Positions 1 through 39,478 of a DNA stretch of 39,478 bases are shown here, piece after piece. The position numbers were made by a program, and so were the translations under genes. Where the stretch lies: NCBI GenBank assembly GCA_003223555.1, contig QHVM01000043.1:6290-45767 (forward strand), in the 5' to 3' direction. Below the pieces are notes generated by a model, which saw nothing but the letters and a program-made list of their open reading frames with translations, was not told the origin of the DNA and did no database searches. Within the stretch, counting starts at the first letter, position 1; every line of letters starts with the position of its first letter. Source of the stretch: Acidobacteriota bacterium. Its GTDB lineage: Bacteria; Acidobacteriota; Vicinamibacteria; Fen-336.

Positions 1-523
1 CCTGGACGCGCTCCGCCGCGGCGGGGCCCACGGTCTCATCCTGGACCTGCGCGGAGCGGGCTTCGGCGCCCCCGCCGACGGCGTCAAGGTCGCGGAGCTG
101 TTCTTGAAGGGCGGCATCGTCACCAAGCTCGCCGGCGCCCGCTATCCCGAGCAGGTCTTCACCGCGGATCCGGGCCGCTCCGCCTGGAGCCTGCCCGTGG
201 CCGTGCTCATCGACACGGGCACGGCCGGACCGGCCGAGGTGGTGGCGGCGGCGCCACTCGATGCGGGCCGCGCTCCGGTCGTCGGCGAGCGGACGTTCGG
301 GCGCGCCGCCCTGCAGAAGCTGGTTTCGCTGCCGGAAGGGGGCGGCCTGCTCGTCACGGTGGCCAAGTACTCTTCTCCCAAGGGCACGGCCATCCACGGC
401 CACGGCGTGGAGCCGAGCGTGGCCGTCGAGACGCCCGAGGAGGAAGAAGGCGCGCCCGGGCGCGACCTCGTCCTCGAGAAGGCCCAGGAGCTGCTCAAGG
501 GCGACGCCAAGAAGGCCGCCTGA
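1..523 (+). CDS. S41 (C-terminal processing peptidase) family protein, 3' part, catalytically inactive
   Basis: Partial gene entering from the left edge; the frame is open from base 2, so the start lies outside. The visible ~173 residues form the second half of an S41/tail-specific protease core. They contain an ILDLRGAG strand, a VAELFLKGGIV stretch, then LPVAVLIDTGTAGPAEVV, VVGERTFGRAALQ and a final VAKYSSPKG...GVEPSV segment, all in family order. In active CtpA/Prc/CtpB enzymes the nucleophile Ser sits in S-A-S-E and the general-base Lys 25 residues later in TFGK. Here the same positions are Gly (TAGPAE) and Arg (TFGR). The spacing is kept exactly, so the alignment is secure. I infer a pseudo-protease, perhaps a scaffold or peptide binder. 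It is followed 4 nt later by the damaged HU gene. The PDZ domain and signal peptide, if present, are outside the window. Confidence 0.85.
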   Translation, partial: LDALRRGGAHGLILDLRGAGFGAPADGVKVAELFLKGGIVTKLAGARYPEQVFTADPGRSAWSLPVAVLIDTGTAGPAEVVAAAPLDAGRAPVVGERTFGRAALQKLVSLPEGGGLLVTVAKYSSPKGTAIHGHGVEPSVAVETPEEEEGAPGRDLVLEKAQELLKGDAKKAA

Positions 524-527
524 GGCC

Positions 528-720
528 ATGAACCGGGCGGAGGTCGTGGCCCGCGTGGCCAGGGACTCCGGTCTCACCAAGGCGGACGTGGACCGGGTCC
601 TCGGGGCGCTCATCGAGGCGCTCGGTCCTGAATCCCCGCACGGGCGCGGCCATCCGCATCCCCGCCCGCCGCGTGGCGCGGTTCACGCCGGGCAAGGACC
701 TGCGGAAGATCATCAAGTAG
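528..720 (+). pseudogene. HU/IHF-family DNA-binding protein, internally deleted
   Basis: The first ~33 codons from the ATG (MNRAEVVARVARDSGLTKAD..., up to ALIEAL near 626) match the N-terminal helices of HU. From about 628 a different frame (+1) reads VLNPRTGAAIRIPARRVARF then TPGKDLRKIIK and a TAG stop, the normal HU C-terminus with its RNP-x-TG arm motif. The missing piece is the strand region usually reading like G-x-x-V-x-x-x-GFGTF-x-x-x-x-R-x-A-R-TGR. By comparison with ~90-residue HU proteins about 68 bp are absent, not a multiple of three, so the frame is broken. Either the gene is dead or the assembly dropped a short segment. Its ATG lies 4 nt after the S41 stop, so it was probably in the same transcript. 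Its stop is 2 nt from the convergent GWxTD gene stop. Confidence 0.8.
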
Positions 721-722
721 CC

Positions 723-2141
723 CTACTTCACCTCGAACGTGGTCTCCTGGGTGAGGTCCTTCTTGGCGACGTTGTCCCGGATCTTCACCTGGGCGACGTA
801 TTTTCCGGGCGTGAACTTGGTGAGCGGCACCGGCCCCACGGACGGGCCGGCGCCCGGCGTGTCGTAGTTCTGGTCTTCGGCCTTGGCCACCGGCTTGCCG
901 TCCTTGAGGATGGCGAAGCTGGCCGTGGTGGAAGGCTTGCCAGTCGCCTGGTCGATCCTGGGGTTGTACACGAACGTCAGCAGGGTGACGGAGTCCGCCG
1001 GCGTGAACACGTTGTCGTAATGGGGCAGGAAGCGCATCGGGCCGAGCTGGAACGCGGCCATCGCGTCCTGGGCCGCCGCGGCGACCTCCTGCACGTCGCG
1101 CAGGACGAGCAGGGGTGACAGGCTGATGTCCTCGCCCTCGTAGTCGGGCATCTTCAGCGGCAGCGTCGCCACCGAACCCTTTCCCGTCTGGGGATCGAGC
1201 AGGGCCACTCGCAGCGTGTACGCGCCGGGCTTCAGGGCCATGCCGTAGGAGACGACGTAGCTGCCGTCGGGAGCGACGTCGACCGTCGCTTCGCGCTCGG
1301 ACACGCCGGCCGACTTACCCGTCTCGTCGACGGCCTGCACCCCCACCACGACCCGGGCCGTCTTCTTGCCGCCCGCGTCGTGCACGGTGAGCGTGGAAGC
1401 CTCGCCCTTGACGAGCCCGGCCAGGTAGCTCCCGCCGCCCTGGCTGCGCAGGAACATCACCGGCTCGGCCGAGACCGGGAAGTCCTGGCGCGGCGCCTTC
1501 AGGAGAGCGGTGGTCGGTGAGGGCTTCGGTAGCTGGTCGGCCAGCTTGACCAGCCTGCCGCCGGGAGCCGTCCGATAGCCGATGTTCGGGTTGGCGACCT
1601 TGGCCGAGGCGAGCTGGGTCAGCTGCTCTCCCATCCGATTGCCCTGGGGCAGTTGGCAGGTCTCGTCGAAGCCGATCTCGATCTGGCCGGTGGGCCCGAA
1701 CTTGAATCCGGGTCGATCGCGATAGGTCCAGATCTCCGGAGCACGGCGTCCGGGGACGGTGCTGTCGGTCGCCTCCCCCTTCTTCGCCTCGTCCGGGGAA
1801 CCGAGGAGGATGTAGACACGGCCGCAGTCGGTCAACGACCCGGGTGTCCCCCCGATGCGGTACCGGTTGTCGGCGTCCGCGCGCGCCTTCTGGTACTCGG
1901 CCTGGTACTCGTTGGCCGGCGTCTCCAGGTCCGGGTCGCGGCGGGCCCAGAAGATCTTCTGGAACTCGGCGACGTCGCTCTTGTCCTTGAGGTCGCGATA
2001 GACCTTCTCCTCGTCGGGGAGGATGATCGGCTTGACCTCGTCGAGCCACTTCTTGGCGTCCTTGTCGAGGGCCCGCGCCGCGGGCGCCGCCAGGAGGCAG
2101 ACGGCGAGGCCGGCCAGGGACGCTCTGATCCGCACGGGCAT
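723..2141 (-). CDS. GWxTD-domain secreted protein
   Basis: 472 residues with a Sec-type signal peptide (MPVRIRASLAGLAVCLLAAP, cleavage near ARA-LD at ~24). After it comes the GWxTD domain at ~25-170, recognisable from DEEKVYRDLKD, the IFWARRDPD motif (~63-71), a region rich in R/Y (NRYRIGG) and GRVYILLGSPDE (~108-118). The rest (~190-472) looks like beta-rich repeats, ending in a TKFTPGKYVAQVKIRDN strand typical of Ig-like/fibronectin folds. GWxTD proteins are frequent in Acidobacteriota and related phyla; their biochemical role is not established, so only a periplasmic or outer-surface location is inferred. The start ATG gives an intact signal peptide. The gene is monocistronic and converges on the HU remnant with a 2-nt gap. 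Confidence 0.8.
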   Translation of the reverse strand: MPVRIRASLAGLAVCLLAAPAARALDKDAKKWLDEVKPIILPDEEKVYRDLKDKSDVAEFQKIFWARRDPDLETPANEYQAEYQKARADADNRYRIGGTPGSLTDCGRVYILLGSPDEAKKGEATDSTVPGRRAPEIWTYRDRPGFKFGPTGQIEIGFDETCQLPQGNRMGEQLTQLASAKVANPNIGYRTAPGGRLVKLADQLPKPSPTTALLKAPRQDFPVSAEPVMFLRSQGGGSYLAGLVKGEASTLTVHDAGGKKTARVVVGVQAVDETGKSAGVSEREATVDVAPDGSYVVSYGMALKPGAYTLRVALLDPQTGKGSVATLPLKMPDYEGEDISLSPLLVLRDVQEVAAAAQDAMAAFQLGPMRFLPHYDNVFTPADSVTLLTFVYNPRIDQATGKPSTTASFAILKDGKPVAKAEDQNYDTPGAGPSVGPVPLTKFTPGKYVAQVKIRDNVAKKDLTQETTFEVK

Positions 2142-2186
2142 GTTCGGTGTCTCCTCAATCGAAAGCCGAAGACGCGGCCGCCGGCT

Positions 2187-2555
2187 TCAGCGACGCGTCG
2201 GGGTCGGCGACGGGGTGGGGACCGCCGCCCGCGATCCCCCGGAACGCACGAGCCGGGCCAGGTGACGGCCGCCCTCGCCGTCGGAGCACGAGACGACCAC
2301 GCGGTCGCCTGGCCGCACGTCGTCGAGCCGGATGGCGCGGCCGGCGGAGGCGAACCGGGTCGCGTCGTCGATCGCGAGCTCCATCTCCCGCGGCTCCCCG
2401 CCCGCCATCCTCACGACCAGGGAACGCCGCCCCAGGTCCACGCGTACCGCCTCCCCCACCACCAGATGGCTGCGCGCCTTGACGGCCTCGCCCCCGGTCG
2501 CGGAAGCAGGGCCGGAGGGCGCGGCAAGACCCAGAGCGAGGAGAAGCGCAGCCAC
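2187..2555 (-). CDS. Small secreted protein, DUF5666-like beta domain
   Basis: 122 residues starting at GTG. A short hydrophobic N-terminus (MAALLLALGLAAPSGPASA) looks like a signal peptide. Residues ~33-105 form an OB-like beta domain (GEAVRVDLGRRSLVVRM ... FASAGRAIRLDDVRPGDRVVV) of the kind annotated DUF5666: repeated V-x-V strands, a threshold-type T-R-F segment and a final L-x-D-[LV]-x-x-GD-x-V signature. The C-terminus is a short Pro/Thr/Arg tail. Function is unknown; DUF5666 proteins are usually periplasmic or lipid-anchored. It stands 45 nt upstream of the GWxTD gene on the same strand and may be co-transcribed with it. A TAGACT hexamer 6 nt before the GTG and no purine-rich Shine-Dalgarno suggest a leaderless message. 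The family call is from memory of the pattern, not from a search. Confidence 0.6.
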   Translation of the reverse strand: MAALLLALGLAAPSGPASATGGEAVKARSHLVVGEAVRVDLGRRSLVVRMAGGEPREMELAIDDATRFASAGRAIRLDDVRPGDRVVVSCSDGEGGRHLARLVRSGGSRAAVPTPSPTPTRR

Positions 2556-2561
2556 CGCCCC

Positions 2562-2567
2562 AGTCTA
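2562..2567 (-). promoter_or_regulatory. Putative -10 hexamer (TAGACT) for the DUF5666-like gene
   Basis: On the minus strand TAGACT is followed by six bases (GGGGCG) and then the GTG start. A transcription start about 6-7 nt after the hexamer would coincide with the start codon, giving a leaderless mRNA. No -35 of good quality was found 17 nt upstream. Confidence 0.4.
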
Positions 2568-2626
2568 GGCCGAGCCGAAGCGGCGCCGCAACTGACCGGC
2601 GGCGCGCGGAAAGTGGGACCGCCGGC

Positions 2627-2655
2627 CCGACAAGCGCCCGGAAACGTGCTACCTT
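2627..2655 (+). promoter_or_regulatory. Putative sigma-70 promoter of the transpeptidase gene
   Basis: CCGACA (2627-2632) and TACCTT (2650-2655) are separated by 17 nt, and TGC directly precedes the -10, giving an extended -10. The ATG of the penicillin-binding protein is only 9 nt after the -10, so transcription would start within about 3 nt of the start codon. No ribosome-binding site is visible. Confidence 0.5.
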
Positions 2656-2664
2656 CCGGGTCGC

Positions 2665-3714
2665 ATGAGGCAGGCGACCCGGCTGCTCGTCCTGACGTGT
2701 TCCCTCGGCCTCCTGCTCTCTCCCCTCGCCGGCGGGGCCACCCGGCCACGTCGCGCCCGCACCTCGTCGGTCCGCCGCGCCCGCCGCACGGTGCCGCGAC
2801 GGCCGCCCGGCCCGCCCGCCCTGGTCGTGCCGGTGGCCGCCTCCGCCCGCGACGTCGCGGTCAGCGAAGCCGCCCGCCACAGCCTGGGTGACCAGCAGGG
2901 GGCGGTGGTGGCGATGGATCCCTACACCGGCCGACTCCTCACCGTCCTCAATCCCTATCTCGGACTGTCGACCGCCTACGAGCCGTGCTCGGTCTTCAAG
3001 ATCGTCGTCGCCATCGGCGGGCTCACCGAGCACGTCATCACCCCCGACACCGTCTACAACTGCGCTGGCGGCTGCTGGTTCTGGCCCGGCCACGGCCCCA
3101 TCAACCTCCGCCGCGCCCTCGCCGTCTCCTGCAACCCCTACTTCGAATGGGTGGGCGAGCAGCTCGGCTACGATCGGATCCAGAAGTACGCCCATCTGCT
3201 GGGCCTGGGGAGCCCCACCGGCGTCAACCTGCCCGACGAGGCGGCGGGACGGATCCCGCTCTCCGTGCCGATGAGCCGCGTCGGCCACCTCTCCAGCCAT
3301 GCCAAGGGCGTCGACACGACCGCCATCCAGCTCGCAGTGCTGATGTCGGCCGTGATCAACGGCGGGATCGTGTTCGAGCCCCAGCTCGCCGGGCCCGCGG
3401 GCTTCGTGCCCAAGGAGCGCTGGCGGCTGCCGCCTCAGGTGGTGGTGGGCGGGCTCACCGAGGGGTTCCTGGCGGCGGTGAACGAGGGCAGCGCCGCCAA
3501 CGCCTTCGACCCCGACGTCATCGTGGCCGGCAAGACGGGCACGTGCGCCGGGGTGGGCTGGTTCGCCTCCTACGCTCCCGCCGACAAGCCCGAGATCGTC
3601 ACCGTGGTCTTCGTGCGCCCGGGCACCGGGCACGTCGCCTCGGCGGTGGCCGGCCGGTTGTACCAATCCCTCTACAAGGTCTCTCCGGCCACGACCGCCA
3701 CCGCAGGCTATTAG
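2665..3714 (+). CDS. Penicillin-binding protein, transpeptidase domain only
   Basis: 349 residues. An N-terminal hydrophobic segment (~5-22) is followed by a very basic linker (~27-48, many Arg) and then a transpeptidase domain (~75-345). The three penicillin-binding motifs are all present: S109-x-x-K112 (CSVFK), S155-x-N157 (SCN) and K290-T-G-T (AGKTGT). The domain belongs to the SxxK acyltransferase fold of class B PBPs and FtsI-like enzymes, but the protein lacks the ~200-residue dimerisation/pedestal module, so it is short for a class B PBP. It probably cross-links peptidoglycan or modifies it in the periplasm, anchored by the N-terminal helix. The start fits the putative promoter just upstream. 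Its stop overlaps the restored stop of the convergent PEGA gene by 4 nt. A beta-lactamase-like role is possible but the PBP motif spacing fits better. Confidence 0.85.
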   Translation: MRQATRLLVLTCSLGLLLSPLAGGATRPRRARTSSVRRARRTVPRRPPGPPALVVPVAASARDVAVSEAARHSLGDQQGAVVAMDPYTGRLLTVLNPYLGLSTAYEPCSVFKIVVAIGGLTEHVITPDTVYNCAGGCWFWPGHGPINLRRALAVSCNPYFEWVGEQLGYDRIQKYAHLLGLGSPTGVNLPDEAAGRIPLSVPMSRVGHLSSHAKGVDTTAIQLAVLMSAVINGGIVFEPQLAGPAGFVPKERWRLPPQVVVGGLTEGFLAAVNEGSAANAFDPDVIVAGKTGTCAGVGWFASYAPADKPEIVTVVFVRPGTGHVASAVAGRLYQSLYKVSPATTATAGY

Positions 3715-4744
3715 CGGCCCAGCTCGGCCTCGATGTTGGTCGTGCGCCCGGGCTGGACCTCCACGTCCCGCTCGGGCTCAGCGCGTGGAGCTGCCGTGCC
3801 GTGCCCTTGAACTGGCCGTCGACGTAGACGGAGGCGTCCTCCGGCTGGGCGTCCACGCGAAGCGTGCCCATCTCCGCGGCGCTGCCTGGCTCATAGGCCG
3901 GCGGCTCGCGGGGGACGCGATCGTCGTAGCGATCGTCGCGGCCCTCGGGTCGGTCGTCGGAGCGATCGTCGTAACGCGCGTCGTCGACCGGCGCCGTGCC
4001 GAGCGTCGCCTCGTCCACCTCCGTCCCCGAGCCGGGCACCATGCGGTAGTGGATCTTGACCGTCTGGTCGATCGGCACGTAGACCCGCAGCCGGTAGCTA
4101 CGGAAGCCCTCGAGCTTCAGCGTGATCTCGTGACGCCCCGGGGAGATGTAGAGCCGCTGGAAGATCCCGTCGAAGTCGTCCACGATCCCCGCGTAGTAGC
4201 CATCCACGTAGACGCGCGCCTGGTGCGGCTCGACGAGCAGGCGCAGCGCGCCCGAGCGGTAGCCGTAACCATAACCGTAGCGGCCGGAACCGTAGTAGTA
4301 GGGCGAGTATCCGTAATAGCCGCTGTAGTAGTACGGCGAGTAGCCGTAGAAGAGGCTCCCGTAGAAGCCGTCATACGGGTAATAGCCGTAGCCGTAGCCA
4401 TAACCGTATCGGAACGGGCGGTAGTAGCCGGGCGAGCCGTAGTAGTACGGCGATCCATAGAAGGAACCGTAGCCGCGGCGCCCCGTGCCTGTTCCCGGGC
4501 GCGGGTGGCGAGCTTGAGCGCCGGTCGGATCGGACGCGAACGCCGAAGAGCGCGAGCCGTCCGAGGACGAAGACGAGCTTGAAGAGGAGTGTGCCTCGGG
4601 GGCCGGGTGACGGTCGGCGGACGAGCTGGCATGAGATCCGCCGTCGCCTCCGCCTCGGTGGACCGCATGGTCGTCGGCCCCTACCGGGCCGGCCGCCGCG
4701 AGCACGAACCCTCCGAGCGCCATCGCCAGCCACCGAGCCGTCAT
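3711..4744 (-). CDS. Tyr/Gly-rich PEGA-domain secreted protein, 3' frameshift
   Basis: ATG at 4744 follows a strong GAGGAGGT ribosome-binding site and gives a signal peptide (MTARWLAMALGGFVLAAAG, to ~23). Next come a Ser/His/Gly-rich stretch (~30-70), a Tyr/Gly-rich low-complexity tract (~91-164), PEGA domain 1 (~166-235, with VYVDGYYAG and SPGRHEITLKLEGF), an Asp/Arg-rich linker (~240-290) and PEGA domain 2 from ~292 (VYVDGQFKG). After residue ~321 the frame is lost: the uninterrupted frame runs on to 3599, antisense inside the transpeptidase gene. Shifting by one base near 3778-3786 restores EPERDVEVQPGRTTNIEAEL-type PEGA sequence and a TAA at 3713-3711. So one nucleotide seems missing, giving a true product of ~345 residues. 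PEGA domains are thought to bind cell-envelope components; the Y/G tract may self-associate. Confidence 0.75.
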
Positions 4745-4949
4745 CGCAACCTCCTCAAGATCACTCGATCTTTGGCGCCTCTGACAAGTGCAAGGCACAT
4801 GCCGGGGTGCCACCCCCAGTGTCCTCTATCAAGGCGCTCATTATCAAGCGGTTGGCGGTGCGGGCGCCCGTCGCGTGTCCAGGGAAAGAGACAGTGACCG
4901 CGACCGCGTGGGGCACCGAGGGGACAGCCGTTATACTCAGCAGCCCGCC
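4745..4949. other. Divergent intergenic region, PEGA gene / lpxB
   Basis: This 205-bp stretch holds the upstream regions of two divergent genes and no convincing coding frame. GAGGAGGT for the minus-strand gene lies at about 4749-4756. A near-perfect inverted repeat GGGGTG-C-CACCCC sits at 4804-4816 and could be an operator or a REP-like motif. TATACT at 4932-4937 is a -10-like hexamer 12 nt before the lpxB ATG, so the lpxB leader would be only a few bases long. Confidence 0.45.
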
Positions 4950-6092
4950 ATGCGCTTGTTCCTCTCGTGCGGCGAGACCTCCGGCGACCGCTATGCCGGT
5001 GAGCTCGTCCGCGAGATGCGGCTTCGCGAGCCCAGCCTGGAAGTCTTCGGGCTGGGGGGCGACCGCCTGGCCGCCCAGGGGGCTCGGCTCCTGGCTCACG
5101 TCCGGGACCTTGCGGTGGTGGGACTGCTGGAGGTCGTCTCCCACCTCCGCTCTCTTCGGCGGGTGTTCGAGAGGGTGTTGGCGGAGGTCGACCGCAGGCG
5201 GCCCGACGTGGCGGTGCTCGTGGACTACCCCGACTTCAACCTGCGACTGGCCCGCCAGCTCGGCCGGCGCGGAGTTCCGGTCGTCTACTACGTATCGCCC
5301 CAAGTCTGGGCATGGAGGCGCGGCCGTCTCGACGTCATCCGCAAGACCGTGGACCAGATGCTCGTGATCTTCCCGTTCGAGGAGGCCCTCTACCGCGAGG
5401 CCGAGGTCCCGGTCCGCTTCGTCGGCCATCCCCTCGTCGACCTCGTGCATCCCGCCGCCGACTGTGACCAGTTCCTCGCCGCCCTCGGGCTCGATCCTGC
5501 GCGGCCAGTCGTAGCGGTGCTGCCCGGGAGCCGGGCGAAGGAGATCGCCCACAACCTGCCGCCGCTGGCCGGAGCGATCCGCATCCTCGCCGAAGAGCGA
5601 CCCGAACTGCAGTTCCTGCTGGCGCTGGCCCCCGCGGTCAACGCCGAGTCCCTGAGGCAGCGCCTCGGTCCCCTGCCGGTCCGGATCGTCGCCGATCAGG
5701 CCCAGGCCGTGCTGGGCTGTTGCACCGCGGCCATCGTCGCCTCCGGGACCGCGACCGTGGAGGCGGCGCTGCTGGGAGCGCCGATGGTCGTCGTCTACCG
5801 CCTGGCCCCCTTGACCTACCTGCTCGGCAGCCGCCTGGTGAAGGTGCCTCACTTCGCCATGGCGAACCTCATCGCCGGGGCGCGCATCGTCCCCGAGCTG
5901 ATCCAGCGGGAGCTGACCGCCGAACGCGTGTCGGGCGAGATCCGGTCACTTCTCGACGATCCGGCGCGCCGCCAGCGGATGCGGGACGGGCTGGCCGAGG
6001 TCAAACACCGTCTGGGCGAGCCGGGCGCCTCGGCCCGCGCGGCCGAGGCCGTCCTCCAGATGGCCCAAGGACGTGTGATAAAAAACGCTTGA
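4950..6092 (+). CDS. lpxB: Lipid-A-disaccharide synthase
   Basis: 380 residues, the normal length for LpxB. The enzyme joins UDP-2,3-diacylglucosamine and lipid X to form lipid A disaccharide at the inner face of the cytoplasmic membrane (GT19 family, GT-B fold). Signature segments in order: LSCGETSGDRYAGELV at ~5-20, GLGGDRLAAQG, DYPDFNLRLA, YYVSPQVWAWRRGR (~113-126), VGHPLVD, LPGSRAKEI (~192-200), ASGTATVEAALLGAPMVVVYR (VASGTATLE-type motif) and VPHFAMANLI. The ATG at 4950 is chosen because it begins directly at the conserved MRLFLSCGE start; a longer in-frame extension upstream has no homology features. No Shine-Dalgarno is visible, but a TATACT hexamer lies 12 nt upstream. No other lpx genes are adjacent, which is unusual against the proteobacterial lpxD-fabZ-lpxA-lpxB order. 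Confidence 0.95.
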   Translation: MRLFLSCGETSGDRYAGELVREMRLREPSLEVFGLGGDRLAAQGARLLAHVRDLAVVGLLEVVSHLRSLRRVFERVLAEVDRRRPDVAVLVDYPDFNLRLARQLGRRGVPVVYYVSPQVWAWRRGRLDVIRKTVDQMLVIFPFEEALYREAEVPVRFVGHPLVDLVHPAADCDQFLAALGLDPARPVVAVLPGSRAKEIAHNLPPLAGAIRILAEERPELQFLLALAPAVNAESLRQRLGPLPVRIVADQAQAVLGCCTAAIVASGTATVEAALLGAPMVVVYRLAPLTYLLGSRLVKVPHFAMANLIAGARIVPELIQRELTAERVSGEIRSLLDDPARRQRMRDGLAEVKHRLGEPGASARAAEAVLQMAQGRVIKNA

Positions 6093-6117
6093 CACATGGT
6101 TATTTCCATGGGAATTT
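6089..6117 (+). promoter_or_regulatory. Putative promoter region of the lipoprotein gene
   Basis: A perfect TTGACA (6089-6094) overlaps the lpxB stop. Seventeen nt downstream is a poor -10 (GAATTT, 6112-6117). Between them lies the inverted repeat CATGG-TTATTT-CCATG (6095-6110), an operator-like position. The local AT-richness contrasts with the surrounding GC-rich DNA. Confidence 0.4.
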
Positions 6118-6146
6118 CTCACGTCATTTCTAGCTGGAGGGGGCCT

Positions 6147-6734
6147 ATGGGATGTCTAAGGATCGCGACGCTCGCCATCCTGGGCTGCGTGGTCGTGGCC
6201 TGCACGACGATTACGGAAGAGATGCCCACGCGTCCCGACCCGGCCGGCGGTGGAAACCCCGTGCCCCTGCCGGTCGTCATCGTTCCCGTCCCCGTACCCA
6301 CCCCGAACACCCCAGCGCCGACCCCGAACCCGACCAACCCCTCGAACCCCACCCCGAATCCCACCTCGCCGCCGGACTCGGGCGGAGGAATCCCGCCGGA
6401 CATCCCCGACAACACCGCCCCGGTGGTGAAGCTCGGAGCCAAGGTCTACTTCATCGAATGCGATGGCGTGCCGGTGCCCGACTCCGGCGGCGCGAACGAG
6501 GCGCAGGTCGGTTGCCGGGTCCACCTGGACGTGACTCCGAAGGACGCCAACAACAAGCCGACCCAGGCCAAAGGGACGCCGCAGTGGAGCTACAGCAACC
6601 TGAGCATCATCAGCGTCACCTCCACCAACCCTTACAACCCTGCCTTCATCGCCAAGGCGCCGGGCGTCGTCACCGCCTATTGCGAGACCGACGGGGTCCG
6701 GTCCAACGACGTGACCGTACGCCTGCATAATTAG
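6147..6734 (+). CDS. Proline-rich lipoprotein with Ig-like (Big-type) C-terminal domain
   Basis: 195 residues from the ATG at 6147, preceded by a GGAGGGGG ribosome-binding site. The N-terminus MGCLRIATLAILGCVVVAC is a lipoprotein signal with lipobox VVAC (Cys19), so the mature protein should be lipid-anchored. Residues ~28-85 are a low-complexity linker dominated by Pro, Asn and Thr with repeated PNP/PTP units, then a Gly/Pro turn. Residues ~90-195 form a beta-rich domain ending in IAKAPGVVTAYCETDGVRSN and VTVRL, which resembles bacterial Ig-like group 2 repeats. Two Cys pairs there (ECDG and GCRV; YCET) could form a disulfide. Function is unknown; the architecture suggests a surface protein held away from the membrane by the proline linker. 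The in-frame ATG at 6096 would disrupt the lipobox position and was not used. Confidence 0.7.
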   Translation: MGCLRIATLAILGCVVVACTTITEEMPTRPDPAGGGNPVPLPVVIVPVPVPTPNTPAPTPNPTNPSNPTPNPTSPPDSGGGIPPDIPDNTAPVVKLGAKVYFIECDGVPVPDSGGANEAQVGCRVHLDVTPKDANNKPTQAKGTPQWSYSNLSIISVTSTNPYNPAFIAKAPGVVTAYCETDGVRSNDVTVRLHN

Positions 6735-6751
6735 CCCGCCCCTCAGCGGGC
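6734..6751 (+). terminator. Stem-loop after the lipoprotein gene
   Basis: GCCCGC (6734-6739), a 6-nt loop CCCTCA and GCGGGC (6746-6751) form a perfect 6-bp GC stem immediately after the stop codon. No T tract follows, so termination is only inferred from position. Confidence 0.35.
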
Positions 6752-6777
6752 GCGGCCGGCCCATTGCAGAATGAGCC

Positions 6778-7212
6778 GTGCCGCGCCCGCCCCGCCACGA
6801 GCTGACCTCCGCCGCGCGCCGGGCGCTGCCGCGTCCGATGGCGACATCCGCCGCGCGTTACCTGCGTCTGCTCGACCGCCGCCTCGGCGCCCTTGCCCGC
6901 GTGGCCGATGGCGACACCGCCGGCCGGAGCGCGGCCGGCATGCGCCCCGCCGACCGCGCTCTCGCCCGTCGCTTCCTGGCCCCGCGAGAGGGACAGTGGA
7001 CCGACGGCGACGAGAACCTCGTGCGCGGCTACCTCGACCGCTGGTCGCCGGCCACGGAGGCAGCGGGGGCCGAGGCGCGCGCGGTCCTCGAGGCTGCGCA
7101 CGCCCTCGCCGCCATCGATCCCCCGCCGGGCGCGTTGTGGTTCTTCTTGTGGGAGATGGAGTCCGTCCTGGCCGGCCTGTTCGGGGCTGACAAGGAGGAT
7201 GGCCCCTGCTAG
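6778..7212 (+). CDS. Hypothetical helical protein
   Basis: 144 residues from a GTG start. The sequence is Arg/Ala-rich and predicted mostly helical: MPRPPRHELTSAARRAL, then repeated short amphipathic helices (RYLRLLDRRLGALARVADGD, AARADRALARRFL-like), DENLVRGYLDRW and a C-terminal LWFFLWEMESVLAGLFG segment (~122-138) that could be a hydrophobic packing helix rather than a membrane span. No family recognised. Among the three plus-strand frames this one has the most protein-like composition; the alternative ATG at 6771 gives an Arg/Pro-rich product typical of a shadow frame. A CAGAAT hexamer 5 nt before the GTG would fit leaderless initiation. The stop overlaps the -10 of the next promoter. Moderate confidence that it is a real gene. 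Confidence 0.55.
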   Translation: MPRPPRHELTSAARRALPRPMATSAARYLRLLDRRLGALARVADGDTAGRSAAGMRPADRALARRFLAPREGQWTDGDENLVRGYLDRWSPATEAAGAEARAVLEAAHALAAIDPPPGALWFFLWEMESVLAGLFGADKEDGPC

Positions 7213-7215
7213 AAT
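7187..7215 (+). promoter_or_regulatory. Putative sigma-70 promoter upstream of the hairpin block
   Basis: CTGACA (7187-7192) and TAGAAT (7210-7215) are 17 nt apart, with TGC right before the -10. This is one of the best promoter matches in the window. It overlaps the end of the preceding gene and points toward the response-regulator gene 398 nt away, across the repeat block. Confidence 0.55.
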
Positions 7216-7612
7216 CCGCTCCGCGACCGCGGCGATGACAAACCAGGACGGAGCTGTCCGCCGCGCCTTCGCGCTAACTCACTTCGCCAGAGCGAGCGGG
7301 GGGCGCGGGGGCGCGAGATCGAGCGAAGCGAGATGAGCGCCAACCCCGCGTGGACGCGCGACGCGACAGCGTCGCACCTTCTTGCGAAGGGGGGTCCGGG
7401 GGGGCGCGCCGCGAGCGCCCCCCAGCTTCAGCGCCGGATGCCGAAACGCATGGATTCTCGTCAAAGCCGCGAGCGCAGCGCGATTCATTCGCCCCGGGGC
7501 CGCGAAGCGGACCCGTTCGATGAGCGGCGGCGAATTCATTCCGCCGCCGCGGAAGCCGCGAGCAGGGGGGTCTGGGGGGCGCGCCGCTAGCGCCCCCCAG
7601 CTTCAGCGCCGG
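7213..7612. repeat. GC-rich hairpin/direct-repeat block without a gene
   Basis: About 400 bp with no convincing reading frame. It contains several inverted repeats: GCGACGC-GACA-GCGTCGC (7358-7375), a GGGGGGGCGC/GCGCCCCCC stem-loop at 7398-7423, a GCGGCGG/CCGCCGC stem around 7525-7550, and a second GGGGGGCGC/GCGCCCCCC stem-loop at 7574-7598. The motif ATTCATT followed by a C/G-rich run recurs within it. Two ~62-bp direct copies flank the middle part. The structure looks like a nested palindromic element rather than a decayed gene. Confidence 0.7.
7389..7451 (+). repeat. Direct repeat copy A (stem-loop plus duplicated gene start)
   Basis: Reads G-tract, TCC, G-tract, then CGCGCCGCGAGCGCCCCCC and AGCTTCAGCGCCGGATGCCG AAACGCAT. 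It matches copy B with only a few substitutions and one length difference in the G run. It ends in ATGCCGAAACG, the same bases that start the response-regulator gene, but here the frame is not a receiver domain. Confidence 0.8.
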
Positions 7613-7626
7613 ATGCCGAAACGTAT
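7565..7626 (+). repeat. Direct repeat copy B, overlapping the response-regulator start
   Basis: Same order as copy A with loop GCCGCTA instead of GCCGCGA. The stem-loop (7574-7598) ends 14 nt before the ATG at 7613, and the last ~14 bases are the first codons of the regulator gene. Placed here it would lie in the mRNA leader next to the start codon. Confidence 0.8.
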
Positions 7627-7996
7627 ACTCGTAGTCGACGACGACGAGAACATCCTGAACCTCGAGCGCACGATCCTGGAGCAGAAGGGCTTCGAGGTCA
7701 CCACCGCCGGTGGGGGAGCCGAAGCGCTGCAGATCCTGGCCGGCCACGCCTTCGATCTCGTTCTCCTCGACGTGATGATGCCGGAGGTGGACGGATTCAT
7801 GGTCTGCCGCAAGATCAAGGAAGACCCGCGCCTGAAAGACGTCCCCGTCATCTTCCTCACCGCCAAAGGAGGTGGGGAGGCGCTGGCCGAGGGCTTCGAG
7901 TCCGGGGCGGTCATGTACATCAACAAGCCGTTCACCGCGAACAAGCTCCTCACCATCGTCAACACGATGCTGGAGGCCGGGAGCAACCTGGCCTGA
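7613..7996 (+). CDS. Single-domain response regulator (CheY-like receiver)
   Basis: 127 residues, a stand-alone receiver. Key residues are visible: acidic pair D10/D11 in VVDDDE, phospho-acceptor D53 in LVLLDVMMPEVDG, T83 in IFLTAK, and K105 in YINKPF. No output domain follows, so it acts by protein-protein contact, as CheY or a PatA-type regulator does. The ATG at 7613 is chosen because the receiver begins at once (PKRILVVDDDENI); an upstream in-frame start would translate the repeat block. There is no clear Shine-Dalgarno. The GC-rich hairpin 14 nt upstream may restrict translation. It is followed 10 nt later by the helical-protein gene and then the SPFH gene, with ribosome-binding sites between them, so the three probably form an operon. 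The partner kinase is not in the window. Confidence 0.9.
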   Translation: MPKRILVVDDDENILNLERTILEQKGFEVTTAGGGAEALQILAGHAFDLVLLDVMMPEVDGFMVCRKIKEDPRLKDVPVIFLTAKGGGEALAEGFESGAVMYINKPFTANKLLTIVNTMLEAGSNLA

Positions 7997-8006
7997 AGGA
8001 GGACGC

Positions 8007-8522
8007 GTGGACCCGATCCTCGGAAAGGCCCGATCGGGACAGGGCGCTCTAGAGCGGCTGGCGAGCGCGATCCCCGGCTTCCGGGGCTACCGCGAGCGCG
8101 AGCTGCGCCGGGACGCCGACCGCCTGCAGCGCGAGTTCCTCGCCGGCCGGCTGGAGAGCAACAAGAAGGCGCTCGACGACGTGGCCGATCGGGTCAGCCG
8201 CAGCGGGAGCCTCGATGCCATCAACGACATCGAGACGGCGCGCAAGCGCCTCGACCGCGTCGCCGCCCGCCTCCGCTACGCCGAGCGCGGCTACTCCGGC
8301 TTCTTCGATGCCGTGAAGGTCGACGAGGCCGCTCTCGGGCGGGTCTACGACCTCGACCTCTCCCTGGTCGACGCGGTGGAGGCGGTGCGGGCGGCGGCCG
8401 ACGCGGCCCGCGCCGCCGGGGCCAGCGATGCCCACACCTCCCTGGCCGCGGTGACGAGCGCGGTCGACCGGCTGGACGAGCGGCTGCGCGAGCGGGAAGC
8501 GATCCTCGGCGGGTTCAGCTAA
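8007..8522 (+). CDS. Helical/coiled-coil protein paired with an SPFH protein
   Basis: 171 residues from GTG at 8007, after an AAGGAGG ribosome-binding site. The sequence is almost entirely charged helix: [60 protein letters not shown], then a break at [18 protein letters not shown] and further Ala/Asp/Arg-rich helices with a coiled-coil look ([13 protein letters not shown]). No signal peptide, membrane segment or cysteine. I do not recognise a named family. The arrangement, a small helical gene right before a gene for an SPFH-like protein with C-terminal zinc ribbons, resembles the Bacillus ydjH-ydjI type of pairing, so a structural partner of the downstream protein is a reasonable inference. 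It sits 10 nt after the receiver gene and 10 nt before the next start. Confidence 0.75.
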
Positions 8523-8532
8523 GGAGACAGTC

Positions 8533-9648
8533 ATGGGGTTGCTGCTCGAGGTCCTCCAGCACTTCGACGACACCGGGCGCGAGATCGTCCACCGCGAGCC
8601 TCCGTCGGGGTCGGCCGACATCAAGCTCGGCGCCCAGCTCATCGTGCAGGACAACCAGTGGGCCGTTTTCTACCGGGACGGCAAGGCGCTCGATACGTTC
8701 ACCTCGGGGCGCCACACCCTCACCACGCTGAACCTGCCGCTGCTGGGCAAGATCATCGGCGCGCCCTTCGGCGGCAGGTCGCCCTTCCAGGCCCAGGTCT
8801 GCTTCATCGGCCGCGAGACCTTCACCGACATGAAGTGGGGGACGAAGGAGCCGATCGCGTTCCGGGACAGCGAGCTGACGATGGTGCGGCTGCGGGCCTT
8901 CGGCCGCTTCTCGATGCGGGTGGTGGAGCCCCGGATCTTCGTCCAGCAGCTGGTGGGTACCCGGGGCCAGTACACGACGGAATCGATCGAGGACTTCCTG
9001 CGCGACCTGTGCGTGGCCCGCCTCAACGACCTGCTCGGCGAGACGCTGAAGACGGTCCTCGACCTGCCCCGCACCTACGACGAGCTGGCCGGCGCGCTCA
9101 AGGGCCGGGTCGCGGACGACTTCGGCCGCTACGGTCTCGAGCTGGTGGACTTCCTGATCGGCGCCATCACGCCTCCCGACGAGGTCCAGAAGATGATCGA
9201 CGAGCGGGCGGGCATGGGCGCCATCGGCGACATGCAGCGCTACATGGCGTTCAAGGCCGCCCGCGGGATGGAGGAGGCGGCGAAGAACCCCGGCCAGGCG
9301 GGCGGCGCCGCCGGCCTCGGGTTCGGGGCCGGTTTCGGCATGATGATGCCGGGCATGATCGCGGGAGCGATGGGAGCCCAGGGCCGGGGTTCGACCGCGC
9401 CCGCCGGCACCTCGGTCGCCTGCCCGAAGTGCCAGGCGCTCGTCCCCGAAGGCGCCCGGTTCTGCGGCAGCTGCGGGACGATGATGGCCGTCTCCGTCTG
9501 CCCGAAATGCCGGGCCGCCGTTCCCATCGGCACGAGCTTCTGCGGAAGCTGTGGAGCTTCCCTCGCCCCCGCCACCTGTCCCAAGTGCAACGCCGCGGTG
9601 GCGCCCGGCTCGAAGTTCTGCGGGACGTGCGGCAACAAGCTCGACTAG
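8533..9648 (+). CDS. SPFH-domain protein with three C-terminal zinc ribbons
   Basis: 371 residues. Residues ~1-230 match the SPFH/YdjI-like ('virion core protein-like') family: [72 protein letters not shown], then an AFGRFSMRV strand and a helical tail ([19 protein letters not shown]). Residues ~230-290 are Gly/Ala/Met-rich ([20 protein letters not shown]), possibly membrane-associating. Residues ~297-371 hold three near-identical zinc ribbons, each CPKC-x13-14-FCG-[ST]-CG. The start follows an AAGGAG site (8521-8526). Bacterial YdjI-type proteins are linked to membrane-fluidity or phage-shock-like responses; here the upstream receiver adds phosphorelay control. It converges on the amidoligase-like gene with a 10-nt gap. 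Confidence is high for the domains and low for the role. Confidence 0.85.
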
Positions 9649-9658
9649 ACCGGCCGCG

Positions 9659-11476
9659 CTAGGGCTGCCAGTCGTCCATCTTCTTGAGGAGCTGGTCGAT
9701 CGTCAGCAGCCGTTCCCGGCCGTCCGAATCGCGGCGGAACACGGCGTGGTACCAGCCCTTCATGCCCACCGGCGTGTACGTCTCACGGCCGATGCGCAGA
9801 CGCTCGCCCGAGACGAGCCTGAGGAAGACCTGCTCGTACGCCGAGCGCGTGAGGCGCCGGTCGGGAAATGGGATCGGCTCCTGCCGCCCACGTCGCTCGC
9901 GATGGCGCCGGTCAGGGCTCGGCGCACGGCGCCGGATCCCGGTGGCCGCCGGGGGGCGTGCGGCGGCCGGACGCGCACGGCCCGAGCCGTTGCCGGGACG
10001 CGCCGGCGCCTCGACGGCCAGCGGGCGGGGCCGGCTTGCCCGCGGCTTCGGCTTGACGACTTCGGAGCGGGTCTCCACGCCGGCGGCCGGCGTGCCGGCC
10101 GCCGCCTCCGCCCGCGCCGCGGGGGCCGACGCGCGCGGGGCGACCGGCGCCCGGCGCCGCCGGGCTCGCTGGGCCACGAACTGCGCGCGCTCCTGCTCGC
10201 GGGCGGCGATGAACTCGTCGAGGGTCCCCGCGTTCCAGACGACCTGGCGGCTGGCCGAGGGGCGGCGCCGCGTCTCGAAGCCCTTCAGGGCCGGCAGCAC
10301 CATGCCCCACCGGCAGAGCCTCCCCACGTCCTCGTAGGCGCTCGGCCGGTCGTCCAGCTCCAGGAGCGACGGCGCGCGCCCGCGCAGGATCGAGAAGAGC
10401 ATGCGGAAGCTGAAGGGATCGGCGTAACGGCGGATCGAGCGCCGGAAGTACCACGCCGTGCGCAGCGCGATCTCACGCAGGGAGAGCAGACGGGGCCGTG
10501 GACTGCGCACCTTCCAGATGGGGGCGTCGAGGTCGGAGGTGAAGGGGCTCTGCGGGAAATGGAAATCCTTCGCGAGCCAGCCTTTCCGCGTGGTGTGCTT
10601 GCCGGGGACCATGCCCTCGACCGTGGGGACCGGCAGCCGGTCGAGCAACGACACGTCGTAGGAGGGCCAGCTCATCGTCTCCCGGACGATGCCGATGACC
10701 AGGGTGGCGGTCGCGATCATCAAGCCGGGGTCGGGCGTGAAGTCGGCGGTGACCTCGATGCGGTCGCCCCGCGGGCGGACGCCCACCCCGGTGGATCGGC
10801 GGTTGGTGCCCACCACGGCCACCGGAACCGGCAGGAGGTGGGCCAGCAGGTAGGCGAGGCGGCGGACGTTCCGGTGGCCGTTCTGTCGGACACGGGGCAG
10901 GTTGAACGAGACGTTGTAATGCGTGCTGTAGGCCTTGAGTCGGATGTGGCGGCCGGTGCGCCCCTCCCACTTCGAGAGCTCGCGCCGCACGAAGGCGATC
11001 TGCTCCCAGAGGTTCCGCACCACGCGGGCGGAGCAGCCGGGCGCCAGCTCGATGACCGGGGTGACCACCTCGATGACCCCGCGGTCGAAGTACACGGCGC
11101 CTCCGGTCGGGAGCTGGAACGAGCTCTTCTCGCGCCGCAGCAGCGGGCGCTCGATGAACGCGGTCGGGTGGCCCCAGAACTCGCGCGGGTCGATCTCGAC
11201 CCCGTCGAGGAACACGTTGAACTCGGCCTCCATCCCGGTCACGGGCAGGCGCAGGCGCGCCGCAGCCGGACCGGGGACGCTGGCCCAAGGGCCGCGTCGG
11301 GCGGGCCCTCCGGCAAGGCTGGACGCGTCCTCTTCGATCTCGGCCTTGAAGTCGGTTGGCATTCCTGCAAAGCCTCGAAGGCCGCCGACACGCGGGCGCT
11401 CGATTAAGCCACTGCCCGCTTTCGGGTTAGGGTCGAGCGTGGCGCACGACGCCGCTCCGACGCGCGCGCTCGGCAC
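9659..11476 (-). CDS. GCS/amidoligase-superfamily carboxylate-amine ligase-like protein
   Basis: Up to 605 residues. The core (~80-430) begins GMEAEFNVFLDGVEID with the E-x-E pair (E83, E85) typical of glutamine-synthetase-fold ligases (GCS, Pup ligase, COOH-NH2 ligases). It continues with SSFQLPTGGAVYFDRGVIEV (a second acidic strand, E136) and STHYNVSF (~190). A long Ala/Arg/Pro-rich linker (~440-545) leads to a small C-terminal domain (~550-605, RIGRETYTPVGMKGWYHAVF). I infer ATP-dependent formation of an amide bond; the substrate is unknown. No signal peptide. The start is uncertain: 11476 gives the longest form, ATG at 11362 (MPTDFKAEIEEDASS) starts nearer the core. It is last in a minus-strand operon after M15-like peptidase and serine hydrolase genes. 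The superfamily call rests on motif order only. Confidence 0.65.
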   Translation of the reverse strand: MPSARVGAASCATLDPNPKAGSGLIERPRVGGLRGFAGMPTDFKAEIEEDASSLAGGPARRGPWASVPGPAAARLRLPVTGMEAEFNVFLDGVEIDPREFWGHPTAFIERPLLRREKSSFQLPTGGAVYFDRGVIEVVTPVIELAPGCSARVVRNLWEQIAFVRRELSKWEGRTGRHIRLKAYSTHYNVSFNLPRVRQNGHRNVRRLAYLLAHLLPVPVAVVGTNRRSTGVGVRPRGDRIEVTADFTPDPGLMIATATLVIGIVRETMSWPSYDVSLLDRLPVPTVEGMVPGKHTTRKGWLAKDFHFPQSPFTSDLDAPIWKVRSPRPRLLSLREIALRTAWYFRRSIRRYADPFSFRMLFSILRGRAPSLLELDDRPSAYEDVGRLCRWGMVLPALKGFETRRRPSASRQVVWNAGTLDEFIAAREQERAQFVAQRARRRRAPVAPRASAPAARAEAAAGTPAAGVETRSEVVKPKPRASRPRPLAVEAPARPGNGSGRARPAAARPPAATGIRRRAPSPDRRHRERRGRQEPIPFPDRRLTRSAYEQVFLRLVSGERLRIGRETYTPVGMKGWYHAVFRRDSDGRERLLTIDQLLKKMDDWQP

Positions 11477-11520
11477 GTAGGCAGAGCAAGAATCGGACCA
11501 CGCTCATGCTACAGCGACGG

Positions 11521-12261
11521 TTACTTGTCGTGTCCCGACGGGCTGCCATGGGCGGCGGCCGGCAGCACCTCGGGCAGCGGCTCTCGGGGCCAGCCACGGC
11601 GGTCGCCGCGCCGGCGCTCCTCGTAGGCGAAGCGAGGTCGGGGCTGCGGCCCCTCGAGCCGGTCCTCGCTGATCTCGCGGGGCACGATGCTGACGTAGCC
11701 CAGGTCGACGTGGATGTGGTCGTCCGCCTTGCCGATCTCGTGGCCGTACGGCATCACGTACAGGTCGTCGGTCAGGTCCTCGATGAGCCGGTTGTAGGTC
11801 TCGATCGAAGCGCGTTCCCGCAGGACGACGGTGCCGATCTTGTAGACGTCGGCCGCCGTCGCCCACATGTGCGGCGTCGCCGCCACCGAGAGCTTGTGGG
11901 CGGGCGAGCGGTAGCCGCCGTTCACCGCCAAGTGCACCGGCGCGCCGGTCGCCTCGCGGAGCCGCTCCAGGTAGAAGGCCAGGATGCGGATGGCGCACGG
12001 GACGTAGCGGGGAAAAGCGCGGATGCGCGCGGCTTCCTTCAGATCCACGAGGAGGAACTCGTTGAGGCCGAAGTGGGGGGTCACGCGGATCTGCCGGGCC
12101 GCCTCGTGGGACGGGATCTCGTAGAAATAGCGGGGCAGGTGATGGTACTGGCCGCCGATGCCCTCCACGAGCTCCCCCGGCCGCAGGAGCGCCCGCAAGT
12201 CGGGCTCCAGGTCGAAGGCGTCGACGATCTTGAGCCCGGATTCCGTTTCCGTCTCAGCCAC
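11521..12261 (-). CDS. M15-family-like metallopeptidase (D,D-carboxypeptidase fold)
   Basis: 246 residues without signal peptide. The peptidase core at ~60-190 contains the zinc-site pattern of the M15/VanY group: NGGYRSPAHK (~114-123), H131-x6-D138 (TPHMWATAADVY) and a final D181-H182-x-H184 (DDHIHVDLGY). The His131, Asp138 and His184 positions are the expected metal ligands. The usual S-x-H-x-x-G-x-A-x-D is written ATPHMWATAAD, so the Ser and Gly are replaced, which may tune specificity. The C-terminal ~50 residues are Arg/Pro-rich and likely disordered. The start ATG overlaps the upstream hydrolase gene by 8 nt, implying translational coupling. Family members cleave D-Ala-D-Ala or related peptides in cell-wall material; cytoplasmic location and the neighbouring ligase suggest a dedicated peptide product instead. 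Confidence 0.75.
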   Translation of the reverse strand: MAETETESGLKIVDAFDLEPDLRALLRPGELVEGIGGQYHHLPRYFYEIPSHEAARQIRVTPHFGLNEFLLVDLKEAARIRAFPRYVPCAIRILAFYLERLREATGAPVHLAVNGGYRSPAHKLSVAATPHMWATAADVYKIGTVVLRERASIETYNRLIEDLTDDLYVMPYGHEIGKADDHIHVDLGYVSIVPREISEDRLEGPQPRPRFAYEERRRGDRRGWPREPLPEVLPAAAHGSPSGHDK

Positions 12262-13147
12262 CGTTCATCCCCGCCAGGCACTCGTAGATGTCGCGCGACA
12301 CGTCGGCCACCGCCGTGGTGCGTCCGGTCTCGCTGGAGAACTGGGTCAGGATCACGAGCACGTACGGCTTGCGTCCCTCCAGGTAGACGATGCCGGCGTC
12401 GTGGTGGACGGTCGAGATGTTGCCGGTCTTGTGGGCCACCCGCGCCGCCTGGGGGAGGCCGGCCGGGATGCCGCTCTTGTACCGCTGGTCGAGCAGGATC
12501 TCCCGCATCTGGGCGGAGGCTTCCTCCCCGTAGGCCTTGCCTTCCGCGACCAGCCGCAGCAGCTTGAGCAGGCCGTTGGCGGTGACCTCGTTGTTGAGAC
12601 CGGCCTCGAAGGCCCCGTGGTCCTCCACGCCGCGCAGGACCCGGATCCCGTCGATCTTCAGCTCGTCGAGAGCGGTCTGGATGACCGGCACCCCCACCAC
12701 GTCCACCAGGAGGTTGGTCGCGAAGTTGCTGGAGCAGGTGATCATGTAGTACGCGAGCTGCTTCACCGACATGGTCCGGCCCAGGTGGTCGTAGATCTCG
12801 CCCTCCGTGTCCCGGTTGATGTCGAGCATATAGGGCTTGCGGTCGTAGATGCTCACGAACTTGTTGCGGACGTGGACCGGCTCGTCGAGGGTCAGCTCGC
12901 CCCGCGTGTACTGGCGGAAGACCGCCAGCAGCACGGCCAGCTTCATGGTGGACGCGGCGTGGAACGCCAGGTCGGCGTTGTAGGACCACTGGAGCGTCGT
13001 CTCGGCGTCGTAGAAGGCGATGCCGAGCCGCTCGATCTCGTGCCGGCCGCGGATGGCCAGCACGCTGGCGTAGAGCGACTGCTCGGCCTTGGCGACGGAC
13101 TGGCGCACGTCCACCGCGTCGGGTGTCTGCGCCGGCGACTTCGCCAT
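12254..13147 (-). CDS. Class A beta-lactamase-fold serine hydrolase, no signal peptide
   Basis: 297 residues. All class A motifs are in place: S66-x-x-K69 (ASTMK), S139-S-N141 (CSSN, equivalent to SDN), E181-A-G-L-N185 (omega-loop ExxLN) and K240-T-G (HKTG). The general-base Glu is therefore present. The N-terminus (MAKSPAQTPDAVDVRQSVAK) is polar with no export signal, unlike periplasmic beta-lactamases. The start is fixed by the ATG after a TAATAT hexamer 7 nt upstream and no in-frame hydrophobic extension. It heads an operon with the M15-like peptidase (8-nt overlap) and the amidoligase-like enzyme. I infer an intracellular amidase/peptidase acting on a D-amino-acid or modified peptide, not an antibiotic-resistance enzyme; hydrolysis of beta-lactams cannot be excluded from sequence. 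Confidence 0.8.
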   Translation of the reverse strand: MAKSPAQTPDAVDVRQSVAKAEQSLYASVLAIRGRHEIERLGIAFYDAETTLQWSYNADLAFHAASTMKLAVLLAVFRQYTRGELTLDEPVHVRNKFVSIYDRKPYMLDINRDTEGEIYDHLGRTMSVKQLAYYMITCSSNFATNLLVDVVGVPVIQTALDELKIDGIRVLRGVEDHGAFEAGLNNEVTANGLLKLLRLVAEGKAYGEEASAQMREILLDQRYKSGIPAGLPQAARVAHKTGNISTVHHDAGIVYLEGRKPYVLVILTQFSSETGRTTAVADVSRDIYECLAGMNGG

Positions 13148-13154
13148 GAGGTTG

Positions 13155-13190
13155 ATATTAAGGCATTCCCCGGGGGCCCCGCGTTAGAAT
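13155..13190. promoter_or_regulatory. Divergent -10 hexamers between the hydrolase operon and a small gene
   Basis: On the minus strand TAATAT (13160-13155) lies 7 nt before the hydrolase ATG. On the plus strand TAGAAT (13185-13190) lies 10 nt before the GTG at 13201. Both positions would give almost leaderless messages. No convincing -35 boxes at 17 nt were found. Confidence 0.4.
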
Positions 13191-13200
13191 CGGGCCGCTC

Positions 13201-13545
13201 GTGAGCCCCGAGGTGGCGGCCGCCACGGAGCGAGTCCCGCCGACACCACGAGCGGATTCCATGGCCACGCACGACTCCGAGATCGTGTTCTCCCTCGCTC
13301 TCTCGACGTTCGCCGCGTGGCGCGGAGCTGCTCTTTCCCTCCGCCGCCTCCTGGCCTCGGGAGCCGGAGGAGAGCGGAGCGGCTTCAGCGCCGGGCCGCT
13401 CTTCGAGGACCCCGAGCGGCACCGGTCGTTGGAGGTCCCCGCGGCTTTGGCGACGGGCGCGGGCACGCGGACGGCGGCGGCCGACGACCATTCGCTGGCT
13501 CCGGGGGGCGGCGCCTTCGGCGGCGGCGCCAGCGGTGACTACTGA
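13201..13545 (+). CDS. Hypothetical small protein with Gly-rich tail
   Basis: 114 residues from GTG (or 94 from ATG at 13261). The middle part (SEIVFSLALSTFAAWRGAALSLRRLL, ~26-51) is hydrophobic with flanking Arg and could be one membrane helix. The C-terminus ends GGGAFGGGASGDY, which resembles the glycine-rich ends of YgcG/TPM-type membrane proteins, but the rest is too short for that family. No homologue recognised. A TAGAAT hexamer 10 nt before the GTG supports expression from 13201, while the ATG at 13261 has no ribosome-binding site. It could be a decayed end of a longer gene. The gene is followed directly by a CTCTGCG repeat. Confidence 0.4.
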   Translation: MSPEVAAATERVPPTPRADSMATHDSEIVFSLALSTFAAWRGAALSLRRLLASGAGGERSGFSAGPLFEDPERHRSLEVPAALATGAGTRTAAADDHSLAPGGGAFGGGASGDY

Positions 13546-13560
13546 CAGCCCAACGACCGG

Positions 13561-13700
13561 CTTCTTAACGCAGAGGTCGCAGAGATAAGGCCAGAACGGC
13601 TCCCAGGGCGCAGAGAACTCAATGTAGGACTCACGCCTTAACTTCTCTTTTCCTCTGCGTCCTCTCCGTTCTCCTCTGCGTCCTCTGCGTTTTAAAGGGC
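13561..13700. repeat. Dispersed CTCTGCG inverted-repeat element, copy 1
   Basis: The left end CTTCTTAACGCAGAGGTCGC plus AGAGA (13561-13585) and the right end CCTCTGCGTCCTCTGCGTTTT (about 13672-13693) form an imperfect inverted repeat around a less conserved centre rich in CTCTGCG/CTCTCCG units. Its first 25 bases are identical to copy 2 at 36006. It lies between two convergent gene ends and encodes nothing. Confidence 0.85.
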
Positions 13701-13709
13701 ATTCGTTCG

Positions 13710-14639
13710 TCACACGCTTTCAAAGTGGGTCAGGCGCTTGAAGAGGCGGTAGCGCTCGTCGATCTCGGTCCGGGTCAGGCGCAGGAGGCGGTCGAGGCTG
13801 AAGGCCTCCACGCAGAACGAGGCCAGCGTGCTGCCCATGACGACCGCCCGCCTCAAGACCACGTCGTCGGGATGGGGCGGCGCCTCGGTGGGGCCGAGGG
13901 CGCTCGCCAGATAGCCCACGAAGCCGCCGGCGAAGGTGTCCCCCGCTCCCGTCGGGTCGAAGACCTCCTCGAGGGGATAGGCGGGCGCGGCGAAAGAGCC
14001 GTCCTCGGTGAACATCAGCACCCCGTGCTCGCCCTTCTTCACGATCAGCGTGCGGGGACCCAGGGCCCGGATGGCGCGCGCGGCCTTGACGATGTTCCAC
14101 TCCCCGGAGAGCTGGCGGGCCTCGGCGTCGTTGATGAGCAGCACGTCGACCCGCTCCAGCGTCCGCTTCAGCTCCCCGGGCTTGCCCTCGATCCAGAAGT
14201 TCATCGTGTCGCAGGCCACCAGCCGCGGCCGCTCCACCTGGTCGAGCACCTCGCGCTGCAGCACGGGGTCGATGTTGCCGAGGAACACGTGCTCGCTCTG
14301 CTGGTAGCGAACGGGGATCTTCGGCTTGAAGAACTCGAAGACGTTGAGCTCCGTGCAGACCGTCTCCCGGGAGTTGAGGTCGTAGGAGTACTTGCCTTGC
14401 CAGTGGAACGTCTCGCCGTCCATCCGCTCCAGGCCTTCGAGGTCGATCCCCCGCCCGCGGAAGGCGGCCAGCTGCTTCTCCCCGAAGTCACGCCCGACCA
14501 CGCCGACCAGGTTCACGGGGACGAAGAACGAGGCGGCGACCGCGAAGAACGAGGCGCTGCCGCCGAGCACCCGCTCCGCGCGCCCGAAGGGGGTCTCCAC
14601 GGTGTCGTACGCGACGCTGCCCACCACCAGAATGGACAT
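13710..14639 (-). CDS. PfkB-family carbohydrate/nucleoside kinase
   Basis: 309 residues, typical PfkB length. The N-terminal substrate lobe has VLGGSASFFAVAASFF (~24-39) and GVVGRDFGEKQL (~46-57). The C-terminal signature DPTGAGDTFAGGFVGYL (~228-244) carries the catalytic base D234 and anion-hole glycines. ATP-site residues NDAEARQLSG (~170-179) and VKKGEHGVLMF (~200-210) are also present. The start ATG lies 2 nt after the MTA phosphorylase stop, so the two are coexpressed. The substrate is unknown: adenosine- or ribose-type kinases in purine salvage and a role downstream of MTA breakdown both fit the neighbour. Longer in-frame starts upstream run through the phosphorylase gene and were rejected. 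A CTCTGCG repeat element follows the stop. Confidence 0.85.
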   Translation of the reverse strand: MSILVVGSVAYDTVETPFGRAERVLGGSASFFAVAASFFVPVNLVGVVGRDFGEKQLAAFRGRGIDLEGLERMDGETFHWQGKYSYDLNSRETVCTELNVFEFFKPKIPVRYQQSEHVFLGNIDPVLQREVLDQVERPRLVACDTMNFWIEGKPGELKRTLERVDVLLINDAEARQLSGEWNIVKAARAIRALGPRTLIVKKGEHGVLMFTEDGSFAAPAYPLEEVFDPTGAGDTFAGGFVGYLASALGPTEAPPHPDDVVLRRAVVMGSTLASFCVEAFSLDRLLRLTRTEIDERYRLFKRLTHFESV

Positions 14640-14641
14640 GC

Positions 14642-15508
14642 CTATTTCATGTACTTCCCGATGATCGGGGCCAGCTCCCGCTTGACCGCCTCCGGGACCA
14701 GCTCCGCCGGCGTGACCAGGGCCTGTTCCAGCGCGCTCGCGCACTCGCAGGGCCGGGGCGCGGCCGGCAGCGCGCGAAGAGCGGCGCGCAGCACCGCCCC
14801 GGCCGTGGCCGCGTTCTTCACCAGGTTGGCGATGATCTGGTCGGCCGTGACCGAGTCGTGGTCGGGATGCCAGCAGTCGTAGTCGGTGACCATGGCCAGG
14901 GTCGCGTAGCAGATCTCGGCCTCGCGGGCGAGCTTCGCCTCCTGGAGGTTCGTCATCCCGACGAGGTCCATGCCCCACGACCGGTACAGCTCCGATTCCG
15001 CGCGGGTGGAGAACTGCGGTCCCTCGATGCAGACGTAGGTCCCGCCGCGGTGGAACGTGGCCCCCGCTGCGGCGCAGGCGTCGGCCAGGGTCCCCGACAG
15101 CACCGGGCAGAACGGATGGGCGAAGGCCACGTGGGCCACCAGCCCGCGGCCGAAGAAGGTCGACACCCGCTGGCGCGTCCGGTCGAGGAGCTGGTCGGGG
15201 ATGACCATGTGCAGCGGCGCGTACGTCTCCTTGAGCGAGCCCACCGCCGAGACGGACAGGATCGCGTCGACGCCGAGCCGCTTCAGGGCGAACACGTTGG
15301 CCCGGAAGTTCAGCTCGCTCGGCAGGAGCCGGTGGCCCCGCGCGTGGCGGGCCAGGAAGGCGACCCGCCGGCCCTCCAGCGTCCCGATCATCAGCTGGTC
15401 GGAAGGAGGGCCGAAGGGGGTTTCGAGCGCGACCTCCCGACCGTCCGGGAAGCCGTCCATCTCGTAGAGGCCGCTGCCGCCGATGATGCCGATCTCCGCC
15501 GCGTTCAT
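14642..15508 (-). CDS. mtnP: S-methyl-5'-thioadenosine phosphorylase
   Basis: 288 residues. It splits 5'-methylthioadenosine with phosphate into adenine and 5-methylthioribose-1-phosphate, a step of methionine salvage. Seen in order: IGIIGGSGLYEM (~6-17), ETPFGPPSDQL, FLARHARGHRLLPSELNFRA (phosphate/ribose site), SVSAVGSLKE, RGGTYVCIEGPQFSTRAES (~180-198) and GMTNLQEAKLAREAE. The paired Asp of TDYDCWH indicates a 6-aminopurine substrate (MTA or adenosine), not a 6-oxopurine. The PEA of the usual MTN-x-PEA motif is QEA. The start at 15508 is chosen because the protein then opens at the conserved GIIGGSG strand and an AAAAGG ribosome-binding site lies just upstream; the longer form from 15577 adds no conserved residues. 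It is coupled to the PfkB kinase gene and divergent from a radical SAM gene. Confidence 0.9.
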   Translation of the reverse strand: MNAAEIGIIGGSGLYEMDGFPDGREVALETPFGPPSDQLMIGTLEGRRVAFLARHARGHRLLPSELNFRANVFALKRLGVDAILSVSAVGSLKETYAPLHMVIPDQLLDRTRQRVSTFFGRGLVAHVAFAHPFCPVLSGTLADACAAAGATFHRGGTYVCIEGPQFSTRAESELYRSWGMDLVGMTNLQEAKLAREAEICYATLAMVTDYDCWHPDHDSVTADQIIANLVKNAATAGAVLRAALRALPAAPRPCECASALEQALVTPAELVPEAVKRELAPIIGKYMK

Positions 15509-15594
15509 TGCCTTTTCCCGCGCCGCGGAAGTAGCATGCGAGACGGTCATGGTATGCGGTCCCCCCGGAAGCCGCAACGCACCGAGGTAGACCC

Positions 15595-17088
15595 GTGAAC
15601 GTCCTCCTGCTCTCCATGCCCGACTCGTTCGAGCACATGCCCACGGTGGCCATCCGCATGCCGAACGGGGCGCTCAGCTCCCTGGCCGGCAACGTGGAGC
15701 CGCATCACCGCGTGGCGGTGGCCGACCTGGTTCTCGTCCAGGAGCGTGTAGCCTCGACCGTGGAGCGCCTGGTGCGCGAGCGCGAGCCCGACGTGGTGGG
15801 GCTTTCGGTGATGACCTTCCAGCGGCGCACCGCCCGCAAGCTGATCGGTCTCGTCCGCGCGCTCCGGCCCTCGGCGCGCATCGTCGTCGGCGGCTACGAC
15901 CCGAGCCTCGCCCCCGAGGCGTGGACGGATCCCGACTCCGGCGTCGACTTCATCGTCCGGGGGGAGGGCGAGGCGACCTTCGCCGCGCTGCTGCGCGCGC
16001 TCGAGGACGGCGGCGGCTGGCCCGGCATCGGCGGCCTGAGCTGGCGGGAAGGGGCCGGCTTCCACCACAACGCGGACCGGCCGGTGCAGCGCCTGGCCAG
16101 CGGCTCGCTCCGCCTGCCCGACCGGAGCGCCCGCGTGCTGGAGGGCTACACGCTCCTCGGCCGCAAGGTCGACGTGATCGAGACCTCCCGCGGCTGCACC
16201 TTCGACTGCTCCTTCTGCTCGATCATCGAGATGAGGGGCCGGAACTTCCACGCCTACGACTTCTCGCGCGTGCTGGACGACATCCGCGACGCCCAGGCGC
16301 ACGGCGCGGAGTCGATCTTCATCGTCGACGACAACGTCACCCTCGACGTTCGGCGCTTCGCCGCCCTGTGCGACGCCATCGTGGAGGCCGGCCTGGACGG
16401 CCTCGACTACTTCGTCCAGGCCATGACCTCGGCCATCGCCGACCACGGGGAGACCCTCGCCCCCAAGATGCGCGCGGCCGGCTTCCGTTACGTCTTCCTC
16501 GGCATCGAGAACGTGCTCGACGAGGACCTGGGGTTCCTCAAGGCGGCGGCCAAGAACGCCAAGCACGAGGGGGGACGGCGGGCGGGCAACGCCACCCAGG
16601 CCGCCATCGACACCCTGCATCGCAACGGCATGTACGTGGTGGGCGGGCTCATCGTGGGCAACCCCGACGATACCCCGGAGTCGATCGAGGCCAATCTCCG
16701 CTTCGCCCGCCGGTACGTCGACTGGCCCTACATCCAGCACCCCACGCCCTATCCGCGCACGCCGATGACGAGCGACCTCGCCGCCCGCGGTCTGATCATC
16801 AACGACCGGCTGGAGGAGTACGACGGCACGACGGCCGTCGTGAAGACCGGGCGCCTGGAAGCGGAGGAGATCGAGTTCTTGCGCTGGCGGGCCGAGCGCT
16901 GGATGAAGCTGCGCCACTTCCCGGTCGCCCTGCGGCACGACCCGCTCTTCTGCCTGCGGCATGGCCCGGCGATGATCGCCCACACGTTCCGGGGGTCGAG
17001 CTGGCGGTACTGGCTCGGCCTGGAGGGCGACCGCGAGGCCTTCCAGCGGTACCGCGAGATCCGGAAGGCCGAGCGGGAATATGTTTAG
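15595..17088 (+). CDS. B12-binding-domain radical SAM protein of unknown substrate
   Basis: 497 residues from GTG at 15595 with a GAGG-type site upstream. The N-terminal ~140 residues form a Rossmann-like cobalamin-binding-type domain (MNVLLLSMPDSF, EPDVVGLSVMTFQ, IVVGGYDPSLAPE, VDFIVRGEGEATF). The usual D-x-H-x-x-G cobalamin His motif is not evident. The radical SAM core holds C201-x3-C205-x2-C208 (RGCTFDCSFCS) for the [4Fe-4S] cluster and SAM, followed by IFIVDDNVTLD, FRYVFLGIENV and GMYVVGGLIVGNPDDTPES. A C-terminal ~120-residue helical region (WRAERWMKLRHFP) is family-specific. Such enzymes perform methylations or carbon-skeleton changes, often on lipids or cofactors; none is assigned here. 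The stop shares four bases with the convergent epimerase stop (TTAG). Confidence 0.8.
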   Translation: MNVLLLSMPDSFEHMPTVAIRMPNGALSSLAGNVEPHHRVAVADLVLVQERVASTVERLVREREPDVVGLSVMTFQRRTARKLIGLVRALRPSARIVVGGYDPSLAPEAWTDPDSGVDFIVRGEGEATFAALLRALEDGGGWPGIGGLSWREGAGFHHNADRPVQRLASGSLRLPDRSARVLEGYTLLGRKVDVIETSRGCTFDCSFCSIIEMRGRNFHAYDFSRVLDDIRDAQAHGAESIFIVDDNVTLDVRRFAALCDAIVEAGLDGLDYFVQAMTSAIADHGETLAPKMRAAGFRYVFLGIENVLDEDLGFLKAAAKNAKHEGGRRAGNATQAAIDTLHRNGMYVVGGLIVGNPDDTPESIEANLRFARRYVDWPYIQHPTPYPRTPMTSDLAARGLIINDRLEEYDGTTAVVKTGRLEAEEIEFLRWRAERWMKLRHFPVALRHDPLFCLRHGPAMIAHTFRGSSWRYWLGLEGDREAFQRYREIRKAEREYV

Positions 17089-17492
17089 CCCGCGGAGCCC
17101 TTCTGCTTCAGCTCCAGGAGAACGCCGCCGGCCGCCCTCGGATGCAGGAACGCCACCCGCGAGCCGCCGGCGCCCGGCCGCGGGACCTCGTCGATGAGCG
17201 GCACGCCGCGCGCGCGCAGTTCCGCCAGCGCGGCGTCGATGTCCTCCACCAGCACGCACACGTGGTGGAGGCCGGAGCGCTTCTGGAGGAACCTCCCGAT
17301 CGGCGAGCCGGGCTCGGTGGGCTCCAGCAGCTCCAGGCGGGAATCACCCACGGGAAGGAAGGCCACCCGCACCTTCTCGCTCGGGACCTCCTCCCGCGTC
17401 TCAACCGCGAAGCCCAGCGTCTCGTAGGCCGCCACCGCATCGGCCAGGCTGGGCACCGCGATGCCGAGGTGGTCGATCTTCAGCGCCTTCAA
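17085..17492 (-). CDS. mce: Methylmalonyl-CoA epimerase
   Basis: 135 residues, the usual length of this VOC-superfamily enzyme. It interconverts (S)- and (R)-methylmalonyl-CoA. Two beta-alpha-beta-beta-beta repeats are visible: KIDHLGIAVPSLADAVAAYE (~5-24, metal-ligand His8) with SRLELLEP, then GLHHVCVLVEDIDAALAEL (~78-96) and GVLLELKQKG (the last Glu is a ligand). The start is a TTG at 17492 that overlaps the stop of meaB as TTGA, a start-stop overlap showing translational coupling. No ATG lies near the conserved N-terminus, and the sequence GAGGATGG upstream can act as ribosome-binding site. Neighbouring meaB and the damaged acyl-CoA dehydrogenase place it in propionyl-CoA/branched-chain degradation together with the mutase at 36146. 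Confidence 0.92.
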   Translation of the reverse strand: MKALKIDHLGIAVPSLADAVAAYETLGFAVETREEVPSEKVRVAFLPVGDSRLELLEPTEPGSPIGRFLQKRSGLHHVCVLVEDIDAALAELRARGVPLIDEVPRPGAGGSRVAFLHPRAAGGVLLELKQKGSAG

Positions 17493-18442
17493 AGGCCCAT
17501 CCTCTTGATGACCTCCTCGGCCGCGCCCAGCGGGTCCACGCGGCGCGACTCCAGCCGGTCCACCGTCCTCTCCAGCTCCTCCGCCGTGAGGACGCGCGCC
17601 TGGGCCCGGTCGAGAAGCCGCCTCTGCAGCGTCTGCTCGAGCTGCCGCCGGAGCTGGCCGCGCCGGCGCGCCGCGAGCGCGCCGCGGCCGTCCGCCTCGG
17701 CCCGGAAGGCCTCCACCGCCGCCCACAGCTCGTCGACGCCGCGGTCCTCGGTGGCGACCGTCTTCACGATGACCGGGCGTGGCCGTCCGCCGGGCGGGCC
17801 GAGCGAGAGCATCGACTCGATCTCCGCCACCACGCGGTCGACGCCCTCGCGGTCGGCCTTGTTCACGACGAAGACGTCCGCGATCTCCATGATCCCCGCC
17901 TTCAGCGCCTGGACCTCGTCGCCGAGGCCGGGCCCGAGCACCACCAGGCTCACGTCGGCCGCGTCCACGACCTCCACCTCGCCCTGTCCCACGCCCACCG
18001 TCTCGAGGAGGATCACGTCCTTGCCGGACGCGGCGAGCACGGTCAGCACCTGGCCGGTGGCGGCGGTGAGCCCTCCGAGGTGGCCGCGCGTCGCCAGGGA
18101 GCGGATGAACACTCCGTCGTCGCCGGCGTGCGCCTGCATGCGGATGCGGTCCCCCAGGATGGCCCCGCCGCTGAAGGGCGAGCTGGGGTCGACGGCCACG
18201 ATCCCCACCGTCTTGCCGTCGCGGCGCAGGCGGGCGGTGAGGCGGTCGACGAGCGTCGACTTGCCCGATCCGGGCGGGCCGGTCAGGCCCACCACCAGCG
18301 ACCGCCCGGCGTGGGGGAAGAGCGCGGCCAGGAGCACGGCAGCCGCGGGATGGCCGTTCTCGACCATGCTGATGGCCCGGGCCAGGGCCCGCACCTCCCC
18401 TTCGCGGACCTGCCCCGCCAAGTCGTTACTCAACGGACTCAA
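17489..18442 (-). CDS. meaB: MeaB/ArgK-family GTPase, methylmalonyl-CoA mutase chaperone
   Basis: 317 residues. This G3E-type GTPase protects and reloads methylmalonyl-CoA mutase with adenosylcobalamin. Visible elements: Walker A G55-PPGSGK-S62, a VAVDPSSPFSGGAILGDRIRM stretch (~84-104, DPSSP and GD-R-x-R-M motif, switch I), RSLATRGHLGG, ETVGVGQGEVEV (switch II/Walker B, ~147-158) and VNKADREG (base-specificity NKxD). The C-terminal helical arm is Arg/Leu-rich (~275-317). The ATG at 18442 lies 3 nt after the acyl-CoA dehydrogenase stop, and its own stop overlaps the epimerase TTG, so acd-meaB-mce form one operon. The mutase gene itself is about 18 kb away, at 36146. Confidence 0.93.
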   Translation of the reverse strand: MSPLSNDLAGQVREGEVRALARAISMVENGHPAAAVLLAALFPHAGRSLVVGLTGPPGSGKSTLVDRLTARLRRDGKTVGIVAVDPSSPFSGGAILGDRIRMQAHAGDDGVFIRSLATRGHLGGLTAATGQVLTVLAASGKDVILLETVGVGQGEVEVVDAADVSLVVLGPGLGDEVQALKAGIMEIADVFVVNKADREGVDRVVAEIESMLSLGPPGGRPRPVIVKTVATEDRGVDELWAAVEAFRAEADGRGALAARRRGQLRRQLEQTLQRRLLDRAQARVLTAEELERTVDRLESRRVDPLGAAEEVIKRMGL

Positions 18443-18445
18443 CGC

Positions 18446-19575
18446 CTAGCGGACCATGCCGCGCAAGCCCAGCAGCTCGCGGGCGATGACCAGGCGCTGG
18501 ACCTCGCTCGTGCCCTCGCCGATCGTCCCCAGCTTCGAATCGCGCAGGTAGCGCTCGACCGGATAGTCCTTCACGTAGCCGTAGCCGCCGTGGATCTGTA
18601 CCGCCTCGAGGGCCGCCGCCACGGAGATCTCGCTGGCGTAGAGCTTGGCCATCGACGACTCGGCGGTGTGCTCCTGGCCGCGGTCGCGCAGGAGCGCCGC
18701 CTTCCACGTGAGCAGCCGCGCCGCCTCCACGCGGGTGGCCGTGTCGGCGATCTTGAACTGCACGGCCTGGAACTCGGCGATCGGGTGGCCGAACTGGCGC
18801 CGCTCCAGCCCGTACTTCACCGACGCCTCGAGGCAGGCCTGGGCGATGCCCACCGAGAAGGCGGCGATGCCGATCCGGCCCCGGTCCAGGACCCGCAGCG
18901 TGTCGATGAAGCCGTGGCCTTCCCGTCCGAGGAGGTTGCCGGCGGGGATCCGGCAATCCTCGAACACCAGCTCCGAGGTGTCCGAAGAGCGCACCCCGAG
19001 CTTGTCCTCCTTCTTTCCGGCCCGGAAGCCCTTCGTGCCCCGCTCGACGACGAAGGCCGAGATGCCCTTCTTGCCCTTCCCGCGGTCGGTGACCGCCATG
19101 ACCACCGCGGTGTCGGCGATGCGGCCGTTGGTGATGAAGGTCTTGGAGCCGTTCAGCACCCAGCTCCCGCCGTCGCGCACGGCGGTGGTCTTGGTGCCCT
19201 GAGACCCCAGCAGCCGACCCTCTCTCCCCGCGCGAGTGGAGCGAGGAAGCGCCGCTTCTGCTCGTCCGTCCCGGCGAGGAAGATGTGGCCGGAGCAGAGG
19301 CTGTTGTGGGCGGCCACCGAGAGGGCGACCCCCGCGTCCACCCGGGCCAGCTCCTCCATCACGATCGCGTAGTCGAGGGTGCTCAGGCCGGAGCCGCCGT
19401 ACTCCGGCGGCCAGACCACCCCCATGAGGCCCATGCCGCCCAGCTTCGAGAAGACCTCGCGCGGGAACTCCTGCTTCTCGTCCCACTCCCGGGAGTGCGG
19501 GCGCAGCTCCGACTCCGCGAACTCGCGGACCGTTTTCTTGAGCAGCCGCTGCTCATCGCTGAGGTTGAAGTCCAA
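18446..19575 (-). pseudogene. Acyl-CoA dehydrogenase, frame-broken by a small internal deletion
   Basis: From the TTG start (19575) the frame gives [20 protein letters not shown] ... [15 protein letters not shown] (~130 residues), then turns to an Arg/Pro shadow. Another frame resumes at [18 protein letters not shown] (near 19199) and runs to the stop at 18446 with all late motifs: [18 protein letters not shown], the Arg-rich FAD/tetramer region, [17 protein letters not shown] and [15 protein letters not shown] with the catalytic Glu of the E-G-T-S-E segment. The break lies at about 19198-19206, exactly where a T-E-P-x-x-G-S-D-A flavin-contact motif is expected. By comparison about 28 bp are missing. 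It may be a pseudogene or an assembly error; with the segment restored this would be a normal ~380-residue FAD enzyme of beta-oxidation or branched-chain acyl-CoA breakdown. Confidence 0.85.
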
Positions 19576-19636
19576 GAGAAGAACCCCCGCGCGCGAATCG
19601 ATGGTATCTGATCGGCTACGCTCCTTCTAGGGGCGG

Positions 19637-19642
19637 GATAAT
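19637..19642 (+). promoter_or_regulatory. Putative -10 hexamer (GATAAT) before mtgA
   Basis: GATAAT differs from TATAAT by one base and is followed by six bases before the GTG start at 19649. Transcription starting at the usual distance would begin at the start codon. No -35 or ribosome-binding site is evident. Confidence 0.45.
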
Positions 19643-19648
19643 GGCCGG

Positions 19649-20512
19649 GTGCGGCGCGTGTTTCTGGGCTTCCTGGTCCTCGCGCTCGTCTCGGCCGGGT
19701 GGGTCGTCGGGGGCCTTCCCTCCCGGGCCCAGGTGCAGGCCCTGGTCCAGGGCGACCCCGGCCTCACCGCCGTCATGCGCCAGCGTGAAGAAGAAGCGCG
19801 CCGGGCGCGGCGGCCGGCGCGCCGCGTCCAGGCCTGGGTCCCCATCTCGGAGGTGTCCCGCAACCTCATCCACGCGGTGCTGGCCGCGGAGGACCAGAAG
19901 TTCTTCGGGCACGAGGGAGTGGACTGGGACGCCATCAAGAAGTCGGTGGAGGTCGATCGGGCCCGGGGGCGGCTGGTTCGCGGCGGCAGCACCATCACGC
20001 AGCAGCTCGCCAAGAACCTCTTCCTCAGCACCCGCAGGTCGATCGTCCGCAAGCTGCGGGAGCTGGTGGTGGCGTGGTGGCTGGAGGCGGACCTTTCGAA
20101 GAAGCGGATCCTGGAGCTGTATCTCAACGTCATCGAGTGGGGCGACGGGCTGTACGGCTGCGAGGCCGCCGCGCGACGATACTATGGCAAGCCCTCCTCC
20201 GCCCTCGATCCGGAGGAGGCCGCCGGGCTGGCGGGGATGATCCCGAACCCGCGCCGCATCAACCCTCTGGTCGACCCGCGCCGGTTCAGCCGGGCCCAGC
20301 GCCGCGTGCTGTGGCTGATGGCGCACGCCGGCTACATCCGGGGTGACCTCGCGGGGCTGGGCCGCGAGCCCCCTCCGCCGGAGCCGGCGGCTGAAGAAGA
20401 GGAGGAGCCGCCGGAGCCCATCGCTGTTCCAGAGCCCACCCGAGCGCCGCCGACGACCCCCTCCCCCCAACCGTCGCCGCCGGCGACGCCCGCGACGCCG
20501 GGTGTAGGATAG
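19649..20512 (+). CDS. mtgA: Monofunctional peptidoglycan glycosyltransferase
   Basis: 287 residues. It polymerises lipid II glycan strands at the periplasmic face (GT51). An N-terminal membrane anchor (VRRVFLGFLVLALVSAGWVV, ~1-20) precedes the GT51 domain at ~60-235. Motifs: AEDQKFFGHEGVDWDAI with catalytic Glu81 and H88-E-G, RGGSTITQQLAKNLFLS (~111-127), a basic RKLRELVVAWWLE patch (~134-146), KKRILELYLNVIEWGDGLYG (~151-170) and an AAG-type ending before MIPNPRRINPL. The C-terminal ~45 residues are Pro/Glu/Thr-rich (PEPAAEEEEEPPEP, then PTTPSPQPSPP) and probably disordered, an addition not usual in MtgA. The GTG at 19649 fits a GATAAT hexamer 6 nt upstream. It is divergent from the broken acyl-CoA dehydrogenase gene. 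Confidence 0.93.
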   Translation: MRRVFLGFLVLALVSAGWVVGGLPSRAQVQALVQGDPGLTAVMRQREEEARRARRPARRVQAWVPISEVSRNLIHAVLAAEDQKFFGHEGVDWDAIKKSVEVDRARGRLVRGGSTITQQLAKNLFLSTRRSIVRKLRELVVAWWLEADLSKKRILELYLNVIEWGDGLYGCEAAARRYYGKPSSALDPEEAAGLAGMIPNPRRINPLVDPRRFSRAQRRVLWLMAHAGYIRGDLAGLGREPPPPEPAAEEEEEPPEPIAVPEPTRAPPTTPSPQPSPPATPATPGVG

Positions 20513-20533
20513 GCCCGTCCCACCGGAGGAGGC

Positions 20534-21013
20534 ATGGAGCACCGTTGTCCCCAGTGCGGCATCGAGCTGCCGCAGGGCGTGCCGGCCTGGGTCCGCCGGC
20601 TCACGGTGGCGCAGGCGATGACGGCGAGCCCGGTCACGATCGCGCCCGAGGACACGCTCATGCGGGCCATCGAGCTGATGCGGATACACGGCATCCGCCG
20701 CATGCCGGTGGTGATGGGCGGGAACCTGGTGGGGTTGCTGGCGGAGGGCGACCTCAAGCGCGCCCAGCCGTCGGCCCTGTCCGGCTCCGAGGAGGAGTTC
20801 AACCGGGTGATGGAGGGGACGCAGGTCTCCCGCATCATGATCCAGAACCCGGTGACGGTCGGCGAGGACACCCCGCTGCTGGAGGCGGCCCAGACGCTCC
20901 ACACCACGAAGTTCGGGGCGCTCCCGGTGGTCAAGGACGGGCAGCTCAGCGGCATGCTCACCGACAGCGACCTCATCCGCTGCCTGGCCGACCTCCTCGC
21001 CCACGGAGGATGA
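20534..21013 (+). CDS. CBS-domain-pair protein
   Basis: 159 residues with a good GGAGGAGG ribosome-binding site. Residues ~1-14 (MEHRCPQCGIELPQ) look like half a zinc ribbon with a single C-x-x-C. The rest is a tandem CBS pair: CBS1 ~23-85 (VAQAMTASPVTIAPEDTLMR, GIRRMPVVMGGNLVGLLAEGDL) and CBS2 ~97-155 (VSRIMIQNPVTVGEDTPLLE, FGALPVVKDGQLSGMLTDSDL). CBS pairs bind adenine nucleotides or SAM and act as energy or metabolite sensors; no partner domain is present, so it would act in trans. The stop overlaps the next start (ATGA), so it is translationally coupled to the methyltransferase downstream. TGTAGGAT at about 20503-20510 may be the promoter -10. Confidence 0.85.
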   Translation: MEHRCPQCGIELPQGVPAWVRRLTVAQAMTASPVTIAPEDTLMRAIELMRIHGIRRMPVVMGGNLVGLLAEGDLKRAQPSALSGSEEEFNRVMEGTQVSRIMIQNPVTVGEDTPLLEAAQTLHTTKFGALPVVKDGQLSGMLTDSDLIRCLADLLAHGG

Positions 21014-21720
21014 CGGACGCCGACGTCGAGACGTCCTCCGCCGCCTACGCCCGGCGCTTCGAAGGCGCCGTCGGGCGCTGGTTCCTGGACGTGCAGGCCC
21101 GCGTCACCCTGGAGCTGCTCCGCCCCCGGGCGGGAACCTCCGTCCTCGACGTGGGGGGCGGCCACGCCCAGCTCACCGGCCCGCTCCTGGCCGCGGGCTG
21201 CCAGGTGACGGTCTATGGCAGCGCGGAGGCGTGCCGCGACCGCGTCCACGAATGGGTCCGCGCCGGGCGCGTCGCGTTCCGTTCCGGGCCGCTGCAGCAG
21301 GCGCCGTGGCCGCCCGCTTCCTTCGATGCCGTCCTCGCCTTCCGGCTGCTCCCCCACGTCGACCGTTGGCGCGACCTCGTCGCCGAGCTGTGCCGCCTGG
21401 CGCGGGAGGCGGTGATCGTCGACTACCCGACGTTCCGCAGCGCCAACGCCTTGTCGGGAGCGCTGTTCCGCCTCAAGAAGGAGCTTGAGCGCGACGCGCG
21501 GCCCTTCCGCGTCTTTCGCGACGCCGAAGTGGCGCAGGCCTTCGGGGCGGCCGGGTTCACCGCCACCGCGCGGCGGCCGGAGTTCCTGCTCCCCATGGCC
21601 GTCCACCGCGGCCTGCGGCTCGCCCCGCTCTCGCGGATGCTGGAGGCGGCGGCCCGAGCGACCGGCCTCACGCGGGCGCTCGGCTCGCCGGTGATCCTCC
21701 GCGCCGAGCGACGTGGCTGA
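21010..21720 (+). CDS. Class I SAM-dependent methyltransferase (first of two)
   Basis: 236 residues, starting at the ATG that overlaps the CBS stop. The Rossmann methyltransferase core is visible: SVLDVGGGHAQLTGPLL (motif I, ~43-59), QVTVYGSAEACRDRV (motif II acidic region weak: Y-G-S in place of D/E), a FDAVLAFRLLPHVDRWRDL motif (~105-123) and REAVIVDYPTF (~134-144). The C-terminal region RRPEFLLPMAVHRGLRLAPL is typical of lipid- or quinone-type methyltransferases but no substrate is assigned. It overlaps the next methyltransferase by 8 nt. The series CBS, MTase, MTase, kinase may be one transcript. Confidence 0.8.
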   Translation: MTDADVETSSAAYARRFEGAVGRWFLDVQARVTLELLRPRAGTSVLDVGGGHAQLTGPLLAAGCQVTVYGSAEACRDRVHEWVRAGRVAFRSGPLQQAPWPPASFDAVLAFRLLPHVDRWRDLVAELCRLAREAVIVDYPTFRSANALSGALFRLKKELERDARPFRVFRDAEVAQAFGAAGFTATARRPEFLLPMAVHRGLRLAPLSRMLEAAARATGLTRALGSPVILRAERRG

Positions 21721-22492
21721 CCTCCAGCCCTGGGCCCTGGCCCTCTTCCGCCGGTCCGTCCTCAAGCAGCGCAAGATCGTCGAGATCGTCGCGATGCTGG
21801 GGCCGACCGAAGGCCTGCGCTGCCTCGACCTGGGCTCCGACAACGGTGTCGTGAGCCTGCTGTTGCGCCGGCGCGGCGGGAGGTGGGCCTCCGCCGACCT
21901 CACGGCCGAAGCAGTGGCGTCGATCCGGGAGCTCGTGACCGACGACGTGCACCAGGTGGAGCGCGCGCGGCTGCCGTTCGCGGACGCGGCGTTCGACCGC
22001 GTCGTGGTGGTCGACATGCTGGAGCACGTGGCCGACGACTGCGCCTTCGCCGCCGAGCTGGCCCGGGTCACCCGGCCGGGGGGGCGCCTGATCGTGAACA
22101 CGCCCCACCTCAAGGACACCGCGCTGCGGCGAGTGCGCCACGCGATCGGGCAGACCGACGAGAAGCACGGCCACCTGCATGCCGGCTATACGGCCGTGTC
22201 GCTGGCGGCGCTGCTGGCCCCCCGCTTCAGCCTGGAGGCCCACCGGACCTATTCGCGCTTCTTCTCGGAGGCGGTGGATACCGCCATCAACTGGGGGGTG
22301 GAGCGTCTCGGCAAGCGCCCGTCGGTCAAGGGGATGGTCGTCACCGGTTCCGACCTCCGGCGGCACCGCAAGGCCTTCCGGGCCTATTCTTTCCTCCATC
22401 CCATGGTATGGACCGTATCCCGCCTGGACGCCCTCCTGCCCTGGACGAGCGGGTACATGTTGCTGGCCTCCCTGACCCGCCGGAGGGACTGA
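21713..22492 (+). CDS. Class I SAM-dependent methyltransferase (second of two)
   Basis: 259 residues from a GTG that overlaps the end of the preceding gene. Motif I is LRCLDLGSDNGVVSLLL (~36-52), then ASADLTAEAVASIREL (~61-76, Asp for SAM ribose), LPFADAAFDRVVVVDMLEHV (~88-107) and VTRPGGRLIVNTPH (~119-132). The remaining ~110 residues (HGHLHAGYTAVSLAALLAPR, YSRFFSEAVDTAINWGVERL) form a substrate lobe ending in a hydrophobic segment (LLPWTSGYMLLASL) that could touch the membrane. It resembles methyltransferases of lipid, quinone or glycan modification. Two methyltransferases side by side suggest a two-step modification or a heteromeric pair. No substrate can be assigned. Confidence 0.8.
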   Translation: MADLQPWALALFRRSVLKQRKIVEIVAMLGPTEGLRCLDLGSDNGVVSLLLRRRGGRWASADLTAEAVASIRELVTDDVHQVERARLPFADAAFDRVVVVDMLEHVADDCAFAAELARVTRPGGRLIVNTPHLKDTALRRVRHAIGQTDEKHGHLHAGYTAVSLAALLAPRFSLEAHRTYSRFFSEAVDTAINWGVERLGKRPSVKGMVVTGSDLRRHRKAFRAYSFLHPMVWTVSRLDALLPWTSGYMLLASLTRRRD

Positions 22493-22545
22493 GGTATCAT
22501 CCGGCCCAAACGCTCCTTCCGGCCTACAGCGGGAGTGCGGGGCCT

Positions 22546-24396
22546 TTGAGCAACGATAGCGCCGTCCCCCAGACCGCGTCCCGGTTCGGCCGATACGAGA
22601 TCCAGGAGGAGATCGGCGAGGGGGCGATGGGCCGGGTCTACAAGGCCTGGGACCCTCTGGTGCGCCGGGTCGTCGCCATCAAGACGATCCGGTCCGAGTA
22701 CCTCACCGGCGAGACTCACGAGGAGTACCTGCGGCGGTTCCGCCGGGAGGCCCAGGCGGCCGGCCGCCTCTCCCACCCGAACATCGTGGCCATCTACGAC
22801 GTCGGCGAGGACTACTTCGTCATGGAGTTCCTCGAGGGGGTGAGCCTGCAGGCCGTGCTCACCCAGCGCGAGGTGCTCCCCCTCGCCGAGGCGCTGCGGA
22901 TCCTGACCCCGGTGGCGGAGGCCATCGACTATGCGCACCGTTCCGGGATCGTCCACCGGGACGTCAAGCCGGCCAACATCATGATCCTGCCCGACGGCCG
23001 GCCGAAGCTCATGGACTTCGGCGTGGCCCGGCTGCCCACCTCGGCCATCACCGAGTCGGGCCAGTCCTTCGGCTCCCCGTCCTACATGGCGCCCGAGCAG
23101 ATCGCCAGCGACGACGTCACGCCCCAGGCCGACCTGTTCTCCTTCGCGGTCGTCGCCTACGAGGCCCTGACCGGAAGGCGCCCGTTCCAGGGGGCCAGCA
23201 TCACGGCGATCATCTACCGCATCGTCCACGAGCCGGCCCCGCCCCCCCGGAGCTTCAACGACGAGCTGCCTCCGCACCACGACGAGGTCTTCCGGAGAGC
23301 CCTCGCCAAGGACCCGGGCAACCGGTTTCCCTCCGCGCAGGCGTTCATCGCCGGCCTCAACGGGGAGGCGCTGGTCCTGCCCGAGCACCTGCTGGAGCCG
23401 CTGGCCGCCGCCCCCGCCACGGACAACTCGGGGGACCTGACGACACACCTGCTGCGGCGGCGGGCGGACGGCACGCTCGACGACGACGACGTCCGGCCCC
23501 GGCGCTGGCTGCCGTGGGCGGTGGCGGTGGCGGCGGTGCTCGCGCTCGGGGCCGAGGTCGTGGCGCTGCGCCGGGGGGGCCCGATCCCCGCGACCGCGGC
23601 GCGAAGGGTCCCTTCCCTGCCCGAGGGGCTGCGCATCGAGACCCGGCCCCCGGGGGCTTCGGTTTGGATGGACGGGCGGCCGGCGGGCGAGGCTCCGCTG
23701 TCGATCAAGGACCTGCGCCCCGGCGTGCATCAGGTGCGCGTCGCGCAGGAGGGCTACGCCCCGGCCGAGCTGACCTTCGAGGTGCAGGAAGGAATGAGCC
23801 CTCCGCCCCTGCGGTTCAAGATGGAGCCGTTGACCAGCCCGGCCGAGATCCACTCCGAGCCCGAGGCCGCGACCGTGACCCTGGACGGCCGGGCCATCGG
23901 CGCGACACCGCTGGACAAGATCGCGCTCGGCCCGGGACCGCACCAGATACGCCTGGAACGGAAGGGTTTCCTCGCCACGGTGAAGCAGGTGGAGGCCCGT
24001 CCGGGAGTGAAGCTGTTCGTGCGGGCCCGGCTGGATCCGGCGCCCCCGAGCCTCGCCGATGAGGCGCCGCCGCCGACCCTCGCCCCAACCCCGGCGCCGC
24101 TCGTCGAGGGCGCCCTCGTGGAGCTGGACGACGGCGTGAAGGCGCCTCGACTCATTTCCGGCGCTCGCGCCCAGTATCCAAAGGCGGCGCAGAAGCTGCA
24201 CCTGCAGGGCACCGTCCAGGTCGAGCTGATCGTCGACGAGAAGGGCATTCCCCGCGACCCCCGTGTCGTGCAATCCGCCAGCGCCGTCCTGGACGAGGCC
24301 GTGATCGACGCGGTCTACAAGTTCCGTTACGAGCCGGCGGTGAAGGACGGCGTCCGGGTCAAGGTCCGCCAGACGTACAGCCAGAAGTTTCCTTGA
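22546..24396 (+). CDS. Ser/Thr protein kinase fused to PEGA repeats and a TonB-type C-terminal domain
   Basis: 616 residues from a TTG start, the only in-frame candidate before the kinase domain. Kinase ~17-275: GEGAMGRVYKAWD glycine loop (~24-36), K46 in VAIKTI, H137-R-D139-VKPANI catalytic loop, D157-F-G159, MAPEQ and ADLFSF. One transmembrane helix at ~321-341 (WLPWAVAVAAVLALGAEVVA). Outside it lie two PEGA domains (~360-430 with VWMDGRPAGEAPLS, and ~435-497 with VTLDGRAIGATPLD), a Pro-rich spacer (~498-520) and a TonB C-terminal domain (~533-616, ISGARAQYPKAA, LQGTVQVELIVDEKGIPRD, VIDAVYKFRYEPA). The kinase is cytoplasmic and the sensory part periplasmic. It may phosphorylate partners in response to envelope signals. 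The 3' end overlaps the convergent pepE gene by 38 nt. Confidence 0.88.
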   Translation: MSNDSAVPQTASRFGRYEIQEEIGEGAMGRVYKAWDPLVRRVVAIKTIRSEYLTGETHEEYLRRFRREAQAAGRLSHPNIVAIYDVGEDYFVMEFLEGVSLQAVLTQREVLPLAEALRILTPVAEAIDYAHRSGIVHRDVKPANIMILPDGRPKLMDFGVARLPTSAITESGQSFGSPSYMAPEQIASDDVTPQADLFSFAVVAYEALTGRRPFQGASITAIIYRIVHEPAPPPRSFNDELPPHHDEVFRRALAKDPGNRFPSAQAFIAGLNGEALVLPEHLLEPLAAAPATDNSGDLTTHLLRRRADGTLDDDDVRPRRWLPWAVAVAAVLALGAEVVALRRGGPIPATAARRVPSLPEGLRIETRPPGASVWMDGRPAGEAPLSIKDLRPGVHQVRVAQEGYAPAELTFEVQEGMSPPPLRFKMEPLTSPAEIHSEPEAATVTLDGRAIGATPLDKIALGPGPHQIRLERKGFLATVKQVEARPGVKLFVRARLDPAPPSLADEAPPPTLAPTPAPLVEGALVELDDGVKAPRLISGARAQYPKAAQKLHLQGTVQVELIVDEKGIPRDPRVVQSASAVLDEAVIDAVYKFRYEPAVKDGVRVKVRQTYSQKFP

Positions 24397-25087
24397 GCAG
24401 CGCGTCGAGCACCGCTCCCGGGAGCGCCTCTTCCGGATCGCGGCCGCGGCGGAAAAGGCGCGCGCCGCGGGAGCCCCCGAGCCGCAGTTGCTTTCCCTCC
24501 ACCCGCAGCCACGCGCCTTCCCGCAATCCCACCACGACCGCGTCGTTCTCCTCGAGGAACTCGCGCAGCCGGTCCTCGCGCGTCTCGCCCATGTGCCGCG
24601 AGGCCGGGTCCGCGTCGAGGTAGTGCGGGTTGATCTGGAACGGCACCAGGCCGAGCGCGCCGAAGCTCGCCGGCTGCACGATCGGCATGTCGTTGGTGGT
24701 CTTGATCGTGGGGGCGGCGACGTTGGTGCCCGCGCTCGCTCCCAGGTAGGGCGCGCCCGAGCGGGCCTTGCGACGCAAGGCCGCCAGCAGTCCGGTGCGC
24801 TGCAACGTGTCCAGCAGCCGGAAGGTATTGCCGCCGCCCACGAAGACCGCTTCCGCGCCGTCCACGCGCGCCCCTTCGCGAGCGTCGGCGCCGAGGGCCG
24901 TGACCGCGACCCCCTCCCGCGCGAAGCGGGCTTGCACCTTGGCGGTGTACGCGTCGTGGTCATGGAGGGCGAAGGGTACGAAGGCCAGGCTGCGCGCCGG
25001 ACCGATCAGCTCCCGGATGGCCGGCATGGCATAGTCCAGGTAACCCTGGCCGTGCTCGGTCGAGTTGCTGAGGAGCAGGAGCCGCAT
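24359..25087 (-). CDS. pepE: Peptidase E-like (S51) dipeptidase
   Basis: 242 residues. S51 peptidases cleave N-terminal Asp-X dipeptides in the cytoplasm. Seen: MRLLLLSNSTEHGQGYLDYA at the start, an AVFVGGGNTFRLLDTL strand (~90-105), the nucleophile elbow YLGASAGTNVAAPTI (~118-132, Ser in GASAG), NDMPIVQP, FQINPHYLDADPASRHMGE (~155-173, His of the triad) and EFLEENDAVVVGLREGAWL. The start at 25087 is chosen because it coincides with the conserved MRLLLLSNS; the longer frame to 25399 is an Arg-rich extension inside glpD. The stop lies 38 nt inside the convergent kinase gene. It is the last gene of a minus-strand cluster after glpD, with a gap of 23 nt. The last ~20 residues (LLKETSGCTSGGP) are not conserved. 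Confidence 0.85.
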   Translation of the reverse strand: MRLLLLSNSTEHGQGYLDYAMPAIRELIGPARSLAFVPFALHDHDAYTAKVQARFAREGVAVTALGADAREGARVDGAEAVFVGGGNTFRLLDTLQRTGLLAALRRKARSGAPYLGASAGTNVAAPTIKTTNDMPIVQPASFGALGLVPFQINPHYLDADPASRHMGETREDRLREFLEENDAVVVGLREGAWLRVEGKQLRLGGSRGARLFRRGRDPEEALPGAVLDALLKETSGCTSGGP

Positions 25088-25110
25088 TCGCGCGCTCGCC
25101 GGCGAACCGC

Positions 25111-26577
25111 TCACGGCATCCCGTCGCGCACCGATCCGTCGGGGGCGTAGGCGCGGCGCAGGTCCGCCTTCTCCCGCGCGACCCGGGCCGCGTCCCATCC
25201 CCGCTCCGACGCCATCGCCCTCGCCACCTCCTCCACCACTTCGGGCGGCGGCGGCCCGGCGGTGCCCAGATCGAGCCGGCGCAAGACGGCGTCGGTGAGG
25301 TGGAGCGCCATCTCGTCGCGGACCGCGCAGCGGGCACGCTCGGCCAGCGGGCCGGAGAGCGACCGCGCCCGCGGCAGTGCGGTCACGTCGGTGCGGCACG
25401 GAGCGGCCGGAGCCCCCAGGCGCCGCACGACGAGGTCGACGGCCCGCGCGGCCACGGCGCGCGCGGTCGTGTACTTGACGGGCTCGATGGAGACGAGGCC
25501 GGGCAGCCCTTCTTCGGCCTCGTGGTCGACGATCCGGCCCCGGCTGGCCAGCCCCGCCGCCCCCCCCCGCCCCGGCACGAGGCCGCGGTGCACGAGGCTG
25601 ACGTCGGTGCGCTCCAGCCCTGCCCAGGGGAAGGCCCGTCTGGCCTCGTCGAGCAAGGCCTGCACCCCGCCATCGCCGCTTGGCTCATCCGACGGCTCGT
25701 AGCCGGTGCCGACGATGCAGCCGTCGCGCCACGGGACCAGGAACAGGTACCGCCCGTCGCCGCGGCCGCCCAGCGCCTGGCGGTCGACGAGCCGGCGCCG
25801 GAGCACGAGGTTCAGCGCGCGGAGCAGGCACGACGGCGGCTTCGCCAGCCCGCTCGAGGAGAAGAGCCGGTCGCTCCAGGGTCCGGTGGCGTTCAAGACG
25901 ATCCGGCCGCGGACCTCCAGGGTCGCGCCGCCCTCCCGGTCGAGCGCGTGCGCCCCATCGATGCGGCTCCCGTTCCGACGCAGGCCGGTCACCTCCACCC
26001 GGCTCGCCAGCACGGCTCCGGCCTCGGCGGCGGCGTGGAGGAAGCCGACGAGCAGGCGCTCGCTGCTCGAAACCTGCGCGTCGGTCCACGAGGCGCCGCC
26101 GGTCAGCCCGCGCGGATCGACTCCCGGCGCGCAGGCCAGGACCTCGCGCGGGGAGAGCATCCGGGCCCGTGGGATCCGGTGGGAGGCCGGCAGGCCGTCG
26201 TTGCGGCGCGCGCTCAAGAGGTTGCTGGCCAGCAGCGCGGCGGCCATCGCTTCCCGGCCCCGAGGGCCGTGGCCGTAGACCGGCAGCACGAAGCCGAGGG
26301 GATGCACCAGCTCAGGCGCGATCCGGAGCAGCGCCGCCCGCTCGCGGACCGACTCGCGCAGCGCCCCCAGATCGGCCCATTGCAGGTGGCGCAACCCTCC
26401 GTGGATCGTCTTCAAGCTGTTCCACGACGTGCCCGAGCCGAAGTCCCCCACCTCCACCAGGGCCACCGACAATCCGCGTTGCGCGGCGTCCCAGGCGGCG
26501 GCGGCGCCGTGGATCCCCCCGCCGACCACGAGCAGGTCGTGCTCCCGCCCCGCGAGCGCGGCCAGGTCACGCTTCAT
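25111..26577 (-). CDS. glpD: FAD-dependent glycerol-3-phosphate dehydrogenase
   Basis: 488 residues. It oxidises glycerol-3-phosphate to dihydroxyacetone phosphate and passes electrons to quinones at the membrane. The N-terminal FAD motif is LLVVGGGIHGAAAAWDAAQRG (~15-35), followed by GTSWNSLKTIHGGLRHLQ (~50-67, a family signature), the flavin/substrate strand VRGRIVLNATGPWSDRLF and YLFLVPWRDGCIVGTGYEPS (~280-299). A C-terminal domain with DVTALPRARSLSG and helices is also present. The start MKRDLAAL at 26577 places the FAD motif at the usual distance; the longer frame to 26655 overlaps the aldolase end. The upstream gene is threonine aldolase (19-nt gap) and the downstream one pepE. No glpK or glpF is nearby, so glycerol-phosphate could come from lipid turnover. 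Confidence 0.85.
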   Translation of the reverse strand: MKRDLAALAGREHDLLVVGGGIHGAAAAWDAAQRGLSVALVEVGDFGSGTSWNSLKTIHGGLRHLQWADLGALRESVRERAALLRIAPELVHPLGFVLPVYGHGPRGREAMAAALLASNLLSARRNDGLPASHRIPRARMLSPREVLACAPGVDPRGLTGGASWTDAQVSSSERLLVGFLHAAAEAGAVLASRVEVTGLRRNGSRIDGAHALDREGGATLEVRGRIVLNATGPWSDRLFSSSGLAKPPSCLLRALNLVLRRRLVDRQALGGRGDGRYLFLVPWRDGCIVGTGYEPSDEPSGDGGVQALLDEARRAFPWAGLERTDVSLVHRGLVPGRGGAAGLASRGRIVDHEAEEGLPGLVSIEPVKYTTARAVAARAVDLVVRRLGAPAAPCRTDVTALPRARSLSGPLAERARCAVRDEMALHLTDAVLRRLDLGTAGPPPPEVVEEVARAMASERGWDAARVAREKADLRRAYAPDGSVRDGMP

Positions 26578-26596
26578 CGATCCGGCCGGAAGCGCA

Positions 26597-27610
26597 CTAT
26601 CCGAGCACGCCCGCCAGCACCCGCGCCGCGTGCTCGCAGTCGTCCCGCGAGACATCGCGGTGGGTCACCAGGCGCAGGGTGACGGCGTCCATGGCCGAAG
26701 CGAGGACCCCGTGCCGGTCCAGTTCGGCCACCACTTCGGGGGCGGACCGGCCTTCGATCCGCCCGAGCACGATGTTCGTGCGGACAGGGGCCACCCGGAC
26801 GCCCCGGGCGCGGGACAGGGCCTCGCCGAGCAGGCGCGCATGCTCGTGGTCCTCGGCCAGGCGGGCGACCATCGTCTGCAGGCCGACCAGCCCGGCGGCG
26901 GCCAGGATGCCCACCTGGCGCATGCCTCCCCCGAGCTGCTTGCGCACCCGCCGGGCCGCCTCGACGCGCTCCCGCGAGGCCAGCAGCAGCGAGCCCGCGG
27001 GAGCGCACAGGCCCTTGGAGAGGGTCACCATCGCGGTGTCGGCTCCCTTGAGGAGCCGGCGGGGCTCGACCCCCAGGGCCACCGCCGCGTTCCAGATGCG
27101 GGCGCCGTCCACGTGCACCTTCAGCCCGGCCTCGCGACAGGCGTAGATCGCTTCCGTCGTCTGCTCCACCGTGTAGAACGTGCCGCCGGCCAGGTTGTGG
27201 GTGTTCTCGAGCACTGCGAGGCCGATCTCGGAGCGGTAGTAGACCCGCGGCTTGACCGCGGCGCGGACGTCGTCCGGCCGGAGCCGGCCCTCTTCGCCGG
27301 CCACGGTCCGGGGAATGACGCCGGAGAGGACCGCCATGCCGGCCAGCTCGTACTGGATGACGTGGCTGCGCTCTTCCGCGAGCACCTCCTGGCCGGGAAC
27401 GGTGAGGATCCGGATCGCGATCTCGTTGGCCATGACCCCGGAGGGGACCCAGAGCGCGGCCTCGAAGCCCAGCATCCGCGCGGCGGCATCCTGCAGGCGG
27501 TTGACGCTCGGGTCCTCGCCGTAGACGTCGTCACCGACCTCGGCCTCGGCCATCGCCCGCCGCATCTCCGGCGTCGGCTGGGTGACCGTGTCGGAACGCA
27601 GGTCGATCAT
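26597..27610 (-). CDS. ltaE: Low-specificity L-threonine aldolase
   Basis: 337 residues, typical. A PLP enzyme of fold type I that splits L-threonine or L-allo-threonine into glycine and acetaldehyde. Key stretches: [20 protein letters not shown] (the family-defining start), [17 protein letters not shown] (~24-40), FVPSGVMAN-type segment ([15 protein letters not shown]), [15 protein letters not shown] (~166-180, D168 contacts the PLP ring) and [14 protein letters not shown] with the Schiff-base Lys199. Its ATG overlaps the stop of the MFS gene as ATGA, showing coupling. Glycine production near glpD and pepE suggests a general catabolic cluster with no single obvious pathway. A related beta-eliminating lyase is a less likely alternative because of the intact aldolase signature. 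Confidence 0.92.
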
Positions 27611-28818
27611 CGGCCGTCCTCGGGCAGTCTCACGCTTCGGAAACGGAAGTAGAGGACCAGATCGTAGGCGATCTTCAACCCGCCGGCCAGGAAGAAGGGT
27701 AGCCCGCCGGCGGCCTGGCTCAGCGCGAGCCCGCTCATCACGGGGGCCACGGCCTGGGCGAGGGCGCGGGCGCTGGTCGTGTAGCCGGCCGCGGCGGGGC
27801 GCTCGTCCGGAGCGACGAGCGCGATGGTGTAGGCCTGGCGCGTCGGCACGTCCATCTGCGACAGCAGGTGCCGCGCGAGCAGCAGCGCCGCGGCGCCGCC
27901 CAGGTTCGGGGCCAGCGGCACGAGGCAGAGGAGAACGTTCGAAGGCAGGTGGGAGAAGACCATCGTGTTGAGCAGCCCGACCCGGTCGGCCACCCGCGCG
28001 GCGACCAGGAAGGACGCGGCCGAGAGCAGGTTGGTGCCGAAGAAGAGCGGCCCCAGGACGTCGGGGCGGGCGCCGTAGCGGAGGTGGAACCAGTAGACGA
28101 GCAGGCTCTGGACGATGAAGCCGCCGGCGAGCGAGTCGAGCGCCTGCAGGCCCGCCATCTCGAGGACGACGCGGCGCGAGCGATGGAGGCCGGCCCGCGG
28201 GGCGTCGGGCCGGCGGGGAGGCATCCCGGCCGCCGGCGACAGCTGCCGGTAGATGAGGGCGAGAAGACCTCCGTTGAGCGCGTAGAACCACAGCAGCGCG
28301 CGGTACGCCGCCCGCTCCTCCAGGCCGATCGCGCTCGCCGCCCGCAGCCAGGCCGCTCCGGCGAGCGCCCCGAGGGCGGCCGGCAGGAAGCCGGCCACGT
28401 TGTACCAGGCAAACGCGCGCGTCCGCGCGTCCCGGGAGACGGTCTCGGGCAGGAGCGACTGCTCGAGCGGCGAGAACGGCCCCGCCTCCTGGCCGCTGGG
28501 GCTGAGCGTCCCGAGGACGGCTCCGACGACCAGGACCCAGGCGCGCTCGCCTTCCGCCAGCATCACGCCGGCGAACGTGATGAGGAGGCTGCAGGCCGTC
28601 AGCACGCGCCGCCGCCCCAGCCGGTTCACGAGACCGGAGACGAGGACGGTGAAGAGCGCGTCCTCGGCCATCGTCGCGGTCAGCACGCCGCCGATGGCCG
28701 CGGCCGAGAAGCCGCGCGCGGCCAGGTAGAGAGCGAGGGCGAGGGAGAGATAGCCGAAGGAGAAGGTCCGCAGGGCGCGGCCCGCGAAGAGCCACCGGCC
28801 GTCGGCGGTGAGCCTCAC
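27607..28818 (-). CDS. Major facilitator superfamily transporter
   Basis: 403 residues from a GTG ([11 protein letters not shown]). Roughly 10-12 hydrophobic helices are visible, for example [80 protein letters not shown] and [18 protein letters not shown]. The MFS loop 2-3 signature is [14 protein letters not shown] (~67-80), and a second copy [16 protein letters not shown] follows in the C-terminal half. The substrate is unknown; the sequence resembles the drug/sugar-efflux type more than nutrient symporters. The start is set by the GTG at 28818, since an in-frame extension to 28932 would run into the divergent amidohydrolase gene. It is first in the operon, coupled to ltaE by ATGA. The ~60-bp divergent intergenic region carries both promoters. 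Confidence 0.85.
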
Positions 28819-28877
28819 TGCGCTTTCTCGCCTCGGGACGCGGGTGTAGCATACCGGCCCTTTCCGGAGGTGGATCG

Positions 28878-30209
28878 ATGCGCAGCGGTCTTCTCGCCGC
28901 GCTGCTGGCCGGGGCCGCCGTCCCCGCGGCATGGGGACAGGAAGCGTCGCGCCCGGCGGCCCCGGCCGGGGAAGTGGTCGTGCTGAAGGCGGCGCGCCTT
29001 TTCGACGGCCGCGGCGACTCGACCGTGCCCGACGCGGTCGTGATCGTGGAAGGGGGCACGATCAAGGCCGTCGGCTCGCGCCTTCCCGTGCCCGCCGGGG
29101 CCCGGGTCGTGGAGCTGGGCGACTCGACGCTGCTGCCGGGGTTCATCGACGCCCACGTCCACATGACGAGCGAGAGCTCCGACGACTGGTACCGGGCCGC
29201 CGTGGAAGGCCTGCGCCGCACCGTGGCCGAGAAGGCCATCCGCGCCACCGAGTTCGCCCGCCGCACCCTCATGGCCGGGTTCACGACCGTGCGCAACGTG
29301 GGCGCGGACGACTTCATCGACGTCGGGCTGCGCAACAGCATCAACGCCGGGGTGGTCCCTGGACCGCGGATGCTGGTGGCCACCCAGGCCCTGGGCGCCC
29401 GCGGCGGCCACTGCGACACGACCGGCTATCCCTACATGCTCTTCGGCAGGGAGCCCGGCCTGGCCGACGGCATCGCCAGCGGGCCGGACGGCTTCCGCGA
29501 CGCCGTGCGCTTCGAGATCAAGTACGGGGCGGACGTGATCAAGGTGTGCGCCACCGGCGGCGTGCTGTCGCTCTCCGACGAGGTCGACACGCCGCAGCTC
29601 ACCCAGGCGGAGATGGATTCGATCGTCGACGAGGCCCATCGGCTCCGCAAGAGGACGGCCGCCCACGCCCACGGCGCGGAGGGGGCGAAGGTGGCGATCC
29701 GGGCCGGCATCGACTCCATCGAGCACGGGTCTTTCCTGGACGAAGAGGCACTGCGGATGATGAAGGAGCGCGGCACCTACTTCGTTCCCACACTGATGGC
29801 GGGCGAGTACGCAGGCGGCCGGAAGTCGTCCCGCACCTACCCGCCGGAGATCGCGGCCAAGGCCAAGGCGGCCCTGCAGGCCCGCTCGGTCGCGTTCCGC
29901 AACGCATTGCGCATGGGGGTGAAGATCGCCTTCGGCACCGACTCGGCGGTGAGCCCCCACGGCCGGAACGCCGAGGAGTTCGCCCTGCTCGTCGAGCACG
30001 GCATGAGCCCCGCCGCGGCGCTGCGCGCGGCCACCTCGGCGGCGGCCACGCTGCTCGGCGTCGACAAGCGCGGGGGGACGCTGGAGCCGGGCAAGGACGC
30101 CGACGTGGTGGCCGTGCCCGGCGACGTGCTCTCCGACATCCGGACGACCGAGAAGGTGACCTTCGTGATGCGCGGGGGCACGATCTATCGTAACGACCGG
30201 ACGCCCTAG
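28878..30209 (+). CDS. Secreted amidohydrolase (imidazolonepropionase/prolidase-like)
   Basis: 443 residues with signal peptide ([20 protein letters not shown], cleavage ~20-21) after a CCGGAGGTGG ribosome-binding site. The amidohydrolase beta/alpha barrel shows [12 protein letters not shown] with metal ligands H93 and H95, [31 protein letters not shown] (Lys that may be carboxylated to bridge two metals), [12 protein letters not shown] and SIEHGSFL (His ligands) and [11 protein letters not shown] (Asp of the active site). The C-terminal small beta domain ends [17 protein letters not shown]. Homologues cleave Xaa-Pro or Xaa-Arg dipeptides or similar cyclic amides in the periplasm; the exact substrate is not predictable. 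The stop shares four bases (CTAG) with the convergent DinB remnant. TGTAGCAT upstream (about 28845-28852) may be the -10. Confidence 0.88.
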
Positions 30210-30424
30210 GAAACCTGGCCGCGTCTTTCCCGGTCCCAGGCCAGCAGGTCGGTCGTCACCACGCGCGCCCCGAGCTGCCGCAGCAGCGCGACGACCTGGC
30301 CACGGTGGTGGGTGGCGTGGTTGGCCACGTGCTGGAGCAGCTCCCCCAAGGGAGCTTCGAAGGCGTTCCCGGCGAGGTTGCGGAAGGCCACCGGCGCGGC
30401 CAGGTCCGGCTCGCGGAGGGACAT
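30206..30424 (-). pseudogene. DinB-family protein, C-terminal remnant
   Basis: 72 residues ending in ELLQHVANHATHHRGQVVALLRQLG, the C-terminal metal-site helix of DinB/DUF664 proteins (H-x-x-x-H-x-x-HRGQ). Complete proteins of this family are ~150 residues with three more helices and another His, absent here. The ATG at 30424 (MSLREPDLAAPVAFRNLAG) is the only start in frame; upstream frames have no DinB sequence. It is either the remnant of a truncated gene or a minimal version. DinB-fold proteins are metal-dependent thiol transferases or hydrolases. The stop overlaps the amidohydrolase stop reciprocally. Confidence 0.6.
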
Positions 30425-30479
30425 TGGGGGCCTATTCTAGCCACGCTGGCGGGCGGATCGCAGCGGGCCCGGGGGCGGA

Positions 30480-30695
30480 CTAGCCGACCACCAGCGGGGC
30501 GCTTCCCGTCAGCGTCCGCTTGCCGACCGAGGCTCCGCAGGCCGTGCACAGGTACTCGTAGAGCTCGCCGTCGGGCAGCACGAGCAGCAGCCGCTCCCGC
30601 ACCGGCTGGGGCGCGCGGCAGCGGCCGCAGAAGAGGACCGACGCCTGGAGCTGCTCGAACTCGCGCGCGGGCGCCGGGGACGGACGGGGCCGCAT
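30480..30695 (-). CDS. Small zinc-ribbon protein
   Basis: 71 residues starting at ATG 30695. Two C-x-x-C pairs, FCGRC (~22-26) and LCTAC (~49-53), are 24 residues apart and flank a beta hairpin RERLLLVLPDGELYEYLC, the shape of a zinc-ribbon knuckle. The N-terminal ~18 residues are Pro/Arg-rich (MRPRPSPAPAREFEQLQ). No signal peptide. A cytoplasmic protein of unknown function, perhaps an adaptor or RNA/DNA contact module. No partner gene is adjacent: DinB remnant downstream, peptidase gene divergent upstream (99 bp). The cysteine pattern and stable length favour a real gene. Confidence 0.65.
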   Translation of the reverse strand: MRPRPSPAPAREFEQLQASVLFCGRCRAPQPVRERLLLVLPDGELYEYLCTACGASVGKRTLTGSAPLVVG

Positions 30696-30794
30696 CCCTC
30701 ATCTTTAGCGGCAGGCTTCACCGGCTGTCAAGGCGGCGCGCCTTGACGCCGAGCCTCCGCCGTCTCTACGATCGAACGACCCCGAGGAGATCCC

Positions 30795-32792
30795 ATGAAG
30801 CATCTCTTGCTGCTCTCGACTCTCGCGCTCGGCCCCGCCCCGGACGTCCTCGCCCAACGCTTCCAGCCCGCGGACCGGCTCCGCATCGTGACCCCGTCCG
30901 ATCCCCAGGTGTCGCCCGACGGGCGGTCGGTCGCGGTGGTCGTCTCGCGGGCGAACGTGAAGGACGACCGCTGGGAGCCGGAGCTGGTGCTCGTCGACGT
31001 CGCCACCGGCGCGCAGAGGCCGCTCACGTGCGATCGCCGCGGCGTCGCCTCTCCCCGCTGGTCGCCCGACGGGGAGCGGATCGCGTTCCTCGCCAACGCC
31101 GGGAGCGAGAAGGAGGCCAAGCGGCAGGTCTGGGTGATGTCGATGCGGGGCGGCGACGCCCGCCGCATCACCGATGTCGGCAGCGGCGTCCAGCAGCTCG
31201 CCTGGAGCCCCGACGGATCGCAGATCGCCTTCGTCGCTGCGGACGAGCCCGAGAAGCGGCCCGAGGCCGAGAAGAACAACCGATCCTTCGAGGTCGATGA
31301 CGACGACTACCTCACGACCGCGGCTCCGACGCCGTCCCACCTCTGGCTGGTCGCCTCGGAGGGCGGCGCCGCCCGCCGCGTGACCAGCGGGCCGTGGAGC
31401 CTCCCGGTCGCGCACCCGCCGGGACCCGTCCCCTCGCCCTTGTCGTGGTCGCCGGACGGGAAGACGATCGCCATCACCCGTCGGGAGTCCCCCCACGAGA
31501 AAACGCCCGACATCGCGCACGTCGCCCTCGTAGACGTCGCCACCGGCACGACGCGGCGATTGACCACCCACCAGGTCGACGACGGCCAGCCGGTGTTCTC
31601 CCCCGACGGGACTCGCATCGCGTACTGGCACCCGCAGGCCGGCGAGCGCTCCGGCCAGAACGCGATCTGGGTCGCGCCGGCCGCGGGCGGCGACGGTAGG
31701 GAGGTGACGGCGGCGATCGACCGCAACGTGTTCCGGTCGGTCTGGCTGCCGGACGGCAAGTCCTTCCTGACCGGCGGCCACGACGGGACGGCCACCGCCT
31801 ACTGGATCCAGCCCGCCGAGGGCGGCCCCCCGCGGCGGCTCGCCCTGGGGGAAGTCGAGCCGACCTGGAGCTTCTGGATCGACGCCAGCGTGTCGAAGAC
31901 GGGCGCCATCGCCTTCACGGGATCGACACCTTCGCATCCGCGCGAGCTGTACTACATGGAGTCGGCCGGCCGCTCGCCGCGCGCGCTCACGCGGTTCAAC
32001 GACGCCATCGCGGCGATGAGCCTCGGCCGCAGCGAGCCGATCTCGTGGACCTTCGAAGGGATGGACGAGGACGGCGTGGTCGTCTATCCGCCCGGCTTCG
32101 AGGCGTCGCGCAGGTACCCGCTCGTCGTCTACATCCACGGGGGGCCGCGGGCGGCCTCGACCACCGCCTTCAGCCCGCTGCCCCAGGTCCTGGCCGCCCA
32201 GGGCTGGGTGGTCTTCCAGCCGAACTACCGGGGCAGCGACAACCGCGGGAACGCCTGCGCCCGCGCCATCGTGCACGACTCGGGCGCGGGCCCCGGGCGC
32301 GACGTCATGGCCGGCCTGGCCGCCCTCCAGAAGCGCGGGTTCGTCGATCCCGACCGGATCGCGGTCGGCGGGTGGTCCTACGGCGGCTACATGACGACCT
32401 GGATGATCGGCCACTACCCGGTCTTCAAGGGCGCGGTGTCGGGCGCCGCGGTGAACAACCTCGTCGACGGCTACACGCTCGCCGACGGCGGGCTGGGACG
32501 GCGGCTCACCTGGGGCTCGCCCTACACCGGCGACAACATGAAGAAGTACGTCGAGCAGTCTCCGATCACGTACGCGGCCAGGATCAAGGCGCCGACCTTG
32601 ATCCTGAGCGACACCGGCGACGTGCGGGTCCCCATCACCCAGTCCTACCAGCTCTACCACGCGCTCAAGGACAACGGCGTGGCGGTGAAGTTCGTGGCCT
32701 ACCCGGTCGGCGGCCACTCTCCGGACGATCCCGTGCACCAGGTGGACGTCGACCGGCGGTACGTCGAGTGGCTGAGCCAGCACCTGAGGTGA
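30795..32792 (+). CDS. Secreted S9-family peptidase (DPP/oligopeptidase type)
   Basis: 665 residues with signal peptide (MKHLLLLSTLALGPAPDVLA, ~20). The N-terminal ~400 residues form a beta-propeller of PD40/WD40-like repeats recognisable by recurring SPDG units (DPQVSPDGRSVAVVV, RWSPDGERIAFLA, AWSPDGSQIAFVA, LSWSPDGKTIAIT, VFSPDGTRIAYWH). The alpha/beta-hydrolase domain (~430-665) carries VVYIHGGPRAA, the nucleophile elbow GGWSYGGYM (Ser528), D609 in SDTGDVRVP and H641 in GGHSPDDP. This is the S9C/dipeptidyl-peptidase layout, which clips dipeptides or oligopeptides, often after Pro or Ala. It is monocistronic, after a GAGGAG ribosome-binding site. The next gene (gatB) follows 40 nt later with its own -10 motif. 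Confidence 0.93.
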   Translation: MKHLLLLSTLALGPAPDVLAQRFQPADRLRIVTPSDPQVSPDGRSVAVVVSRANVKDDRWEPELVLVDVATGAQRPLTCDRRGVASPRWSPDGERIAFLANAGSEKEAKRQVWVMSMRGGDARRITDVGSGVQQLAWSPDGSQIAFVAADEPEKRPEAEKNNRSFEVDDDDYLTTAAPTPSHLWLVASEGGAARRVTSGPWSLPVAHPPGPVPSPLSWSPDGKTIAITRRESPHEKTPDIAHVALVDVATGTTRRLTTHQVDDGQPVFSPDGTRIAYWHPQAGERSGQNAIWVAPAAGGDGREVTAAIDRNVFRSVWLPDGKSFLTGGHDGTATAYWIQPAEGGPPRRLALGEVEPTWSFWIDASVSKTGAIAFTGSTPSHPRELYYMESAGRSPRALTRFNDAIAAMSLGRSEPISWTFEGMDEDGVVVYPPGFEASRRYPLVVYIHGGPRAASTTAFSPLPQVLAAQGWVVFQPNYRGSDNRGNACARAIVHDSGAGPGRDVMAGLAALQKRGFVDPDRIAVGGWSYGGYMTTWMIGHYPVFKGAVSGAAVNNLVDGYTLADGGLGRRLTWGSPYTGDNMKKYVEQSPITYAARIKAPTLILSDTGDVRVPITQSYQLYHALKDNGVAVKFVAYPVGGHSPDDPVHQVDVDRRYVEWLSQHLR

Positions 32793-32818
32793 GCCGGCGG
32801 CGCTCCGGGGCCGCGTGC

Positions 32819-32824
32819 TAGAAT
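32819..32824 (+). promoter_or_regulatory. Putative extended -10 (TGC-TAGAAT) of gatB
   Basis: TGC immediately precedes TAGAAT, and the GTG start codon of gatB comes 8 nt later, consistent with transcription beginning at or within a few bases of the start codon. The same TGCTAGAAT string occurs at 7207-7215. No good -35 was found. Confidence 0.5.
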
Positions 32825-32832
32825 CGGCGGAC

Positions 32833-34320
32833 GTGTCCACCGCCGCCGCAGAGCCCCCCGAGATAGCCTCGAGATACGAGCCGGTGATCGGGCTCGAGGT
32901 CCACTGCCAGCTCCGCACCGCGACCAAGATCTTCTGCCCGTGCCGGAACCGCTTCGGGGACCCGCCCAACACCCACGTCTGCCCGGTCTGCCTGGGCCTG
33001 CCCGGTGCGCTGCCGGCGCTCAACCGGGAAGCGGTGAGCCTCGCGCTGCGGGCGGCCGTGGCCATCCACTGCCGGGTCCAGCCGGTCTCGGTGTTCGCCC
33101 GCAAGAACTACTTCTACCCGGACCTGCCGAAGGGCTACCAGATCTCGCAGTACGACCGGCCCCTGGCCACCGACGGGCACGTCGAGATCCCGGCCGCCGG
33201 AGGCTTCCGCCGCGTCCGCGTGCAGCGCATCCACATGGAGGAAGACGCGGGCAAGCTCCTCCACGAGGGCTTCCCGTGGTCGGGGGAGAAGAGCGGGGTG
33301 GACTTCAACCGCAGCGGCGTGCCGCTCATCGAGATCGTCTCCGACCCCGACCTGCGCAGCTCGGAGGAGGCCCACGCCTACCTCTCCGCCCTCAAGGCGG
33401 TGCTGCTGTACGCGGGCGTCTCGGACTGCAACATGGAGGAGGGCTCCCTGCGCTGCGACGCCAACGTCTCCATCCGGCCCCGCGGCCGCGAGGCGCTGGG
33501 GACGCGGGCCGAGATCAAGAACCTCAACTCATTCCGGAACGTCTCGCGCGCCATCGCGCACGAGCTGGCCCGGCAAGCCGCCTGGCTCGAGTCGGGCCGG
33601 GACGTGGTCCAGGAGACGCGGCTGTGGAACGCGGACCGCGGCGAGACCGTCTCCATGCGCTCGAAGGAGGAGGCGCACGACTACCGCTACTTCCCCGAAC
33701 CCGACCTTCCCCCCCTTGCGGTGAGCCCGGCCTGGGTGGAGGAGGTGCGGTCGTCGCTGCCGGAGCTGCCGGCCGGGAAGCGGCGGCGTTTCGTGGCCGA
33801 GTACGGCCTGCCCGACTATGACGCGGGGGTCCTTACGCTCTCGCGCGAGGTCGCCGATTACTTCGAGACCGTGGCCCGCGAGAGCGGGAATCCCAAGGCC
33901 GCCTCCAACTGGGTGATGACCGAGGTGCTGCGCAAGCTCAAGCAGGGCGCCGGCGACGACGAAGGCCGGCTGGCGCGCTGTCCGCTGAGCCCGTCGAACC
34001 TGGCCGAGATGATCCGGCTCGTCGACGACGGCCGGATCAGCGGGAAGATCGCCAAGGACGTGTTCGAGCGGATGTGGTCGAGCGGCGAGCCGCCGGGAGC
34101 GATCGTCGAGCGCGAGGACCTCAGCCAGGTCTCGGACCGCACGGCGATCCAGGCCGCCGTCGACGAGGTCGTCGCGGCCAACCCCGGCCAGGTCGAGACC
34201 TACCGCCGGGGCAAGACGGCCACCCTCGGCTGGTTCGTCGGCCAGGTGATGAAGAAGACCGGCGGCAAGGCCAATCCCCGGCTCGTCAATGACCTGTTGA
34301 AGAAGGCCCTCGCGGGCTGA
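32833..34320 (+). CDS. gatB: Asp-tRNA(Asn)/Glu-tRNA(Gln) amidotransferase subunit B
   Basis: 495 residues from GTG at 32833. GatB binds misacylated Glu-tRNA(Gln)/Asp-tRNA(Asn) and houses the kinase/transamidation site of the GatCAB complex. Signatures: YEPVIGLEVHCQLRTATKIF (~15-34), the zinc knuckle C-x-C...C-x-x-C (FCPCRN...HVCPVCLGLPG), KNYFYPDLPKGYQISQYD (~95-112), RIHMEEDAGKLLHE, DFNRSGVPLIEIVSDPD (~155-171) and a C-terminal YqeY-like tail (QVMKKTGGKANPRLVNDLLK) that contacts tRNA. The longer frame from 32815 would add VLESAD, including the promoter hexamer, and is not favoured. gatA and gatC are not adjacent, so the complex is split in this genome. Confidence 0.95.
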   Translation: MSTAAAEPPEIASRYEPVIGLEVHCQLRTATKIFCPCRNRFGDPPNTHVCPVCLGLPGALPALNREAVSLALRAAVAIHCRVQPVSVFARKNYFYPDLPKGYQISQYDRPLATDGHVEIPAAGGFRRVRVQRIHMEEDAGKLLHEGFPWSGEKSGVDFNRSGVPLIEIVSDPDLRSSEEAHAYLSALKAVLLYAGVSDCNMEEGSLRCDANVSIRPRGREALGTRAEIKNLNSFRNVSRAIAHELARQAAWLESGRDVVQETRLWNADRGETVSMRSKEEAHDYRYFPEPDLPPLAVSPAWVEEVRSSLPELPAGKRRRFVAEYGLPDYDAGVLTLSREVADYFETVARESGNPKAASNWVMTEVLRKLKQGAGDDEGRLARCPLSPSNLAEMIRLVDDGRISGKIAKDVFERMWSSGEPPGAIVEREDLSQVSDRTAIQAAVDEVVAANPGQVETYRRGKTATLGWFVGQVMKKTGGKANPRLVNDLLKKALAG

Positions 34321-34352
34321 AACGACTCACGGACCTCTAACCAAGGAGCTTG

Positions 34353-35012
34353 ATGACCATGCGCGTTCGCTTGCTGTCCCTGGCCGCCGCCGCGCTCGTC
34401 GGCGGCGTCGCTTCCGCCCAGACCTCCGCCCCCGCGCCCCCGAGGCCGGCGGCCACTCCGCGCCCGGCCCGGCCTCCGGCCGCGGCCCGGGAGACGGTCA
34501 GCGCCACCCTCAACGGAAAGAAGGTCGCGATCGACTACGGGCGCCCGGGCCTCAACGGGCGCAAGGTCGACGACCTCATCGCCCAGCTTCCTCCCGACCG
34601 CGTCTGGCGCGCGGGAGCCAACGAGGTCACCACCCTCACCACCGAGGGCGACGTCCTCATCGGCGGCAAGAGGGTGCCGGCGGGCAAGTACAGCGTCTAC
34701 GTCTACGCCCCCGCGGGCGGCGACTGGTCGCTGATCCTCAACACCGACCCCGGGGTGCCCCTGAAGACGATCTTCCCCGCCGCCCCGCCCGAGCGGGCGG
34801 ACCACCTCTGGCCGATCCTGGACGGCTACGCGAAGATCGCGACCAAGGAGGTCGTCCGGGTGCCGATGAAGCCCGTGACGCCGCGGGAAGCCATGGACCG
34901 GTTCCTCATCTCGATGGAGCCGGCCCGGGACGGCGTCTCTGCGATCACCCTCACCTGGGGTGACCGCGCGTGGACGGTGGACGTGAAGGACGCGGCCGGC
35001 GTCGCTCGGTAG
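34353..35012 (+). CDS. DUF2911-domain secreted protein
   Basis: 219 residues from ATG 34353 after AAGGAG (34342-34347); an ATG at 34359 is also possible. Signal peptide at ~1-22 (RVRLLSLAAAALVGGVASAQ). A Pro/Ala-rich linker (~24-47) precedes the DUF2911 domain (~48-150): KKVAIDYGRPGLNGRKV, RVWRAGANEVTTLTTEGDVL, GGKRVPAGKYSVYVYAPAGG and WSLILNTDPG are all in family order. The C-terminal part (~160-219) is a second beta segment ending ITLTWGDRAWTVDVKD. DUF2911 proteins are common in Bacteroidota and Acidobacteriota and have no established activity. It may be co-transcribed with gatB (gap 32 nt), which is odd for a secreted protein. It converges with the PAP2 gene 13 nt away. Confidence 0.8.
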   Translation: MTMRVRLLSLAAAALVGGVASAQTSAPAPPRPAATPRPARPPAAARETVSATLNGKKVAIDYGRPGLNGRKVDDLIAQLPPDRVWRAGANEVTTLTTEGDVLIGGKRVPAGKYSVYVYAPAGGDWSLILNTDPGVPLKTIFPAAPPERADHLWPILDGYAKIATKEVVRVPMKPVTPREAMDRFLISMEPARDGVSAITLTWGDRAWTVDVKDAAGVAR

Positions 35013-35025
35013 CTAGGGGGGTTCG

Positions 35026-36003
35026 TCAGGCGGGTGCGTTCTGGGGGGCGACCGCGCGGGGATTCACTCCCCGGGCGGTCGCGTACCCCAACGCCTCCTG
35101 CCTCGCCGCCCACCATCCATCGATCCGGGGCGCGAGCCACGCGGCCACCGGCGCCAGCATCCAGCCCGCGAAGAGGTCGACGACGTAGTGGTGGCGCAGG
35201 TAGACCGTCGACACCCACAGGCCGGCGGCGAAGGGCAGGAGCGCCCAGAACCAGGGCCGGACGTAGCGCCAGGCGTAGAAGAGGGCGAGCAGCGACACCG
35301 CCGCGTGCAGGGAAGGAAAGGCCGCCCGGCTGTCCACCGGGAGAAGGGCGAAGGCGCGCGCGGACAGGTTGGAGAACAGGTGCGGATAGCCCTGGAGCGT
35401 GCGCTTGAACTCGTAGACGAGGACCAGACGCGGCGGCGCAGCGGGGAAGATCAGGTACAGCGCGTAGCCCAGGTAGAAGCAGACGATCACCCCCAGCGTG
35501 ACGGCGCGGAACTCCGGCCACCGCCGCTGGGCGAGGAGGATGAGCGACGTCGAGGGCGCGATCGCGGCGAAGCTGAGATAGAAGAACTGCATCAGCTCCG
35601 TCAGGCCGGGGCTGACGAACCGCTCCGCCCACACCGCCGGCACCGCCCCGAAGATCGTCCGGTCGAGGGCGGCCAGCGTGTCGTGCACGTCGTGGGGGTT
35701 CACGAAGCCGATCGTGTCGTGCAGGTTCGTATAGATGAGGATGCAGGTGAGGAAGGGGAGCACCTCGCGCATCGCCTTGACCGCCGGCGCGCTCGACCAG
35801 CGATGGTGCGCGGCGGCCAGGACGGCCAGGAAGGCGGCCGCCGCCGCGAGGCGCACCGTCCCTCCCGGATGTCGGTCGCCGAGGACGCCCGCCTCCCGGA
35901 CATAGGCGTTGGCGGCCAGCGTCAGGTAGGTGGTCGGCAGCAGGAAAGCGAGCGCGATCGCCTCCTCGACCCTGAGCCGGAATACGAACCTGGCTAACGA
36001 CAT
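35026..36003 (-). CDS. PAP2-superfamily membrane phosphatase / inositolphosphotransferase-like
   Basis: 325 residues, six to seven hydrophobic helices (for example EEAIALAFLLPTTYLTLAAN, FLTCILIYTN, LMQFFYLSFAAIAPSTSLIL, LGVIVCFYLGYALYLIFPA). The PAP2 catalytic motifs are AAFPSLHAAVSLL (~228-240, SLHA with His) and STVYLRHHYVVDLFAGWM (~265-282, R-H-x4-D). The first K-x6-R-P motif is represented only by PAAPPRLVL. The type resembles Aur1/PAP2-3, which transfers or removes phosphate on membrane lipids such as undecaprenyl or inositol phospholipids. The start ATG at 36003 lies directly beside the CTCTGCG repeat (2 bp), leaving no room for a conventional promoter. A strong hairpin occupies its last codons. 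Confidence 0.85.
   Translation of the reverse strand: MSLARFVFRLRVEEAIALAFLLPTTYLTLAANAYVREAGVLGDRHPGGTVRLAAAAAFLAVLAAAHHRWSSAPAVKAMREVLPFLTCILIYTNLHDTIGFVNPHDVHDTLAALDRTIFGAVPAVWAERFVSPGLTELMQFFYLSFAAIAPSTSLILLAQRRWPEFRAVTLGVIVCFYLGYALYLIFPAAPPRLVLVYEFKRTLQGYPHLFSNLSARAFALLPVDSRAAFPSLHAAVSLLALFYAWRYVRPWFWALLPFAAGLWVSTVYLRHHYVVDLFAGWMLAPVAAWLAPRIDGWWAARQEALGYATARGVNPRAVAPQNAPA
35048..35082. terminator. 14-bp stem-loop at the convergent DUF2911/PAP2 junction
   Basis: GCGACCGCGCGGGG (35048-35061), loop ATTCACT, then CCCCGGGCGGTCGC (35069-35082): 13 of 14 pairs match. It lies 36 nt after the DUF2911 stop and inside the last codons of the PAP2 gene. There is no T run, so it would act as a structural, possibly bidirectional, transcript end. 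Confidence 0.45.
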
Positions 36004-36005
36004 TG

Positions 36006-36140
36006 CTTCTTAACGCAGAGGTCGCAGAGAACGAACGGAGAGGACGCAGAGGAGCAAAAGAGGGGCCCGAATCGCTTTGACGTATTTCTTCCGTTCTCTG
36101 CGCCCTCTCCGTTTTCCTCAGCGTCCTCTGCGTTAAAGGG
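36006..36140. repeat. Dispersed CTCTGCG inverted-repeat element, copy 2
   Basis: Begins CTTCTTAACGCAGAGGTCGC plus AGAGA, the same 25 bases as copy 1, and ends CAGCGTCCTCTGCGTTAAAG. The ends are inverted repeats of each other (TTAACGCAGAGG...). The middle carries GAGAGGACGCAGAGGAGCAA and CTCTGCGCCCTCTCCG-type units. It sits between the mutase stop and the PAP2 start. Confidence 0.85.
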
Positions 36141-36145
36141 CAACG

Positions 36146-37765
36146 TCAGAGCACCAGCGTTTCCCGGTGCTCGCCGAAGACGGCGCGGAGCCGGCCCGCG
36201 ATCTCCCCCACCGTGGCCCAGGCCAGGACCGCGTCCACGATGGGTCCCATCAGGTCGCCGCCGCCCCGCGCCCGCTCCTCGACCGTGGCCAGGGCCGACC
36301 GCCACGCTCCGGCCTCCCGGCGCTCGCGCAGCGCGCGCAGGCGCGCCACCTGCTCGCGCTCCTGCTCGGGGTCGATGCGGAGGATCTCGGCCGGAGCGGG
36401 CGCGCCTTCCTCCCCGTAGCGGTTCACGCCCACGATCACCTGCTCGCCGGACTCGATCCGCTGCTGGTGGCGATAGGCCGACTCCTGGATCTCCCGCTGG
36501 ATCTCTCCCCGCTCGATGGCCTTCAGGGCGCCGCCGCGGGCCTCGATCCGGTCCAGCAGCCGGCGCGCTTCCTGCTCGAGCTGCTCGGTGGCGGCCTCGA
36601 CCGCGTAGGCCCCGCCGAGGGGATCGACCGCGTCCGCCACCCCGGTCTCGTGGGCGATGACCTGCTGCGTGCGGAGCGCCAGGCGGGCCGAGGCTTCGGT
36701 GGGAAGGGCCAGCGCCTCGTCGCGGGCGTTGGTATGCAGGCTCTGGCAGCCGCCGAGGACGGCGGCCAGGGCCTGCAGCGTCACCCGTACCACGTTGTTG
36801 TCCGGCTGCTGGGCGGTCAGGGTCACACCGCCGGTCTGGACGTGGAACCGTAGCTGCTGGGCCCGGGGGTTCGTCACCCCCAGCCGTTCCCGCACCAGCC
36901 GCGCCCACAGCCGGCGCGCGGCGCGGAACTTCGCCACTTCCTCGATGAAGTCCGAGTGGCAGGCGAAGAAGAAGCTCAGCCGCTCGCCGAAACGCCCCGG
37001 GTCGAGCCCCGCGGCTTGGGCGCGGCGCGTGTACTCGAGGGCGTGGGCGAAGGTGAACGCGACCTCCTGGGGCGCGGTCGCCCCGGCCTCGCGGATGTGG
37101 TACCCGGAGACCGAGATCGGGTTCCACTTCGGGAGCCGCTCGGCGCAGTAGGCGATGACGTCCGTGACGAGCCGCAGCGAGGCCGCCGGAGGATGGATGT
37201 ACGTGCCCCGCGCCACGTACTCCTTGAGGATGTCGTTCTGCACGGTGCCCGACAGCGACGCCTCGGGGATGCCCCGGCGCCTCGCCACCGCCACGTAGAG
37301 CGCGAGGAGGATGGCGGCGGTGGCGTTGATGGTCATCGACGTGGACACGCGGTCGAGAGGGACGCCGTCGAGCAGCGTTTCCATGTCTTCCAGGCTGTCG
37401 ATGGCCACCCCGACCCGGCCCACCTCGCCGGCGGCCTCGGCCGCATCCGAGTCGTAGCCGATCTGGGTGGGGAGGTCGAAGGCCACCGAGAGCCCGGTCG
37501 TGCCCTGGGACAGCAGGTAACGGTAGCGGCGGTTGGACTCGGCGGCGGTGCCGAAGCCGGCGTACTGCCGCATCGTCCAGCGGCGCACCCGGTACCCCTC
37601 CGGGTAGAGGCCGCGCGTGAAGGGAAACGCACCCGGCTCTCCGATCGCTTCCGCGAAGGCGGGAACGTGCTCCGGTCCATAGAGACGCTCGCGCACGAGG
37701 CCGGAGGCCGTGCGAAAGACGGCCGGCCCTCCGGGCTGCCGACCGGATTCAGGCGGCCTGCCCAT
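36146..37765 (-). CDS. Methylmalonyl-CoA mutase large-subunit (acyl-CoA mutase) N-terminal domain protein
   Basis: 539 residues: the substrate-binding TIM-barrel chain of a split acyl-CoA mutase, which with a separate B12-binding small subunit converts methylmalonyl-CoA and succinyl-CoA (or isobutyryl-CoA and butyryl-CoA). Segments: [57 protein letters not shown] (~90-106), [39 protein letters not shown] (~173-192), [20 protein letters not shown] (~218-237, substrate/B12-contact His) and [20 protein letters not shown] (~325-344), followed by [20 protein letters not shown]. The C-terminal B12 domain (DxHxxG) is absent. The small subunit is not in the window. meaB and mce lie 18 kb to the left. 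The start follows a TAACGT hexamer 6 nt upstream. Whether it is methylmalonyl- or isobutyryl-specific is not decided. Confidence 0.9.
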
Positions 37766-37771
37766 GGGCGC

Positions 37772-37777
37772 ACGTTA
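37772..37777 (-). promoter_or_regulatory. Putative extended -10 (TGC-TAACGT) of the mutase gene
   Basis: On the minus strand TGCTAACGT is followed by six bases and the ATG, giving a leaderless arrangement like several other genes here. It lies next to the divergent promoter of the HAMP gene. Confidence 0.4.
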
Positions 37778-37792
37778 GCACAGCGGGCAGGA

Positions 37793-37822
37793 TTGACAGT
37801 CCGAGAGAGCGCGCCGTATTCT
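37793..37822 (+). promoter_or_regulatory. Putative sigma-70 promoter of the poly-HAMP gene
   Basis: TTGACA (37793-37798), 18 nt spacer, TATTCT (37817-37822). A perfect 10-bp palindrome ACATTAATGT (37826-37835) covers the expected transcription start and could be an operator. This leaves a leader of about 90 nt before the GTG at 37920. Confidence 0.55.
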
Positions 37823-37919
37823 TGTACATTAATGTCAGGAAGCGCCGTGTGAAGCTCCTCGCCTCCACCGCGCCGCGCCTGACGGTGGTCGTCCGCCTTC
37901 CATCCGAAAGGTCAAGAAC

Positions 37920-39478
37920 GTGAGCACGAACAAGCGTGTCGGACCCCCCCACTCGCGCCGGCTCCGGAAGCCCGGGGTCGCGATGGCGGCCAGCGTCGGA
38001 GGACCTGCCCCCGGCGCTTCCGGCGGCGCGCACGTCGCCTCGGGCGAAGGGGGCGACGTGGGCGAGGGCGGCTCCCTGAGCGGCGTGCAGTCCCGGATGC
38101 TCCTCAAGGCGCTGACCTCCTTCAAGCACGGCGACTTCTCCATCCGCCTGCCCGCGGACTGGGTGGGCATGTCCGGCAAGGTCGCCGACACGTTCAACGA
38201 CTGCATGGAGCTGCGTCAGCGCCTGACGGCCGAGCTGGAGCGGGTGAGCCGCGTGGTGGGACGCGAGGGCAAGCTGCACCAGCGGGCGTCCATCGGCACG
38301 GTCGGCGGGTCGTGGGCCGACTCCATCACCAACATCAACGGCCTCATCCAGGACCTCGTCCACCCGACGATCGAGACCGCGCGGGTGATCGGGGCGGTGG
38401 CCAAGGGCGACCTCTCCCAGGCCATGGCGCTCGAGGTGGACGGGCGGGCGCTCGAAGGCGAGTTCCTGCGCACGGCCAAGACCGTGAACACCATGGTCGA
38501 CCAGCTCTCCTCGTTCGCCTCGGAGGTCACCCGCGTGGCCCGCGAGGTGGGCACCGAAGGCAAGCTGGGCGGGCAGGCGAGGGTCAAGGGCGTGGCCGGC
38601 ACGTGGAAGGACCTCACCGACAACGTCAACCAGATGGCGAGCAACCTCACCAGCCAGGTCCGCAACATCGCCGCGGTCACCACCGCGGTCGCCAACGGCG
38701 ACCTGACCAAGAAGATCACCGTCGACGTCAAGGGCGAGATCCTCGAGCTGAAGGACACCATCAACACCATGGTGGACCAGCTCCGCTCGTTCGCCTCCGA
38801 GGTCACCCGCATGGCCCGCGAGGTGGGCACCGAAGGCAAGCTGGGCGGCCAGGCGGAGGTCAAGGGCGTCTCGGGGACGTGGAAGGACCTCACCGACAGC
38901 GTCAACTCCATGGCCAGCAACCTCACCGCCCAGGTGCGCAACATCGCGGCGGTGACGACCGCGGTGGCCAACGGCGACCTCTCCAAGAAGATCACCGTCG
39001 ACGTCAAGGGGGAGATGCTGCAGCTCAAGAACACGGTCAACACGATGGTGGACCAACTCTCCAGCTTCGCGGCCGAGGTCACCCGCGTGGCCCGCGAGGT
39101 GGGCACCGAAGGCAAGCTGGGCGGCCAGGCCGACGTGAAGGGCGTGGCCGGCACCTGGAAGGACCTCACCGACAGCGTCAACTCCATGGCCAGCAACCTC
39201 ACCAGCCAGGTCCGCAACATCGCCGACGTCACCACCGCCGTCGCCAACGGCGACCTCTCCAAGAAGATCACCGTCGACGTCAAGGGCGAGATCCTCGAGC
39301 TGAAGAACACGTTCAACACGATGGTGGACCAGCTCCGCTCCTTCGCGGCCGAGGTCACCCGGGTGGCCCGCGAGGTCGGAACCGAGGGCAAGCTCGGCGG
39401 CCAGGCCGAGGTCGCCGGGGTGGCCGGCACCTGGAAGGACCTGACCGACAACGTCAACTCCATGGCCAGCAACCTCAC
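37920..39478 (+). CDS. Poly-HAMP signalling protein, N-terminal part (hybrid histidine kinase-like)
   Basis: Reads from GTG 37920 (AAAGGT site 7 nt upstream) to the right edge, ~519 residues, with no stop. Residues ~1-55 are a Gly/Ser-rich, basic, disordered head without a signal peptide or membrane segment. From ~58 ([19 protein letters not shown]) to the edge there is an array of HAMP-type helical units: one or two diverged ones, then near-identical 92-residue units with recurrent [35 protein letters not shown] and [17 protein letters not shown]. The arrangement is that of soluble hybrid kinases with many HAMP repeats (fungal group III Nik1-like and bacterial relatives), which normally continue into GAF, histidine kinase and receiver domains. 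Those lie outside, so the kinase call is an inference. The protein is probably cytoplasmic, signalling through HAMP conformations. Confidence 0.88.
38475..39478 (+). repeat. Tandem 276-bp coding repeats (HAMP units), ~3.6 copies to the edge
   Basis: The same anchor (GGTCACCCGC/GG) recurs at 38525, 38801, 39077 and 39353, exactly 276 bp apart, which is 92 codons. Units differ mainly by silent or conservative changes, for example SFASEV/SFAAEV and VKGVAG/VKGVSG. Earlier HAMP units from about 38230 are more diverged. Confidence 0.92.

Follow-up and report, generated by a model that had tools for sequence, protein, structure and literature searches.

Background

The membrane helices of TonB and TolA carry a Ser/His motif by which the two proteins bind their motors (PMC12204202). 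Among Ser/Thr kinases, the PASTA kinases PknB and StkP of Gram-positive hosts comprise a cytoplasmic kinase, one membrane helix and repeated extracytoplasmic domains. How the state of the envelope is relayed to Ser/Thr kinase signalling in diderms without PASTA kinases is poorly understood. NfsG of Myxococcus xanthus, as far as its description as an FHA/TonB protein goes (PMC2875238), joins a signalling-type domain to a TonB domain. Searches of the open-access literature, which mostly required all terms and are weak evidence of absence, turned up no account of a kinase-TonB fusion, and neither TonB nor PEGA is mentioned by Krupa and Srinivasan (2005). The pairing of a kinase with a TonB C-terminal domain (TonB_C) may already be present in domain database listings.

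Here we describe such a fusion, encoded in a 39,478-nucleotide stretch of an Acidobacteriota genome (the whole stretch analysed, hereafter the window). It shares with PknB and StkP the layout of a cytoplasmic kinase, a single helix and repeated extracytoplasmic domains, and its kinase is closest to PknA and PknB, but it carries PEGA and TonB_C domains rather than PASTA domains and comes from Acidobacteriota rather than a Gram-positive host. With TonB of the TonB-ExbB-ExbD system it has in common the C-terminal domain family and its predicted fold, whereas it differs in its N-terminal kinase, its internal, His-less helix and the lack of any exbBD neighbours found. It resembles NfsG by description, with a kinase where NfsG has an FHA domain. 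We file it with the transmembrane receptor kinases, a known kind of protein.

Domain architecture and predicted structure

The gene occupies positions 22546-24396 of the window on the forward strand, as an open frame with a TTG start, 616 amino acids plus stop and full-length homologues in other genomes. The chain of kinase, membrane helix, two PEGA domains and TonB_C that an earlier note had read at exactly these coordinates is correct, and every domain in it is real according to Pfam or NCBIfam and predicted structure. The kinase domain (amino acids 17-265; 22594-23340, + strand) matches Pkinase (PF00069) with 168.6 bits and has all of its landmarks in place (GEGAMG at 24, Lys46 in VAIK, HRD at 137, DFG at 157 and APE at 182), with the key residues invariant in 15 homologues. 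By profile and motifs it is a Hanks-type (eukaryotic-like) Ser/Thr kinase and is predicted to be active; among solved kinases, PknA and PknB are its closest matches. A poorly conserved juxtamembrane linker (23341-23511, +; mean identity 26 %) leads to a single predicted membrane helix, PWAVAVAAVLALGAEVVAL (amino acids 323-341; 23512-23568, +), which is the sole hydrophobic segment (Kyte-Doolittle mean 2.03), contains no His and one Glu, and is flanked by arginines on both sides. Beyond the helix lie two PEGA domains at 23629-23793 and 23848-24039 (both +; G000:C94:29918-30082 and G000:C94:30137-30328), which score 55.2 and 49.1 bits with PF08308 and 96.4 bits together, each single domain exceeding the curated cut-off of 20.8. 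No PASTA repeats were found by Pfam, and the PASTA-kinase model NF033483 reaches 302 bits (cut-off 450) over the kinase part only, so the protein does not classify as a PASTA kinase.

A Pro/Ala-rich linker of low model confidence (amino acids 501-519; 24046-24102, +; mean identity 16 %) separates the PEGA domains from the C-terminal domain. A profile search of the C-terminal ~85 residues, on which the note had let its assignment depend, returned TonB_C (PF03544, amino acids 542-609; 24169-24372, +) with 55.9 bits and an E value of 6e-15 against a cut-off of 24.6, and NCBIfam TIGR01352 (tonB_Cterm) matches the same domain with 42.3 bits, above its cut-off of 27.1. The sequence profile of this domain also retrieves TonB chains among solved proteins. 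In an AlphaFold2 model of amino acids 355-616, built on 18 homologous tails, the individual domains come out well (mean pLDDT 91.1), whereas their mutual arrangement is not reliable (pTM only 0.46). In Foldseek searches of the PDB, the last domain of the model matches the TonB C-terminal domain 6i97_D (E 4.3e-5; TM-score 0.83 by target) and, lower in the list, further TonB C-terminal domains (1u07, 2gsk and 2grx); receptor-bound TonB structures are among these matches (6i97_D, 2gsk_B and 2grx_C). The long C-terminal strand, of the type that pairs with a TonB box, is predicted to be kept. Together, the score above the curated cut-off and the modelled fold point to a genuine member of the TonB_C family. 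For the PEGA part, the matches were weaker and fell on beta-sandwich proteins, carboxypeptidases among them.

Conservation and spread of the fusion

Full-length homologues at 39-76 % identity occur in seven relatives, namely G001 (76 %), G005 (three copies), G009, G034, G040 and G030, with G042 and a second G034 copy in addition. This recurrence rules out an assembly chimera, a misassembly or a chance join. At least one kinase-TonB_C fusion per genome was present in 14 of the 14 genomes examined of the window's GTDB family, of which 13 were read as sequence and one (G002) was counted from the presence of both domains inside a single 834-amino-acid frame on contig C271. Other families of Acidobacteriota have fusions with quite different kinases (G084, G099 and G294). 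Among the 80 kinase loci that best match the window kinase in named genomes, TonB_C accompanies two, both from Acidobacteriota, and PEGA accompanies 12. The combination of a kinase with TonB_C is old in one branch of Acidobacteriota, which has made repeated use of it.

Mean identity among the homologues is 61 % for the kinase, 53 % for TonB_C (amino acids 520-616), 43-44 % for the PEGA domains and 25-26 % for linker and helix, which makes TonB_C the second most conserved part after the kinase. The number of PEGA domains varies across the fusions (0, 1 or 2), and TonB_C is kept; high conservation combined with this retention points to a selected function of TonB_C. As for PEGA, the note had linked the domain to envelope binding: its occurrence in surface proteins, on which the envelope link rests, is on record (PMC2447325), and no binding activity for PEGA turned up in the papers that the search listed.

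Kinase phylogeny and a helix-less sister group

In a tree of kinase domains, the window type (12 rows) adjoins a PEGA-less group (kinase-helix-TonB_C) and a helix-less kinase-PEGA-TonB_C group (four rows, support 100/100); a separate second clade of kinase-PEGA-PEGA-TonB_C proteins has one member on contig C25 of the window genome. Because TonB_C itself was used to gather the rows that bear it, and most of the remaining rows belong to other phyla, the tree is no evidence that TonB_C is present in every kinase of these clades or for any particular number of fusion events.

The helix-less proteins are encoded at L183 3049-4548, L185 2748-4217, L186 861-2363 and L068 5971-7500. Over their full length, the most hydrophobic 21-residue stretches fall within the kinase or the TonB_C core, and both PEGA and TonB_C were confirmed by independent Pfam models. 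An AlphaFold2 model of L183 has a disordered linker at the position of the helix in other fusions; packing of TonB_C on the kinase was considered for this protein, and no arrangement of its domains is modelled with confidence (pTM 0.56). Of the other fusions found, nearly all carry a helix. Since the helix-less proteins have no membrane helix, their TonB_C is predicted to be cytosolic and could not touch an outer-membrane receptor, which is the strongest reason against equating TonB_C with outer-membrane receptor contact. That equation, made by the note, is therefore weakened. The helix-less group would be a natural test case for a possible role of TonB_C outside the Ton system.

Some of the helix-less kinases have a small gene nearby whose product begins like a ferredoxin (MTYVIAEPCVNTKDTACVEVCPVDC).

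Motor motif and membrane orientation

The motor-binding His was found in none of 27 kinase-fusion helices. Those free TonB-like proteins of the window genome that were read do have an S...H helix (e.g. SLVGHVIAIAALILVPIL), and an ExbB-family gene adjoins two such proteins. The absence of His from 27 of 27 fusion helices, set against its presence in the free TonBs, indicates that the fusion is unpowered and disfavours a driving role. No ExbB, ExbD or TonB-dependent receptor is encoded among the window genes scanned, and, judged by gene distance, no exbBD or receptor gene is linked to relatives of the window kinase where these were checked; about 40 TonB-dependent receptor barrels are encoded in the genome as a whole. 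TonB force transducers have an N-terminal helix with the Ser/His motif, whereas the helix of the window fusion is internal and lacks the motif's His; by gene distance, the fusion also has no association with exbB/exbD. A powered TonB-like role is unlikely on this sequence evidence.

A protein kinase requires ATP, and the N-terminal side of the fusion is therefore taken as cytoplasmic. In three homologues from another family (L014, L015 and L017), a charge of +5 on the kinase side and of -2 to -4 beyond the helix clearly favours an orientation with the kinase inside and TonB_C outside. The window fusion and its congener have a net charge of -2 on the kinase side and +4 on the other, and the helix holds a Glu; the flanking charges of the window fusion itself do not support the assumed orientation. 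We infer its topology from homology, its own sequence being no demonstration of it. The note had proposed that the kinase may sense or drive an outer-membrane process. The helix between the kinase and PEGA-TonB_C does make an envelope-facing receptor kinase likely, but the driving part finds no support, given the missing motor-binding His and the lack of any linked ExbB/ExbD or receptor gene found.

Genomic neighbours and other window genes

Upstream of the kinase lie a peptidoglycan transglycosylase (19649-20512, +) and two methyltransferases (20545-21720 and 21713-22492, both +), all identified by Pfam. These genes and the kinase are on the same strand with gaps of at most 54 bases or overlaps, and they possibly form one operon. 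The other species of the genus (G001) shares this gene order; beyond the genus it is lost and the neighbours of other relatives differ, so a conserved operon around the window kinase was rejected. No receptor gene is conserved beside the window kinase or the kinase on contig C25, where checked; a receptor neighbour of the latter was tried as a candidate and is absent near its homologues. A possible connection by way of PEGA domains within TonB-dependent receptors of the window genome was discarded as well, the weak match sitting on a CarboxypepD_reg domain and being a cross-match. PADLOC matches to the anti-phage kinase PD-T4-6 are uninformative, because they cover the kinase domain and at most reach the linker and helix.

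The second PEGA protein that the note had placed at 3711-4744 exists, as a minus-strand open frame at 3599-4813 encoding a secreted-looking, Gly/Tyr-rich protein with a PEGA match of 52.9 bits (Pfam). The second PEGA copy in the translation loses register towards the C-terminus, which points to a frameshift, either of the gene itself or of the assembly.

In one family (f10; L143, L144 and L146), the window-type kinase has a multicopper oxidase in its vicinity, as well as a conserved, apparently secreted protein (about 87 % identical).

Possible functions of the TonB_C end

We tentatively favour, at somewhat less than an even chance, an inner-membrane receptor-like Ser/Thr kinase in which TonB_C is an unpowered strand-capture docking domain for a putative envelope partner. 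The kinase domain would reside in the cytoplasm, one helix would span the inner membrane, and the two PEGA beta-sandwiches would act as a periplasmic spacer. Like TonB, TonB_C at the tip would capture a peptide strand of the partner through beta-strand addition, but without power from ExbB/ExbD, and autophosphorylation would respond to docking or release through altered dimerisation or kinase spacing. Candidate partners would be the N-terminus of an outer-membrane receptor, another envelope protein or the cell wall. This proposal starts from the observed domain order, intact kinase motifs, conservation and missing motor-binding motif and from the predicted TonB_C fold; from these we infer the membrane orientation, the strand addition and the activation by docking. 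The numerous receptor barrels of the genome speak for it as possible partners, and the charges around the protein's own helix, the Glu within it and the lack of a linked receptor gene speak against it. The missing motor motif and the helix-less cousins argue for a sensing or docking kinase and not a machine driving outer-membrane transport. A conserved kinase with a TonB docking end and no motor motif would constitute a receptor-kinase class whose ligand could be looked for by simple peptide binding.

Periplasmic docking is not the sole possible role of PEGA-TonB_C, because the helix-less group keeps these domains and the kinase in one compartment. More broadly, and with greater doubt, TonB_C and PEGA may have been recruited as a reusable strand-capture module of kinases, outside the membrane or cytosolic depending on the paralogue and independent of the Ton motor and receptors.

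A special case of the docking reading, equivalent to the note's proposal restricted to sensing, would have the kinase sense receptor occupancy, with TonB_C contacting the TonB box of TonB-dependent receptors. The retained fold with its predicted box-pairing strand and the supply of about 40 receptor barrels fit this idea; it nevertheless seems unlikely, as the kinase has no linked receptor gene, none is conserved next to its relatives, and the helix-less relatives would be unable to reach a receptor. We give a similarly low chance to a general regulatory domain that works by strand capture or self-association in either compartment, with membrane attachment being incidental. The fully supported helix-less clade and the disordered linker modelled in L183 are what such a domain would predict, but the L183 model shows no sign of TonB_C packing on the kinase and a helix is the rule elsewhere.

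Less probable again is a cell-wall-sensing kinase in which PEGA-PEGA-TonB_C substitutes for the PASTA domains of PknB-type kinases, binds peptidoglycan and tunes wall synthesis. TonB C-terminal domains may bind peptidoglycan. The proximity of the kinase to PknA/PknB among solved kinases, NF033483 as its closest NCBIfam kinase model (still below cut-off) and the upstream transglycosylase, which the congener has as well, would agree with such a role, but the linkage to the transglycosylase is gone outside the genus, Pfam finds no known peptidoglycan-binding domain in the fusion, and the peptidoglycan contact that has been demonstrated is made by ExbD (PMC10771500). Finally, a powered, TonB-like force transducer under the control of its own kinase is favoured by the position of TonB_C at the distal end of a membrane-spanning chain and is very improbable given the internal, His-less helix and the lack of any linked exbBD found.

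Further kinase-TonB_C proteins

The second kinase-PEGA-PEGA-TonB_C protein of the window genome (L147 8612-11164 on G000:C25, an 851-amino-acid frame) has the same domain order as the window fusion but belongs to the separate kinase clade, has a long linker and holds a fixed place divergent from bshC. This type occurs in most genomes of the family, and in most relatives checked (L147, L150-L155 and L187) it lies divergent from the bacillithiol gene bshC and a pair of other conserved genes that look like bshA and bshB. Identity between most genera is about 85 % in its kinase domain and about 50 % in its tail.

A third kinase-TonB_C protein of the window genome (L028 2188-4479, G000:C68) has a kinase domain that has diverged and, where PEGA would be, a charged stretch that is probably coiled-coil. 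In L023 4439-6709 (G001:C354), an N-terminal stretch that appears to resemble a response-regulator receiver precedes kinase-helix-PEGA-TonB_C, and in L202 (G099) a receiver domain identified by Pfam precedes the kinase and TonB_C.
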